This document shows positions 1 to 56,194 of a DNA stretch of 56,194 bases, piece after piece. The notes under the pieces were generated by a model. That model did not search any database and was not told where the DNA came from. It saw nothing but the letters and a program-made list of their open reading frames with translations. Position 1 is the first letter of the stretch, and every line of letters starts with the position of its first letter. Both the position numbers and the translations under genes were made by a program. Source of the stretch: Rickettsiales bacterium (GTDB lineage Bacteria > Pseudomonadota > Alphaproteobacteria > Methylaequorales > Methylaequoraceae); NCBI GenBank assembly GCA_002691145.1, contig NZHE01000023.1:331338-387531 (forward strand). The letters are read 5' to 3'.

Positions 1-60
1 TCTGGTGGTGGTCCCATATCACCTTCTGGTGGTGGTCCCATATCGCCCTCTGGTGGAGGA
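1..60. repeat. 24-bp tandem repeat coding for EGDMGPPP
   Basis: Two full 24-bp units plus a partial third differ mainly at silent positions (for example CACC against CGCC). They encode the octapeptide of the minus-strand gene and continue past the left edge of the window, so the copy number is unknown. Confidence 0.85.
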
Positions 61-413
61 GCGTAATCAGCACCTGTTTCAGTAAACTCGGTCATACCTG
101 TTGGAAAACCGTCCATAGGTCCATATTCTGAATCCATCGTTGCCATTGCAGAGTCACCTGCAGCATCAAATGCTTCATATGGATCTGCTCCATTTGCTAT
201 TGCCTCTGAATAGCCCTCGGATGCGGATGATGCCATGCTATCAACCATGTCCGGTGGCGCTCCCATTTCGGTCATAGTAGCACCTGCTACCTCAATTGCT
301 GAGGCGGCGGCATCAGCAGGGGAGGCACCAGATTCAATAGCATCATTATAAGCAGTTTCCGCCGCTGAACCAACTTGTTCAGCCATGTCAGCAAAAGTAT
401 AATCTTCGGCCAT
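1..413 (-). CDS. Repeat-rich acidic Ala/Gly/Pro protein, 3' end outside window
   Basis: The frame is open from the ATG at 411-413 to the window edge (137 codons seen). An AAGGAT ribosome-binding site lies about 6 bases upstream of the ATG, which fixes the start. Residues 1 to about 115 are rich in Ala, Ser, Asp, Glu and Met and look helical, with no signal peptide. The end seen in the window switches to a tandem octapeptide, EGDMGPPP, encoded by 24-bp DNA repeats at about 1-60. G+C is visibly higher than in neighbouring genes. It follows the TolC-like gene on the same strand after 93 bases. A leaderless, acidic, repeat-bearing protein next to a TolC homologue suggests a type I secretion substrate, but that is inference: the C-terminus, where the secretion signal would lie, is not in the window. 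No family recognised. Confidence 0.75.
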   Translation of the reverse strand, partial: MAEDYTFADMAEQVGSAAETAYNDAIESGASPADAAASAIEVAGATMTEMGAPPDMVDSMASSASEGYSEAIANGADPYEAFDAAGDSAMATMDSEYGPMDGFPTGMTEFTETGADYAPPPEGDMGPPPEGDMGPPP

Positions 414-506
414 TTTTTATCCTTGTTTTTAAGATTTGATCTGTTTTTACAAAAGTTTTTACATTTCAATATTACAATATTTTTGTTGAAAAATCAAAAA
501 TTACTT

Positions 507-1844
507 TTATTTTCCAACCAGATACTCTAAATTTATTAAACCGCAAGTTTTCAAGAGATCATATGAAGCGGTTAATAATTGAAATCTAGCGTTAATTAAA
601 TCAGCTTCTGCTTGAGTTAATTCTTTTTCTGCATCTAAAATATTAAGTGTTGTTCGAGTTCCTACACCAGCCTCTTGTGTTACTCCCTCTAACGCAACCT
701 CATTAGATTTTACAGATACCTTTAAGGACTCAATACTTGATTTTAAACTTAAGATTTTTTTCCATGAACTGTTAACCTTGTGAATTGTATTGATCTTTAG
801 ACTTTCAAGCTGTTCTAATGTAGCTAAAGAGGAATTTTTTGATTTTTCAATATTATAAAAATTATGTCCTTTATTAAATAAAGGTACTGACATCTCAGCA
901 GTAATTTCATATGAATCCTTTCTATTTATGGCTCTGGTGCTTTCTAGGTCTTTTCCATAGTTTGCTGATATACTAAATTCAGGTATAAATTCAAGCTGAT
1001 CTTTTTTTATATTTATTTCGCTATTTCGAAGTTTGTAATTTAGTGTAACAATATCAGGATTATTTTTAAGAGCTAATTTTTTTGAGTCTTCAATTGAATT
1101 AGGAAGTTTGGGTAATTCACCAAATTTAGCCCAATCTATGGGATTAGAGGATGTAATCTTATCATTTTTTGATGTGAACCAATTTAAATTGGGATTTCTT
1201 CCAACAACTGATTTAAATTCTGATACGGCAATTTCTAGATTATTTTCTTCTTCAATTCTTTTCGATTTTGCTGAAGCCAGTCGAGCTCTTGCTTGAAATA
1301 CATCTGTTTTGGTTACATCTCTGAAATCAAATCTTTTTTCAGTTGCATCCAACTTTTGCTCCAAATTACTTTCATTTTTAAACGCAACATCTAATAAAAA
1401 TCGTGTTTTTAATAAATTATAATATGCGATAGTTGCTCTATACAAAATGTCTTGTATGGTTGATTTGTTTTGAAACTTTCCAATTTCAAAGTTGTTATCT
1501 GCCTCTTTTAAATTTAAAAATCTTGTTGAGCCAATTGGTTGAGTTACAGTTAAATCAACTGAACTAGGATTTAATGCATTATAATTATAATTACTTGTAT
1601 CTGGGAGTGATTTGGTTACACTTCTTCCTTGTGTTAGTGTTAAATCTATAGATGGTAAAAAATCAGTTTTTGTTTTTTTTAAGTCTATTTGTTTAGTTTC
1701 TAGTTCATATATGCTTTTCGAAATATCTGGATAAAAATTATAAGCATCTATTAAAACATCATTTAATGTTTCAGATTGAATCTTTGATGAAAGAAATAAC
1801 GTAAAAAAAATGAATATTGCGTATGTGCTTAGTTTTTTTGTCAT
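507..1844 (-). CDS. tolC: TolC family outer membrane efflux/secretion channel
   Basis: This is the outer-membrane trimeric channel that works with an inner-membrane pump or type I secretion ABC transporter and a periplasmic adaptor. A signal peptide covers about residues 1-24. Two OEP-type helical repeats follow, at roughly 28-215 and 245-435. Near the C-terminus is the family hallmark VGTRTTLNILDAEKEL, followed by a helix like TolC residues AEADLINARFQL. At 445 aa it is slightly shorter than E. coli TolC. No pump or adaptor gene is visible in the window, so the partner is unknown. The only co-directional neighbour is the repeat protein downstream, a possible secreted client. The family call is firm; the use of the tolC symbol is by homology only. 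Confidence 0.9.
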   Translation of the reverse strand: MTKKLSTYAIFIFFTLFLSSKIQSETLNDVLIDAYNFYPDISKSIYELETKQIDLKKTKTDFLPSIDLTLTQGRSVTKSLPDTSNYNYNALNPSSVDLTVTQPIGSTRFLNLKEADNNFEIGKFQNKSTIQDILYRATIAYYNLLKTRFLLDVAFKNESNLEQKLDATEKRFDFRDVTKTDVFQARARLASAKSKRIEEENNLEIAVSEFKSVVGRNPNLNWFTSKNDKITSSNPIDWAKFGELPKLPNSIEDSKKLALKNNPDIVTLNYKLRNSEINIKKDQLEFIPEFSISANYGKDLESTRAINRKDSYEITAEMSVPLFNKGHNFYNIEKSKNSSLATLEQLESLKINTIHKVNSSWKKILSLKSSIESLKVSVKSNEVALEGVTQEAGVGTRTTLNILDAEKELTQAEADLINARFQLLTASYDLLKTCGLINLEYLVGK

Positions 1845-1945
1845 ACATCTATAGTGTTATATTATTTTTTTTAAAATTAGTGAATAAGATAAAAATTATT
1901 TTTTTCTTTAAATTAATATTTTAAAGTATTATAAAGCAAAAATGA

Positions 1946-2022
<77 letters not shown>

Positions 2023-2098
2023 TTTTTTTTGAAAGGTCTCAGATTTGCGTTTTTTCAATTATTATTATAAGGTTAAAAGTATATATAATGTTTAAATA

Positions 2099-2692
2099 AT
2101 GAGAGTTTTTTTAGTTTTACTAATATCCCTTTTTTCTACAAACTCATTTGCTGGGTACAAACAAGCCATAGATTTTTATAATAAAAAACAATTCCGCCAA
2201 TCGATAGTAGAGTTTAAAAAAGTTGCAAAAAATGACAAATTTGATCAAGATGAAAGAAACAATTCTATGTATAATCTAGCTGTAATTTACGATAATGGGT
2301 TAGGTATTCCAACAAATAAAAATGAGGCTTTAAAGTGGTATAAACTTGCGTCTGAAAATAATCATAAAATTGCTCAATTTAATTTAGGTTGGATATATTA
2401 TCATGGTGAAAACACTGAAAAAAACAACTTTGAGGCTTTTAAATTTTATAAAAAATCAGCTTTGCAAGGATATAGCAAAGCACAATTTAACCTAGGAATA
2501 TTATATTTCTTAGGTGAGGGGACTTTAAAAGATTATGTAGAGGCTTATAAATGGTTTAAGATTTCATCTTTAAACGGTGTCAAAGAATCTTTAAATTTTA
2601 TTCAAAAAGTAAAACCACTTTTGCATCAAGAAGAATTGGTAAAATCTGAAGAGTTAGTAAAGAATTGGGTTGAAGAAAGACATACTAAGTGA
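2099..2692 (+). CDS. Exported Sel1-repeat (TPR-like) protein
   Basis: A signal peptide (residues 1-18, ending in FA before GYKQ) precedes three Sel1-like repeats at about 53-86, 89-122 and 125-158. Each has the pattern A-x-x-NLG-x-x-Y-x-x-G-x-x-x-x-x-x-x-A-x-K-W/F-Y. Sel1 repeats form alpha-solenoids that mediate protein-protein contacts, so this is probably a periplasmic scaffold. The exact partner cannot be told from the sequence. It is 197 aa and stands alone between tRNA-Pro and a convergent small gene, with a perfect dyad after its stop. Confidence 0.85.
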   Translation: MRVFLVLLISLFSTNSFAGYKQAIDFYNKKQFRQSIVEFKKVAKNDKFDQDERNNSMYNLAVIYDNGLGIPTNKNEALKWYKLASENNHKIAQFNLGWIYYHGENTEKNNFEAFKFYKKSALQGYSKAQFNLGILYFLGEGTLKDYVEAYKWFKISSLNGVKESLNFIQKVKPLLHQEELVKSEELVKNWVEERHTK

Positions 2693-2790
2693 TATTCACA
2701 TAATGAATAATTAAAATAAATATAATAAATTTTACACATATCCTTTTTTTTTATATTATAATTACGTTGTATTTCCTCCCTAAGTTTATA

Positions 2791-2821
2791 ATAAGTACTG
2801 AATTTTAAATTCAGTACTTAT
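2791..2821. terminator. Perfect 15-bp dyad between convergent genes, likely bidirectional terminator
   Basis: AAGTACTGAATTT is followed after one base by its exact reverse complement, and the stem extends with A/T pairs to 15 bp. It lies between the Sel1 gene and the convergent minus-strand gene and includes the latter's stop codon. There is no strong U-tract on either side, so the terminator reading rests on position and symmetry. Confidence 0.5.
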
Positions 2822-3153
2822 TTACAGTAATATTTCACTATTTTTCTTGGGAAGTAATAAGTTATTTCCCTGATAAATAAATTATAAACTGAATAAGTTT
2901 CGTAAACATTATTTTTAAAAATTATTTCAGATGTATTAATGTGAAGAATTTCGTCATATTGAATACCTATTTGGGTCTCAATGATTTTTTTGTTTAGGTT
3001 TATTACTTTATAGATTGATTTGCTTAAAGTTTTATCAAAATCATCAATTTTTACACAATTTAGAGTTAAAATTTCTGATTTGACCTCTAAAAACAACATT
3101 TGAATTATAATAAATACTGTTGTAACTAGAAAAAATTTATTACGCATAATCAA
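2818..3153 (-). CDS. Small exported protein of unknown function
   Basis: 111 aa with an N-terminal hydrophobic segment (about residues 7-24) that reads as a signal peptide ending near KS before EILTL. The mature part, about 85 aa, has two Cys residues (CVK near the N-terminus and a C-terminal YYCK) that could form a disulfide in the periplasm. I recognise no domain. Met3 is an alternative start. It lies just downstream of tRNA-Arg on the same strand, with 6 bases between them, so it may be transcribed with the tRNA. Confidence 0.6.
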   Translation of the reverse strand: MIMRNKFFLVTTVFIIIQMLFLEVKSEILTLNCVKIDDFDKTLSKSIYKVINLNKKIIETQIGIQYDEILHINTSEIIFKNNVYETYSVYNLFIREITYYFPRKIVKYYCK

Positions 3154-3159
3154 TTCGTT

Positions 3160-3236
3160 TGGCGATCCCGGTACGATTCGAACGTACGACCTACTGCTTA
3201 GAAGGCAGTTGCTCTATCCAGCTGAGCTACGGGACC
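3160..3236 (-). tRNA. tRNA-Arg (anticodon TCT)
   Basis: The reverse complement gives a complete cloverleaf. Acceptor stem GGTCCCG pairs with CGGGATC (one G-T), the anticodon stem-loop is ACTGC-CTTCTAA-GCAGT, the T-arm contains GTTCGAATC, and CCA is encoded. Anticodon TCT reads AGA, the dominant Arg codon in most of this window. Confidence 0.97.
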
Positions 3237-3338
3237 AGATTAATTAATATTCGTTATAATGATAATACATTTACTTAATTTCAATTCAATATAAACTTAA
3301 CCAATACTAAAAACATATATTTCTAACATTAAATCTTA

Positions 3339-3599
3339 ATGGAACAATACATTACATATTTAGGTTTTTTTTCAGGTTTTTGCACGACATTTGCTTTTAT
3401 ACCTCAGTTGATTAAAGTATGGAAAACAAAAAGCGTGAAAGATATATCTATGAGGATGTTTTTAATTTTTTTTATTGGAGTTTTAGGATGGACAATTTAC
3501 GGATTTCTTATAAATGACAAACCAATGATTTTTGCAAATTTATCTACTTTAATTTTGGCATTTGGTATAATCATAGGAATATATAAGTTTGATAATTAG
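3339..3599 (+). CDS. SemiSWEET-type PQ-loop sugar transporter
   Basis: An 86-aa protein with three transmembrane helices, the normal size of a bacterial SemiSWEET, which dimerises in the inner membrane to move sugars. The diagnostic helix 1 motif GFCTTFAFIPQLIKVWKTKS includes the PQ pair, followed by DIS and helices FLIFFIGVLGWTIYGFL and ANLSTLILAFGIIIGIY. Substrate cannot be predicted. It stands alone, divergent from tRNA-Arg and convergent with the HDAC-like gene 3 bases away. Confidence 0.88.
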   Translation: MEQYITYLGFFSGFCTTFAFIPQLIKVWKTKSVKDISMRMFLIFFIGVLGWTIYGFLINDKPMIFANLSTLILAFGIIIGIYKFDN

Positions 3600-3602
3600 A
3601 AT

Positions 3603-4523
3603 TCAAACTAGTCTGTTTAAAGCCTTAATATGAGCAATGGTTGCTTTGGCATTTCCTTTAACATTATATCCACCCTCTAAAATTGATAAGATTCTTTTAT
3701 TACAAAATTTTTCAGCCATCATCATTACTAATTTGGTAAGCTCAATGAAGCCATTATCTGTAATTTCAAAGCAACCAAGTGTATCATTTATTCTACTATC
3801 AAAACCAGCTGATATTAAAATTAATTCAGGCATGAAAGCTTCAACTTTAGGCACTAAAATTTCTTTATATGTTTTTAATATCAATTCATCGGAGGTTCCA
3901 CATGGTAAATGAATATTCACATTTAATCCTTTCCCCTTACCTTCGCCAATTTTCTTTGGATCTCCGGTGCCAGGATAGGCATAGAGATCGTGTGTTGAAA
4001 AAAATAAAATATTCGGATCACTGTAAAACATATGTTCTGTTGAATTTCCATGATGATAATCCCAGTCAATAATTAAAATTTTTTTTATTTTATATTTAAT
4101 TTGTGCATATTTTGCAGCGATGGCAATTGTATTGTAATAGCAAAAACCCTCCTCTCTTCCTGTATTGAGAGCATGGTGCCCAGGAGGTCTTACTGGACAA
4201 AAGATGCTTTCAACTTTTTTATCAAAAATTTTATCTAATCCACTCAAGGCTGCATTTACAGCAGAAAAGGCAACTTTGTGTGGAAGTGGATAGTTTTGTT
4301 CAATTAATCTTATGTGTTCATTTGAATGAATTTGTTTTACCCATGTGGTCAAATCATTTTTTTTTTCGAAATTTAAAATTACATTATCAAAATTGTTATT
4401 TATCAATTCTTTGTAAATATATTTCACTCTATCAGGGGATTCAGGATGTTCATTTGAGAGATGATATTTCAAAAAAATTGGATCATACATAACATTACTG
4501 GTAAATTTTACCAATTTACGCAA
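3603..4523 (-). CDS. Histone deacetylase family (acetylpolyamine/acetoin-type) amidohydrolase
   Basis: Zn-dependent deacetylase of the arginase/HDAC fold, 306 aa. Visible signatures: RPPGHHA (112-118, catalytic His pair), WDYHHGN (154-160, Zn ligands Asp155 and His157), ISAGFD (third ligand Asp242) and EGGYN (catalytic-region Tyr286). These are all the residues needed for activity. Bacterial relatives remove acetyl groups from small molecules such as acetylpolyamines; histones are not the target. Substrate here is not determinable, and neighbours give no pathway hint. Confidence 0.9.
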   Translation of the reverse strand: MRKLVKFTSNVMYDPIFLKYHLSNEHPESPDRVKYIYKELINNNFDNVILNFEKKNDLTTWVKQIHSNEHIRLIEQNYPLPHKVAFSAVNAALSGLDKIFDKKVESIFCPVRPPGHHALNTGREEGFCYYNTIAIAAKYAQIKYKIKKILIIDWDYHHGNSTEHMFYSDPNILFFSTHDLYAYPGTGDPKKIGEGKGKGLNVNIHLPCGTSDELILKTYKEILVPKVEAFMPELILISAGFDSRINDTLGCFEITDNGFIELTKLVMMMAEKFCNKRILSILEGGYNVKGNAKATIAHIKALNRLV

Positions 4524-4550
4524 CTTTTCTTTAGCATTTAAAAAAATATC

Positions 4551-4600
4551 AAAAAAAAAAAAGAAAAAAGAAAGAAAATTTTTATAAACTTTCTTTTTCT
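4551..4600 (-). terminator. AT-only intrinsic terminator-like hairpin
   Basis: On the minus strand AAAAAGAAAG pairs with CTTTCTTTTT across a 14-base loop, then comes a long T-rich tract that includes a run of 12 T. It sits just after the fasciclin stop codon and before the HDAC-like gene, so it would end the fasciclin transcript. The stem is weak because it is nearly all A/T. Confidence 0.5.
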
Positions 4601-4628
4601 TAATATTTCTTTGTATTTCACAAACATA

Positions 4629-5222
4629 TTATCTAGACTTTAAAGACGATTTCCAAAGATTTAATTCTTGTTCGTTTCTCATGCAACATGAAGTTATTGG
4701 AAATGATTTTTGTAGGTTTTCACTAAGTCTGTCATCTTCAATACTTGGTTGAACAAACATAACACAAGCTATGCTATGAATTACTCCGTTCTTGGCTGAA
4801 TAGTCTTCATTTATAACGACCATATCCTTAACGTAAAGCTGATTTTCATTAAACAATTGTAATGGTTTATTGCTAACTGTTATCTCATTTGATATTTCAT
4901 TCAAATTTTTGCTAGATTTTTTTCCAATTAAAATATGGTCCATCAATAAATTTCTTATCAACGGTATGTTATCAAATAAATTTTTATTTACTTTTTTTAG
5001 TTCATCAAAAGCTTCATTATTAGGAGCAAATATAGTCCAATTCCACGCTGTATTTTTATCAAGTATTTGATCAAGTTGGGATAATTTAAGGTACTTGTTA
5101 AATTCACTTAAATTTTGGTTTTTTCTAATGACATCAATAATAGTTATATTATTTATATTTTCAGATTTAGAAAAATTAAAATTTAATAATAATATAAAAA
5201 ATAAAATGAACGCCCTAATCAT
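4629..5222 (-). CDS. Exported fasciclin (FAS1) domain protein
   Basis: A signal peptide (about residues 1-20) precedes one FAS1 domain spanning about 27-160. Family hallmarks are WTIFAPNNEAFDEL, LLMDHILIGK and the closing NGVIHSIACVMFV, which corresponds to the usual NGVIHVID motif. FAS1 domains mediate adhesion or surface binding. The C-terminal tail adds about 35 residues with a Cys-Cys pair. It lies 41 bases after cutA on the same strand. Confidence 0.85.
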   Translation of the reverse strand: MIRAFILFFILLLNFNFSKSENINNITIIDVIRKNQNLSEFNKYLKLSQLDQILDKNTAWNWTIFAPNNEAFDELKKVNKNLFDNIPLIRNLLMDHILIGKKSSKNLNEISNEITVSNKPLQLFNENQLYVKDMVVINEDYSAKNGVIHSIACVMFVQPSIEDDRLSENLQKSFPITSCCMRNEQELNLWKSSLKSR

Positions 5223-5263
5223 TAAATTTTATTCTAAATTTTATATAAAAAATGTAAATAATT

Positions 5264-5581
5264 TTAAATTTTTTTTTTCTCTATCCATGCTAAATACTTT
5301 TCGTTGGTATTTTTGGTCTCTAGTTTTGTAATAAATGGAATTTTATAAGGGTGGTGTTCTTCTAAAAAATTCATAATTCTTAAAGAAGAAACTGTGGTTT
5401 TAATAAAGATTCCGACTTCTTTACTTTCAATTACTTTTTTTTCTTCTAAATAGAAACTTTCAATATTATTTATAAAATTAATGCAAACAGCTAAATTATT
5501 TTCTAATAAGGTAATTGCTAGATTTTTTGCTTCTTCACGTGTGGAACATAGGGTATAAAAAATTGATATTTGTTTTTTCAT
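5264..5581 (-). CDS. cutA: CutA1-family divalent-ion tolerance protein
   Basis: 105 aa, the usual CutA length. The conserved core is visible: FYTLCSTREEAKNLA at the N-terminus, NLAVCINFI, then EEHHPYKIPFI near residue 80, matching the EHPYEVP motif of the trimer. CutA forms stable trimers; its role in metal tolerance in E. coli is debated. It sits upstream of the fasciclin gene on the same strand and divergent from the ABC exporter. Confidence 0.92.
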   Translation of the reverse strand: MKKQISIFYTLCSTREEAKNLAITLLENNLAVCINFINNIESFYLEEKKVIESKEVGIFIKTTVSSLRIMNFLEEHHPYKIPFITKLETKNTNEKYLAWIEKKKI

Positions 5582-5671
5582 ATGTTTAAGATTTTATTTA
5601 TATTTGATTTTTCAAATTTTTAAACAAATATATATAATATGTAACTTAAATTCATTTTTAAATTTTGATAT

Positions 5672-6586
5672 ATGAAATTTGCTATAGAAATAAAAGATGT
5701 GAGTAAAACATATGAAAATGGGTTTAAGGCACTAACATCTATCAATCTCAATGTTAAAAGTGGCGAGATTTTCGCACTTCTAGGACCTAATGGGGCTGGT
5801 AAAACAACCTTAATTAATTTAATATGCGGGATTGTAAAAAATAGTTCAGGAGAGGTCAAAATATATGGATTTGATCATATTAAAGATTATAGAAAAGCAA
5901 GATCTTTTGTCGGTTTAGTTCCTCAAGAATTGACAACCGACACTTTCGAAAAAGTTTGGAATACAATAAAATTCAGTAGAGGGTTATTTGGAAAAAAAAT
6001 TTCGGTAGAATACTTAGAAAATGTTTTAAAACAACTTGCCTTATTTGAAAAAAAAGAACTTCAAATTAGGACATTATCTGGAGGAATGAAGAGAAGGGTT
6101 ATGATTGCCAAGGCTTTGTCGCATGAACCAAAAATACTTTTTTTGGATGAACCATCAGCAGGAGTAGATGTTGAATTAAGAAAATCTATGTGGAAATTAG
6201 TAAAAAAACTTAGAAATTCAGGAGTAACAATTATATTAACAACGCACTACATTGAAGAGGCAGAAGAAATGGCTGACAGAGTTGGTGTAATTAATCATGG
6301 AAAATTATTAATAATTGAGGAAAAAAAAAAATTAATGAAAAAATTTGGAAAAAAAGAACTTATAATTAGTTTAATGTCTAAATTAGAGTTTGTTTGCGAA
6401 GAATTAAAAAAATTTAATTTAAAACTTTCAAAAAATAAAAAAGAGCTTGTGTTAGGAGAACAGTTTAATGACGAAGTAATTTTAAAAATACTATCAATTT
6501 TAAAGAAAAAGAAAATTAAATATGTTGATTTAAACATTAGAAAAAATTCTTTAGAAGATATTTTTGTAAAATTAATAGAAAAATGA
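5672..6586 (+). CDS. yadG: ABC-2 type exporter ATP-binding protein (YadG-like)
   Basis: 304 aa. Walker [11 protein letters not shown]-loop VPQEL, signature LSGGMKRR, Walker [13 protein letters not shown] and H-loop [10 protein letters not shown] are all intact. The Lys-rich C-terminal extension (about 220-304) is typical of the DrrA/YadG group. It overlaps the permease gene by 4 bases (ATGA), so the two are translationally coupled and form one exporter. The substrate is unknown; E. coli YadGH is also uncharacterised. An A11 tract near the middle stays in frame. Confidence 0.9.
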
Positions 6587-7344
6587 ATACAAGAGGGGTT
6601 ATTGCTATTTACAAATTTGAAATGCATAGGACATTTAGAACTTTGTTCCAAAGCATTGCATCTCCTGTGATTTCTACAATACTTTATTTTATTGTCTTTG
6701 GATCTGCTATTGGGAGTAATATTGGAAAGATTGATGATATTGAATATGCTGCATTCATTATTCCAGGCCTAATAATGTTAACTGTTTTAAGTCAGAGTGT
6801 TTCTAATGCTTCTTTCGGAATTTATTTTCCTAAATTTACTGGAACCGTATATGAAATATTATCAGCTCCAATCTCTTTTATAGAAATCACTTTGGGGTAT
6901 GTTGGAGCTGCTGCTACAAAGTCATTTGTTGTAGGTGTAATTGTTTTAATAACATCAAGTATTTTTATTAATTTTCAAATTCTTCACCCTTTTTGGATGT
7001 TTTTTTTTCTTTTTTTAACATGTATCACATTCAGTTTATTGGGTTTTATTATAGGTATATGGGCAGATGGATTTGATAAGTTACAATTGATACCGCTTTT
7101 AATAATCACACCACTTACGTTTTTAGGAGGCAGTTTTTACTCAATTAAAATGTTGCCAGAGTTCTGGCAAAAAATTTCCTTATTAAATCCTATTGCATAT
7201 CTTGTGAGCGGATTTAGATGGAGTTTTTACGAGAGCAATGATGTAACCTTAAGTAAAAGTATTTTTGTAATCTTATTTTTTCTTCTAGCAGGATTTATTA
7301 TTTTGGGTTGGATATTTAAAACTGGTTATAAACTTAAAAACTAA
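6583..7344 (+). CDS. yadH: ABC-2 type exporter permease (YadH-like)
   Basis: 253 aa inner-membrane permease with about six transmembrane helices and the ABC-2 signature around [20 protein letters not shown] and [13 protein letters not shown]. Length and motifs match YadH (about 256 aa). The ATG overlaps the ATPase stop. The MFS gene follows with no gap, so ATPase, permease and MFS probably form one operon. Confidence 0.9.
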
Positions 7345-8505
7345 ATGCTCAAAAATATAAATGATGAGTCTATTCTGATAATATGTGGGATTTGTATTGC
7401 TATTATATCAATTGGTGTGGGCAGGTTTATCTACACTCCAATTATTCCAGATATGCAAGAGAGCTTGGACTATAAATCTTCAACTATAGGTTTGATTGCA
7501 TCGTTTAATTATTTAGGATATTTAATAGGCTCTTTATTTTCAATTTTTTATCAAGCAAATATTTTCAATAGGTACTATATATATCTCTTTACCCTGGTAT
7601 CTATTTTTTCAACAATTTCAATCGGAATTACAACAAACTTAGAATCAATCATTATTTTCAGATTTTTTAATGGAATTTCGAGTGCAATTATTTTTATAAT
7701 TATTACAAGTATCATATTCTCAATTATTAATTCTAAAAATAAAATGATCCATTTTTCAGGAATTGGATTAGGTATAATTTTAAGTTCTATATTAATTTTC
7801 CTATTAAATCTATTAAATGTAAGTTGGAGAATATATTGGATCTCAGGTGGACTGATGATGTTATTTACATCATTTCCTCTATTATTTTTAAACTTTAAAG
7901 TACTAAAAAAAATAAATAAAACAGAAATTTTTTTTGTTAAAACCAATAATAAACTAGATTTCATATTGATTTCTTTAGGTTATTGTTTTTTTGGTTTAGG
8001 GTACATAATTTTTGGAACATTCATTGCTGTTATGACAAGAAATTATACAGAAATTAGTTATTTTGAATATGTGTGTTGGTTTATAGTAGGTTGTTCAGCA
8101 ATCCCGGCTGCCTCATTCTTTTATACTTTAGGTGAAAAAATTGATTTAGATAGATCTTTATTTTTAGCTAGCCTAATTTGTTCTTTGGGAACATTAATAC
8201 TTGTTATAGATACTAATTATTTATTAATTATTGTAGCTTGTTTACTTTTTGGATTTGGTGTTCCAGGAGTGGTAGGTCTTGTCTTGTTCGAAGGTGAAAA
8301 AAGATTCAAGACTAAACATAAGTTATCTGTGCCGATATTAACCTTTGCATTTAGTATTGGTCAAATAATTGGTCCTTATTTAAGTGGGATATTGATTGAT
8401 GGTAGTAATCACTATAACAAATCTCTTATGTTATCATCAATTTCACTAACTCTAGGTTCAATCCTAATGCTAAAAAGTTCAAGGTTTAAAATGAATCTAA
8501 GATGA
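7345..8505 (+). CDS. MFS transporter, YbfB/YjiJ family
   Basis: 386 aa with about 12 hydrophobic helices. Helix 1 carries the family motif ISIGVGRFIYTPIIPDMQ, the usual GRFAYTPLLP of YbfB/YjiJ proteins. A typical MFS loop and the C-terminal GQIIGPYLSGILIDG are present. It starts immediately after the yadH stop. Substrate is unknown. pqqA follows 74 bases later but has its own promoter-like sequence. Confidence 0.85.
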   Translation: MLKNINDESILIICGICIAIISIGVGRFIYTPIIPDMQESLDYKSSTIGLIASFNYLGYLIGSLFSIFYQANIFNRYYIYLFTLVSIFSTISIGITTNLESIIIFRFFNGISSAIIFIIITSIIFSIINSKNKMIHFSGIGLGIILSSILIFLLNLLNVSWRIYWISGGLMMLFTSFPLLFLNFKVLKKINKTEIFFVKTNNKLDFILISLGYCFFGLGYIIFGTFIAVMTRNYTEISYFEYVCWFIVGCSAIPAASFFYTLGEKIDLDRSLFLASLICSLGTLILVIDTNYLLIIVACLLFGFGVPGVVGLVLFEGEKRFKTKHKLSVPILTFAFSIGQIIGPYLSGILIDGSNHYNKSLMLSSISLTLGSILMLKSSRFKMNLR

Positions 8506-8524
8506 ATCATTAACTCAGAGTTTG

Positions 8525-8554
8525 TTAAGACTAGGAGTGTATAAAGGCTATAAT
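8525..8554 (+). promoter_or_regulatory. Candidate sigma70 promoter for pqqA
   Basis: A perfect TATAAT at 8549-8554 has TTAAGA at 8525-8530 with an 18-base spacer, and is followed 25 bases later by the pqqA start codon. The minus-35 element is a weak match; the minus-10 element is exact. Confidence 0.5.
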
Positions 8555-8579
8555 GTTAATATTTTTAAAGGAAAAATAA

Positions 8580-8657
8580 ATGGCTTGGAATACACCAAAA
8601 ATATCTGAAATTTCAGTAGGTTTAGAAATCAATTCTTATGCATGTGCTGAGAAGTAG
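8580..8657 (+). CDS. pqqA: PQQ precursor peptide PqqA
   Basis: A 25-residue ORF preceded by AAAGGA seven bases before the ATG. Key residues: Trp3, Pro6, then SEISVGLEINSYACAE. The precursor glutamate and tyrosine that PqqE cross-links to build pyrroloquinoline quinone fall at Glu16 and Tyr20, the same numbering as the classical Methylorubrum peptide, with the conserved SE-I-x-VG-x-E-x-x-SY-x-x-AE spacing. It has its own promoter-like sequence and terminator and no pqqB, C, D or E in the window, so the maturation genes must lie elsewhere if the pathway is complete. Cys22 is unusual for the position but outside the modified pair. Confidence 0.93.
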   Translation: MAWNTPKISEISVGLEINSYACAEK

Positions 8658-8675
8658 TTCTAACTTATTAATGTT

Positions 8676-8715
8676 TTAAAAAAAAAGCCTGACCTTTTTG
8701 TTGGGCTTTTTTTTT
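8676..8715 (+). terminator. Intrinsic terminator after pqqA
   Basis: AAAAAAGCC pairs with GGCTTTTTT around a loop of about 14 bases, and the T-tract continues after the stem. It lies 18 bases past the pqqA stop and isolates it from the lipoprotein gene downstream. Confidence 0.85.
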
Positions 8716-8736
8716 ATTTGAAAGTATTATTTTGGA

Positions 8737-9324
8737 ATGATTAAATATTATTCTTTTATTTTATTGATTTTTTTTCTTTTGCTTTCTTGTGAAAAATCTA
8801 AATATCCTATAAATCCTAAAGTAACAAACATTATAATTGCAAAAGAGGGTAAGCATGCAGCTTACTTTGATAAAAAAGAGTGGATGTTAAAAAAAAATTA
8901 CAATTTTTTTAAGTGTAAACCTTCTAATTTTCAGATTAATATCAACATTAATAACTATTTTAATAAATATATTGAAGAATATTTAAATAAAAGCTTTCAA
9001 GATATCAAATTTCTACAAAATCCCATCACATTAAGTCATCAACAGAACAATAATTATGATACTTTTATAAATATTACTAAAGAAAAAGCTACTGTATCCT
9101 TTAGTTATGACGGAGATGTATCAACATTTTCTATTAGATTAGAGGGAAAGATTAATATTCAAAAGAAAGATGGACAACAGTTTAGTAGTTTAATTGTGGC
9201 TAATGGCATTGGAGAAAAAAACAACTTTTTTAATTGTGAGCCAAAAACCACTGCTAAAATTGCTTATGAAAATGCATTGTCAAAATATTTGACGTTAATA
9301 TTTAAGAATATAAATGAATTTTAG
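8737..9324 (+). CDS. Predicted lipoprotein of unknown function
   Basis: 195 aa. The N-terminal hydrophobic segment ends in LLLSC, a lipobox with Cys18, so the mature protein is probably lipid-anchored to a membrane. The rest is Asn/Lys-rich with no domain I recognise. It converges with selO, whose stop is 4 bases away. Confidence 0.7.
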   Translation: MIKYYSFILLIFFLLLSCEKSKYPINPKVTNIIIAKEGKHAAYFDKKEWMLKKNYNFFKCKPSNFQINININNYFNKYIEEYLNKSFQDIKFLQNPITLSHQQNNNYDTFINITKEKATVSFSYDGDVSTFSIRLEGKINIQKKDGQQFSSLIVANGIGEKNNFFNCEPKTTAKIAYENALSKYLTLIFKNINEF

Positions 9325-9328
9325 AAAA

Positions 9329-10780
9329 CTAAGTTCCACAAAACGTTTGATAGCTTTGATTGTTACTTGGTTTTCGAGTATATCTTTCATCTAACTTTTG
9401 GTTTTCTTGATAAGGTTTACTTAAAATCTTCAAGTAATCATTTAAAGGCTTTAAATTATCATTTTTTTCAGCTTCACTTAGTACATCCTCTACGATTAAG
9501 TTTCTTGGAATTATCAAAGGATTTGTTTTCTTCATTTTATTAAATGTACATTGTAAGTTATGAGAATTTTTATCTACTCTTTTCTTCCATGCCTGATACC
9601 AATCTTTGATATCTTTGTTTTTATGTTCAGTTAATAAATCAAAATTATGATTAGAGAGATTTCTAAAAGTGTTTGTATAATCCAATTTAAATTTATTCAT
9701 TAACTCAAGTAACTTATTTACTAATTTTAGATCATTTTTATCATTACCTAAAAATCCCATTTTTAGTTTCATCATTTTTATCCATTTAGTTTTAAAAATA
9801 TCTTGGACATTTTCGATTACGGATTGTGCTAATTTTATTGCCTTTTTCTCATCCTCATGAATCAAGGGTATTAGGCTCTCTGCAAAACGCACAAGATTCC
9901 AAAGAATCATATTTCCTTGATTACCAAAAGAATATCTTTTTCCGAAATCGATTGAGCTAAAAGTAGTCATTGGATGATAATGATTCATAAAAGCACATGG
10001 GCCATAATCAATTGTTTCACCAGAAAGAGTGACATTATCGGTATTCATGACACCATGAATAAATCCAACTCTCATCCAATCTACTACTAACCTTATTTGA
10101 ACGATTGATAGCTCTTTAAGTAAATCCAAAGGAGGATTTTCATTTTTAATTAAAGATGGATAATGTCTTTTAATTGTATAATCAGTTAATTTCTTTAGAG
10201 CTAGAATAGACTTTATTGCTGCATATTGGAATGTTCCTATTCTTATATGTGATTCCGCGATTCTAGTCAAAATAGCTCCTTTAACCTTTTTTTCACGGTG
10301 TATATATTCCCCTGAGCTTACTACTGCTAAAGATCTTGAAGTCTTTATGTTTAAATTAAACATTGCCTCGCTTACTAAATACTCTCTCAACATTGGTCCT
10401 ATCGCTGCTCTACCATCTCCATTTCTAGAATAAGGAGTAAGACCAGAGCCTTTAAATTGAATATCATATCTTTTTTTTTTTTGAGTCAAAATCTCTCCTA
10501 TTATAATCGCTCTTCCATCACCAAGAATTGTAAAATTTCCAAACTGATGACCAGCATATGCTTGCGCAAAGGGTTTAAGATTTTTTGGTAATTCATTTCC
10601 AGACAATAGTAATGATCTTTTTTCATGATTTAGATTAAGAAAATTTAAATTAAGTTTTTTATCAAGATTATTGTTATACAAAAGAATTTCGGGTTTCAAA
10701 ACTGGTGTAGGATTTAGAACAGTAAAAAAAATTTCAGGCAGATTTAGATAACTATATTGGAATTCCATTGATTTATTCAT
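9329..10780 (-). CDS. selO: Protein adenylyltransferase SelO (YdiU family)
   Basis: 483 aa, normal length for bacterial SelO, a pseudokinase-fold enzyme that transfers AMP from ATP to Ser/Thr/Tyr of target proteins and links redox state to metabolism. Conserved blocks visible: YAGHQFGNFTILGDGRA, YDIQFKGSGLTPYSRNGDGRA, AVVSSGE, GVMNTDNVTLSGETIDYGPCAF. The last residues are QTFCGT, with Cys at the site occupied by selenocysteine in animal SelO, so this is the Cys form. Its start overlaps the upstream 100-aa gene by 4 bases, so they are translationally coupled. Confidence 0.95.
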   Translation of the reverse strand: MNKSMEFQYSYLNLPEIFFTVLNPTPVLKPEILLYNNNLDKKLNLNFLNLNHEKRSLLLSGNELPKNLKPFAQAYAGHQFGNFTILGDGRAIIIGEILTQKKKRYDIQFKGSGLTPYSRNGDGRAAIGPMLREYLVSEAMFNLNIKTSRSLAVVSSGEYIHREKKVKGAILTRIAESHIRIGTFQYAAIKSILALKKLTDYTIKRHYPSLIKNENPPLDLLKELSIVQIRLVVDWMRVGFIHGVMNTDNVTLSGETIDYGPCAFMNHYHPMTTFSSIDFGKRYSFGNQGNMILWNLVRFAESLIPLIHEDEKKAIKLAQSVIENVQDIFKTKWIKMMKLKMGFLGNDKNDLKLVNKLLELMNKFKLDYTNTFRNLSNHNFDLLTEHKNKDIKDWYQAWKKRVDKNSHNLQCTFNKMKKTNPLIIPRNLIVEDVLSEAEKNDNLKPLNDYLKILSKPYQENQKLDERYTRKPSNNQSYQTFCGT

Positions 10781-11079
10781 CTAAATAACTTTTTTATATC
10801 ATTCACTAATTTTTTATTAGATTTAGAAATTAACTGAAATTTTAATGCAAATTCAATTAAAATCATCAAATATGTATAAAAAAAAATCTTATTTCTTCTT
10901 TTTCTAAAATAAGTTCTATAAGTAAGCTGGTAAATTTGGATGCTATCTACAGGGGAGTCTAAAAGTTCAGGAATTTGAGTTTTGAGTGATAAAAATATAT
11001 TGTAAAGAGTTTTTCTATTTAAGAAAATATGTTCCTTTTTAAAAGTGTAAAATAATTCTCTAAGTGTGATCTTTTTCAT
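10777..11079 (-). CDS. Small basic protein of unknown function coupled to selO
   Basis: 100 aa, very basic (RTYFRKRRNKIFF motif), predicted mostly helical, with one moderately hydrophobic stretch (FFYTYLMILIEFALKF). No signal peptide and no family recognised. Its stop overlaps the selO start, so selO translation probably depends on it; this is the only clue to function. A putative promoter region of about 270 bases lies upstream. Confidence 0.6.
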   Translation of the reverse strand: MKKITLRELFYTFKKEHIFLNRKTLYNIFLSLKTQIPELLDSPVDSIQIYQLTYRTYFRKRRNKIFFYTYLMILIEFALKFQLISKSNKKLVNDIKKLFR

Positions 11080-11352
11080 TTAGGGATTATCTTATAGAAT
11101 TGTTCGTTATAATTATAGATTAAGGAATAAAAATAAATTAAATTCATTGTGTGATTTATATTAAATAAAACATTGGATTTCTTCGCAAAAACTACACAAG
11201 CATTTTTTAGTTCGATATTTAGACTATAATGCTATAGTTAAAAAAAAATAACTTGTTTTACTGATTAATTAAAAAACTCTAACTAAAAATTCAATAACTT
11301 ATTCAAAGAAAAAAGTAAGTTATGCCCAAAAAATGTAGTTTATTTTAGAATT
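11080..11352. other. AT-rich intergenic region upstream of the selO pair
   Basis: This stretch holds no convincing ORF on either strand. It contains an 8-bp A/T inverted repeat (ATAACTTA and TAAGTTAT, 11294-11323) just after the methanethiol oxidase stop, which may act as a weak terminator for that gene. Confidence 0.4.
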
Positions 11353-12717
11353 TTATACCCAAATGTCAGATGAACAATCTCCCCCTGGATATCTCGTTTC
11401 ATGGGCACGAGAAGGACCGTTTGGCTCATTTCCAAAATCAATTAAGAAATCATCTCTAATTTTCATTCCACCTTTTTCATTGTCGCAATCTACAATTAAC
11501 ATCATTCCACCGGTACTATTCATTTTTGGATAAAATTGATTATCCCAAGAAGAAAATAAAGATGTGGTAACGAAAAGTCTTTTACCATCAAGAGAGAGTT
11601 GAATCATTTGAGGTGCTCCATTAACCTCTTTTCCATTAACAATATTTGCTTTTCCTAGCAAGCCTCCAATCCATACTTGACCGGTTAGTTTTGGATTAAA
11701 AGGATCAGATATATCATATTGCCTTAAGTCACCATGTAACCAATTTGAAAAATATAAATACCTGTCGTCCATTGAGACCAAGATATCTGTGATAAGTCCC
11801 GGCATCGGTACAGGAAGAATTTTATTATCAATAGATGCTACATCAATCACTTTTTTTACATCAAATTTACCATTATCATTTTTATACCAATGAAAAATAT
11901 TTGAACTTAGAGCGGCTCCTACAAAGCCATGGCTTGAATCTGGATTATGATGAAATCTTACTTCTAAAGGAATTAAACCCTCTGGACCTAGATCAACTGA
12001 ATTAGTGATTTTCTTTTCTTCAAAATTCCAGAAATGAATATGCCTTCCATAATTATTATTGGCAACGTCATCTAAATTAAATCCTGGCATAAATGTTTTC
12101 GGAGCACCCCATTCGCTTGAGACCATAACATTATGTCTTGGTTGATACCAAAAGTCATACCCAAAATTCATACCGCTCATATCATTTTCCCATCTGCCAA
12201 TAATTTCAAAATCTTTATTTAAATGAAGAAATCCTCCTGGAGCATTTCCATCTGCGTCTCCTAACATAGATACAATTATTTCTGAACCTAAACAATGCAC
12301 AGTGTGTGGGGAAGATAAATTTGTTTTAGATTTAATTTCTTTTCCCGATATTGTTTTATACAAAAATGGCTTTTTTGGATTGGTTGATGTATCTACAATA
12401 TAAAAATTTGAACTTTGTAACCCGGGTATAATCAGGTAGTTTCTGCTCATAGTATTATCATTATGGCATGATGAACAAGCATTCCACCCCATATGATGGA
12501 GTTCATCACCAAATTCACCTAATTCTGTCCTATGAATTACTTTTCCGTAAGAGGGACTTTTAGTATGTACATCAATTGTAGCTAAATAATCAGGTTTTTT
12601 AATATCACTTCCAGTATAGATACAAATCGTGTAAACTAATTTTTCTTTTGGTGCTTTTATTGCTTCCAATGGAGAAGCATAACCGGGACCAAGACAACAA
12701 TTATCTTCATTACTCAT
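11353..12717 (-). CDS. mtoX: Selenium-binding protein 56 family / methanethiol oxidase
   Basis: 454 aa, the usual SBP56 length. Conserved blocks: GYASPLEAIKAP near the N-terminus, LHHMGWNACSSCHND (Cys pair thought to bind metal or selenium), HTVHCLGSEIIVSMLGD, DFWYQPRHNVMVSSEWGAP, and the C-terminal RAHETRYPGGDC. Bacterial members (MtoX) are copper-dependent methanethiol oxidases that make formaldehyde, H2S and H2O2. Marine bacteria use the activity on methanethiol from DMSP demethylation. No signal peptide is visible; some MtoX proteins are periplasmic. The adjacent genes carry no SCO1-type copper chaperone. Alternative reading is a general SBP56 protein of unknown substrate. Confidence 0.88.
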   Translation of the reverse strand: MSNEDNCCLGPGYASPLEAIKAPKEKLVYTICIYTGSDIKKPDYLATIDVHTKSPSYGKVIHRTELGEFGDELHHMGWNACSSCHNDNTMSRNYLIIPGLQSSNFYIVDTSTNPKKPFLYKTISGKEIKSKTNLSSPHTVHCLGSEIIVSMLGDADGNAPGGFLHLNKDFEIIGRWENDMSGMNFGYDFWYQPRHNVMVSSEWGAPKTFMPGFNLDDVANNNYGRHIHFWNFEEKKITNSVDLGPEGLIPLEVRFHHNPDSSHGFVGAALSSNIFHWYKNDNGKFDVKKVIDVASIDNKILPVPMPGLITDILVSMDDRYLYFSNWLHGDLRQYDISDPFNPKLTGQVWIGGLLGKANIVNGKEVNGAPQMIQLSLDGKRLFVTTSLFSSWDNQFYPKMNSTGGMMLIVDCDNEKGGMKIRDDFLIDFGNEPNGPSRAHETRYPGGDCSSDIWV

Positions 12718-12770
12718 AAAAAATCCTCTATTATAATTTTACGTTTTATATTATAAATTTACTAATCTTA

Positions 12771-13394
12771 TCAAAAGATTTCTTTTAATCCACTAATAAT
12801 AAATTCAACAGACATTGCTCCAAGAATTAGCCCAAAAATTTTTTGTAAGATCTTTATTAAGGTTTTATTTAACTTTCCGAAAATATAGTTTGAAAAAAAA
12901 ATTAAAATTGATGTGAATAAAAGAATTAGGAAAATTGGTAATATATTTGTGAGTAAATTTACTAACTTGTATTCAAAGTCTTTTGAAATTAAAACTGAAA
13001 GAGTGATTGCAGAAGGCCCAACGACTAGCGGAATCGATATTGGGAAAACAGCTAAATTATTGATCTGTTTTTCATTTTCAATATTACTTGTAATTTTTTT
13101 TTTTCTTTCCAAACGTTTCTCAAAAACCATTTCAAAAGATATAAATAATAAAAATAATCCACCAGCTATTTGAAAGGATGACAACGATATATTCATGAAA
13201 AGAAGGAAATGACTTCCATATAGTGTAAAAAATATTAACACTGAAGATGAAATAGTAAAAACTAAAAATGTTAATTTAATAATATCTCTTTGATTTAATC
13301 CCAAAGTGAAGGTGGCGAAGATTGGAATCAAAGAGATAGGATCTATTGCAATAAAAGTTTTAAGAAGATTTTGTAAAAAGATTTCAATCAACAT
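12771..13394 (-). CDS. MarC family integral membrane protein
   Basis: 207 aa with six hydrophobic helices, the standard MarC/YhgN size. Family signatures: FIAIDPISLIPIFATFT in helix 1, AGGLFLLFISFEMVF and AVFPISIPLVVGPSAITL. Function of the family is not established despite the multiple-antibiotic-resistance name. It lies upstream of mtoX on the same strand, 53 bases apart, possibly co-transcribed. Confidence 0.9.
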   Translation of the reverse strand: MLIEIFLQNLLKTFIAIDPISLIPIFATFTLGLNQRDIIKLTFLVFTISSSVLIFFTLYGSHFLLFMNISLSSFQIAGGLFLLFISFEMVFEKRLERKKKITSNIENEKQINNLAVFPISIPLVVGPSAITLSVLISKDFEYKLVNLLTNILPIFLILLFTSILIFFSNYIFGKLNKTLIKILQKIFGLILGAMSVEFIISGLKEIF

Positions 13395-13504
13395 AATTAA
13401 CCAAGAATAAATTTTATCAAATCAAGATTTAAATGAAATATAATCGAAAAAAAAGTGGAAAAATAAAAAATATTATATACATTAATATCAATAAAGGAGT
13501 ATTT

Positions 13505-13741
13505 ATGAAAAAATTTGCTATTATATCAACTGTAAGTTTGTTTTTTTCCATTCAGGCATTTGCTTGTCCTTATTCCTCGATGGCAAAAATTGAATCTCAA
13601 TTAGAAACTTCAGAAAACTTATCTAAAGCACAAGTCGTTAAAATTTTAAAGCTTAAAAATGAGGCTTTAATTGCCCTAAATTCGGGAAAAGTAGAGGAGT
13701 CAGAAGTTATACTTGACAAAGCTTTAGCTCTGTTTAACTAA
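13505..13741 (+). CDS. Small exported helical protein
   Basis: 78 aa. The ATG at 13505 is preceded by AAAGGAG five bases upstream, so it is preferred over an ATG 72 bases earlier that would put charged residues before the signal peptide. Signal peptide residues 1-20 end in FA before CPYSS. The mature 58 residues are a helical hairpin-like stretch (IESQLETSENLSKAQVV and ALNSGKVEESEVIL). Function unknown. It has its own terminator. Confidence 0.7.
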   Translation: MKKFAIISTVSLFFSIQAFACPYSSMAKIESQLETSENLSKAQVVKILKLKNEALIALNSGKVEESEVILDKALALFN

Positions 13742-13748
13742 AATTTAA

Positions 13749-13785
13749 TCTGGCCTCTAGGTTTAAAGGTCAGACATTTTATTTT
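13749..13785 (+). terminator. Intrinsic terminator after small exported protein
   Basis: TCTGGCCT (13749-13756) pairs with AGGTCAGA (13767-13774), one G-T, with a 10-base loop, then CATTTTATTTT. It overlaps the 3' end of the convergent rhomboid gene. Confidence 0.7.
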
Positions 13786-14456
13786 AAAAAAATAGAGTTG
13801 CCCTTCTTTTTTTTCTTAACAAAAAAAATTGAATAAATTAATCCAAACACAAACCCACCTATATGAGCCATCCACGCTACATTGGAGTTATTATCATATA
13901 TGAGTGTCATGTTTAGAAATTGAATTACAAACCAAAAACCAAGAACTATCAATGCTGGAAGCCTTATAGTAAAAAAGAAGATCAATAAAGGTACTAAAAT
14001 CAATATTTTTGCTTTTGGGTAAATATACATATAAGCACCTAAAACGCCGGCAATAGCCCCTGAAGCACCAATCATTGGTATATTAGAATCCAAATCAATC
14101 AAGGATTGAAAGATAGCCGCTGATACGCCAGATAGTAAATAAAAAACAATGAATTTTTTTCTCCCTAGAGCATCCTCTATATTATCAGAGAAAATCCAGA
14201 GGTAAAGCATGTTGCCAAGGAAATGCAACCATCCTGCATGCATAAACATTGAGGTAAATATGGTTAAAATTGGATTAAAAGTTTCATAATAAAAAGTACT
14301 TGTGAATAAGCTTGCAGGTTTGAAACCAAAATATGAAATTAAATAGTCATTATCTAGGCTTATTTGAACCAAAAAAATTATACTACAAATAACAATAATT
14401 AGTATGCGAAGATAACTTGTATTTTTAGTTGGATTATCATCTTTTAAAGGTATCAT
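13779..14456 (-). CDS. Rhomboid family intramembrane serine protease
   Basis: 225 aa with six or seven transmembrane helices. Catalytic features: HFLGNMLYLWIF (oxyanion-hole Asn in helix 2), GASGAIAGVLGAY (nucleophile Ser) and AHIGGFVFGL (catalytic His). The active site is complete, so this is an active-type rhomboid that cleaves membrane substrates. An alphaproteobacterial variant with an N-terminal segment beginning MIPLKDDNPT is typical of this group. It is divergent from the glycine-zipper lipoprotein gene. Confidence 0.92.
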   Translation of the reverse strand: MIPLKDDNPTKNTSYLRILIIVICSIIFLVQISLDNDYLISYFGFKPASLFTSTFYYETFNPILTIFTSMFMHAGWLHFLGNMLYLWIFSDNIEDALGRKKFIVFYLLSGVSAAIFQSLIDLDSNIPMIGASGAIAGVLGAYMYIYPKAKILILVPLLIFFFTIRLPALIVLGFWFVIQFLNMTLIYDNNSNVAWMAHIGGFVFGLIYSIFFVKKKKKGNSIFLK

Positions 14457-14618
14457 TGTTTAAATATAGAATATTAAATCAATATCTTACATATATTTTT
14501 TTAGAGTTTAAAACAAAATGATATTTTTTGAATTTAAAGAAAACTTTACATAAAACTGTTTGTGATCCTTATTATTTTATAATATTGTTAAATAGTACAG
14601 TCTGATTAAAGGAAAAAT

Positions 14619-15080
14619 ATGAACAAAATAATTTTAATTTTTTTAACCCTTATGTTTTTAAATTCATGTGCATCTAATGAGAACAATCGTTTATTAGGCC
14701 AATTAATTGGAGCTGGTGCAGGAGCTGTTGTTGGAAATCAAATTGGAGGTGGAGTGGGCAAATTATTAGCAACTGCAGCAGGAGCAATGATTGGAACGTA
14801 CATTGCGACAGAAGTGGTGGATTATCTAAGCGTGAAAGAACAGAAAGAATTTAGTGAACTTACTATTTCTGCGCTTGATAATGCAGAAGATAATGAAACT
14901 CAAAGTTGGACAAGTAGTGAGAACATTAACACTAAAGGGGAAGTTGAAATAACTAAAAGTTTTATGCAAGAAAAAAAGAACTGCAGAACAATTAAACAAA
15001 AAATAAGTACGGATGATAAGGACATAATTAAATCTATCAACATGTGCAGAAACAGCGAAGGTAATTGGGAAAAAGTTTAG
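14619..15080 (+). CDS. Glycine-zipper (17 kDa antigen-type) lipoprotein
   Basis: 153 aa. Lipobox LNSC gives lipid-modified Cys17. A glycine-zipper region follows at about 26-63 (LIGAGAGAVVGNQIGGGVG then LLATAAGAMIGTYIA), as in the rickettsial 17 kDa surface antigen family. The C-terminal half is charged and has two Cys. A TATAAT at 14578-14583 and AAAGGAAA before the ATG support start and expression. It overlaps the next gene by 16 bases. Confidence 0.85.
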   Translation: MNKIILIFLTLMFLNSCASNENNRLLGQLIGAGAGAVVGNQIGGGVGKLLATAAGAMIGTYIATEVVDYLSVKEQKEFSELTISALDNAEDNETQSWTSSENINTKGEVEITKSFMQEKKNCRTIKQKISTDDKDIIKSINMCRNSEGNWEKV

Positions 15081-17221
15081 TTTTAATATCTTTTTGCATT
15101 TTAGCAGGATTTACAAAAGCAAACCAAATTGCTGAAATTCCAAGAGATAATAACAATAAGTCTAATTTTGAGAAAGTTCTTAAACATGATGAAATAGGTT
15201 TCTGTGAAGATAATAACATTATGGAATATAAAATTGACGACAAATTTGTTATAAATCTGTTAGATGCTGAGTGTGAAAAAAATAATCAAAAACTATTAAG
15301 TTATTATACAAAAAACGAAATTTACCAAAATGGATTCGAATTTTACGATAATTGCGTTGATTCTATAAATTTTGAGAATAATCAAGTTAAAACAGGAAAA
15401 ATAGATTTAAATTTTAGTTTTTACTGCACGTCTAATTTAAATGATGCAATTATTGTAAAACATTCGAAGGCAAAAAGTTTGGTAAAAATTATAGAAAAAT
15501 CCTATTCAAAAGTAGATAATAATCAACGAACAGAATCTTACAAAGAATTTGAATCACAATTAGAGGAAACATTACAACCATTAAAAAGTTTTTCACAAAA
15601 TACAAGAGATGACCAAATAGATAGTGAGTTTGGATATAATAAACTCGTAAATAAAGAGGAAAAAATACAAGAACAATTTGAAAGTTGTAGTCTTGAAAAT
15701 TTGAAAATACTGTCAGGGGAAAAATTTAAACAATACCAGGCTGTCCCAGATCTTATTAAAACAACTTTAGACATATGTGATAAAGCAAAAAATGAAAATT
15801 TAGTATTAACTGGGTTTGGAAATCCTGGAAGTTGGACAGATAATTCAGTTAGTATATCATTTTCAAATCTAGATAGCATAAAAAAAAAAGACACACACGC
15901 TGTTGTTCAAGGTGGTGGACATACGGAGTATTTTAAAAAACAAGATTTAGGGGAGGGGGGATGGAGTAATAATGGTGTTAGATTTACACGAAAATATGAT
16001 TGCGATGATTTTACAAAACCTAGTTATTTAACTAATGCAGTATCAACAAAAAGTTTATTTGATAAATCAAATAAAATCGTGTACGACGAAGAAAGTCTTT
16101 TTGCATCTAATAGATATGCAAAAAAAATTGGGTCAGTAGCGAAACGAATATTAGATTCTAATCTCTTTTGCAGGATCGCAAATGGAGTGGATCCTAATAC
16201 TGTAATGAAAGATTATTACTTTGATCTTGGAAAATTACGACAAGATAAGTTAGATGCTAATTATAATTTCATAAGAGAAAGACAAAAAGAAATTTATTGC
16301 GGTACTAATCCAAATCAAAGATATCTTAGAGAAAAAGAGGGTTATCCAAAATTTACCTGTGAAAAAGAATTTAAATACTACACAAAAAAAGGTCTGGAAA
16401 GAGTAAAAGAATATGAAAGAGATAGAATAGAACAAGGAATAGAACAAAATGCTGAAATAAAAAAAGTTCAGGAAGAAGTAAAGAGGCAACAAGAATATGC
16501 TCGAAATCTAAATACACGTGAGTTAAAGCAATACAACAAGCAAAATTTAAAAGACAACAAGTCATTTAGTTCGGTAAATAGTTCTAAATCGCAAACCATT
16601 AATAGTTACAATTTAAACAAAACTTATGATTCTTATAACGAACAAATCGAAAAAACTAATATAAGTGCTAAGGATTATTCAAATAAATTATTCAACTCTT
16701 TACGTGATCCAAAAATGCAGCAGGCAATACTTTTTTTTAATCAGGCACAATTTCATTTCTTAAATGCTCTCGGAGAGAAAGAGGCTGCACTTGCAACCAA
16801 AAAATATGCTGAAAGTTTAAGTAAAGGTTCACTTCTTGGAAAAGATAATTTAAAGAAAATTTTAGTTCAAACTCAAGAACACCAAAGAATAATTAACAAA
16901 AAAATGAAAAAAAGAATTATTTTGAACGAAGAATCAAAAAACGAACTAAAAAAAGGATTTCCCTTTTATATTAATGGTATAAAAGTGTTAGTGCAGCTAG
17001 GATTTGAATCGTATTCTTTGGTTAATTTTATTAAAACGGGCTCTGGAGACCTTTTTGGAAAATTATTATCAGGCTTGTCTTTAGCAGCGAAATTGTGGGA
17101 TGCTGCCACTGCTGTTCCATTATTTTTTAGCTCTACTGGCGATATTTTAAATTATGCGTCATTTAATGAAATTAACGATATTGATGAATTAGAAAAAGCT
17201 AAAGATTCTTTAGGGGCCTAG
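15065..17221 (+). CDS. Large exported protein with central coiled coil, unknown function
   Basis: 718 aa. The start is a TTG at 15065, preceded by GAAGG and an in-frame TAA at 15062; it gives a good signal peptide (hydrophobic SLVLISFCILAGF, cleavage near TKA-NQ). Residues 25-120 and 205-260 hold scattered Cys that may form disulfides. A Gly-rich segment (VVQGGGHTEYF, GEGGWSNNG) lies near 285-305. About 435-560 is a strongly charged coiled-coil-like region, and the C-terminal about 100 residues are hydrophobic or amphipathic (LFGKLLSGLSLAAKLWDAA). No family recognised. Overlap with the upstream lipoprotein gene implies coupled expression. Confidence 0.65.
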   Translation: MGKSLVLISFCILAGFTKANQIAEIPRDNNNKSNFEKVLKHDEIGFCEDNNIMEYKIDDKFVINLLDAECEKNNQKLLSYYTKNEIYQNGFEFYDNCVDSINFENNQVKTGKIDLNFSFYCTSNLNDAIIVKHSKAKSLVKIIEKSYSKVDNNQRTESYKEFESQLEETLQPLKSFSQNTRDDQIDSEFGYNKLVNKEEKIQEQFESCSLENLKILSGEKFKQYQAVPDLIKTTLDICDKAKNENLVLTGFGNPGSWTDNSVSISFSNLDSIKKKDTHAVVQGGGHTEYFKKQDLGEGGWSNNGVRFTRKYDCDDFTKPSYLTNAVSTKSLFDKSNKIVYDEESLFASNRYAKKIGSVAKRILDSNLFCRIANGVDPNTVMKDYYFDLGKLRQDKLDANYNFIRERQKEIYCGTNPNQRYLREKEGYPKFTCEKEFKYYTKKGLERVKEYERDRIEQGIEQNAEIKKVQEEVKRQQEYARNLNTRELKQYNKQNLKDNKSFSSVNSSKSQTINSYNLNKTYDSYNEQIEKTNISAKDYSNKLFNSLRDPKMQQAILFFNQAQFHFLNALGEKEAALATKKYAESLSKGSLLGKDNLKKILVQTQEHQRIINKKMKKRIILNEESKNELKKGFPFYINGIKVLVQLGFESYSLVNFIKTGSGDLFGKLLSGLSLAAKLWDAATAVPLFFSSTGDILNYASFNEINDIDELEKAKDSLGA

Positions 17222-17292
17222 TATTGAAATTTTAAAAAAAACTTTTTAATTAGTAATGACTTTTCTGTACTTTAGATATATAAAATACAACT

Positions 17293-17616
17293 ATGAAAAA
17301 TACTTCTTCTTTTATAATTCTCCTGTTTTCATTAATTTTAAGTTCCCAATTAACGCTTAATGCCAAGACCATAGAGGAGAAGGATCTGGGTTGCATTACT
17401 TTGCTGCAATTAGCAAGTGAAAAAAGTAAAGAAAATGAAGAAATGGTTAAATATGAAAAACTAAAAAAATTACAAAAAAGCTTTTTAAATAAATATGAAA
17501 AAAATTATTTTTCTAAGGAAAGCACTCAACTACAGTACGATAAACACAATTTGAAAGTTGAAGAAAAAGGGCAAAGATACGTTAACAAAGGTTTACAAAA
17601 GTGTGGTCTTAAATAA
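17293..17616 (+). CDS. Small exported charged protein
   Basis: 107 aa. Signal peptide about 1-24 (IILLFSLILSSQLTLNA before KTIEE). The mature part is highly charged and helical, rich in Lys and Glu, with two Cys (LGCITLL and the C-terminal CGLK). It lies 71 bases after the 718-aa gene on the same strand and may be part of the same unit. No family recognised. Confidence 0.6.
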   Translation: MKNTSSFIILLFSLILSSQLTLNAKTIEEKDLGCITLLQLASEKSKENEEMVKYEKLKKLQKSFLNKYEKNYFSKESTQLQYDKHNLKVEEKGQRYVNKGLQKCGLK

Positions 17617-17903
17617 ACTCTCTATGCAATAATAACGTTAAGCTTAATGCAAAACATACAAAAGTATATATAAATAATTGAAATAATTGATTAAATATTT
17701 ATTTTTATTAAAAAATTATCCTGACTGAACTGACCTAAGTTAGAAAAAGGGTAAAAGGCAATAAGAGTAGGTAATGTTCTAAATATAAAGGGATTATTTA
17801 GACAATTATTAATTTTTCTGAAAAAAAATTTACCTTAGAAAAATTCTTAAATTATATTCGCTTTTACTCGGATTATATAAAAATATTATATATAATAATT
17901 TAT

Positions 17904-18605
17904 ATGTATAAGTGTTCATTTGCCGATTCACATTGTAATAAAGTTATAATTCTATTTTTTTATCTTATTCATTGTTTTCTATTTTGTACGGGAAACCAAA
18001 CTTTAGCCAAAACACCAGAGCAAATGATTAGAGAATCTATAGCAAATTATCCAGGGAAATGTCCTTGTCCTTATTCAATAATGAGTAACGGTAACAAATG
18101 TGGTAAGAAAAGTGCCTATTCAAAACCTGGAGGCCATGAACCACTATGTTATGTGTCTGATGTCACTGGTTTAGAGAGTAGTCAAATTAACATTACTAGG
18201 CCAATTTACAACATAAGAATTATTGATGGCGATACTATCCACATTGATAAAATAAAATACAGATTGCATGGCATTGATGCACCTGAGATAAGACAATTTT
18301 GTCAAATTAATAATAAAAATTATAATTGTGGATTAAAATCAAAAAATTTTTTAATTTCACTCATTGGCAGTCAATTCGTTAGGTGTGAAAAAAAAGATGT
18401 TGATAGATATAAACGTATTGTTGCTGAATGTTTTGTTGGGAATACTAATCTTAATAAAGAATTAGTAAGAAATGGGTGGGCCCTAGCTTATAGAGATTAT
18501 TCTAAAGACTACATTTCTGATGAAGAGTTTGCTGCAAAAAATAGTCTGGGTATGTGGAAAGGTACATTTATCATTCCAAAAAAATGGAGAAAATTAAACA
18601 AGTGA
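17904..18605 (+). CDS. Exported thermonuclease-like protein with Cys-rich N-terminal motif
   Basis: 233 aa. A hydrophobic segment near residues 14-29 acts as signal or anchor. Residues 50-86 form a Cys-rich motif, CPCPYSIMSNGNKCGKKSAY followed by SKPGG and CYVSD, found ahead of SNase domains in some alphaproteobacteria. The staphylococcal nuclease domain follows at about 107-228: IRIIDGDTIHI, YRLHGIDAPE, DRYKRIVAECFV and GWALAYRDYS hold the Ca-binding Asp and catalytic Arg/Glu equivalents. Probably a periplasmic or secreted sugar-nonspecific nuclease for scavenging nucleotides. A second in-frame Met is not obvious, so the start is moderately certain. Confidence 0.85.
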   Translation: MYKCSFADSHCNKVIILFFYLIHCFLFCTGNQTLAKTPEQMIRESIANYPGKCPCPYSIMSNGNKCGKKSAYSKPGGHEPLCYVSDVTGLESSQINITRPIYNIRIIDGDTIHIDKIKYRLHGIDAPEIRQFCQINNKNYNCGLKSKNFLISLIGSQFVRCEKKDVDRYKRIVAECFVGNTNLNKELVRNGWALAYRDYSKDYISDEEFAAKNSLGMWKGTFIIPKKWRKLNK

Positions 18606-18894
18606 ACAATTATTGAAGGTACAGGTTTTAAATAAAAAATTAGAATATAATCAAAGAATATTAAGCAGAAAAACATTTACATATATAGAACTTGCGACTT
18701 AAATTGAAAAACATTTGGCTAATTTGTTGTAGCTAATTGATATGATAAAAATTCTTGATTGATAATTATTCTTTGTTTTAGAGTTATAAAAAGTGAAGAT
18801 AAAATGAGTGGAGCTATGATGAAAGGGACTAAAAAAAAGAAAAGACTCCTAGAAAGTGGCAAGTAAAGTTTGGAATTATTTAACGTATTAAAAT

Positions 18895-19257
18895 ATGCAA
18901 ATAGCTGACTTAATTCTAATAATTCATTGCTTAATTTTTTTTTTTATAATTAGTCTTTTTGTACTAATTCCATATGGTTATTATAAAAATTGGACTTGGG
19001 TAAGTATAAAAAAAATAAGATATACACATTTATTTCTTATGGGATTTGTCACAATTGAAAGCTCTTTAGGTATTATTTGCCCCTTGACTGTTTTGGAGAA
19101 CAATCTTAGGGGAGTCATTACAGATCAAACTTTTCTCAGTAAATATTTATCAAAAATAATTTTTTTTAATCTTCCAAGTTCTGTTTTTCTATCTTTATAT
19201 ATCACAGGATTTTTGATTGCAGTTTTTTTGTGTTTCAAATATCCACCAAAAAAGTAA
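18895..19257 (+). CDS. DUF2784 family membrane protein
   Basis: 120 aa with four hydrophobic helices. The family signature is clear: an N-terminal ADLILIIHCLIFFF, then RYTHLFLMGFVTIESSLGII followed at once by CPLTVLENNLRG. Function of DUF2784 is not known. It stands alone between weakly coding spacers. Confidence 0.8.
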   Translation: MQIADLILIIHCLIFFFIISLFVLIPYGYYKNWTWVSIKKIRYTHLFLMGFVTIESSLGIICPLTVLENNLRGVITDQTFLSKYLSKIIFFNLPSSVFLSLYITGFLIAVFLCFKYPPKK

Positions 19258-19364
19258 ATTACTAATGCAACATTTTAAGTTGAGAAACTTAAATAACAAC
19301 TAAAAAAATAACATTTTAATTTAAAATCATATCATTGCTTGAGTTTTGTAATTAATATTCATAT

Positions 19365-19997
19365 ATGATGAATATGCAAAAGTTTCTTTCATCTCTGGTT
19401 ATAACAATTTTTCTTTCGTCGTGTGCAGTAGAAAAAAAAACCCTTACAGAAAATGTTGGTAAATATGTTCCACCAAATATTAACGATACTAATTTTAAAA
19501 ATTCTGTAATTACTAATAAAAATTTTGACGAAACTTGGACCTCTGTAATTGATTTTGTAAATGATTCTTTTTTTAAAATCGAAAACCTTGAAAAAGGTTC
19601 TGGATTATTAACGTTATCATTTGGTTCAAAAGAGGCTGAAAATTTTATAGATTGTGGTGATTTTGAATATACTCTTTTTTTTACGGGTGAAGAATTTAAA
19701 GGTTCTTACATTGATTATGCAAAAAGTGGCTTATTGGCAGTACTTGAAGCAAAAATGAATATCAATATACAAAAAATTGATAATGAATCTACAAAAGTAA
19801 GTATTAACACAAATTATAAATACTCAACACAACATGCACTTGGGTATTATGACCCCGAGCTAAACCAAACTTATAGTTTTGTATCCGGAGGCTATAAAAC
19901 AATAGATGTTATTAACCCTATTAAAGGAAGTATTCCAACCCGAACTTGTAAATCAACCAACTTTGCAGAGAATTCAATTTTTAAAGTCGTTAAGTAA
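19365..19997 (+). CDS. Predicted lipoprotein of unknown function
   Basis: 210 aa. Lipobox LSSC places the lipid-modified Cys at residue 20. The mature domain (about 50-205) has an alternating strand pattern (WTSVIDFVNDSFFKIENL, GLLTLSFGS, KVSINTNYKYS) resembling small BamC-like or DUF-type outer-membrane lipoprotein folds, but I cannot assign it. Start could also be Met2 or Met4. It converges with the DUF2905 gene. Confidence 0.7.
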   Translation: MMNMQKFLSSLVITIFLSSCAVEKKTLTENVGKYVPPNINDTNFKNSVITNKNFDETWTSVIDFVNDSFFKIENLEKGSGLLTLSFGSKEAENFIDCGDFEYTLFFTGEEFKGSYIDYAKSGLLAVLEAKMNINIQKIDNESTKVSINTNYKYSTQHALGYYDPELNQTYSFVSGGYKTIDVINPIKGSIPTRTCKSTNFAENSIFKVVK

Positions 19998-20007
19998 GTT
20001 TTCTTAG

Positions 20008-20211
20008 TTATTTTTTGAAAAACATCAATACTAAACTAACAACTACACTCACAACAATACAAGTAACAATGGGAAAATAAAAAGAAGAGTTTTCTTTTTT
20101 AATAACAATATCACCTGGTAATCTTCCAAATCCGATATCTCTTAAAAAAGGATATAATAATCCTACAAGAATAAATAAAACTCCAATGATAATAAGTGTT
20201 TTTTGAATCAT
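20008..20211 (-). CDS. DUF2905 family small membrane protein
   Basis: 67 aa with two transmembrane helices separated by the family signature FGRLPGDIVIKKENSSFYFP. DUF2905 proteins are widespread and of unknown function. It lies 10 bases after the MGMT-like gene on the same strand, a probable two-gene operon. Confidence 0.88.
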   Translation of the reverse strand: MIQKTLIIIGVLFILVGLLYPFLRDIGFGRLPGDIVIKKENSSFYFPIVTCIVVSVVVSLVLMFFKK

Positions 20212-20221
20212 AAATGCATTC

Positions 20222-20500
20222 CTAGAATTTTATACCTTCTCTTTCAAGTAGTTTTTTCTTTCTTTCTATTCCTTTTTCACCCATATATCCCCCCATTTTA
20301 CCGTCACTTCTTATGACTCTATGACAAGGAATAATTTCTAATAATGGATTCTTAGCACAGGCATTAGCAACGGCACGATGCGCTTTAGGCTTACCTATCT
20401 TTATCGCGAGTTCTTTATAAGTAATTGTTTTCCCCTTGGGGATTTTTTTTATCTCATTCCAGACCATTTTCTGAAAATCAGTACCCTTTAAATTTTTCAT
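20222..20500 (-). CDS. MGMT-family DNA alkyltransferase, C-terminal domain only
   Basis: 92 aa from the preferred ATG at 20500. A longer frame to 20569 would add a hydrophobic stretch (MDCLFFFYSLNFYYEL) without family similarity. The domain starts with GTDFQKMVWNEIKKIPKGKT and carries the active-site IIPCHRVIRSDGKMGGY; the acceptor Cys is present, so it is not an alkyltransferase-like (PWHR) protein. The N-terminal domain of Ada/Ogt is missing, as in many short homologues. It would repair O6-alkylguanine by suicidal methyl transfer. Divergent from the GIY-YIG gene. Confidence 0.82.
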   Translation of the reverse strand: MKNLKGTDFQKMVWNEIKKIPKGKTITYKELAIKIGKPKAHRAVANACAKNPLLEIIPCHRVIRSDGKMGGYMGEKGIERKKKLLEREGIKF

Positions 20501-20624
20501 CTTTAACTCATAATAAAAGTTTAAACTATAAAAAAAAAATAAACAATCCATTAGATTTTCAGAAATCAATTCCTTTAAATTTTTGAAGGTGGGAGGAGGA
20601 AAAAAATAATGTATAATAATAGAT

Positions 20625-20882
20625 ATGAGTAATTGGTGGGTCTATATAATCCAATGTCGTAATAAAAGTTTATATACAGGTATTACAACTGACGTTGAAC
20701 GACGATTTGATGAACACCAAAACAATGATAAAAAAGCTTCTAAATATTGTGCACGTCTTCGTCCCTTAAAATTAGTTTATCAAAGCTCAGTTTATGAAAA
20801 TAAAAGTGATGCATCTAAAGAGGAATACCGTATAAAACAATTAAGCCATAAAGATAAACTTAATTTTATAAAAACAAATTAA
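20625..20882 (+). CDS. GIY-YIG endonuclease domain protein (UPF0213-like)
   Basis: 85 aa, single domain: WWVYIIQCRNKSLYTGITTD gives the GIY-YIG core (VYII and YTGIT), followed by VERRFDEHQ with the catalytic Arg and a C-terminal KEEYRIKQLSHKDK containing the metal-site Glu. All six Arg codons are CGN, while most genes here use AGA. Its TAA overlaps the recQ ATG by one base, so the two are coupled and may have arrived together. Confidence 0.9.
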   Translation: MSNWWVYIIQCRNKSLYTGITTDVERRFDEHQNNDKKASKYCARLRPLKLVYQSSVYENKSDASKEEYRIKQLSHKDKLNFIKTN

Positions 20883-22684
20883 TGAGCGAACTCAATAAAA
20901 AACTTGTAGATGTATTTGGATACACATCCTTTAGACCGGGACAAGAAGAAGTCATTAATCATTTAATGCAGAAGAAAAAATTGTTAGCTGTAATGCCAAC
21001 AGGGGCAGGTAAATCTTTATGCTATCAACTACCAGCTGTACTATTTGAAAACCAAACTATCGTCGTGTCTCCACTTGTCGCTCTTATGGATGACCAAGTT
21101 ATTGGTTTAAAAGATTTAGGTGTTAAGGCTGAACGTGTTCACTCTGGAATGCCTGAATCTAAACGCATGCAAATATGGGAGGACTTTAAAAATAAACAGA
21201 TTAAAATTTTATATATCTCACCTGAATCATTGATGCGTAATGAAATTTTAAGTGCATTAAAACTATTGAATATTAGTATGTTTGTTGTAGATGAAGCCCA
21301 TTGTGTTTCAAAATGGGGTAGTGATTTTAGACCAGAGTATGAGTTACTGAAAGAACTTCAAAATCATTTTCCTGAAGCAACTATTTCAGCTTTTACAGCG
21401 ACAGCTGATGAAGAAACACGAGCTGATATCAATAACAAATTAACCAATGGTAAAGGTAAAATATTTCTGTATGGATTTAATCGTCCTAATCTTTCATTAG
21501 CCGTACAGCAAAAAACTAATAATTGGAAAGCTCAACTATTAGAGTTTTTGGTAAATAGAAAAAATGAGTCAGGTATTGTGTATTGTTTATCACAAAAGCT
21601 GACAGAACAATGTGCTGAATTTTTAAAATCAGAAGGGTTCAATGCATATCCTTTTCATGCTGGATTAGATACGCAAGTAAAGATAGATACTCAAGACAAG
21701 TTTATGACTGAAGACAATGTTGTGGTTTGTGCAACGATTGCCTTTGGCATGGGAATAGATAAAGCTGATGTTCGTTATGTTGCCCACATAAGTTTGCCTA
21801 GTAGTATGGAAGCTTTTTATCAAGAAATTGGTAGGGCAGGGCGTGATGGTTTAGAGGCTGATACACTTCTCATTTTTGGTTTACAAGATTTGTTTCAACG
21901 TAAACGTTTTATTGATATGAGTGATGCTCATGATAGTTTTAAAATTAAAGAACATAAACGATTAGACGCACTCATTGCTTATTGTGATTCTGCTACATGT
22001 AGACGACAAACATTATTGTCTTATTTTAAAGAAACATGTGAGCCATGTGGTAAGTGTGACAATTGTCTTAATCCACCTTTAATGATTGATGGTACAGAGT
22101 TCGCTCAAATGGTTTTATCAGCAATTTATCGTACAGGACAATTTTTTGGCTCAGGACATATTGTTGATGTGCTAAGAGGAGTTAATAGCGATAAGGTAAA
22201 AGCCAAAGGACACGACAAGATTAAAACATTTGGAGTTGGACGAACGGCTACTGGAGACTTTTGGAAAATATTTATTCGTCAGATGGTATCAGCTAACTAT
22301 TTGCTTATTAATATTCAACGTTATGGTGCATTACAAATTACTCAAAAAGGTGAAACCATTCTTAGGGGTGAAGAAGAATATTTTTATCGTAAGATTGAAT
22401 TTAATACTTCAATTAAAGTAAAAAGAATCAAACCTGCAACTATAGATACAGATACACTTGATAATGAAAAAGAATTATTCTCAGCACTAAAATCTAAACG
22501 TATGGAACTGGCTCGTAGACGACGAGTTCCTGCTTATATAATATTTCCTGATACAACTCTTCATCAAATGCTACTCCATAAGCCCCAAACTCTTGAAGAG
22601 ATGGGAAGACTTAATGGAGTAGGACCACAAAAGTTAGAGAAGTATGGTCAGGCTTTTTTAGAAGTTGTTAGAGGATTTGATTAG
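20882..22684 (+). CDS. recQ: ATP-dependent DNA helicase RecQ
   Basis: 600 aa, full length. Domain order: N-terminal motif 0/I (FGYTSFRPGQ, PTGAGKSLCYQ), DEAH box VVDEAHCVSKWGSDFRPEY, SF2 motif VI EIGRAGRDG, the RecQ zinc site (Cys in CRRQTLLSYF and CEPCGKCDNC), winged helix, and a C-terminal HRDC domain (LKSKRMELARRRRVPAYIIF onward). It unwinds forks and joints in recombination repair. Hand counting gives about 20 CGN to 11 AGR arginine codons, unlike neighbours. Together with the adjacent tRNA-Thr fossils this suggests horizontal acquisition. Confidence 0.97.
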   Translation: MSELNKKLVDVFGYTSFRPGQEEVINHLMQKKKLLAVMPTGAGKSLCYQLPAVLFENQTIVVSPLVALMDDQVIGLKDLGVKAERVHSGMPESKRMQIWEDFKNKQIKILYISPESLMRNEILSALKLLNISMFVVDEAHCVSKWGSDFRPEYELLKELQNHFPEATISAFTATADEETRADINNKLTNGKGKIFLYGFNRPNLSLAVQQKTNNWKAQLLEFLVNRKNESGIVYCLSQKLTEQCAEFLKSEGFNAYPFHAGLDTQVKIDTQDKFMTEDNVVVCATIAFGMGIDKADVRYVAHISLPSSMEAFYQEIGRAGRDGLEADTLLIFGLQDLFQRKRFIDMSDAHDSFKIKEHKRLDALIAYCDSATCRRQTLLSYFKETCEPCGKCDNCLNPPLMIDGTEFAQMVLSAIYRTGQFFGSGHIVDVLRGVNSDKVKAKGHDKIKTFGVGRTATGDFWKIFIRQMVSANYLLINIQRYGALQITQKGETILRGEEEYFYRKIEFNTSIKVKRIKPATIDTDTLDNEKELFSALKSKRMELARRRRVPAYIIFPDTTLHQMLLHKPQTLEEMGRLNGVGPQKLEKYGQAFLEVVRGFD

Positions 22685-22783
22685 TCAAAGAACTTTTTTC
22701 GATGCTCCTCACCAAGCATGGCATAATCATATATTTCCTTATGAATTTGATTATAAAACTCATAACTTTTGCAACCTTAGCGA

Positions 22784-22885
22784 AGCCCACACATAGATTT
22801 TATGTGAAACTATTACTGTGACTCTCGGGGAGTGATAACGATTAGATGATTCAAAAACAAGGGCTACTGATTATTAAACACTTCT
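22784..22885. repeat. Highly decayed third copy of the tRNA-Thr 3' end and flank (att fossil)
   Basis: Ungapped alignment with 23512-23613 keeps GCCCACAC at the start, GAGTG in the middle and CTACTGATTA at the anticodon arm, all at identical spacing. By hand it is about 65% identical over 100 bases. Within the tRNA part most differences are G-to-A or C-to-T, the pattern expected of drift in an AT-biased genome. It lies 100 bases after recQ. Confidence 0.6.
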
Positions 22886-22919
22886 TTAACTTGCTTAAAT
22901 AGAATTTTATACCATAAAA

Positions 22920-23078
22920 TTAAGCTGAGTTATTGTTCAGTTTTTTTTTTGGTTTAAATTTGTTCAAGATATTTGTTTTTTGTGCACAATAACCTAAAGC
23001 AGTTCCTGTTATGAAGGCACCAGCAGTTAACGCACCTGTAACAAAAGCACTCGATATTGCAAGTCTCAATAGTGTCAT
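22920..23078 (-). CDS. Small membrane protein with glycine-rich helix
   Basis: 52 aa. ATG at 23076-23078 is preceded by GAGAG at a normal distance. One transmembrane helix (about 4-30) has small-residue spacing (SSAFVTGALTAGAFITGTAL) suited to helix packing, then a basic tail (KFKPKKK). No family recognised. It lies between two tRNA-Thr fossils, so it could be a leftover of an integrated element. Confidence 0.55.
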   Translation of the reverse strand: MTLLRLAISSAFVTGALTAGAFITGTALGYCAQKTNILNKFKPKKKLNNNSA

Positions 23079-23258
23079 AATTTACTCTCAAAAATTAAAA
23101 TTTATTATATCTCTATAAGTCAATTAATACTATCATTTTTGATTGAAATTTAAACAAAAAAATTGTCCAGGAGAACCAATTGGTGCATATCTTAATGAAT
23201 TTAATAATTTATTAACGAAATATTAATTAAGAAAATAGTTATTTGGGCATAATAATTT

Positions 23259-23370
23259 GTAGCCCCACTTTAGCTCACACAGACATTTTATACGGTGTTT
23301 TTCTGAAGTCTTTGGTGAGTGGTGCCGGTTGGGTGACTCGAACACCCAACCTACTTATTACAAATCAGTT
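23259..23370. repeat. Partial tRNA-Thr duplication with downstream flank (attachment-site remnant)
   Basis: 23320-23370 repeats the 3' 51 bases of tRNA-Thr, CCA included, with only two mismatches, and 23259-23319 repeats the sequence beyond it with one gap (about 84% identity overall). Identity stops abruptly in the anticodon arm, at CAAATCAGTT. This is where tyrosine integrases commonly cross over in tRNA genes. The copy cannot fold as a tRNA because the 5' half is missing. Confidence 0.85.
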
Positions 23371-23497
23371 AGACTTAGGTTTTCAAGGTATTTCACTACA
23401 TTTCATTTTTACCTATAATATATAATATAATCAATATTTTATAGACAAGATCTCTTTAAAAGGTTAAGGTTTATTAGTGTTTTGACATATGTTAAAT

Positions 23498-23610
23498 GTA
23501 GCCCCAGTGTAGCCCACACCAAAATTTTACAAGACAATATTCCTGAAGCCCTTGGTGAGTGGTGCCGGTTGGGTGACTCGAACACCCGACCTACTGATTA
23601 CAAATCAGTT
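23498..23610. repeat. Parent copy of the att-like repeat, including the tRNA-Thr 3' end
   Basis: This block holds TGTAGCCCCAGTGTAGCCCAC and about 40 further bases of flank, then the 3' part of the intact tRNA-Thr. The copies at 23259 and 22784 align to it. Confidence 0.85.
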
Positions 23611-23635
23611 GCTCTACCAACTGAGCTAAACCGGC
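23560..23635 (-). tRNA. tRNA-Thr (anticodon TGT)
   Basis: The reverse complement gives a complete cloverleaf: it begins GCCGGTTTAGCTCAG, the anticodon stem-loop is ACTGA-TTTGTAA-TCAGT, the T-arm has GTTCGAGTC and the end is GGCACCA with encoded CCA. It is the intact member of the repeat family next to it. Confidence 0.97.
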
Positions 23636-23771
23636 TTAAATTGCCAAACTAAATAACTTTTATTATAAAATTATTTAAATTTCATCTAAATTAAAAAAAA
23701 AATCTTATTGTCGAATATAATTTATATGTTTAAGATTAGTATTTCAATCATATTCAATACTGTAGGTTATT

Positions 23772-23984
23772 TTGGGTTTATTAAATTTCTTTTTTTTGTT
23801 TCTTAATATATTTATTCCTCTATATAAAAGAAAAATCGCTTTAATTCATCTTAGCTGGATCACAGTATGTAGTCTGATAATAATTTCGAATTTTGATTTG
23901 ATAAGATACGACGTATCTTATGATAAAAAAGGGAACAAATATTCCTATGATAGGCTAACAGGTAAAAAAATAAAATTAAGGTAA
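23772..23984 (+). CDS. Possible small membrane protein (TTG start)
   Basis: 70 aa if it starts at TTG 23772, with TAGG six bases upstream. Two hydrophobic helices (LLNFFFLFLNIFIPLY and IHLSWITVCSLIIISNF) precede a charged tail, DVSYDKKGNKYSYDRLTGKK, which reads as real coding sequence. No family recognised; the weak start keeps confidence low. Confidence 0.4.
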   Translation: MGLLNFFFLFLNIFIPLYKRKIALIHLSWITVCSLIIISNFDLIRYDVSYDKKGNKYSYDRLTGKKIKLR

Positions 23985-24027
23985 TTTATAATAAATTATT
24001 TGTAAGTTACTAATAATATTATAAGTT

Positions 24028-24198
24028 TTATTCATTGTAGTTTCTATCAACTTCTGTGCACTTGTTAAAAATTACTTGAACGAATAAAGATTCTTTGCAT
24101 TTCATCCAAGGAGGAATATCTCTATTTCTCGAAAACCAAAAACTTGAAATCGCTAAGATAACTATCAAGACAACTATAACTATACTTGGTTTAGGCAT
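24028..24198 (-). CDS. Small single-pass membrane protein downstream of panD
   Basis: 56 aa. One N-terminal transmembrane helix (SIVIVVLIVILAISSFWF) then a polar domain with two Cys (MKCKESLFVQ and FNKCTEVD). The ATG lies 9 bases after the panD stop on the same strand, so it is probably co-transcribed. No family recognised. Confidence 0.6.
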   Translation of the reverse strand: MPKPSIVIVVLIVILAISSFWFSRNRDIPPWMKCKESLFVQVIFNKCTEVDRNYNE

Positions 24199-24207
24199 AC
24201 TAATATT

Positions 24208-24588
24208 TTAACATTGAGTTTTTATATTACTTTTAATTTCGCTAATTATATTTGTTTTTTCTTTAAGATATACAAGAGTTGGTGAAACTTCATTTACTTT
24301 TTCTTTTTGAACTTGTGCGTATGTGCAGATAATAACTAAATCATTTTTTTTAGCAAGATGTGCTGCAGCACCATTTAATGTTATAATACCAGTATTTCTT
24401 TTTGCTTTTATTGCATAAGTTGTAAAGCGTTTACCATTATTTAGATTATAAATATGAAGCATTTCGTATTCACTTATATTAGCTTTTTCAAGCAAATACT
24501 CATCTACCGCACACGAACCCTCATAATCAATGTGTGTATTCGTAACGATTGCTCTGTGTATTTTTGATTTTAAAATACTTAGTAACAT
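24208..24588 (-). CDS. panD: Aspartate 1-decarboxylase proenzyme
   Basis: 126 aa, normal PanD length. Makes beta-alanine from aspartate for pantothenate and CoA synthesis. Signatures: N-terminal KSKIHRAIVT, self-cleavage site YEGSCAVD (Gly-Ser bond, Ser becomes the pyruvoyl group), then the substrate-site RFTTYAIKAKRNTG and LNGAAAHLAKKNDLVII. No panB or panC is adjacent. Confidence 0.97.
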   Translation of the reverse strand: MLLSILKSKIHRAIVTNTHIDYEGSCAVDEYLLEKANISEYEMLHIYNLNNGKRFTTYAIKAKRNTGIITLNGAAAHLAKKNDLVIICTYAQVQKEKVNEVSPTLVYLKEKTNIISEIKSNIKTQC

Positions 24589-24666
24589 TTTTATTAAATA
24601 GATTTTGTATTTTTTTACATAAAGACTGATAGATAATCAATACAAAATAATATAAACTATCTTATT

Positions 24667-26481
24667 ATGAAATTACGAAGGTGGCAGCAAAAAGTTATTG
24701 ACGAATTTCCGTCAATCATAAAAAGCTATAGAAAATTTATACTTAAGGCTCCCACGGGTGCCGGAAAAACAGTTTTGGCTAGTGAAATAATAAATCAATT
24801 TTATAAAGGTAAGAAAATTGTAGTTTTATGTCATAGATTAGTTTTGCTTGAACAGCTAGAAAAGGGACTATCAAACCAACATAAAGTAAAAAAATTAGGT
24901 CTTTCTGAAGATGGAAATCCCTTTGATCAATATGATGTCTTAATTTCAACAAATTTAAGATCTAGAGATTTTTTGATTAAGTGTATTAAAGAGTGTGATT
25001 TGTTAATAATTGATGAAGCACATAGAGTTTCTCCTAATGGTCAAGCGTACAAAGAATTACTGGATGAGTTTGATGCTCACAGAAAAAAAAGTACAAAACT
25101 ATTGGGACTAACAGCTTCTCCTGAAAGGAGAACAGGAGATCAAAAAGATCAACTTGGCTTAGCATTTGATGCAATTATTGACTGTGCTGATATTGAAGAA
25201 TTAATTAGAGAAAAAGTCTTAGTTCCTGCAAAATACTTGCCTTTTTTTATTCATGACCTAGACCTATTAAGTATGGATATTTCTACGGGTGATTTTCCAA
25301 TAGAGCAACTTTCTAATGCAATAATTAAATCATCTATGATTGAATATGCTTGTAGATCATATTCAGAAGAAAGAAATAAATTACATATTAAGCCCATATC
25401 TGCATGGTTTTGTCCGGATATCTTAGTTGCTGAAGAGACCAAAAGGCAAATTGAAGAAAGAAAATTTAAAGTTGAAATTATAACAGCAAAAACTCCCTTA
25501 AAAAAAAGAATTAAGATTCTTGAAGAACATGAAAAAGGTAAAATAGAGTGTTTAGTATCTGTTGGAGTTTTATCGGAGGGATGGGATAATCCAAATTGTA
25601 ATATAATTGTTCATTTAAGACCTACATTATCTAAGGTGTTTTGGGGTCAATCTGTTGGAAGAGGCCTGCGCTCAGCTGAAAAGAAAGAACATTGTTTGGT
25701 CATCGATGTGAGTTCTAATTACTTGACATTTGGCCCTGTAGAAAAATTAACTTGGAAACTATGGAATCATAGAAAGTCTTATTTGGAATTTAAAAATAGA
25801 TTCAATTGGGTTAGTAAACAACAATTTGTAAAAGATAGAGATTTCACATACATGTTATGTGAAGGAGTATTAGATAATGCAAAAAGATGTTCGAGAGTTT
25901 ATAAAAAGAAACTACTTTCTGATGAAAGATGTGTGTGTAACAGCTATGCTGCTATTGACTTATACAAAGATGATAAAATAGATAAACCAAAAAATGATCA
26001 CAGTTTGCATAAAATATTTTTTGAACGTATACCAAAGGTTTATAAAGAGATGAACGTAACAGTTTGGAGAAGTATGGAATTGTCTGCTTGGAAAGATGCA
26101 AACATTTATGAAAAACTATTTCTTTCTTTTTGTTTAGCGTTTGATTTTGTTTCGGGAGAGTTAACTTCGACTGAAACAGAATTTTGGAACCTCACACTTG
26201 ATGCAGAAAAAAAAGTTAGAGAGTTTTTATCTGACAGAGATATTACCATTGCCCAACAAGATGAATTCATTTTTTCTGCACTAACAGATGGATTATCAAG
26301 AGGCAGGGTTATTCGACCTGTTCAGACAAATTATGGTGTAGCATTGTGTGGTGAAAATTTTATTTTAAACGATCATGACGCAAATGAAAGGAAGTTTCAA
26401 AAAGCTTTACAAGTAATTGAGAGAATCGCAGCGATGGGTGTAACTAATACAGAGGAACTTCCTTATTATAAAATTAATTAA
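24667..26481 (+). CDS. DEAD/DEAH-box superfamily 2 helicase (ResIII type)
   Basis: 604 aa. Motif I APTGAGKTVLA (30-40), motif II IIDEAHR, motif III LTASPERRTGD, and a C-terminal helicase half with VGVLSEGWDNPNC and motif VI FWGQSVGRGLR. It resembles SSL2-like helicases that work alone or with restriction or repair systems. Residues 380-440 contain Cys (CEGVLDNAKRCSRVY, RCVC) that could bind zinc. No nuclease or methylase is adjacent, so the biological role is open. Confidence 0.85.
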   Translation: MKLRRWQQKVIDEFPSIIKSYRKFILKAPTGAGKTVLASEIINQFYKGKKIVVLCHRLVLLEQLEKGLSNQHKVKKLGLSEDGNPFDQYDVLISTNLRSRDFLIKCIKECDLLIIDEAHRVSPNGQAYKELLDEFDAHRKKSTKLLGLTASPERRTGDQKDQLGLAFDAIIDCADIEELIREKVLVPAKYLPFFIHDLDLLSMDISTGDFPIEQLSNAIIKSSMIEYACRSYSEERNKLHIKPISAWFCPDILVAEETKRQIEERKFKVEIITAKTPLKKRIKILEEHEKGKIECLVSVGVLSEGWDNPNCNIIVHLRPTLSKVFWGQSVGRGLRSAEKKEHCLVIDVSSNYLTFGPVEKLTWKLWNHRKSYLEFKNRFNWVSKQQFVKDRDFTYMLCEGVLDNAKRCSRVYKKKLLSDERCVCNSYAAIDLYKDDKIDKPKNDHSLHKIFFERIPKVYKEMNVTVWRSMELSAWKDANIYEKLFLSFCLAFDFVSGELTSTETEFWNLTLDAEKKVREFLSDRDITIAQQDEFIFSALTDGLSRGRVIRPVQTNYGVALCGENFILNDHDANERKFQKALQVIERIAAMGVTNTEELPYYKIN

Positions 26482-26491
26482 AATATTTAAA

Positions 26492-26797
26492 TTAAGATTC
26501 TATTGGCAAATAAATACATACGATTGATAGATGATTATCTTTTAAATTAGCAATTGCTTTTTCTCTTTCAAAAATAACAGAAAATCTTAAATCGCATAAT
26601 TTCGTTATTAATCTTTCTGGTGACAAATTAATAGAAAACTTCAAAAAAAGTCTATTTCCAGGATCACAGACTTTCAAATTTTCTTCAATATTTTCGTAAT
26701 TTTTCAGTAATTCTGGTTCACAGATTTCATTTGAATTTTTCGAATTACAATCAAAATAAATTAAAAATGATAAAAAAATTAAAAACAAAAAGTTCAT
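26492..26797 (-). CDS. Small exported protein of unknown function
   Basis: 101 aa. N-terminal hydrophobic segment (LFLIFLSFLIYF) followed by DCNSK; the Cys at 17 might be a lipobox, but the residues before it (IYFDC) fit poorly. The mature part has several Cys (ICEPELL, VCDPGN, LCDLRF, VCIYL). No family recognised. Convergent with the helicase gene. Confidence 0.5.
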   Translation of the reverse strand: MNFLFLIFLSFLIYFDCNSKNSNEICEPELLKNYENIEENLKVCDPGNRLFLKFSINLSPERLITKLCDLRFSVIFEREKAIANLKDNHLSIVCIYLPIES

Positions 26798-26870
26798 GTC
26801 AAAATAACCTAGATTTTTTTAATTATAGTTTTATAATAAAAAGTAATAAAGTTTTTTATTTAATATTAAG

Positions 26871-27356
26871 ATGCCAACATTTGATATTGTATCCAAAATT
26901 GATTTAGCTGAAGTAGATAATGCTATAAATGGAGCAATTAGAGAAATTTCCTCAAGATATGACTTTAAAAATAGTCAATCAAATATTCTCAGAGATGAAC
27001 TTAAGATCAATATTACCACTGAAGATAAATATAAAATTGAACAAGTTCAACAAATTCTAAGAACTCATTTTGTAAAAAGAAAATTGGATACAAGTGCATT
27101 GGAATTTTTATCTGTAATGGACGGTAGAGCTGGTCTTCTAAAACAGGAAATAAATATTAAACAAGGAATTGATAAAGAAACATCACAAAAAATTATGAAA
27201 GAAATAAAAAATAATAAACTTAAAGTCCAATGTTCGATTCGAGGGGAAGAATTAAGAATCTCCGGTAATAAAAGAGATATTTTGCAAAATACAATTCAAC
27301 TCATTAAAGAAAAAAAATTTAATATTCCATTACAGTACATAAATTTTAGGGATTAA
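26871..27356 (+). CDS. yajQ: YajQ family nucleotide-binding protein
   Basis: 161 aa, matching YajQ (DUF520) length. Start PTFDIVSKIDLAEVDNAING is diagnostic, followed by SSRYDFKNSQ and the C-terminal QCSIRGEELRISGNKRDILQ. YajQ has two ferredoxin-like domains; some homologues bind cyclic-di-GMP and act in regulation, others bind nucleic acids. The small gene behind it begins at the base after its stop. Confidence 0.95.
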   Translation: MPTFDIVSKIDLAEVDNAINGAIREISSRYDFKNSQSNILRDELKINITTEDKYKIEQVQQILRTHFVKRKLDTSALEFLSVMDGRAGLLKQEINIKQGIDKETSQKIMKEIKNNKLKVQCSIRGEELRISGNKRDILQNTIQLIKEKKFNIPLQYINFRD

Positions 27357-27503
27357 ATGAGTAATAAAAAAATAAATGAACTAATTGACAATACTTTAAA
27401 ACATTCAAAAACATTAAATGATAAAATTGCTTTGCTTCGTTACATAAACAAAAAAAGTAATTCTCTTACAAAAGCAGTTAATATCTCATTGAAAAAGAAA
27501 TAA
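27357..27503 (+). CDS. Small basic protein in operon with yajQ
   Basis: 48 aa, starting directly after the yajQ TAA. Rich in Lys, Asn and Leu, likely helical (INELIDNTLKHSKTLNDKIA). No family recognised. The tight junction argues for real translation; composition alone would not. Confidence 0.55.
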   Translation: MSNKKINELIDNTLKHSKTLNDKIALLRYINKKSNSLTKAVNISLKKK

Positions 27504-27505
27504 AC

Positions 27506-28276
27506 TCACTTCTCAATTATAAAAATACCATAACCATTGTGCCATTCGCTGTATTTTCCTTCAACTAATGCTTTTGAATCGTCCTGAGTAGTCTTTATTT
27601 GTATACTGGAAATTATTTTTAATTTTTTTTTTTTTAACCCTTGATATGTACCGTCTCTGACTTGCTTCCAGTTCCAATCATCAATAATTAGGATATATTT
27701 GTTTTCTAAGCATTCTTGAACAAGGCATATTGCATCAAAATGATCCTCAAAATGATGAGGTCCGTCATAGAAATATACATTATATTTTTTAATTGTTTTA
27801 TAATCTATTTTTTTGAAATCATTCTCTATAGTTTTTAATCTAATTTTATTATTCTTACATTCCATTACATTTTTTTTGAAAATTTTTTTTGGATTTTTTT
27901 CAAACTCTAAGAATTCACTCCAGTTATCAATACACAATGCATAAAGTCTGTTGTTGAAGAATGCAGAACAAGCGGTAGACCCAAGCCATGAGCCGATTTC
28001 TAAATATTTTACGTCTGGAAAAAATGATATTAAATTATTTATAAAATGTCTGTATTTTCTTCCTGATAATCCTTCTAAATTTATAATCCATTCAGGTAAA
28101 TTAGAATTTAAGGCAAGAGCATTTTCTAATGATTTTTTTACAATCAAAAAAAAATCATCTTTTAAATCTCCAAAATAATTAATAGAACTTTCTTCCAAAA
28201 GATTACTTTCGTTGATAAGTTTTAATAAATTTTTGTTGGTTCTTAATAAATTTTTTTTTTTTGTCTTAATCTTCAT
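27506..28276 (-). CDS. Class I SAM-dependent methyltransferase-like protein
   Basis: 256 aa from the preferred ATG at 28276. An upstream ATG at 28354 would leave only 2 bases to the divergent lldD start and no room for a promoter. The Rossmann motif I is KYLEIGSWLGSTACSAF; an acidic loop LCIDNW and an aromatic DGPHHFEDHF resemble the Methyltransf_24 family. Substrate unknown. Convergent with the small gene after yajQ and divergent from lldD. Confidence 0.65.
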   Translation of the reverse strand: MKIKTKKKNLLRTNKNLLKLINESNLLEESSINYFGDLKDDFFLIVKKSLENALALNSNLPEWIINLEGLSGRKYRHFINNLISFFPDVKYLEIGSWLGSTACSAFFNNRLYALCIDNWSEFLEFEKNPKKIFKKNVMECKNNKIRLKTIENDFKKIDYKTIKKYNVYFYDGPHHFEDHFDAICLVQECLENKYILIIDDWNWKQVRDGTYQGLKKKKLKIISSIQIKTTQDDSKALVEGKYSEWHNGYGIFIIEK

Positions 28277-28356
28277 TTCATTATTTTTAGTATTTTTATT
28301 TATAAAAGAAAATATATATATTGATAGATAATAATTAAATAATATACTCATCATTT

Positions 28357-29511
28357 ATGAATTTTGATTTAGATAATTGTAATAATGTTAATGATTTTAG
28401 GGTTCTAGCAAAAAAAAGACTTCCTTTTCCTGTTTTCGATTATATTGATGGAGCTGCTGATGACGAAATAACATTAAAAAGAAATACAACATCTTTTGAA
28501 CAATGTGATTTAGTACCAAACGTTCTTAGAGGTGTTGAAAACATTGATTTGTCAATAAAATTATTTGGAAAAAAAATAGATTTACCTTTTTTTTTGTCAC
28601 CTACAGCTCTTCAAAGAATATTCCATCACGAAGGAGAGTTTGCAGTTGGAAAAGCAGCCGAAGAATTCAATACATTTTTTGGAATATCATCCTTATCAAC
28701 TGTTAGTGCAGAAGAAATTAGTAAATTTAAAACCCCTAAAATTTTTCAGCTGTATTTTCACAAAGATAAAGAATTGACAAAAGACATGATCCAAAAATGT
28801 AAGGAATTAAATTTTGACGCACTTGCCTTGACTGTTGATACGATTACAGGGGGTAATAGAGAGAGAGATCTGAAATCTGGTTTTACGTCTCCTCCGAAGT
28901 TTACTGCAAAAAATATTATAAGTTATGCAACCTCGCCTATGTGGACTTTAAATTATTTATTTAGAAAGAAATTTGACCTACCATTTTTAAGTCAATATGT
29001 AGAGGAGGGGACAAGTTTTAATATTTCTGTAAGTGATTATTTTTCCACAATGCTAGATCAAAATATGAATTGGAAAGATGCTGAGTATATAAGAAAATTC
29101 TGGAATGGTCCATTTTGTTTAAAGGGTATTATGTCAGTAGATGACGCAAAGCAAGCAGTAAAAATTGGTGCATCTGCAATTATGATTTCAAATCATGGTG
29201 GAAGACAGCTAGATGGTTCTCGTTCTCCATTTGATCAGCTTAAAGAAATTCTAGATAGTGTTGGGGGAGAAATTGAGGTTATTTGCGACGGCGGAATAAG
29301 GAGAGGGACACATATATTAAAAGCTTTATCGCTTGGTGCCAATGCGTGCTCTGGAGGACGTTTATATTTATATGCTTTAGCTGCTGGTGGTTTTAGAGGA
29401 GTGAAAAAAGCAATTGAAAATTTTAAAAGTGAACTCGCTCGAGATATGAAGCTTATGGGCTGTAAAAAGATATCAGATTTATCAAGAAAAAATTTAAGAT
29501 TTAGAAAATGA
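28357..29511 (+). CDS. lldD: FMN-dependent L-lactate dehydrogenase (alpha-hydroxy acid oxidase family)
   Basis: 384 aa, standard LldD length. Oxidises L-lactate to pyruvate at the inner membrane, passing electrons to quinone. Signatures: FDYIDGAADDEITLKRN, LSPTALQRIFHHEGE, LALTVDTITGGNRERD, and the active site ISNHGGRQLDGSRSPFD with the catalytic His and substrate-binding Arg, then CDGGIRRGTHILKAL. It heads the nine-gene run and overlaps the next start (ATGA). Other 2-hydroxy acids such as glycolate are possible substrates. Confidence 0.9.
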   Translation: MNFDLDNCNNVNDFRVLAKKRLPFPVFDYIDGAADDEITLKRNTTSFEQCDLVPNVLRGVENIDLSIKLFGKKIDLPFFLSPTALQRIFHHEGEFAVGKAAEEFNTFFGISSLSTVSAEEISKFKTPKIFQLYFHKDKELTKDMIQKCKELNFDALALTVDTITGGNRERDLKSGFTSPPKFTAKNIISYATSPMWTLNYLFRKKFDLPFLSQYVEEGTSFNISVSDYFSTMLDQNMNWKDAEYIRKFWNGPFCLKGIMSVDDAKQAVKIGASAIMISNHGGRQLDGSRSPFDQLKEILDSVGGEIEVICDGGIRRGTHILKALSLGANACSGGRLYLYALAAGGFRGVKKAIENFKSELARDMKLMGCKKISDLSRKNLRFRK

Positions 29512-30465
29512 TAAAATTACTTTTCATATTTTTTTTCCCTTTTTTCATTAATGCCAATGAAAGTATTACAAATTGGGATGACTGGATTTTAAAAAAAAAA
29601 AAATGAACTATCAAATTTAAATTTTAAACAATCAACAATTAATTATCTGGATCAACTTAATTATAATAAAAAAATTTTAGAACTAGATAAAAAACAACCA
29701 GAAAAAATTTTATTTTTCGAAGATTATAAAACAAAAGTTTTAAGTAAACAAAGATTAGCAAAAGCTGTAAAAAACTACTACAGTAATAAAAACTTATTTG
29801 ATCAGATTTACAAAGAATTTAATGTTTCTCCTTCAATTTTAATTTCCTTATGGGCTCTAGAAACATCTTTTGGAAAAAACACAGGAAAGTTTGATATTTT
29901 AAACTCTTTGGCAACGTTATCATTTGAAGGTAGAAGAACAAGTTTTTTTAACAAAGAATTTATTTCAATATTAAAATTAATTGATAGCGGAAAAATTAAG
30001 AGAGAAACATTATATGGTTCATGGGCGGGAGCAATAGGTCAAACCCAATTCATGCCGACAACGCTTCTTAACTACGGAGTGGACTTTGATAAAAGTGGAA
30101 GTATCAACCTTTATAATAAGGTTGATGCTCTAGCCTCTGGTGCAAATTATTTATCAAAAATTGGTTGGAATAGTAAAATTATTTGGGGTGAAGAGGTAAA
30201 CTTAATTAATTCTAGTAAAATCGATGACTTAACTAATAAAAGAAAGTATTATTCTCAAGATTTTTGGAGATCTGAAGGTTTTTTTTTAAAGAAAAATTAC
30301 AACCCAAATACAAAATTAAAATTAATTTCTCCAAAATCTAAGAAAAAGAAATTTTTTCTAGTATCAAAAAACTTCGATAAAATTCTCAACTGGAATCGAT
30401 CTTATTTTTTTGCTTTGTCAATTTACATGCTTTCAGATCAAATCAATGATAAATTAGAAAAATGA
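29508..30465 (+). CDS. mltB: Lytic murein transglycosylase (MltB-type), interrupted by a frameshift at A13
   Basis: The ATG at 29508 overlaps the lldD stop and opens a signal peptide (LLFIFFFPFFINA). The frame runs into TGA right after an A13 run at 29591-29603. Reading A12 joins it to the rest and gives 318 aa. The catalytic module is intact downstream: SPSILISLWALETSFGKNTG carries the catalytic Glu, followed by GSWAGAIGQTQFMP and SGANYLSKIGW. It cuts peptidoglycan to 1,6-anhydro products. The break is a single base in a homopolymer, so either a sequencing or assembly slip or real slippage; the remaining sequence shows no other decay. Confidence 0.8.
29591..29603 (+). other. A13 tract that breaks the mltB frame
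   Basis: Thirteen consecutive A after TTTT. With twelve, TTA-AAA-AAA-AAA-AAT-GAA keeps the frame; with thirteen, TGA follows at once. Compare the identical case at 53204. Confidence 0.9.
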
Positions 30466-31313
30466 TATGTAAAAATTTTATAAATTTATTAATAATTCTG
30501 ATTCTTTCAAGTTGCGCTGAGACTCGATTTATAATTAACTCTGCTAAGAAAATAAGTGATATTAATGAAAAACCAAAATATAAAGTAGGAGATCCTTATA
30601 AAATCAATGGTCAATGGTATTATCCAAAGGTGGATTATAATTATGATGAAATTGGAATTGCATCTTGGTATGGACCAAATTTTCATGGTAAGAAAACAGC
30701 GAATGGTGAGATTTTTAATCAATACAAAGTCTCAGCTGCTCATAAAACACTCCCTCTACCAACAATAGTTAAAGTAACAAATTTAGAAAATAATATTTCA
30801 TTAAAAATACGAATCAATGACAGAGGACCTTTCGTGAGAGGAAGAATTATTGATTTATCAAAAGAAGCAGCTAAAAAATTAAAAATACTTAATAAAGGTA
30901 CAGCTAAAGTAAGAGTGAAAGTCATTGAAGAAGAAAGTAGAAAAATAGCCAATAAATTTTATAATTATAAAAATTTTGTATCAGATGCTGGTAAATCTGA
31001 AAAAGTTCTTGTTAAAAATCTGGACGAAAAAAAAAAAGACAATATGGTTACATACAATTTTGAAAAAAAAAAATTGGATAATAAAGTATCAATTCAAGTT
31101 GCAGCATTTAATGATATCAGAAATGCTAATTTACTTAAGAGTAAATTATTTGAATTTAGTGCATTTATTCAAAGAAAATTTATTAATGGGCAATACTTTT
31201 ATAGAGTCAGACTTGGTCCTTATAAGGATAGATCAATTGCAAAAAAAATTCTAGAAAAGTTAAATTTGCGTGGCTTTACTAAATCAAAAATTATTATAGA
31301 ATCTTCAAAATGA
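30462..31313 (+). CDS. rlpA: Septal ring lytic transglycosylase RlpA with SPOR domain
   Basis: 283 aa. Lipobox LSSC makes it an outer-membrane lipoprotein. Double-psi beta-barrel at about 65-150: IGIASWYGPNFHGKKTANGE and IRINDRGPFVRGRIIDLS. A Lys-rich linker leads to a SPOR domain (about 207-280; VSIQVAAFNDIRNANLLKSK, YRVRLGPYKD), which binds denuded glycan at the septum. It fits next to mltB and dacC in an envelope-remodelling set and overlaps both neighbours by 4 bases. Confidence 0.95.
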   Translation: MICKNFINLLIILILSSCAETRFIINSAKKISDINEKPKYKVGDPYKINGQWYYPKVDYNYDEIGIASWYGPNFHGKKTANGEIFNQYKVSAAHKTLPLPTIVKVTNLENNISLKIRINDRGPFVRGRIIDLSKEAAKKLKILNKGTAKVRVKVIEEESRKIANKFYNYKNFVSDAGKSEKVLVKNLDEKKKDNMVTYNFEKKKLDNKVSIQVAAFNDIRNANLLKSKLFEFSAFIQRKFINGQYFYRVRLGPYKDRSIAKKILEKLNLRGFTKSKIIIESSK

Positions 31314-32443
31314 GAATTTTTTTATTTTCCCTATTTTTTTTTTTCAGTTGCAAATCAAGTTCTGCAATAGAAACAATGGCCAAACAGGCAATTATTTATG
31401 ATGTGGAAACTAATTCGGTTATTTATGAAAAAAATGCAGATGAACTTATGTCTCCAAGTTCTATGAGTAAACTGATGACCGTTTATTATGTTTTTAAAAA
31501 ACTAAAAAATAATGAAATTTCTTTAAATGATAAATTCTCTGTAAGCAGAAAAGCTTGGAAAAAAGGGGGATCAAAAATGTTTCTTAATGAAAATTCTAAG
31601 GTCTCAATTGAAGATTTATTGAAAGGTATCATAGTACAATCTGGAAATGATGCTTGCATTACAATTGCGGAGGGTTTTTCAGGAAGTGAAAAGAATTTTG
31701 CAGAAGAATTAAATATATTAGCAAAAGAAATTGGTTTAAAAAATTCAAATTTTGTAAACGCTACAGGATGGCCAGATATTGATCATTTAATGACAGCTAG
31801 GGATGTTCTTAATCTTTCTTTAAGAACCATAAATGATTTTCCACAACTTTATCAAATGTACTCTCAGAAGGAATTTACTTACAATAAAATCAAGCAACTT
31901 AATAGAAACCCTCTGCTTTACACCGATTCATCAGCAGATGGACTAAAGACTGGTCATACATCACTTGGAGGCTTCGGTTTAGCGGCTTCCTCAAAAAGAA
32001 ATAATAGAAGAATAATTTTAATTATTAATGGCTTAGATAGTAGCAAGGAAAGAAAGAAAGAATCAAAAAGATTGATGAACTCTGCTTTTTTTGAATATAA
32101 AAACTTGGTAATTACAGAGAATGATCAACCTTTTTATTCGATAAAAGTATGGAATGGAAAAAATAACAAATTAAAAATAAATTCAAAGGAAAAATTAGGA
32201 ATTACCATTCCAAAAAAAATAATGAATAACATTAAAATTGTTTTAAAATACAAATCTCCCCTCAGTGCTCCTATTGAAAAGAATGATCAAGTTGCCAAAT
32301 TACTTGTTAAAAAAGTGGATGGTGAAATACTTAAAGAGTTTCCTTTGTACGCGAGTGAAGATATCAAGGAAAAAAATTTTTTTTCTAAATTAGCTTTCAA
32401 ATTTAAATATTTGATTTTTGGAGAAAGTATTTACAGTGATTAA
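31310..32443 (+). CDS. dacC: D-alanyl-D-alanine carboxypeptidase (PBP5/6 type)
   Basis: 377 aa. Signal peptide about 1-18. Penicillin-binding motifs are complete: SPSSMSKLM (nucleophile Ser, SxxK), VQSGNDAC (SGN) and GLKTGHT (KTG). A C-terminal PBP5-type domain and a final amphipathic segment (FKYLIFGES) for membrane attachment follow. It trims the terminal D-Ala of pentapeptides. Starts on the rlpA stop; tmk starts one base after its stop. Confidence 0.93.
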   Translation: MRIFLFSLFFFFSCKSSSAIETMAKQAIIYDVETNSVIYEKNADELMSPSSMSKLMTVYYVFKKLKNNEISLNDKFSVSRKAWKKGGSKMFLNENSKVSIEDLLKGIIVQSGNDACITIAEGFSGSEKNFAEELNILAKEIGLKNSNFVNATGWPDIDHLMTARDVLNLSLRTINDFPQLYQMYSQKEFTYNKIKQLNRNPLLYTDSSADGLKTGHTSLGGFGLAASSKRNNRRIILIINGLDSSKERKKESKRLMNSAFFEYKNLVITENDQPFYSIKVWNGKNNKLKINSKEKLGITIPKKIMNNIKIVLKYKSPLSAPIEKNDQVAKLLVKKVDGEILKEFPLYASEDIKEKNFFSKLAFKFKYLIFGESIYSD

Positions 32444-33088
32444 ATGAAAAACTTTATTTCTTTTGAGGGTGGAGAAGGTTCCGGTAAGTCAACTCAATCA
32501 AAATTATTACAAAAATCTATTTTAAAGATATCTAAAAAAGTTTTGTTAACTAGAGAGCCTGGTGGGACTAAATCATCAGAAAAAATCAGAAACCTTATCG
32601 TAAAAAAAAATAATCACTTTGAACCATTGACGGAGTTATTATTAATTAATGCTGCTAGAAATGAACATATAAAAAATATGATCATACCTAATTTAAAAAA
32701 CAACAAAATAGTAATTTGTGATAGATTTGTTGATTCAACATATGCTTATCAAGTAATGGGACAAAAATTAAACAAGAAATATTTTGATCTTTTAAATAAT
32801 ATAATTGTAAAGAAGATAATACCTGAGCATACTTTTTTGATTAAACTAAATCCACAAATTGGATTAAAGCGTTCTCTGGCAAGAAGAAATAATGAAGTTA
32901 AATATGAATACTTTGACTTAGAATTTCATAAAAAAGTTTTAGACGCTTATTTAAAAATTGCTAAGAGTAATAGCAGAGTTTTTATAGTAGATGGCAGTAA
33001 AAATATAAAATCTATTCATAAAACAATTGTTGACTTTTTAAATAGCAAGAGTTTTTTAAAAGAAAATATACCATACAGTTATGATTAA
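32444..33088 (+). CDS. tmk: Thymidylate kinase
   Basis: 214 aa, the normal size. Phosphorylates dTMP to dTDP. P-loop FEGGEGSGKST (residues 6-16), TREPGGT with the DR-type substrate site, DRFVDSTYAYQ, and a LID region around RSLARR. It overlaps holB by 8 bases, the usual alphaproteobacterial tmk-holB pairing. Confidence 0.97.
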   Translation: MKNFISFEGGEGSGKSTQSKLLQKSILKISKKVLLTREPGGTKSSEKIRNLIVKKNNHFEPLTELLLINAARNEHIKNMIIPNLKNNKIVICDRFVDSTYAYQVMGQKLNKKYFDLLNNIIVKKIIPEHTFLIKLNPQIGLKRSLARRNNEVKYEYFDLEFHKKVLDAYLKIAKSNSRVFIVDGSKNIKSIHKTIVDFLNSKSFLKENIPYSYD

Positions 33089-34031
33089 AATTGAAAAAAT
33101 TTTTGGTCACGAAATACAAAAAGAAATTTTAAATAAAAAATTTAATTCATATAATTCAGACACATGGATGTTTTACGGTGAGAAAAATATTGGAAAATTT
33201 AATTTCGCAAAAAACTTTATTATTGAAAATTTAGCTAAGAAATTATTTAACACAGAAAAGGAAATATTTACTTTAACCTCCAATGAATTAAAAGACATTA
33301 ATAAAAATCTACTCTCATGTTACTTTCATTTGAATGAGCATGAAAATGTTAGTATTGATGAAATAAGAAAACTTTTTTCTCAGCTTGAGTTAACTAATTT
33401 TTCTGAAAAAATACCAAAATACATAGTAATTGATAACTTTGAAACGATAAATATTAATTCTAAAAATGCTTTATTAAAAACACTAGAAGAACCTCCAGAA
33501 AAAGTTTTTATATTTTTAATATGTCATAATATATTTGAAGTCCCAAAAACAATAACTTCACGTTGTAAAAAAATTGAATTCAAATCATTAAGTAGTTCTG
33601 ATTTTGAAATTTTTTTAAAACATAATCTTTTTGATTTTGAACATTTAAATAATAAGAGGACTATTGATTACATTAACAATAAACCAGGGATTTTTAAGCT
33701 TCTTCAAAAATATAATTTTCAAGAAAATATCATATTAATGGAAAAAATAATCAAAAATGATGAAATTAATTACTTAGATATTCAAAAATTAATAGATAAT
33801 TTTTCTGATAATTTAAGTCTTTTAATTTTAATTTTAAAAAACTTTTTATACAAAAGAACAAAAAGTAATTTTGTTGAAAAATTTGGTGATATTACAAATT
33901 GTGAAAAAATGTTTAATTTTTTTGATAATATTAAATCTAATTTAAATGAAAGTCTAAATATAAACAAAAATCAGTATATATTAAGTATTTTCGTAAACTA
34001 TTTTAAAAATATTAAGTCAATAAATGAATAA
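33081..34031 (+). CDS. holB: DNA polymerase III subunit delta'
   Basis: 316 aa. AAA+ clamp-loader subunit. The first P-loop is degenerate (FYGEKNIGKFNFAK), as usual for delta', which does not hydrolyse ATP. The sensor region NALLKTLEEPPEKVFIFLIC and the arginine-finger motif TITSRCKKIEF (SRC) are clear. Zn-site Cys residues of other delta' proteins are missing. Order tmk-holB-metG-tatD supports the call. Confidence 0.93.
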   Translation: MIKIEKIFGHEIQKEILNKKFNSYNSDTWMFYGEKNIGKFNFAKNFIIENLAKKLFNTEKEIFTLTSNELKDINKNLLSCYFHLNEHENVSIDEIRKLFSQLELTNFSEKIPKYIVIDNFETININSKNALLKTLEEPPEKVFIFLICHNIFEVPKTITSRCKKIEFKSLSSSDFEIFLKHNLFDFEHLNNKRTIDYINNKPGIFKLLQKYNFQENIILMEKIIKNDEINYLDIQKLIDNFSDNLSLLILILKNFLYKRTKSNFVEKFGDITNCEKMFNFFDNIKSNLNESLNINKNQYILSIFVNYFKNIKSINE

Positions 34032-35553
34032 AATTTATATTACTACCCCAATCTTTTACGTAAATGATAAACCTCATATTGGTCACGCATATACTTCAAT
34101 TATTTGTGATGTACTTTCAAGATTCTATAGATTAGATAATTTTGAGGTAAAATTTCTTACGGGGACAGATGAACACGGTCAAAAAATTGAAAAAGCAGCA
34201 AAGGATTGTAGTATGCATCCAAATGATTTTGTGGATAAAATTTCTAAAAATTTTTTAAAATTAACGAAAACTTTAAATTTATCGAATAATGACTTTATAA
34301 GGACTACAGAGGTGAGACATAAAAAAGCTGTAATTTCTCTTTGGAATAAATTATTGAAAAATAAATATATTTATTTAGGAAAGTATGAGGGCTGGTACTC
34401 AGTAAAAGATGAATCTTTTTATCAAGAAAAAGAATTAAAAAAAGTAAATAATAAATTTTTTACTCCAGATGGTGGAAAAGTTGAATGGATTAAAGAGGAA
34501 AGTTACTTCTTTAAGCTTTCAGAATTTGAAAAAAAACTTTTGAAACATTATCAAGACAATGGTGATTTTATAAGACCAGTATCAAGAAAAAATGAAGTAG
34601 TAAGTTTTGTGAAAAAAGGTTTAAAGGATCTATCGATTTCAAGGAACAGTTTTCAGTGGGGAATTAATGTGCCTAATTCGAAAGAACATATTATTTATGT
34701 TTGGATTGATGCTCTTACGAATTATCTTACTTCCTTAGAATATCCAAATGAAAAAAAAAAATTTCTTTCTTTTTGGAACAATTCAATCCATGTGATTGGA
34801 AAGGATATTCTTAAATTTCATGCTATATATTGGCCAGCTATCCTCATGGCTGCGGACTTAAAAATTCCCAAGCAAATTTTTGCACATGGATGGTGGACTA
34901 ATGAAGGTGAAAAAATTTCAAAATCTTTTGGTAATACAATAGATCCAGTTTATTTGATTGATAGGTTTGGGCTTGATCAACTAAGATACTATCTCTTAAG
35001 GGAAGTTCCTTTAGGAAATGACGGTGATTTTTCTGAAAAAAGTTTCATTTTAAGAACAAATTCAGATCTTTCAAATTCTCTTGGTAATCTTTTACAGAGA
35101 ACACTTAAATTTTCTAATAAGCATTTTGATGGAAAATTTCCGTGTAATATTGAATCAAATAATAAAGAATTTTTGGATATATTGAACAATGGATATCAAC
35201 TCTCAAATTCTTTAAAAGTAAACATCAAAAATTTTGAAATACACAAAGCATTAGAAAAAATTTGGAAATTTATTAATAAGCTAAATAAATTTATCGATGA
35301 CATGGAGCCTTGGAATAAAATAAAAAATCAAAAAGAACAAACTGCAAAAGTTATGGCTATATTAATCGAATCAATTAGAATAATTGGAATAGTTCTCCAA
35401 CCTTTTCTACCTAACTCGTCACAAAAAATTTTAGATATACTAAATGTTAATCCTAAAGAAAGAACCTTCAAATATTTGAATAAAAAAAATTCATTGGTAA
35501 AAAATTCAAAAATTAATGATCCTGAACAACTTTTTCCGAGAATAAATGTATAA
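34024..35553 (+). CDS. metG: Methionyl-tRNA synthetase
   Basis: 509 aa class I synthetase. HIGH-type motif DKPHIGHAYTSI and TGTDEHGQKIEKAA near the N-terminus, KISKSFGN as the KMSKS equivalent, and the anticodon-binding helix bundle with WNKIKNQ. No knuckle Zn insert with four Cys and no C-terminal tRNA-binding domain, which fits the shorter MetG type of alphaproteobacteria. Overlaps both neighbours by 8 bases. Confidence 0.97.
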   Translation: MNKIYITTPIFYVNDKPHIGHAYTSIICDVLSRFYRLDNFEVKFLTGTDEHGQKIEKAAKDCSMHPNDFVDKISKNFLKLTKTLNLSNNDFIRTTEVRHKKAVISLWNKLLKNKYIYLGKYEGWYSVKDESFYQEKELKKVNNKFFTPDGGKVEWIKEESYFFKLSEFEKKLLKHYQDNGDFIRPVSRKNEVVSFVKKGLKDLSISRNSFQWGINVPNSKEHIIYVWIDALTNYLTSLEYPNEKKKFLSFWNNSIHVIGKDILKFHAIYWPAILMAADLKIPKQIFAHGWWTNEGEKISKSFGNTIDPVYLIDRFGLDQLRYYLLREVPLGNDGDFSEKSFILRTNSDLSNSLGNLLQRTLKFSNKHFDGKFPCNIESNNKEFLDILNNGYQLSNSLKVNIKNFEIHKALEKIWKFINKLNKFIDDMEPWNKIKNQKEQTAKVMAILIESIRIIGIVLQPFLPNSSQKILDILNVNPKERTFKYLNKKNSLVKNSKINDPEQLFPRINV

Positions 35554-36355
35554 TATTGTTGATAGTCACTGCCATTTAAATTTCTCAGTTTTAAAGGATA
35601 ACTTAAATAATATTCTTGAAAGAGCAAGAAAAGAGAATGTAAAGTATTTTTTAAATATTTCGATTGATTTACAAAACTTTGAGGATATTTTGAAGTTATC
35701 TAATACTTATCAGAATATATGGTGCACCTCTGGAATACACCCAAATAATGTTCCCGAAGATTTAAAAAGTAGTGATATAAAAAATATCTATAAATCTTTA
35801 AAAAGAAACATTCAAAATAATAAAGTAGTTGGTATCGGTGAAACAGGTCTAGATTACTATAGAAGTGATAATAATAAGAAAAATCAGTTAATTAGTTTTG
35901 AAGAGCACCTAAGACTATCTGGTGAACAAAATTTACCTACTATTATTCATACAAGAAATGCTGATAATGATACAGCGATATGCATCAGAAATAGCGTTAA
36001 AAGCTATAACTCACAAGGACTTATTCATTGCTTTTCATCGTCCAGAAATTTAGCTAAGGTAGCACTTGATAATAATTTTTATATAAGTATCTCAGGTATG
36101 ATCACTTTTAAAAATGCCAATGAACTCATTGAAATTGTCAAATATATTCCACTTGACAAAATGCTAATTGAGACAGATGCTCCATATTTGGCACCTGAAC
36201 CTCACAGAGGAAAAAAAAATGAGCCATCGTTTATAAAATATACTTTAGAAAAAATTTCACAAATTAAAGGATTAACATCAAAGGATATTGCAAGAGCTAC
36301 TGCAAAAAATTTCTTTAACCTATTTACAAAAATTAACAAAAAAAATGAAAACTGA
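35546..36355 (+). CDS. tatD: TatD family metal-dependent hydrolase
   Basis: 269 aa. N-terminal metal site VDSHCHLNF (His-x-His), GIGETGLDYY with the catalytic Glu, TIIHTRNADND, LIHCFSSS and the C-terminal LIETDAPYLAPEPHRGKKNEP. The family acts as 3'-5' DNase or D-aminoacyl-tRNA-type hydrolase. Coupled to metG by an 8-base overlap. Confidence 0.95.
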   Translation: MYNIVDSHCHLNFSVLKDNLNNILERARKENVKYFLNISIDLQNFEDILKLSNTYQNIWCTSGIHPNNVPEDLKSSDIKNIYKSLKRNIQNNKVVGIGETGLDYYRSDNNKKNQLISFEEHLRLSGEQNLPTIIHTRNADNDTAICIRNSVKSYNSQGLIHCFSSSRNLAKVALDNNFYISISGMITFKNANELIEIVKYIPLDKMLIETDAPYLAPEPHRGKKNEPSFIKYTLEKISQIKGLTSKDIARATAKNFFNLFTKINKKNEN

Positions 36356-37124
36356 AATTATAATCCTAGGTTGTGGAAGCTCTTCCGGTGTTCCCGTTAT
36401 TGGAAATGATTGGGGAAAATGTGATCCACTAAATAAAAAAAATAGAAGATTAAGAGCGTCTGTTCTCATCAAAACAAAAAACACAAAGTTACTTGTTGAT
36501 GCTACACCAGATTTAAGACAGCAACTTTTAAATGCTAATGTTCAAAATCTTGATGCTGTTTTAATAACACATACTCACGCTGATCACATACATGGTGTAG
36601 ATGATTTTAGGTTTTTAAATGTTAAAATGAAAAAACACTTAAATCTTTATGCTACAAAACAAGATATAATTGAAATTAAAAAAAAATTTGGTTACATTTT
36701 TGAAGACCTAAACCCCAAGGCAAACGGTTTTTATTATAAGCCATGTCTAATTCCAAACATTATATCAAAAGAATTTAAAATAAACGAATTGACCATTATA
36801 CCTATTGAGCAAAGTCATGGATACGGGAATTCTATAGGATTTAGAATAGAAAATTTTGCATATACAACTGATGTGGTAGAGTTTCCTGAAAAGTCTTTTC
36901 AAAAACTAAAAAATCTTGATTTATGGATTGTAGATTGTTTAAGATTTACTCCACATAAGACTCATTCACATCTTGAAAGAACTCTATCTTGGATAAAAAA
37001 AATTAAACCTAAAAAAACTGTCTTAACTCATATGAATTATGAGGTTGATTACGAAACCATATCCAGATTACTTCCACCTAATTGCGAAGCCGCTTTTGAT
37101 GGTATGAAACTGATTGTTGAATAA
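36345..37124 (+). CDS. MBL-fold metallohydrolase (PhnP-like)
   Basis: 259 aa from the ATG at 36345, which overlaps the tatD end by 11 bases. A frame from 36288 only adds tatD-overlapping residues. N-terminal IILGCGSSSGVPVIGNDWG is typical of this group; ITHTHADHIHGVDDFR is the di-metal HxHxDH site; VLTHMNYEVDYE supplies further ligands. Widespread as the last gene of the tmk-holB-metG-tatD block in alphaproteobacteria. Phosphodiesterase activity is likely, but the substrate is unknown. Confidence 0.9.
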   Translation: MKTEIIILGCGSSSGVPVIGNDWGKCDPLNKKNRRLRASVLIKTKNTKLLVDATPDLRQQLLNANVQNLDAVLITHTHADHIHGVDDFRFLNVKMKKHLNLYATKQDIIEIKKKFGYIFEDLNPKANGFYYKPCLIPNIISKEFKINELTIIPIEQSHGYGNSIGFRIENFAYTTDVVEFPEKSFQKLKNLDLWIVDCLRFTPHKTHSHLERTLSWIKKIKPKKTVLTHMNYEVDYETISRLLPPNCEAAFDGMKLIVE

Positions 37125-37126
37125 TT

Positions 37127-38887
37127 TTAGTGATAAAACGTCTCGTACCAAAGTTCTATTTGTGAAATTCTATATTTTAATTCCTTTGATATTTTAAGTT
37201 TATCACTAGCAAAATCAAATATCTCTTGAGCTTGGGTTTTTGATTTTTTACTTAGTAACTTAAACTTTTCATTTGCATTTTTTTTTATTGATAGAGGTAA
37301 TTGCGGTTTTAAAAATGAATTTTTTAAAAGTTTAAAATTAATATTGTCAAAATTTTTGTTTAAGAACTTTTTTAAAATATCTTTTTGTCCATTTTTGTTT
37401 ATCCTATCAATTATTGGTAAAGAGAGCATACTTTCAACTAAATTATGATCTAAAAAAGGCACCCTTAATTCAGTAGAGTGGGCCATAGAGGATCTATCTC
37501 TGAACCATAATAAAGATTGAAGTTTATATTCAAAAAAATTTGCAGTAACTTCTTTTAACCAACTAGTTTTTTTATCAAGATAACCTCGATTTTTGAATAA
37601 GGTTTTCAAAATAGAGTAGGGAGATAAAATTTGTTGAAATAGATTATGTCTTTTATTTGATAAAAAAAAAAGCGATAGCGCGCAATCATATTTTTTTTTG
37701 AAATAAAAATCAGTAATTACCGGATACATATGCTCTTTATAACCTAGTAAATGCTCGTCAGCTCCATTTCCATCTAAAATTACTATATATCCTAAATTCT
37801 TACTTCTATATGCTAAACATTTATCTAAATAATGACTCAATAAAAAGGGGGATTCAGAATGCCACATCATTTTTTTTAAATCTAAATCTTTGATTATTTT
37901 AGATTCTTCTGTATCACAATAATTGACTTTGTAACCGCATTGGCGTGCGATATTTTCAATATAATTTTTATCAGATTTATTGACGGTATCTGATACAGCT
38001 GAATTTACAAGTACGTCGAACTTTTTGAGGTGTTTACCTAATACTGACAAAATTGCAGAAGAATCACTACCACCACTAAAATTTACACTAATAGGAACAT
38101 CTGCTCGAGTTCTAAAATCAACAGCAGAAATAAAATTTTCAGTAAAGGTTTCTTCAGCATTTCTTGAATTATCAGATTGAGATTCAAAATCATCTCTTCT
38201 AATTTTTTCACCAATATTATAATATCTGATTTTCTTAAAATAGGATTTATTAATTATAAAATACTCTCCAGGAAGTAGTTGTTTAATATCTGCAAAACAT
38301 GTTTCTGAACCATTTATTTTTTCACCATTAATTAAATATCTTTTAAAATAATTTATATTTGGCTTAATACTAATTTGTGTAAGTATAGCTTTGGCTTCAG
38401 AAGCAAACAAATATTCATTTTTTCTTTTTGTCCAGAAAAGTGGTTTGATCCCAAATCTATCTCTTGCAACAAAAATTTGGTCATATTTCATGTCATAAAT
38501 TATAAACGCAAACATACCATTAAAATAATTTAAACATTTAGTTCCCCATTTTGAATAAGCAGCTAAAATTACCTCACTATCTGATTTTGTTTGAAATCTA
38601 TAATTTTTTAATGATTTTTTTAACTCCATATAATTATAAATCTCACCATTAAATATTAACTTATATCTTCCATCAAAAGATATCATTGGTTGATTGGACC
38701 TAGAATCTAAATCAATAATACTCAATCTAGCATGACCAAAAGCACAATTATTTGATACTTTAGTATCCAAAGCATCTGGCCCTCTGTGTCTAATTGTTTT
38801 TATCATCGAGGTAACTCTCGAATTTAATTCAAAGGAAGGAGCTAAATCATCGGTTTTAGAAGAAAAAATTGCAGCAATTCCACACAT
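37127..38887 (-). CDS. asnB: Asparagine synthase (glutamine-hydrolysing), AsnB-like
   Basis: 586 aa. N-terminal class-II glutaminase with Cys2 after the initiator Met (MCGIAAIFSS), RHRGPDA, GHARLSIID and FNGEIYNY. The C-terminal synthetase domain has the PPi loop VNFSGGSDSSAIL, LDGNGADEHLLGY and ELRVPFLDHNLVE. The glutaminase is intact. AsnB-like proteins of this kind may make asparagine or amidate surface sugars and peptides. With no polysaccharide genes adjacent, asparagine synthesis is the simpler reading. Convergent with the MBL gene. Confidence 0.9.
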   Translation of the reverse strand: MCGIAAIFSSKTDDLAPSFELNSRVTSMIKTIRHRGPDALDTKVSNNCAFGHARLSIIDLDSRSNQPMISFDGRYKLIFNGEIYNYMELKKSLKNYRFQTKSDSEVILAAYSKWGTKCLNYFNGMFAFIIYDMKYDQIFVARDRFGIKPLFWTKRKNEYLFASEAKAILTQISIKPNINYFKRYLINGEKINGSETCFADIKQLLPGEYFIINKSYFKKIRYYNIGEKIRRDDFESQSDNSRNAEETFTENFISAVDFRTRADVPISVNFSGGSDSSAILSVLGKHLKKFDVLVNSAVSDTVNKSDKNYIENIARQCGYKVNYCDTEESKIIKDLDLKKMMWHSESPFLLSHYLDKCLAYRSKNLGYIVILDGNGADEHLLGYKEHMYPVITDFYFKKKYDCALSLFFLSNKRHNLFQQILSPYSILKTLFKNRGYLDKKTSWLKEVTANFFEYKLQSLLWFRDRSSMAHSTELRVPFLDHNLVESMLSLPIIDRINKNGQKDILKKFLNKNFDNINFKLLKNSFLKPQLPLSIKKNANEKFKLLSKKSKTQAQEIFDFASDKLKISKELKYRISQIELWYETFYH

Positions 38888-38960
38888 AATAATCGTAATA
38901 ATATGGTAATATAAATCATTTAAACTGCGATTTCATTAATAAAAATTCTATTTCTTGAAT

Positions 38961-39854
38961 TTAATCGTCCAGAAATACTTTTTTATTGAGTTTAATTTTT
39001 TTTGTTAAAAAATCTATAACTGCTCTTACTCTTTTTAACTTTATTAAATCTTCATGTACAACAATCCAATATTCTCGTTTTATCTTTATGTCATTTTTTA
39101 ATAATATTTTTAAATCTTTATTTTTTTTTGCAATAAAACAATGTAATAGTGATATCCCAATACTCTCACTTACTGCATTAAGTTGAGCTTTTAAACTATT
39201 GCTTTTAAATACTATTTTTATATTCTTTTCTAAATCCTTTAAATACCTTAGTTCTGGATAGTCAATTAAATCATCTATATAGGATATAAACTTATGGTTG
39301 TTTAAATCCTTTAAAGAATTTATAGGTTTGCTTGATTTAATATATCTTGAGGATGCATATAGCCTCAAATAATAATCAGTTAGCTTCCATGAAACTAATT
39401 TGCCTCTTGTAGGTCGTGATAAATTTATTGAAATATCGATTTCTTTTGTTAGAAGATTTCTAGAACGAGTGTCAGCAACTAACTCAATGAAAATCTCTGG
39501 ATGTAAAGTGTAAAATTCATTTAAATATTTACTAAAAAAATCTAAACCTAATCCCTCTGGCATCGCAATTCTGACAGTTCCTGAAATATTTAAACTGTGA
39601 CTAGAGAAATTTTCTCCAATACTAATTGTTTCGCTTTCAATTCTTTCAGCAATCAACAAGAGTTTGTGGCCGCTATCTGTTAAAACATATCCTTTATTAT
39701 TTCTTACAAATAATTTAGTTTGAAGGTTTTGTTCAAGCCGTAGGATTCTTCTAGAAATTGTTGTTGATTCTACATTCAATTTTTTAGCCGCATGGGTAAG
39801 TTTTTTATTTCTTGATAAAACTAAAAAAGACTCTAAATCATTCCAATTGAACAT
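38961..39854 (-). CDS. LysR family transcriptional regulator
   Basis: 297 aa from the ATG at 39854; a TTG at 39863 would add three residues. N-terminal winged helix: FNWNDLESFLVLSRNKKLTH, AKKLNVESTTISRRILRLE. The LysR effector domain follows (about 90-290). Divergent from mmsA with TGCAA half-sites between them, so it probably controls the mmsA gene set and itself. Confidence 0.92.
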   Translation of the reverse strand: MFNWNDLESFLVLSRNKKLTHAAKKLNVESTTISRRILRLEQNLQTKLFVRNNKGYVLTDSGHKLLLIAERIESETISIGENFSSHSLNISGTVRIAMPEGLGLDFFSKYLNEFYTLHPEIFIELVADTRSRNLLTKEIDISINLSRPTRGKLVSWKLTDYYLRLYASSRYIKSSKPINSLKDLNNHKFISYIDDLIDYPELRYLKDLEKNIKIVFKSNSLKAQLNAVSESIGISLLHCFIAKKNKDLKILLKNDIKIKREYWIVVHEDLIKLKRVRAVIDFLTKKIKLNKKVFLDD

Positions 39855-39858
39855 AAAA

Positions 39859-39906
39859 TGCAAAATTGCACTGCGAAAACTAAAAAAAACTATTTGAAAT
39901 GCAATT
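39859..39906. promoter_or_regulatory. Candidate LysR operator between lysR and mmsA
   Basis: TGCAAAATTGCA (39859-39870) is a 5-bp dyad with a 2-base spacer, and a third half-site TGCAATT lies at 39900-39906, 29 bases after the paired AATTGCA. Spaced dyads of this kind in the divergent gap are typical of LysR regulators. No experimental site is known to me. Confidence 0.4.
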
Positions 39907-39940
39907 ATGTGATTATATTATTAAATTAATATTAAAACAA

Positions 39941-41452
39941 ATGATTAAAATTAAAAAAAAAATTCATCATCTTGTAAATTCAAAAGAAATTTTTGATGAT
40001 GGAAAAGAAATTGAAATCTTTAATCCAGCTACTGGTCAAGTATTATCTACAGCAAATACTGCAACTGATAAGACAATTAAAATGGCAATTGAAAATTCGC
40101 AGGATGCTTTTCTGAGTTGGAAAAATACCTCCATTTCTAAAAGAATAAGTATATTCTTTAAATATAAGGAATTATTAGAAAAGAACATAAATCAAATTGC
40201 TTATTTAATTAGTCAAGATTTAGGCAAGACAAAAAGTGATGCTATTGGCGAAATTAGAAGAGGCATTGAAAATGTTGAATTTGCGTGTAGTTTTGGAAGT
40301 AATATAAAAGGAGAACACAATAAAAATATCAGCACCTCAATAGACTCTTGGAGTCAATTTGAGCCACTTGGTGTGGTTTTGGGAATTACTCCTTTTAACT
40401 TTCCAGTTATGGTACCCTTATGGATGTTTCCACTTGCAATAGTTGCGGGCAACACTTTTATATTAAAACCTTCAGAAAAAGATCCAATATCAACGATGTA
40501 TATTGCTGATCTTTTTTATAAAGCAGGTTTACCAAAAGGCGTACTAAACGTTTTAAATGGGGATAAGTCAGTAGTAAAAAAATTATTAAATAATAACAAA
40601 ATCAAAGCAGTTAGTTTTGTTGGTTCCACACCCGTAGCTCAATACGTATACGAAACTTCAACTCAACAAAATAAAAGGTGCCAAGCATTAGGTGGAGCAA
40701 AAAATCACGCTTTAGTTCTACCTGATGCTGATATAAAACAAACTGTAAATCAATTATTGGGTGCAGCATTTGGTTCTTCTGGACAAAGATGTATGGCTCT
40801 GTCTGTTGTGGTTGCTGTCGGGGGAATAGGAAAGAGACTTGAGGAAGAATTAAAAAATGCAATGCTCAATTTCAGAGTAGGTCCTTTTGAAAAGGCTAAT
40901 AGTGATTTTGGACCTTTAATCTCTAAAGACCATATGGATAAAGTTGAAAAACTGATAAATAGCGCTGAAAAAGATGGTTCAAAAATTGTAGTTGATGGAA
41001 GAAACCTTAGGATTAACGAGAAAAAATACCACAAAGGCTACTTTTTTGGTGCCACTCTTATAAACAACGTAAAAACGTCTATGCAGTCATACAAAGAGGA
41101 AATTTTTGGTCCTGTTTTGCAAATTATCAATGTCAATTCATTTGAAGAAGGAATTAGGCTCATAAACAAAAATCAATATGGTAATGGCTGTTGTATTTTT
41201 ACAAATAATGGACAATCAGCAAGAACATTCTCAGACAATGTTGATATTGGAATGGTAGGAATAAATATTCCTTTGCCAGTTCCTGCTGCGTACCACAGTT
41301 TTGGGGGTTGGAAAAAATCTTTCTTTGGAGATTTAAATATTTATGGACCAGACGGACTACGGTTTTACACTCAAAGAAAAACAATTACGCAAAAATGGAC
41401 ATCCGATGATAAGAACGACATTAAATTTTCAATGCCTAATAACTTAAACTAA
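39941..41452 (+). CDS. mmsA: CoA-acylating methylmalonate-semialdehyde dehydrogenase
   Basis: 503 aa from the ATG at 39941. An earlier ATG at 39899 falls in the regulator dyad and adds a non-conserved leader. It converts (methyl)malonate semialdehyde to propionyl- or acetyl-CoA plus CO2. Family features: QFEPLGVVLGITPFNFPVMV, VSFVGSTPVAQYVYE, and the active-site SSGQRCMALS with catalytic Cys. It leads into an SMP-30-like gene and an AtoE-type carrier, and acuI faces them, so a role in valine, thymine or 3-hydroxypropionate/DMSP carbon breakdown is likely. Confidence 0.93.
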   Translation: MIKIKKKIHHLVNSKEIFDDGKEIEIFNPATGQVLSTANTATDKTIKMAIENSQDAFLSWKNTSISKRISIFFKYKELLEKNINQIAYLISQDLGKTKSDAIGEIRRGIENVEFACSFGSNIKGEHNKNISTSIDSWSQFEPLGVVLGITPFNFPVMVPLWMFPLAIVAGNTFILKPSEKDPISTMYIADLFYKAGLPKGVLNVLNGDKSVVKKLLNNNKIKAVSFVGSTPVAQYVYETSTQQNKRCQALGGAKNHALVLPDADIKQTVNQLLGAAFGSSGQRCMALSVVVAVGGIGKRLEEELKNAMLNFRVGPFEKANSDFGPLISKDHMDKVEKLINSAEKDGSKIVVDGRNLRINEKKYHKGYFFGATLINNVKTSMQSYKEEIFGPVLQIINVNSFEEGIRLINKNQYGNGCCIFTNNGQSARTFSDNVDIGMVGINIPLPVPAAYHSFGGWKKSFFGDLNIYGPDGLRFYTQRKTITQKWTSDDKNDIKFSMPNNLN

Positions 41453-41469
41453 CAAACAAAGGAGAAAAA

Positions 41470-42351
41470 ATGAAAAAACTATTTATTGCTTTATTTTTAA
41501 CTTTATTTTTATTCAAACAAAACGCATATTCAGACGGTCATGTAAAGGTTGCTTGGGAAACTGAAAGTACATTCGAACTTCCTGAATCAGTAATTTATGA
41601 TTCAAAAAACGACGTTTTGTACGTTTCAAATATTGTAAATCATCCATTTAAAAAAGATGGGAATGGTTATATTTCTAAACTTGCATTAGACGGCTCTATT
41701 ATTGAAAAAAAATGGATTGAAAAGCTTAATGCGCCAAAAGGTCTGACAATTAGTAACGATAAACTTTATATAGCGGATGTTGATGAATTGGTAGAAGTTG
41801 ACATAGAAAAAGCTGCAATATCTAATAAGTTTAAAGGTTATGGATCAGTATGCATGAATGATGTTACCCATGATAAATATGGAAATATTTATGTTGGGGA
41901 TACTTATAACGACACGATTTATAGACTGAATCAATTTGGACAACTTCCTGCCTGGTTTTACAGTCCACAATTGGCACCAAATGGTCTACATATTGACAAT
42001 GAAGAAGGAAATTTAATTGTAGGAAGTTGGGGAGCAGTAATGGAGGGCTGGGGAACCCCAGAAATGAAAGGAAATCTAAAAAGTATTAATATTCATACAA
42101 AAAAATTAAAAAATCTTGGTAATAAGCCAATTGGAAATTTAGATGGAATAGAATCAGACGGCAAAGGAGGGTATCTAGTAACTGATTGGACAGGAGCTAA
42201 ATTGTATAAAATTAATAAAAAAGGAAAATACAAAGTTTTAGCTGAAGTTGGAAAAGGAGCAGCAGACCATGAGGTTATCTTAGAAAAAAATCTCATTATT
42301 ATTCCAATTATGGCTGAGGGAAAGGTAATTGCGTTAAATATAAATAAATAA
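41470..42351 (+). CDS. Exported SMP-30/gluconolactonase-like beta-propeller protein
   Basis: 293 aa. Strong Shine-Dalgarno AAAGGAGA before the ATG. Signal peptide about 1-22 (ending in YS before DGHVK). The mature protein has NHL/SMP-30 propeller blades: ESVIYDSKNDVLYVSNIVNH, APKGLTISNDKLYIADV, MNDVTHDKYGNIYVGDTYND, APNGLHIDNEEGNLIVGSW, and a late GGYLVTDWTGAKLYKI. SMP-30 enzymes are Ca-dependent lactonases; Asn and Asp ligands in these blades fit. It is 17 bases after mmsA and 2 before the carrier. The lactone substrate is unknown. Confidence 0.8.
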   Translation: MKKLFIALFLTLFLFKQNAYSDGHVKVAWETESTFELPESVIYDSKNDVLYVSNIVNHPFKKDGNGYISKLALDGSIIEKKWIEKLNAPKGLTISNDKLYIADVDELVEVDIEKAAISNKFKGYGSVCMNDVTHDKYGNIYVGDTYNDTIYRLNQFGQLPAWFYSPQLAPNGLHIDNEEGNLIVGSWGAVMEGWGTPEMKGNLKSINIHTKKLKNLGNKPIGNLDGIESDGKGGYLVTDWTGAKLYKINKKGKYKVLAEVGKGAADHEVILEKNLIIIPIMAEGKVIALNINK

Positions 42352-42353
42352 AT

Positions 42354-43724
42354 ATGGCAAAAAAAGATACTGGGTTTTTTAATAAATTATCAAAACCATT
42401 TGTTAATCTAGTAGAAAACTATTACCCCGATGCCTTTATTTTTGTTGTTGTATTATCTTTGTTAACATTTTTTTTAGCATTTTTTAGCACTGATAGTTCA
42501 CCTATTCAAATATTAGAGGCTTGGGGTAATGGTTTGCCAAAATTGTTTACATTTACAGCCCAAATATCAATAATTATGATTGCAGCACATTCACTTGCTC
42601 ACACCACTCCGGTGGAAAAAATCCTATCTAAAATTGGTAACTGTCCAAATACACCCACACAGGCTTATGCCTTAGTAACATTTGTTTCTGGGCTTGCTAG
42701 TCTCTTTGCTTGGTCATTTGGTTTGATAGTAGGTGGAATTATTTCCAAATTTGTTGCAATTGAGTGTTCAAAAAAGAAAATAAAAATTCATTATCCTTTA
42801 TTAGTAGCCAGTGCTTATTCAGGTTATGTTATATGGCACATGGGATATTCTTCCTCAGCAGCATTATTTGTGTCATCTAAAGAGCATTCACTTATTGAAA
42901 AAATCGGTGTTATTCCAGTTACCGAGACTATATTTAGTGAATTTAATATATGTTTAGCTTTAATTACACTTTTTATAATTACAATAGTTAACCCATTAAT
43001 GAAACCAACAGATAGTAAAGAAACTTTAGAGATAGATACTAAAATATTTGAAACTAAAAAGGAGAGTGAAAAAAAATCACTTGATACTCTTAAAAACTTT
43101 GCGCAAAAGATTGAAAATAATAAATTTATTAGTTTTTTTGTTGGTTTTATGTTAGTTTTTTTCATCCTTTTTGTGTTCTTTGAAAAAGGTTTTTCACTAG
43201 ATTTAAATTTAGTGAGCTGGACTTTTTTAGGAATCGGTTTAATGCTTTCTAATTCTCCAATACATTATGTAAAACTAGTCAATAAGGCAGCAATAACAGT
43301 TGGGCCCATCATTCTTCAGTATCCATTTTATGCTGGAATTATGGGTATGATGGTCGATACTGGTTTAATACAGGTACTAGCAAATGCCATTGTTAATATT
43401 TCATCTAGCCAGACCTTGGGCTTTTTTTCCTTCTTGTCAGGTGGACTTGTCAATATGTTTATTCCATCAGGAGGAGGGCAGTGGGCTGTTCAAGGCCCCG
43501 TGATGGTTGAGGCTGCGCAAACTCTTGGTGTGAAACCTTATGTGATTGTTCTTGGTGTAGCTTATGGAGATCAATGGACAAATATGATACAACCATTTTG
43601 GACTATACCCTTGTTGGCTATTGCTGGACTACATATGAGGCAAATTATGGGATATACTTTTGTAATTTTTATTGTAACTGGTATCTTATATGGTTCTTCA
43701 ATGCTATATCTTGGTTCAGGATAA
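42354..43724 (+). CDS. Short-chain fatty acid transporter, AtoE family
   Basis: 456 aa inner-membrane protein with about ten helices. Family (TIGR00366-type) features: an N-terminal ENYYPDAFIFVVVLSLLTFF, HSLAHTTPVEKIL, and the C-terminal FIPSGGGQWAVQGPVMVEAA and GDQWTNMIQPFWTIP. AtoE imports short-chain acids such as acetoacetate and butyrate. Here the context (mmsA, acuI) suggests C3 acids, for example propionate, acrylate or 3-hydroxypropionate. Starts 2 bases after the SMP-30 gene. Confidence 0.9.
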   Translation: MAKKDTGFFNKLSKPFVNLVENYYPDAFIFVVVLSLLTFFLAFFSTDSSPIQILEAWGNGLPKLFTFTAQISIIMIAAHSLAHTTPVEKILSKIGNCPNTPTQAYALVTFVSGLASLFAWSFGLIVGGIISKFVAIECSKKKIKIHYPLLVASAYSGYVIWHMGYSSSAALFVSSKEHSLIEKIGVIPVTETIFSEFNICLALITLFIITIVNPLMKPTDSKETLEIDTKIFETKKESEKKSLDTLKNFAQKIENNKFISFFVGFMLVFFILFVFFEKGFSLDLNLVSWTFLGIGLMLSNSPIHYVKLVNKAAITVGPIILQYPFYAGIMGMMVDTGLIQVLANAIVNISSSQTLGFFSFLSGGLVNMFIPSGGGQWAVQGPVMVEAAQTLGVKPYVIVLGVAYGDQWTNMIQPFWTIPLLAIAGLHMRQIMGYTFVIFIVTGILYGSSMLYLGSG

Positions 43725-43809
43725 TTAAAAAAACGTTAAATCGTAAGTAAAAGAATTATTAAATAATAAAACGTATAATATATATTATGTTAAATTATAA
43801 TGATTATTT

Positions 43810-44799
43810 TTATATCTTTATTATAATCCTACCTTTTATTTTACCTTTGATAATTTCATTGCTAAGATTCTTTAGGTCCTTAAATTTCTTCACAATTTTA
43901 ATTGTATTTAAAAATTTACGATCAACTAAATCTGACAACATACTCCATGCTTTAATTCTTTTGTTCAAAGGCGCATAAACACTATCAATACCTCTTAAAG
44001 TAATATTTCTTAAAATAAACGGATAAACTGTTGTATTAAGGTCAGCGCTTTGTGCTAATCCTGTAGCCGCTACAACACCACCATATTTGATTTGAGATAA
44101 TATATTCGACAAAGTATTACCTCCAACGGTATCAATAGCTGCAGCCCAAATTTGCTTCAATAAAGGAGCCGTATTTATCGATCCGATCTCTTTTCGATCT
44201 AAAATTCTAAAAGCACCTATTTTTTTTAAAAAATCATTTTCTTCAACTTTTCCTGTCGATGCAACAACACCATATCCTAATTTTGAGAGTAAATGTACTG
44301 CAATACTTCCAACACCACCTGATGCACCAGTTACTAATACCTCTCCTTTTGAGGGTGATATGTCTTCAATAATTGACATTACACATAACATTGAAGTATA
44401 TCCAGCTGAACCTATTATCATTGCCTGTTCTTCAGTAAATTTTTCTGGTAATTTTAACAACCACTCACTTTTAACTCTCGCATATTCAGAAAAACCACCA
44501 TAATGTTTTTCTCCAACACCCCAACCATTTAAAATTACTTTGTCATTAATTTGAAAATTTGGACTTTCTGATTTGATTACTTTACCACAAAAATCGACGC
44601 CTGGAATCATAGGCCAAGTTTTAATTATCGGTTTTTTACCTGCAATAGCTAAACCATCTTTGTAATTGAAACTTGAATATTTTATTTTTATCGTAACATC
44701 ACCCTCCATTAAATCATCTAATAGTAAATTTTTAATGTTTCCTATTTGATTATTTTTTCTATCTTTACTAAGAACAAAAGCTTTAAACTGAGTTGACAT
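43810..44799 (-). CDS. acuI: Acryloyl-CoA reductase (NADPH), AcuI/YhdH family
   Basis: 329 aa, typical MDR-superfamily AcuI length. Signatures: KYSSFNYKDGLAIAGKKPII, MIPGVDFCGKV, GGFSEYARVKSEWLLKLP, VTGASGGVGSIAVHLLSKLGY and VVAATGLAQSADLNTTVYPF. AcuI reduces toxic acryloyl-CoA to propionyl-CoA, a step in DMSP catabolism. It lies convergent with the mmsA-SMP30-atoE set, so one strand makes a C3-CoA and the other handles malonate-type semialdehydes. Confidence 0.93.
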   Translation of the reverse strand: MSTQFKAFVLSKDRKNNQIGNIKNLLLDDLMEGDVTIKIKYSSFNYKDGLAIAGKKPIIKTWPMIPGVDFCGKVIKSESPNFQINDKVILNGWGVGEKHYGGFSEYARVKSEWLLKLPEKFTEEQAMIIGSAGYTSMLCVMSIIEDISPSKGEVLVTGASGGVGSIAVHLLSKLGYGVVASTGKVEENDFLKKIGAFRILDRKEIGSINTAPLLKQIWAAAIDTVGGNTLSNILSQIKYGGVVAATGLAQSADLNTTVYPFILRNITLRGIDSVYAPLNKRIKAWSMLSDLVDRKFLNTIKIVKKFKDLKNLSNEIIKGKIKGRIIIKI

Positions 44800-44923
44800 A
44801 ATTTAAAATGAATTAGTGAAAATACGTTAAATTAGAACTTTAAAATAAAATAATCAACAATTTTCAAAGATTGGTATCATATTTGCTAATAATTTACATA
44901 GTTAATATCTATTTCCTTCAATT

Positions 44924-44956
44924 TGGGGTGTATCATTAGATTATAGTTACACCCCA
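44924..44956. promoter_or_regulatory. GC-rich inverted repeat upstream of typA
   Basis: TGGGGTGTA and TACACCCCA form a perfect 9-bp stem around a 15-base AT-rich loop, about 87 bases before the typA ATG. No T-tract follows, so it is not a classical terminator. It could be an operator or leader hairpin for typA-selD. It stands out against the low G+C of the spacer. Confidence 0.4.
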
Positions 44957-45042
44957 GATAAAAATTTACTTCCTAAAATCAAATTTTTATCCTATAAATC
45001 TTTTGTTTAAGGTTTAAATTAAATAAATAATAAATTAATTTA

Positions 45043-46857
45043 ATGATTTCAAAAATCAGAAATATCGCCATTATTGCTCATGTTGACCATGGTAAAACTA
45101 CCTTAATTGACTCATTATTAAAACAAACAGGAATGTTTAGAACTAATGAACAAGTTGAAGAAAGAGTTATGGATTCTGGTGATCTTGAAAAAGAGAGAGG
45201 AATTACAATACTCGCTAAACCTACTTCAATTAAATGGAATGATTTTAAAATAAATATTATAGATACTCCTGGTCATGCAGATTTTGGAGGAGAAGTTGAG
45301 CGAGTATTATGCATGGCTGACGGTGTTATCTTATTGACAGATGCTTCAGAAGGACCAATGCCACAAACAAAATTTGTTTTAGGTAAAGCCCTTTCTCAGG
45401 GCTTAAACCCAATAGTAATAATCAATAAAATTGATAAAAACGATTCTAGGCCTGACGACGTCTTAAATGAGATATTTGATTTATTTGTGACGTTAGATGC
45501 TAATGATAGTCAATTAGATTTTCCGGTTTTATATGCTTCAGGAAAAAATGGGTGGTGTGTAGAAAATATTAATGACAAACCTGAAGACTTAAAACCACTT
45601 TTGAACTTAATAATTAAAAATGTAAAAGAACCCGACTGTCTGGTGAATAAACCTTTCTCTATGCTAGCTACTCTTTTAAGCTCTGATAATTTTTTGGGCA
45701 GATGCCTCACTGGAAAAATTCAAACTGGAAATATAAAAGTAAATGACCAAGTGAATGTTTTAAATCTGGACAATCAGCTAATTGAAAGTGGACGATTAAC
45801 AAAATTATTTTCATTTGAAGGAACCAAAAGGATTTCCATTGATCAAGCACAAGCCGGAGATATTATATGTATTGCTGGTCTCTCTAAATGCTCTGTTTCT
45901 GACACGATATGCTTTCCAGAAATTAAAACTGCAATCAAATCTACTCCGGTTGATCCTCCTACAATGTCGATAACAATTACAGTTAATGACTCTCCATATG
46001 CAGGGATGGAGGGCGAAAAAATTACTTCAAATTTTATTAGAGAAAGACTTTTAGCTGAAGCAGAATCAAATGTTGCTATAACCTTTAATGAAAATGAAAA
46101 AAAAGATTCTTTTGAAATTGGAGGTAGAGGAGAACTACAACTTGGCGTTCTTATTGAAACAATGAGAAGAGAAAAATTTGAATTAAATGTATCGAGGCCT
46201 AAAGTGCTATTTAAATTCAATGCTTTAAATAATAAACTTGAACCTATAGAAGAGGTTACGATCGATGTTGACGAAGAATATACAAATTCAATAATAAACT
46301 CAATGAATAAAAGAAAAGCAGAAATGATTGACATGCAAAATAATAATTCTGGAAAAACCAGACTTAAGTTTAGGGCTCCCTCAAGAACGCTCATAGGATA
46401 TCAAAATCAGTTTTTAACTGAGACAAGAGGTACAGGTGTAATTTATAGAGTTTTTGATTCATATGATTTATTCAAAGGCGAAATTTTAGAAAGAAAAAAT
46501 GGAGCTTTAATATCAACAGAAACAGGTACAGCTGTTGCTTACGCAATTTTTAATTTACAAGAGAGAGGTATTATGTTCATAGAACCTCAATGCAAAGTTT
46601 ATAAAGGTATGGTTGTCGGAGAACATAGCAAAGAAAATGATCTAGAAATCAATGTTCTTAAAGGTAAGCAACTCACAAATATTAGAGCATCTGGCTCTGA
46701 TAAAGCTATTAATTTAGTTCCACCACTAAAGATGTCATTGGAACAAATGATTTCGTATATTAAAGATGATGAATTACTTGAAGTAACTCCACTAAGTTTA
46801 AGACTAAGAAAAAAAGAATTAGATTCTAATAAACGTAAACGAGAAGGAAAGAGATGA
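45043..46857 (+). CDS. typA: Translational GTPase TypA/BipA
   Basis: 604 aa, standard length. G1 [11 protein letters not shown]2/G3 [12 protein letters not shown] and [15 protein letters not shown]4 INKIDK; EF-G-like domains and the BipA C-terminal domain with [21 protein letters not shown] ribosome-associated GTPase that aids assembly and stress translation. Its stop overlaps the selD start by 4 bases, so selD is translated with it. Confidence 0.97.
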
Positions 46858-47900
46858 AATCAAAAATGAGAAATAGAAAACTTACAGAATTTTCATTTGG
46901 TGGTGGATGTGGATGTAAAATAGATCAAAAAACTCTTGTTAATTTAATTCCGAAATTTAAAAATTTTTCAAAAAAATTAATTGTTGATTTTTCTATGTCT
47001 GATGATGCTGCTGTCTATAAATTGAATAAAAAGCAATCAATAGTGGGGACTACTGACTTCTTCATGCCTATTGTAGATAAAGCTTATGATTTTGGAAAAA
47101 TATCGGCAGCAAACGCAATTTCTGATCTTTATGCAATGGGGGCTAAACCCCTTTATGCTCTTGCAATCGTCGCAATGCCATTCGAAAAGATAAATCTAAA
47201 GGAAATAAAGGAGATATTAAAGGGGGGAAATAAAATATGTGAAGAAGCTGATATAGTAATCGCTGGAGGACATACAATAAATTCATCTGAACCAATCTAT
47301 GGACTATCAGTAACAGGCATAATTAATTCTAAAGATGTTAAAAAAAATTCAACTGCTAAAGATAAAGACTTTATTTTCTTAACAAAACCTCTTGGTGTTG
47401 GGATACTTTCAACTGCTTTCAAAAAAAATATTCTAAATACAAAAGATTATAAATTACTTATAAGTAGCACTACAAAATTAAATAAAGTAGGATACGAATT
47501 ATCTAAAAAAAAACTTATCTCTAGTATGACAGATGTGACTGGCTTTGGTCTCATAGGACATTTAAAAGAAATGTGTGTAGCAAGTAAAAAAAGCGCCATT
47601 ATTTATAAAAAAGATATACCATTATTTCAGAATATTAAAAAATATATTAAAATGGGAATGTTGACTTCAGCTGCTAAAAAAAACTGGGACAATTCAAAAA
47701 ATGTAGTTAAAAATAACAACAATATTTCCGAAGAATTAAAAAATATAATTTCAGACCCTCAAACCTCTGGAGGGCTATTATTTTCATGTTCTAGAAAAAA
47801 TTTAAAAGAAGTCATTGACATTTTAAAACATGATAACTTATATGCAAAAGTAATTGGAGAGTTTAAAAATGAAAAAAAAACACAAATTAAATTTAAATAA
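46854..47900 (+). CDS. selD: Selenide, water dikinase (selenophosphate synthetase)
   Basis: 348 aa. Makes selenophosphate from selenide and ATP. N-terminal active-site loop FGGGCGCKI places Cys19 and Lys22 at the positions of E. coli Cys17 and Lys20, so this is a Cys enzyme rather than a selenoprotein. ATP/Mg motifs: SDDAAVY, TTDFFMPIV, NAISDLYAMGAKPLYAL, AGGHTINSSEPIYGLSVTG and the C-terminal DPQTSGGLLFSC. Overlaps typA and the substrate-binding protein gene (32 bases), so all three are tightly linked. mnmH, its consumer, lies 3.2 kb on. Confidence 0.97.
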   Translation: MKSKMRNRKLTEFSFGGGCGCKIDQKTLVNLIPKFKNFSKKLIVDFSMSDDAAVYKLNKKQSIVGTTDFFMPIVDKAYDFGKISAANAISDLYAMGAKPLYALAIVAMPFEKINLKEIKEILKGGNKICEEADIVIAGGHTINSSEPIYGLSVTGIINSKDVKKNSTAKDKDFIFLTKPLGVGILSTAFKKNILNTKDYKLLISSTTKLNKVGYELSKKKLISSMTDVTGFGLIGHLKEMCVASKKSAIIYKKDIPLFQNIKKYIKMGMLTSAAKKNWDNSKNVVKNNNNISEELKNIISDPQTSGGLLFSCSRKNLKEVIDILKHDNLYAKVIGEFKNEKKTQIKFK

Positions 47901-48747
47901 ATTTCTTGTTACAGTTTTTACGTTTTTTGCTTTTTTATTCAGTAATACAACTAAATCTTTGGAAAAATTAAAAATTTCATCCATACCGGATGAGTCAATT
48001 ACTGAACTACACAAAAAATTTTTACCTTTAAAAGATTATCTTGAAGAGCAATTAAATTTAGAGATAGAATTTGTTCCTGTTTCTGATTATGCATCAGTAG
48101 TTGAGGCATTATCTACTAATAAAATTGATTTGGCTTGGCTTGGAGGATTTACATTTATACAAGCTTTTCATAGAAGTAACGGAAAGGTTGAGCCCATAAT
48201 ACAAAGACAAAAAGATGAAAGATTTTCTTCAGTATTTATTGTTAGTAAGAATGATAATTTTAGCAATATTAATGATTTAAAAGATCAACCTTTTAGTTTT
48301 GGTTCTCCCTCCTCAACTTCCGGCCATATTATGCCAAGATATTTTCTAATGAAAAAAAATATTAATCCAGAACTTTTTTTTAACCCAATTGCTTTTTCGG
48401 GAGCTCATGATGCAACATTATACTCAGTTTTATCTGGTAAAGTTAAAGGTGGAGTTTTAAATAGCGTTGTTTGGAAAAAATTAATAAATGAAAAACCTAA
48501 ACTTAGTGAAAGTTTAGAAGTTTTATATGAAACACAATCTTATTATGATTACAATTGGACTATTAGAACAGAGATTCCAGATTCAATTAAAAATAAAATT
48601 ATAAATGCTTTTCTTAGCTTAGATAAAAATAATTCTAAACATCAAAAAATCTTAAAATTACAAAGAGCTGAAAAGTACATTAGAACTGAAAAAAAAAATT
48701 ATGATAATATTCTTGATGCCGCAAAAAGTGCTAAAATTATCAATTAA
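47869..48747 (+). CDS. PhnD-like periplasmic binding protein, putative selenium oxyanion transporter
   Basis: 292 aa from the ATG at 47869, with GGAGAG six bases upstream; a start at 47854 inside selD would lose that site. Signal peptide about 1-31. PhnD-type substrate-binding features: a SSIPDES start, FLPLKDYLEEQLN, KIDLAWLGGFTFIQAF, GSPSSTSGHIMPRYFL and HDATLYSVLSGKVKGG. True phosphonate transport normally sits with phn catabolic genes; here both flanks are selenium genes. Families of this type near selD are annotated as putative selenate binders. Selenite versus selenate cannot be told. Confidence 0.82.
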   Translation: MKKKHKLNLNKFLVTVFTFFAFLFSNTTKSLEKLKISSIPDESITELHKKFLPLKDYLEEQLNLEIEFVPVSDYASVVEALSTNKIDLAWLGGFTFIQAFHRSNGKVEPIIQRQKDERFSSVFIVSKNDNFSNINDLKDQPFSFGSPSSTSGHIMPRYFLMKKNINPELFFNPIAFSGAHDATLYSVLSGKVKGGVLNSVVWKKLINEKPKLSESLEVLYETQSYYDYNWTIRTEIPDSIKNKIINAFLSLDKNNSKHQKILKLQRAEKYIRTEKKNYDNILDAAKSAKIIN

Positions 48748-49510
48748 AAATCAACTTATTTCTTATAAAAGCACTCAGGCTATCAACTAAAAAAATAATT
48801 AAAATTATCGAAATTGTAATTGTTGATACTTCATTGTAGTTAAATAAACTCATGTGATAGTATAAAAGTTGCCCAACACCCCCTGCTCCTATAAAACCAA
48901 GTATACTTGCTGCCCTAATATTATTTTCCCATCTATAAAACGTAAAATTTAGTAAATTCGGAAAAATTTTATAAAATGTTTGGGAAAAAAAAATTTTTAT
49001 TTTATTTGCTCCTGAAATCCTAAAGACAAAATTTTCAGTTGTAGAAGTATTCTCAACAGTATCTAAAAACAATTTTCCTAAAACTCCTGTTGTATGAATG
49101 AATAAGGCGAATATACCGGTTATTGGACCCAATCCTAATAGAATTACTAAAATTAGTGCCCAAATTAATTCAGGAATTGACCTTAAAAAAGACAAAATTA
49201 ACTTTATTGCGATTAAAAACTTATTGCTGCATTCATAGCAAATAATTAATATAAAAAAAGTTAAAAGAAAAGCACAAAAGGTACTTATAAATGAAATTAA
49301 AAGTGTTTCAAATAGTGAAAATAATAGTTTTTTTAAAAATATAATAGATAGGTTAGGATTTAAAAATTCGTTTAGAAAATTGAGAATATTTAATAAATTC
49401 TGCAATTCAAAAATTTCGTAAATTTTTAAATCTACAGATAATAAACTTAAAATTATCAAAAGTATAATAATTGAAAAGCCAATATATTTTTTTAAATTTA
49501 ATTCTATCAT
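48740..49510 (-). CDS. PhnE-like ABC transporter permease
   Basis: 256 aa with about six transmembrane helices. Binding-protein-dependent transport signature: the EAA-type loop HTTGVLGKLFLDTVENTSTT and the C-terminal AASILGFIGAGGVGQLLYYH. Convergent with the binding-protein gene (8-base overlap) and coupled to the second permease. Part of the four-gene putative selenium importer. Confidence 0.85.
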   Translation of the reverse strand: MIELNLKKYIGFSIIILLIILSLLSVDLKIYEIFELQNLLNILNFLNEFLNPNLSIIFLKKLLFSLFETLLISFISTFCAFLLTFFILIICYECSNKFLIAIKLILSFLRSIPELIWALILVILLGLGPITGIFALFIHTTGVLGKLFLDTVENTSTTENFVFRISGANKIKIFFSQTFYKIFPNLLNFTFYRWENNIRAASILGFIGAGGVGQLLYYHMSLFNYNEVSTITISIILIIFLVDSLSAFIRNKLIFN

Positions 49511-50322
49511 CTCATTATTTTAATTAAAAGTTTACTTACAAATTCTGTAAATATTATTAGTAAAAATAAGAAAAATAGAATGGTGCTAGCTTCATTAAGA
49601 TCTGACATTTTAATGGCTAGATCTAATTGTTGCCCAATACCCCCTGCGCCTACAATTCCTAATATTACAGATGTTCTAATTGCACATTCCCATCTAAAGA
49701 AAATATAGGCTATAATTTTGTCACCGCATTCTGGTAATATTGAATATAAAAATATTTTTAATTTATTTGAACCGTTATTCATTAAATTAACAATAAATTT
49801 TTTGTTACTAGATTCAATTATTTCAGTAAACACTTTTGTAAAAAAAGCTATATAGCAAATTGAAATTGCAAATATTGCTGAAGTCTCACCTAGACCAAAT
49901 ATTCTTATAAAGAAAATAGCAACAATCAATTCAGGCAAACTTCTTAAAATAACTAAATTAAATCTTGAAAATAATCTTGAAAGGAAAGAAAAACTTGTCA
50001 TTTTATTTTGAAAATTAAATGAAAAAGAAATATTTTTTGAAATTAGAATGGATAAAGGAAAAGCAAAAATCAGAGCTATAAAAACACTTAAAGTTGCAAT
50101 ACTAATTGTTATCCATGAATTTTTAAGCACATCTTTTATAAAGTCTAGAGATGTCTCCATGGGGAAAAAATCATTAAAAAAAAGAAAAAAACTACTTAAA
50201 CTTAATTTATTAAATTCAAATGTTGAACGCGAAATTAAAAAATCAATTGAGATAATTAAAGTAACCAACAAAGAAATTAGAATAAAAAATTTCTTAAATA
50301 AATTTTTTACGATTTCATTCAT
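49507..50322 (-). CDS. PhnE-like ABC transporter permease
   Basis: 271 aa, about six transmembrane helices. The C-terminal RTSVILGIVGAGGIGQQLDL is the paired-permease signature, with an upstream EAA-type loop FTKVFTEIIESSNKK. A sister of the other permease; two different PhnE proteins suggest a heterodimeric channel. Overlaps the ATPase gene by 8 bases and the other permease by 4. Confidence 0.85.
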   Translation of the reverse strand: MNEIVKNLFKKFFILISLLVTLIISIDFLISRSTFEFNKLSLSSFFLFFNDFFPMETSLDFIKDVLKNSWITISIATLSVFIALIFAFPLSILISKNISFSFNFQNKMTSFSFLSRLFSRFNLVILRSLPELIVAIFFIRIFGLGETSAIFAISICYIAFFTKVFTEIIESSNKKFIVNLMNNGSNKLKIFLYSILPECGDKIIAYIFFRWECAIRTSVILGIVGAGGIGQQLDLAIKMSDLNEASTILFFLFLLIIFTEFVSKLLIKIMR

Positions 50323-51055
50323 ACAAATCTTTGATTATTTTTTTTGTTACTTTATTAATTGGTAAATCAAATTTTATCTTACCGTGCTTCATACATATCA
50401 CTCTAGTAAAATACTTTTGTACAATCTCTAATTGATGTAATGAAATAATAAGTAAGGACTTATGCTCACTCTGAAATTCTAAAAGATTTTTCATTACCAA
50501 ATCTATTTTCTTTATATCTATTCCGGCCATTGGCTCATCTAGTAATAACATTTTTGCTTTAGTAACAAGTAATCGAGCGATATTAATGCATTGCTTTTCT
50601 CCACCTGATAAAGACTCTACTTTTTCATCGATTTTCGTTTCTAATGAAAATCTTTTCAAAATTTCATGTATTTTTTTTAGATTAAATGGATAAAAAACAG
50701 ATAAAACCGATTTGATTGTAGACCATTCAGCTAAATATCCTGTTTGTATTGCTCTATAAACTCTGAGTCTTGAAGGTATTGAAAACTGTTGAGGAATCAT
50801 AAAAAAAGATTTTCTAAGTTTGAAAATATCTTTTTTCTTGAGATGCAACAAATTTAATTCGTTGATTTTAATTTCTCCCCTAGATGGAAATTTTGCATGC
50901 GCAATTATTTTCAAAAGAGTTGTCTTTCCTGAGCCTGAAGGACCAATGATTGCTATTTTTTCATCGTTTTTAATACTTAGATTAATCTTAGAAAGTATAT
51001 TTCTATTATTAATTTTATAAAAAACATTTTTTAAAGACAATTGTTTTATTAACAT
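50315..51055 (-). CDS. PhnC-like ABC transporter ATP-binding protein
   Basis: 246 aa. Walker A GPSGSGKTT, Q-loop MIPQQFSIPSRLRVYRAI, signature LSGGEKQCINIAR, Walker B MLLLDEPMAGID and H-loop SLHQLEI. The residues after the Q-loop resemble the PhnC group. First gene of the minus-strand unit ATPase-permease-permease, with its start 85 bases from mnmH on the other strand, so a shared divergent control region is likely. Confidence 0.88.
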   Translation of the reverse strand: MLIKQLSLKNVFYKINNRNILSKINLSIKNDEKIAIIGPSGSGKTTLLKIIAHAKFPSRGEIKINELNLLHLKKKDIFKLRKSFFMIPQQFSIPSRLRVYRAIQTGYLAEWSTIKSVLSVFYPFNLKKIHEILKRFSLETKIDEKVESLSGGEKQCINIARLLVTKAKMLLLDEPMAGIDIKKIDLVMKNLLEFQSEHKSLLIISLHQLEIVQKYFTRVICMKHGKIKFDLPINKVTKKIIKDLYE

Positions 51056-51140
51056 AATAAATTTTTTATAATGATTATTATCCTTTAATATACATTTTTA
51101 AAATAAAATATAGTATAAAAGAATTTTAGGTTTTTAAAAA

Positions 51141-52184
51141 TTGGCAAAAACAATTTATATGAAAAAAGTGGATTTTAACCTTAATACGTTAGACCTATTC
51201 ACAAAAATTATTGATGTAAGAACTCCAGATGAATATAATCATGATTCAATCCCTAATTCAATTAACATGCCTGTATTAAGTAATAATGAGAGGGAGCAAG
51301 TAGGTAAAATTTACAAACAAAATATTTTTGAAGCAAGAAAATTAGGAGCACAAATTATTGCAAAAAATATAAGTATGTTTATAAAAAAAGACACACTTAA
51401 AAAAGAAGACAAAATACTAATATATTGTTGGAGAGGAGGTTTAAGATCTTTAAGCTTGTATCTTATTTTAAAGAGTATAGGCTTTAATGTAACACTTTTA
51501 GATAAAGGATATAAAAGTTACAGAAAGTTTATACTTTCATTTTTCAACAAAGAAATACTTAATTACAAATTTAATATTCTTGGAGGACTTACAGGTTCTG
51601 GTAAAACATATTTTTTAAATAAATTAGCTAATTATAAAAATGTTTTAAATCTAGAATTTCTTGCAAATCATAAAGGTTCAGTTTTAGGAGATATCCCTAA
51701 TAAGCCTCAACCCACTCAAAAAAACTTTGAATCTAAAATTTGGTTTGAGTTAAGTAAATTTAAGAAATCTGATATTATTTGGGTTGAATCGGAGAGTAGA
51801 AAAATTGGGAAATTATCGTTACCAAATAATCTTTTCTCTCAAATGAAAATTGGAAAATTGTTCACACTAAATGTTCCTTTGAATGAAAGAGTAAAATTTA
51901 TAATGAAAGATTATAAATATTTTGTCAAACAACCAAATTTTTTAAAAGAAAAAATTTATCAACTAAAAAAATTTCTAAAAAAAGATGAATATCTATCTAT
52001 GATTGAGTTGATAAATTTAAAAAAAATAAATGAGCTAGTAAAATGTTTGCTCTCTTTTCACTATGATAAGCTGTATAGTAATCGAAATTTTTATAAAAAA
52101 GAAAAAAGAAAAATAGAATTAAAATCCATTAATTTAAATTCATTTAATAATTTATTAGTACAACTAAAAATAAGAAAAATATAA
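51141..52184 (+). CDS. mnmH: tRNA 2-selenouridine synthase
   Basis: 347 aa (SelU/YbbB). Replaces sulfur with selenium at the tRNA wobble uridine using selenophosphate. N-terminal rhodanese domain (about 18-130): VRTPDEYNHDSIPNSINMPV and active-site YCWRGGLRSLS with Cys. Then the P-loop GGLTGSGKTYFLNKL and FESKIWFELSKF. Start is TTG at 51141, with TAGG upstream; an ATG at 51159 would still keep the domain. Shares a divergent control region with the ABC ATPase and closes the selenium locus. Confidence 0.93.
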   Translation: MAKTIYMKKVDFNLNTLDLFTKIIDVRTPDEYNHDSIPNSINMPVLSNNEREQVGKIYKQNIFEARKLGAQIIAKNISMFIKKDTLKKEDKILIYCWRGGLRSLSLYLILKSIGFNVTLLDKGYKSYRKFILSFFNKEILNYKFNILGGLTGSGKTYFLNKLANYKNVLNLEFLANHKGSVLGDIPNKPQPTQKNFESKIWFELSKFKKSDIIWVESESRKIGKLSLPNNLFSQMKIGKLFTLNVPLNERVKFIMKDYKYFVKQPNFLKEKIYQLKKFLKKDEYLSMIELINLKKINELVKCLLSFHYDKLYSNRNFYKKEKRKIELKSINLNSFNNLLVQLKIRKI

Positions 52185-52185
52185 A

Positions 52186-53103
52186 ATGCCATATTCTTTA
52201 ATTTTTCATCATTTTCATGATAATAAGATGTATAATTGGTCGCAAGGATCATCAACGCCAGAAGAATTTTTCAAAATAATAGAATTTTTAAAAAAAAAAT
52301 TTAACTTACTTAATCCTGACGAATTTATTTACAAAGTTGAGAAAAAAATATTAAAGGCTGAAAGTGTATGTATTTCATTTGATGATGGGTTGAAAGCTCA
52401 ATTTGATTTAGCTCTCCCGGTTCTTAAACATTTTAACTTAAAGGCATTTTTTTTTATTTATACTGATATTTTTTCAAAAAATCCTCCTCTATTAGAATTT
52501 TTTAGAGATTTCAGACATTCTTTTGATTCGGTTGACAGATATTATGAAATATTTTTTGAAAAAATAAAGTTGCTTTCTCCAGAATTATTCAAAAATTTTG
52601 AGAGAGATTATCCACAAGACTATTTAAATCATTCTTTATTTTATTCAGAAAATGATAAAAAATATAGATTTATGAGAGACCAAATTCTAAAAGAACAATA
52701 TTCAGAATTTGTTTTGCAAATAATGAATGACGAAAACTATAAAATTGAAAAAAAAAGCAAAAAAATATTTATGACTAAAGATGATGTTTGTTATTTATCT
52801 AAAAAAGGGCATGAGATTGGACTTCATTCGCATACCCATCCAACCACAATTGGACACTATACATATCTTGCACAGAAACAAGAATATTACAAAAATAAAC
52901 TCAGAATTGAAGATATCATTAAACAAAATGTAATTTCAATGTCTCATCCATGTGGGAGTTATAATCAAGACACACTCAAGGTACTGAAGGAATTACATAT
53001 AAAAATTGGTTTTTGTAAATCCCTTAAAAAGGTAAAATATGCCTCTAATTTAGAGTTACCCAGGGAAGCTTCATCAAATTTTATTAAACGATACTTAATA
53101 TGA
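52186..53103 (+). CDS. Polysaccharide deacetylase (NodB-type)
   Basis: 305 aa. NodB homology: N-terminal SLIFHHFHD, motif 1 SFDDGLKAQFDLALPVLKHF (catalytic Asp and metal Asp), motif 2 EIGLHSHTHP (His-x-x-x-His), and a late MSHPCGSYNQD. No signal peptide, so it may act on sugar precursors in the cytoplasm. Starts 1 base after mnmH and overlaps the formyltransferase start (ATGA), forming a small sugar-modification pair. Confidence 0.85.
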   Translation: MPYSLIFHHFHDNKMYNWSQGSSTPEEFFKIIEFLKKKFNLLNPDEFIYKVEKKILKAESVCISFDDGLKAQFDLALPVLKHFNLKAFFFIYTDIFSKNPPLLEFFRDFRHSFDSVDRYYEIFFEKIKLLSPELFKNFERDYPQDYLNHSLFYSENDKKYRFMRDQILKEQYSEFVLQIMNDENYKIEKKSKKIFMTKDDVCYLSKKGHEIGLHSHTHPTTIGHYTYLAQKQEYYKNKLRIEDIIKQNVISMSHPCGSYNQDTLKVLKELHIKIGFCKSLKKVKYASNLELPREASSNFIKRYLI

Positions 53104-53865
53104 AAATCACAGTTTTTACATCAAATAAACTTAGACACATCTCGTTGATAAATTTACTTTCTGAGATTTCTGAAAAAGTTTTCGCTGTGGTCGAAGAAAA
53201 ACCAAAAAAAAAAAAATTTACATGAATATTTTAAATTTGTAGAGCTAGCCGAAAAACAAAGTTTTAAAAATAAAGAAATAAAAAGTAAAAATATTGAAGT
53301 AATTAATTTAAGAAAAAACAGTATTAATGAGCTTAAAAGAAATAATATTTATAGAGCACTAAAGTCAGATTACTATGTTGTATTTGGTACATCTATAATT
53401 AAAGGTTGGTTACTTGATGAACTTATTGACAATGAAGCTCTAAACGTTCACCTAGGAGTTTCTCCATATTACAGGGGTTCAGCCTGTAATTTCTGGTCTA
53501 TTTATGAAAATAATCCACATTTTACCGGCGCATCAATACAAAAATTATCTTCTAAAGTTGACGATGGTGAAATTTTATATCACGCAATTCCTGACATACA
53601 AAAGTGTAATAATACATTTGATTTTTCTATGAGAGCAGTGTTAGCTGCACAGAAAACCCTTGTTAATAAATTAAAAACAAAAGCCATTCATAAAATTTCT
53701 TTCATTCCAAACGATAACAAGAAAATAATCAGGGTATGCTGGAGAAAAGATTTTAATGAAAAAGTCGCTAATCTTTTTTTAAAACAAAATAATTTTGATA
53801 ATATTAAAAAATTATATTTTAAAAAATTTGAAAAAAGATTATTTCACAACATTGAAATACATTAA
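53100..53865 (+). CDS. Formyltransferase-like protein, interrupted by a frameshift at A13
   Basis: The ATG at 53100 overlaps the deacetylase stop. After 38 codons the frame hits A13 (53204-53216) and a TGA. With A12 it continues to 53865 (254 aa). The C-terminal half carries the 10-formyl-THF-type catalytic signature: ALNVHLGVSPYYRGSACNFW (Asn, His) and SKVDDGEILYH (Asp). Likely an amino-sugar formyltransferase acting with the deacetylase; methionyl-tRNA formyltransferase is less likely given its partner. Same type of break as mltB. Confidence 0.75.
53204..53216 (+). other. A13 tract that breaks the formyltransferase frame
   Basis: Thirteen A after ACC. With twelve, CCA-AAA-AAA-AAA-AAT-TTA keeps the frame; with thirteen, TGA follows two codons later (TTT-ACA-TGA). 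Same length and same rescue as at 29591. Confidence 0.9.
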
Positions 53866-53867
53866 AA

Positions 53868-54065
53868 TTATTCTTTAGTAATAATTTTTCTTGCTTTAAC
53901 AAAATCTCTTTCACTTACCATGATTCTTACTGGAAAAGCGTTAATATTACCTTCTGTTGAACTTATAAACTCATCAAAAACTACAAACTCAATATTATTT
54001 TCAGTCAGTTTATGCTTAATCCAACTCAAATATATTATTTCGTTACTTTTAATTAAAATCCTCAT
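53868..54065 (-). CDS. DUF2007 family small protein
   Basis: 65 aa, usual length for DUF2007 (putative signal-transducing protein). Visible pattern: SNEIIYLSWIKHKLTENNIE, FDEFISSTEGNINAFPVRIM, then a Val-Ser-Glu-Arg-Asp end. Many homologues have a Cys/His pair; none is present here. Convergent with the formyltransferase gene, 2 bases apart. Confidence 0.8.
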   Translation of the reverse strand: MRILIKSNEIIYLSWIKHKLTENNIEFVVFDEFISSTEGNINAFPVRIMVSERDFVKARKIITKE

Positions 54066-54319
54066 GTTAATTTTTTTTGATAAACGAGATCTAACTTCTT
54101 TACTAATTTTAAATTTTTAACCACTATGTCACGAAAAAAATTTCCCGTAAATTTAATAGTTTTAATATAATTCTAATATATTTCAAAATTTTCAATAAAA
54201 TAATTTATTTCCCGATTATTTCTTAAAATTACTATTCTTGCTTTATTTTTAATATTTTTATTGCCAAATTTTTTTAAAGTTAAATATATAAAGATTAATT
54301 AAGATTATAAATAGTTATT

Positions 54320-54499
54320 ATGTCAAAAAGAACTTATGAAAATAACGCTAGATTAATAGATAATGCTGAAGATCTTGAGTTTTTAGTAAAGGATAAACGT
54401 GAAACCTGGAGAGCTAGTCCTTCAAAAGCTATTCGCAGACAAAGACGCTATAAGAATAGGTTAACAAACATGCTATTAAGGGGCTATTTTAATTTTTAA
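54320..54499 (+). CDS. Small basic protein of unknown function
   Basis: 59 aa. Acidic first third (NAEDLEFLVKD) then strongly basic (SKAIRRQRRYKNRLT), a shape seen in RNA- or DNA-binding small proteins. No Shine-Dalgarno is visible, but TATAAA occurs upstream in an AT-rich stretch. Codon mix looks coding. No family recognised. Confidence 0.5.
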   Translation: MSKRTYENNARLIDNAEDLEFLVKDKRETWRASPSKAIRRQRRYKNRLTNMLLRGYFNF

Positions 54500-54526
54500 A
54501 AATTTAAATTGCAAAGTAAGTTAAGC

Positions 54527-55378
54527 TTATTTCAATTTATCTCCTATAGAACGGATAGATCTCTCAACTTTTAATATAAGAAAAAGTAACAAAGCTCCAA
54601 GTATAAAAAGAGATGCCCAACCAGCCTCTATGAGACTTGATATCGCGAGTGAGTTGTTTTTAGATGCCCTTAACTCTTCTATCTCAACATCCTCTAATAA
54701 TTGTTGGTAGTTTCTATTCAATGCCTTTGAATAATCTGCTGGATAGTTATATAATACGTCGCCGAAGTTTCTTATTTCTTGATTGAAAGAATTTCTATTT
54801 GCTGATGTGTACTTTTCTTTAATGTCAGAAGAAGTTGGAAGAGTTACATCTATATTAAATTTATCAATATAAAAATTGCTTAAATCTTTCGTATAAATGA
54901 TCAAACCTTTGACTACATCATCGAACTGATTATTAGATGCTAGAACTCTATTATATAACGCAAGCCTTTCAGCAAGAAGATTAGTTAATGATTCCCTGAG
55001 CTCGAAACCTCTTAGTGATTGAACATCCTCTTTTTCCATAGCAAGGTAAAGTGGAAGGATTAAATCAATTATTTCATCAATTTCCTCTTTTAACTCTGGA
55101 TACGGGTGATTATCTTTTTTAAATTCAACATTATTTTGTTTTTCTGGTATTTTATTAGTATTTTCTTTTTCTTGTTTTTTATCACCATCAAAGCTGGGAA
55201 TTGAAAAAGTATCATCCTCTGAAATATTTGGAGAATCAGTGTATTGAATATAAGCGTTAAACAAACTAAAGGTAGTTATAATTACAGCGATGAAAAGGAA
55301 AATAAAAACTATAGTTCTTATATAAATGAGAGTAGAACTCTCCAGAGCATTTAATATTAACTTTAAACGTTCTTTCAT
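54527..55378 (-). CDS. Two-pass membrane protein with periplasmic helical domain
   Basis: 283 aa. Transmembrane helix 1 (about 20-46, IRTIVFIFLFIAVIITTFSL) and helix 2 (about 252-272, GWASLFILGALLLFLIL). Between them is a charged, low-complexity stretch (60-95), then a helical domain (YPELKEEIDEIIDLILPLYL, FELRESLTNLLAERLALYNR). Short cytoplasmic tails at both ends. No family recognised. It lies 55 bases downstream of the long coiled-coil gene on the same strand. Confidence 0.65.
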   Translation of the reverse strand: MKERLKLILNALESSTLIYIRTIVFIFLFIAVIITTFSLFNAYIQYTDSPNISEDDTFSIPSFDGDKKQEKENTNKIPEKQNNVEFKKDNHPYPELKEEIDEIIDLILPLYLAMEKEDVQSLRGFELRESLTNLLAERLALYNRVLASNNQFDDVVKGLIIYTKDLSNFYIDKFNIDVTLPTSSDIKEKYTSANRNSFNQEIRNFGDVLYNYPADYSKALNRNYQQLLEDVEIEELRASKNNSLAISSLIEAGWASLFILGALLLFLILKVERSIRSIGDKLK

Positions 55379-55433
55379 TTTCTTTTGTAATACAATTAAC
55401 CGTATTTCCTTTCATTATAGCATAAAAACTAAA

Positions 55434-56194
55434 TTATTTACAATCTTCATATTCAAATAGATTTTTAAAGTTGCTATGTCTTTTTTTCTTATCAAAATCA
55501 TATAGACTTACAATTTTTTCTACTTTATTGGTAAAACTTTGTTCCTGAACTATAAATCTTTTTTTGTTTAAGTCTTGTTCAATAATATCTCCTACAAATT
55601 TATTTCCTGTTCTACCTAATCTATAGTCAGCAGCAGGTAATCCGCCTCCACAAATTTTATTTTTTATTTTTCTGTAATCTTTAACAAAATTTATCCGTCC
55701 AATTTTATCTCTATCAAAACATGTCATTTCCAATTCAATGATTCCAGCACATTCACCTTGACTTATTTCCTTATTAATTTGATTTTTTACTTCTTCTTTA
55801 TTTGCTCTATTATTATTAGATTGCGCATAATCATTTTTCTGCAATTGAGTTTTAGATACCTTTTTATTATTATCTTGTTCAGCATTTCTCTGAAGCTCTC
55901 CAATTTTTTTCTCCTGCACTTTGTTCTGAGCTTCTAACCTTGTTTTGTTGGTTTCTAATGGTTCCCTTTCTTCCTCAGCTTTTTTTTTGGTCTTTAGTTT
56001 TTTCTTATCTGCCTCAGCTTTTTTTTTTGCATCCAGTTTTTTCTTTTCTGCCTGAGCTTTTTTTTCGGCTTCTAATTTTTTCTTTTCTGCCTCAGCTTTT
56101 TTTTCGGCCTCTAATTTTTTCTTTTCTGCCTCAGCTTTTTTTTTGGCCTCTAGTTTTTTCTTTTCTGCCTCAGCTTTTTTTTTGGCCTCTAGTT
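55434..56194 (-). CDS. Long Lys/Glu/Ala coiled-coil protein, 5' end outside window
   Basis: The frame is open through the right edge of the window (253 codons seen). Ahead of an internal GTG at 55919 the reading continues as tandem AEAEKKKLEAKKK-type repeats encoded by 39-bp DNA units, then LETNKTRLEAQNKVQEKKIG. The C-terminal about 110 residues hold Cys (ECAGIIELEMTCFDRDKIG, ICGGGLPAADYR) and look like a compact, probably disulfide-bearing domain. A long Ala/Lys/Glu helix before a small C-terminal domain resembles TolA, but the sequence similarity is not enough to call it. A membrane anchor may lie upstream of the window. Confidence 0.7.
   Translation of the reverse strand, partial: LEAKKKAEAEKKKLEAKKKAEAEKKKLEAEKKAEAEKKKLEAEKKAQAEKKKLDAKKKAEADKKKLKTKKKAEEEREPLETNKTRLEAQNKVQEKKIGELQRNAEQDNNKKVSKTQLQKNDYAQSNNNRANKEEVKNQINKEISQGECAGIIELEMTCFDRDKIGRINFVKDYRKIKNKICGGGLPAADYRLGRTGNKFVGDIIEQDLNKKRFIVQEQSFTNKVEKIVSLYDFDKKKRHSNFKNLFEYEDCK
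55972..56194. repeat. 39-bp tandem repeat coding for a 13-residue coiled-coil unit
   Basis: Unit starts (GCCTCAG or GCCTGAG) fall at 56011, 56050, 56089, 56128 and 56167, exactly 39 bases apart, with a degenerate unit at 55972. The array runs off the window. It encodes AEAEKKKLEAKKK-like 13-mers. Confidence 0.9.

Follow-up and report, generated by a model that had tools for sequence, protein, structure and literature searches.

The locus raises the question of how two displaced and partly decayed copies of the 3' half of a tRNA-Thr gene came to lie beside the intact gene, and what became of whatever left them there. The copies are in a stretch of 56,194 nucleotides that was analysed as a whole (hereafter, the window), and the locus is internal to a 388-kb contig of a draft genome (G000; 2.03 Mb in 29 contigs) from a family of uncultured marine Alphaproteobacteria. 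The comparison set comprised 32 genomes of this same family; most of the named relatives retrieved through RecQ are single-isolate assemblies with AG-xxx labels, which, based on this naming, we take to be ocean single-cell genomes. The common gene order around the tRNA is GIY-YIG/recQ, followed at variable distance by tRNA-Thr, panD, and a helicase. An initial annotation of the sequence had anticipated variation among relatives at this site, and the variation is strong: the site is both occupied and empty among relatives with conserved flanking recQ, panD, and helicase genes, and the gap between recQ and the tRNA ranges from 152 bp (G018) to ~19 kb (G006 and G028).

The 3' half of the tRNA and ~62 bases past its CCA end are repeated twice more in the window, at 23258-23370 (copy 2) and 22770-22882 (copy 3), in the same orientation as the intact gene, displaced from it, and collinear with it. 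When the 115-nt block at the intact gene (copy 1) was slid without gaps along the 56-kb window, it matched at 80/115 positions at copy 2 and 76/115 at copy 3, and at no more than 53/115 elsewhere. A comparison of copy 3 with shuffled sequence had been set as a test beforehand, and in 2000 dinucleotide shuffles the score of the local alignment between copies 3 and 1 was never attained; copy 3 was also recovered by nhmmer with an iteratively built profile that included related copies. These results bear out the three collinear segments described in the initial annotation. The limits given there located the copies, with true extents that are slightly wider, and the identities of 84% and 65% are averages over two parts with different histories, namely the tRNA half (96% identical to the intact gene in copy 2 and 63% in copy 3) and the flank (75% and 65% identical to that of copy 1). 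All three copies break at one base, tRNA position 26, just 5' of the anticodon stem, consistent with the anticodon-arm break noted earlier.

Features of the tRNA-Thr locus in the window (P' arm, the element arm beside the tRNA; P arm, the integrase-side arm).
Feature	Position	Strand	Basis
Likely 3'-end remnant of the G009/G014 island cargo gene	22684..22742	-	52 bp: 85% to G009, 83% to G014p
Putative P' arm relic of a third and oldest element	22770..22831	-	72% to G016 distal copy over window 22784-22873; 41/63 to copy 1 flank
Copy 3, older decayed tRNA-Thr 3' half	22832..22882	-	33/52 to intact tRNA; whole copy 76/115; E=1.7e-16
Small ORF of 52 aa between copies 3 and 2	22920..23078	-	G016 homologue on far side of recQ
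Putative P' arm relic of a second element	23258..23319	-	Motif degenerate 15/18 (3 mismatches, 23259-23276); 75% to youngest P' arm (47/63 to copy 1 flank)
Copy 2, displaced tRNA-Thr 3' half (putative attR core of youngest element)	23320..23370	-	49/51 to intact tRNA; relatives' break point
Putative P (integrase-side) arm remnant of youngest lost element	23371..23497	+	82/126 ungapped to G020 P arm
Arm motif GTAGCCCCAGTGTAGCCC, putative P/P' fusion point (probable deletion scar)	23498..23515	+	Sole exact copy in genome
Putative P' arm of youngest lost element, motif to CCA end, 44 nt	23516..23559	-	Spacing as in all relatives
Att core region, 3' half of intact tRNA-Thr	23560-23610	-	
Intact tRNA-Thr(TGT), attachment gene (attB/attL)	23560..23635	-	ARAGORN call; relatives' copies break at same base

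Distal copies of the tRNA-Thr 3' half that are broken at the identical base were identified in 10 genomes of the family, with second distal copies in G009, G013, and G016, and in these relatives a tyrosine integrase, or what remains of one, adjoins a displaced copy or the tRNA itself. In seven of them (G006, G007, G013, G020, G023, G025, and G028) an integrase that we denote as type A lies directly inside the displaced copy. These seven, one per genome, are the only type-A matches among the 32 family genomes, and all are at the tRNA-Thr locus. Type A is P4-like, with arm-binding, central, and catalytic domains (PF13356, PF22022, and PF00589); the A1 integrases are 91-97% identical to one another, and that of G020 (A2) is ~50% identical to A1. 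G016 encodes a degenerate integrase remnant (pseudogene) at its displaced copy, and the integrase of G009 and G014, which adjoins the tRNA itself, is a different protein of 451 aa that is ~21-27% identical to type A. No type-A integrase was found in the window or the rest of its genome, where PF00589 yielded only two matches (~305 and 321 aa). Since the window lacks an integrase while the copies of relatives have one, it is to be regarded as relics of islands rather than as an island. The matching integrase sought by the initial annotation is thus present at the same tRNA-Thr in relatives and missing from the window's own genome.

The islands that were to be sought in relatives were found as elements of 2-28 kb, with core-to-core sizes of 14.7 kb (G006), 15.7 kb (G028), 16.1 kb (G007), 28.1 kb (G013), 15.4 kb (G009), and 2.0 kb (G025). 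Where annotated, their cargo is defence: among the islands scanned, that of G006 encodes a type III restriction-modification system and a UvrD-like helicase, and that of G028 encodes SNF2 helicase, HATPase, and Schlafen-domain genes, several of which have relatives in G013 and G008. The shrunken element of G025, which comprises both arms, a truncated integrase, and one gene, is plausibly an intermediate state on the way to loss.

Several further features of these islands were observed. A gene set recurs in those of G028, G013, and G008 (loci L040, L043, and L049) that includes an SNF2 helicase like ZorD/DpdE, a HATPase, two unknowns, and a protein with a sub-threshold radical-SAM match; it looks like a multi-gene defence system, with no clear PADLOC match. 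The 28-kb element of G013 (L042-L043, contig G013:C1) holds a GIY-recQ pair (72% recQ), with another GIY gene outside, and its content suggests that recQ itself may travel as cargo.

The initial annotation noted that the copies run past the CCA, and these bases are indeed repeated; they are the P' arms of the elements, however, not host flank. The window's flank includes an 18-bp motif (GTAGCCCCAGTGTAGCCC) that, in the 32 genomes, is confined to the arms of tRNA-Thr elements. The pattern GKAGCCCCNGTGKAGCCC has 16 exact matches in the 32 whole genomes, every one at the tRNA-Thr locus, and its reversed control has none in the same genomes. Wherever both type-A arms are intact there are two motif copies per genome (G006, G007, G020, G023, G025, and G028); in G013 the P motif is exact and the P' arm is one base off. 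The P' motif, beside the tRNA, is 43-44 nt from the CCA in every P' arm, and the P motif, inside the displaced copy and just upstream of the integrase, is 129-130 nt from the tRNA fragment. The motif variant tracks the integrase subgroup, with GGAGCCCC in A1, GTAGCCCC in A2 (the G020 integrase), and GTGTTACC repeats in B. Its position, duplication, and coupling to subgroup suggest that the motif is a putative integrase arm-binding site. Duplication of host flank was rejected as the source of these bases, since the motif is absent where no A-type element has been. The profile match in G018, whose recQ-tRNA gap is 152 bp, ends before reaching the arm motif.

Three P' arms imply a minimum of three integrations, unless a composite element arrived at once. 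It is improbable that the series stems from a single integration, and subsequent collapse, of one composite element in which several att copies were present beforehand. Arrays of this kind do arise, as is shown by the old distal copies of G009, G013, and G016, which enclose chromosomal-looking genes, and they could then be captured and transferred. However, the decay of the copies differs greatly (96% versus 63% in the tRNA half), which favors different ages, and a comparison of G006 with G030 points to stepwise addition: the P' arm of the distal copy in G006 resembles the one found next to tRNA-Thr in G030, a genome without the element, and stepwise accretion is thus apparently visible between genomes. 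Accretion of att sites through successive integrations, with later loss of the elements, had been proposed from the window sequence, and the same-break copies of relatives, with integrases beside them, support it.

Older layers may have left traces between recQ and copy 2. The remnant at 22684-22742, between recQ and copy 3, is recognizable at the protein level (13/19 residues, E=0.002), and this 52-bp piece of a cargo gene is possibly the last trace of the oldest element. The small ORF between copies 3 and 2 is 86% identical to its G016 homologue over 42 aa (82% over 224 bp of DNA). The segment that contains it (22883-23257) was considered as the P arm of the middle element and rejected, because the motif is missing at the expected spacing; no recognized arm was found in this segment.

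On the far side of copy 3, the recQ-tRNA-Thr interval (window 17949-22684; loci L038-L074) comprises small gene blocks that are permuted between genomes, with names read from the sequences: thermonuclease-like c4, OGT-like c3, lipoprotein c0, DUF2905-like c2, GIY-YIG, and recQ. Old att copies are directly before c0/c9 in G008, G009, G013, G016, and G024, a pattern that suggests transfer of chromosomal blocks between att sites.

Integrase excision restores a single tRNA 3' end. In the window, both cores of the youngest element remain, and the one motif between them satisfies both spacings, being 130 nt from the core end of copy 2 and 44 nt from the CCA. The 126 nt to the left of the motif agree with the P arm of G020 at 82 positions, compared to 46 for the stretch left of the G020 P' motif; elsewhere in the window the match reaches at most 62, and in 5000 shuffles at most 58. 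Of the 44 nt to the right, 25 agree with the G020 P' arm and 12 with the G020 P side. An nhmmer profile of P arms that was built without the window had its best window match at 23390-23489 (E=0.009). One motif that meets both spacings and is preceded by P-arm sequence suggests that deletion from one arm motif to the other, rather than integrase excision, most likely removed the youngest element, which was A2 and G020-like. RecA-independent deletion between short direct repeats, including the loss of a genomic island, is documented in E. coli (PMC5426353). The remnant is only 65% identical to the arm of G020, its best relative and the only one with this motif variant in its P and P' arms alike, which in G020 are on two contigs. 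A P-arm match to all type-A relatives was tried and rejected: only G020 rose above shuffles, and the A1 elements are too distant. No second scar was found among motif-matched genomes with an A-type P' arm and no integrase, none of which has a tRNA fragment 130 nt upstream of the motif.

Loss of the last element by another route, whether by deletion in several steps or by an aborted integrase reaction, or an origin of the fused arm as the relic of a cargo-less mini-element, is somewhat less probable still than a composite element. The internal shrinkage of the G025 element, which precedes loss, would be in keeping with such a route, but the retention in the window of both cores and a single, correctly spaced motif argues against it. 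A misassembly in which the 18-bp motif served to join one end of a resident element to the other is very unlikely: the genome is a draft and the motif is repeated in full elements, but the type-A integrase is nowhere in the genome, 18 bp is shorter than usual assembly words, and the locus is internal to its 388-kb contig. Equally hard to sustain is partial tRNA duplication by slippage or segmental duplication that copied the 3' end and its native flank twice. The copies are indeed collinear, near each other, and followed by the same kind of flank, but this explanation is largely refuted by a break identical to that of the relatives' element-flanking copies and by the P arm at exact spacing between copies 2 and 1, and the flank is missing in genomes with other element types or none.

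Collectively, these observations make it very probable that the tRNA-Thr gene is an attachment site at which three generations of elements accreted, the last of which was deleted arm-to-arm. This reading draws on what can be aligned, namely the copies and their shared break point, the elements of relatives, the specificity and spacing of the motif, and the identity of the P arm. On this view, tyrosine-integrase elements of 2-28 kb, forming a lineage-specific group, would use the tRNA as their attachment site. Each integration would cut in the anticodon stem-loop, bring in a replacement for the 3' half of the tRNA together with a P' arm, and displace the previous 3' half, with its own P' arm, away from the gene. 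If each P' arm represents one integration event, as we infer, the three generations kept in the window would record at least three integrations, all by elements of the same arm type. The last, related to that of G020, would have been removed by a deletion that ran from the 18-bp motif of its P arm to that of its P' arm, presumably by recombination between short repeats; the integrase and cargo would have been lost with it, and what remained would be the tRNA fragment, the P arm, a single motif, the P' arm, and the tRNA. A broader reading, which we offer tentatively and consider doubtful at present, is that, throughout this bacterial order, the sequence just downstream of tRNA-Thr may be a lineage-wide record of integrase visits, with a P' motif proper to each subgroup, in which elements have been repeatedly immobilized by arm-to-arm deletion, and that such deletion may remove islands by a pathway separate from integrase excision.

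Two main alleles of the tRNA-Thr T-stem/acceptor were observed, GGTTGGGTGACTCGAACACCC in the window versus GCTTGAGAGATTTGAACTCCC. The acceptor 5' strand, which is not replaced by integration, matches the 3' strand in the genomes aligned, and this matching should restrict the hosts that can be entered without breaking the tRNA. Two small contigs of the same assembly (G000:C21 and G000:C1; L003 and L004) encode a different tRNA-Thr(TGT), are 99.8% identical to each other over 3 kb, and have a GC content of 37% versus 28% in the window; they are possibly foreign sequence in the assembly.

The locus is an example of tandem accretion at a tRNA gene, which is a known kind. Islander-type tandem arrays (PMC4383910; PMC8978831) likewise feature a tRNA that the element restores to full length, displaced 3' fragments that share its orientation, a tyrosine integrase, and successive insertions at one tRNA, whereas the elements of the window are gone and att relics and one arm-to-arm scar are left. 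Islander counts a tandem only if every member keeps its integrase, and tallies 125 tandems of at least two members and 4 of at least three, compared to 3919 islands (PMC4383910). Additive flexible genomic islands of Alteromonas (PMC4119200) and Methylophilaceae (PMC10872708) are similar in that cassettes accumulate at a single tRNA whose end is repeated, the repeats being the last 52 nt of tRNA-Leu (PMC4119200) and the last 20 bp of tRNA-Lys (PMC10872708), respectively; in the window, by contrast, the layers are fossil and the P' arms identify the integrase subgroup of each layer. The integrase of G028 has the Arm-DNA-bind_3, Phage_int_M, and Phage_integrase domains of P4-like tyrosine integrases and lies beside a tRNA 3' fragment. 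Unlike other P4-like integrases, the type-A clade was seen in this family only, with one relative (37% identical) among 385 genomes of the class and neither the integrase nor the arm motif found in IMG/VR. Tycheposons, as described in PMC10872708, share a tyrosine recombinase, a tRNA border, and a marine host with these elements. However, the borders here are tRNA 3' fragments, the arm motif and core are specific to tRNA-Thr, and the annotated cargo of relatives comprises restriction-modification, Schlafen, and SNF2 genes, where a tycheposon would be expected to have nutrient-type cargo. The additions to the known kind are the graded series without a surviving element, the coupling of motif to integrase subgroup, and the arm-to-arm scar.

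For this family, the locus provides a concrete example of an island that was probably lost while its footprints were kept, together with a warning that apparent host flank beside a tRNA may be element DNA. Arm-site sequences can be assigned to integrase subgroups without recourse to biochemistry, and genomes that now have no islands may still preserve a readable history of the mobile defence islands of uncultured ocean bacteria.
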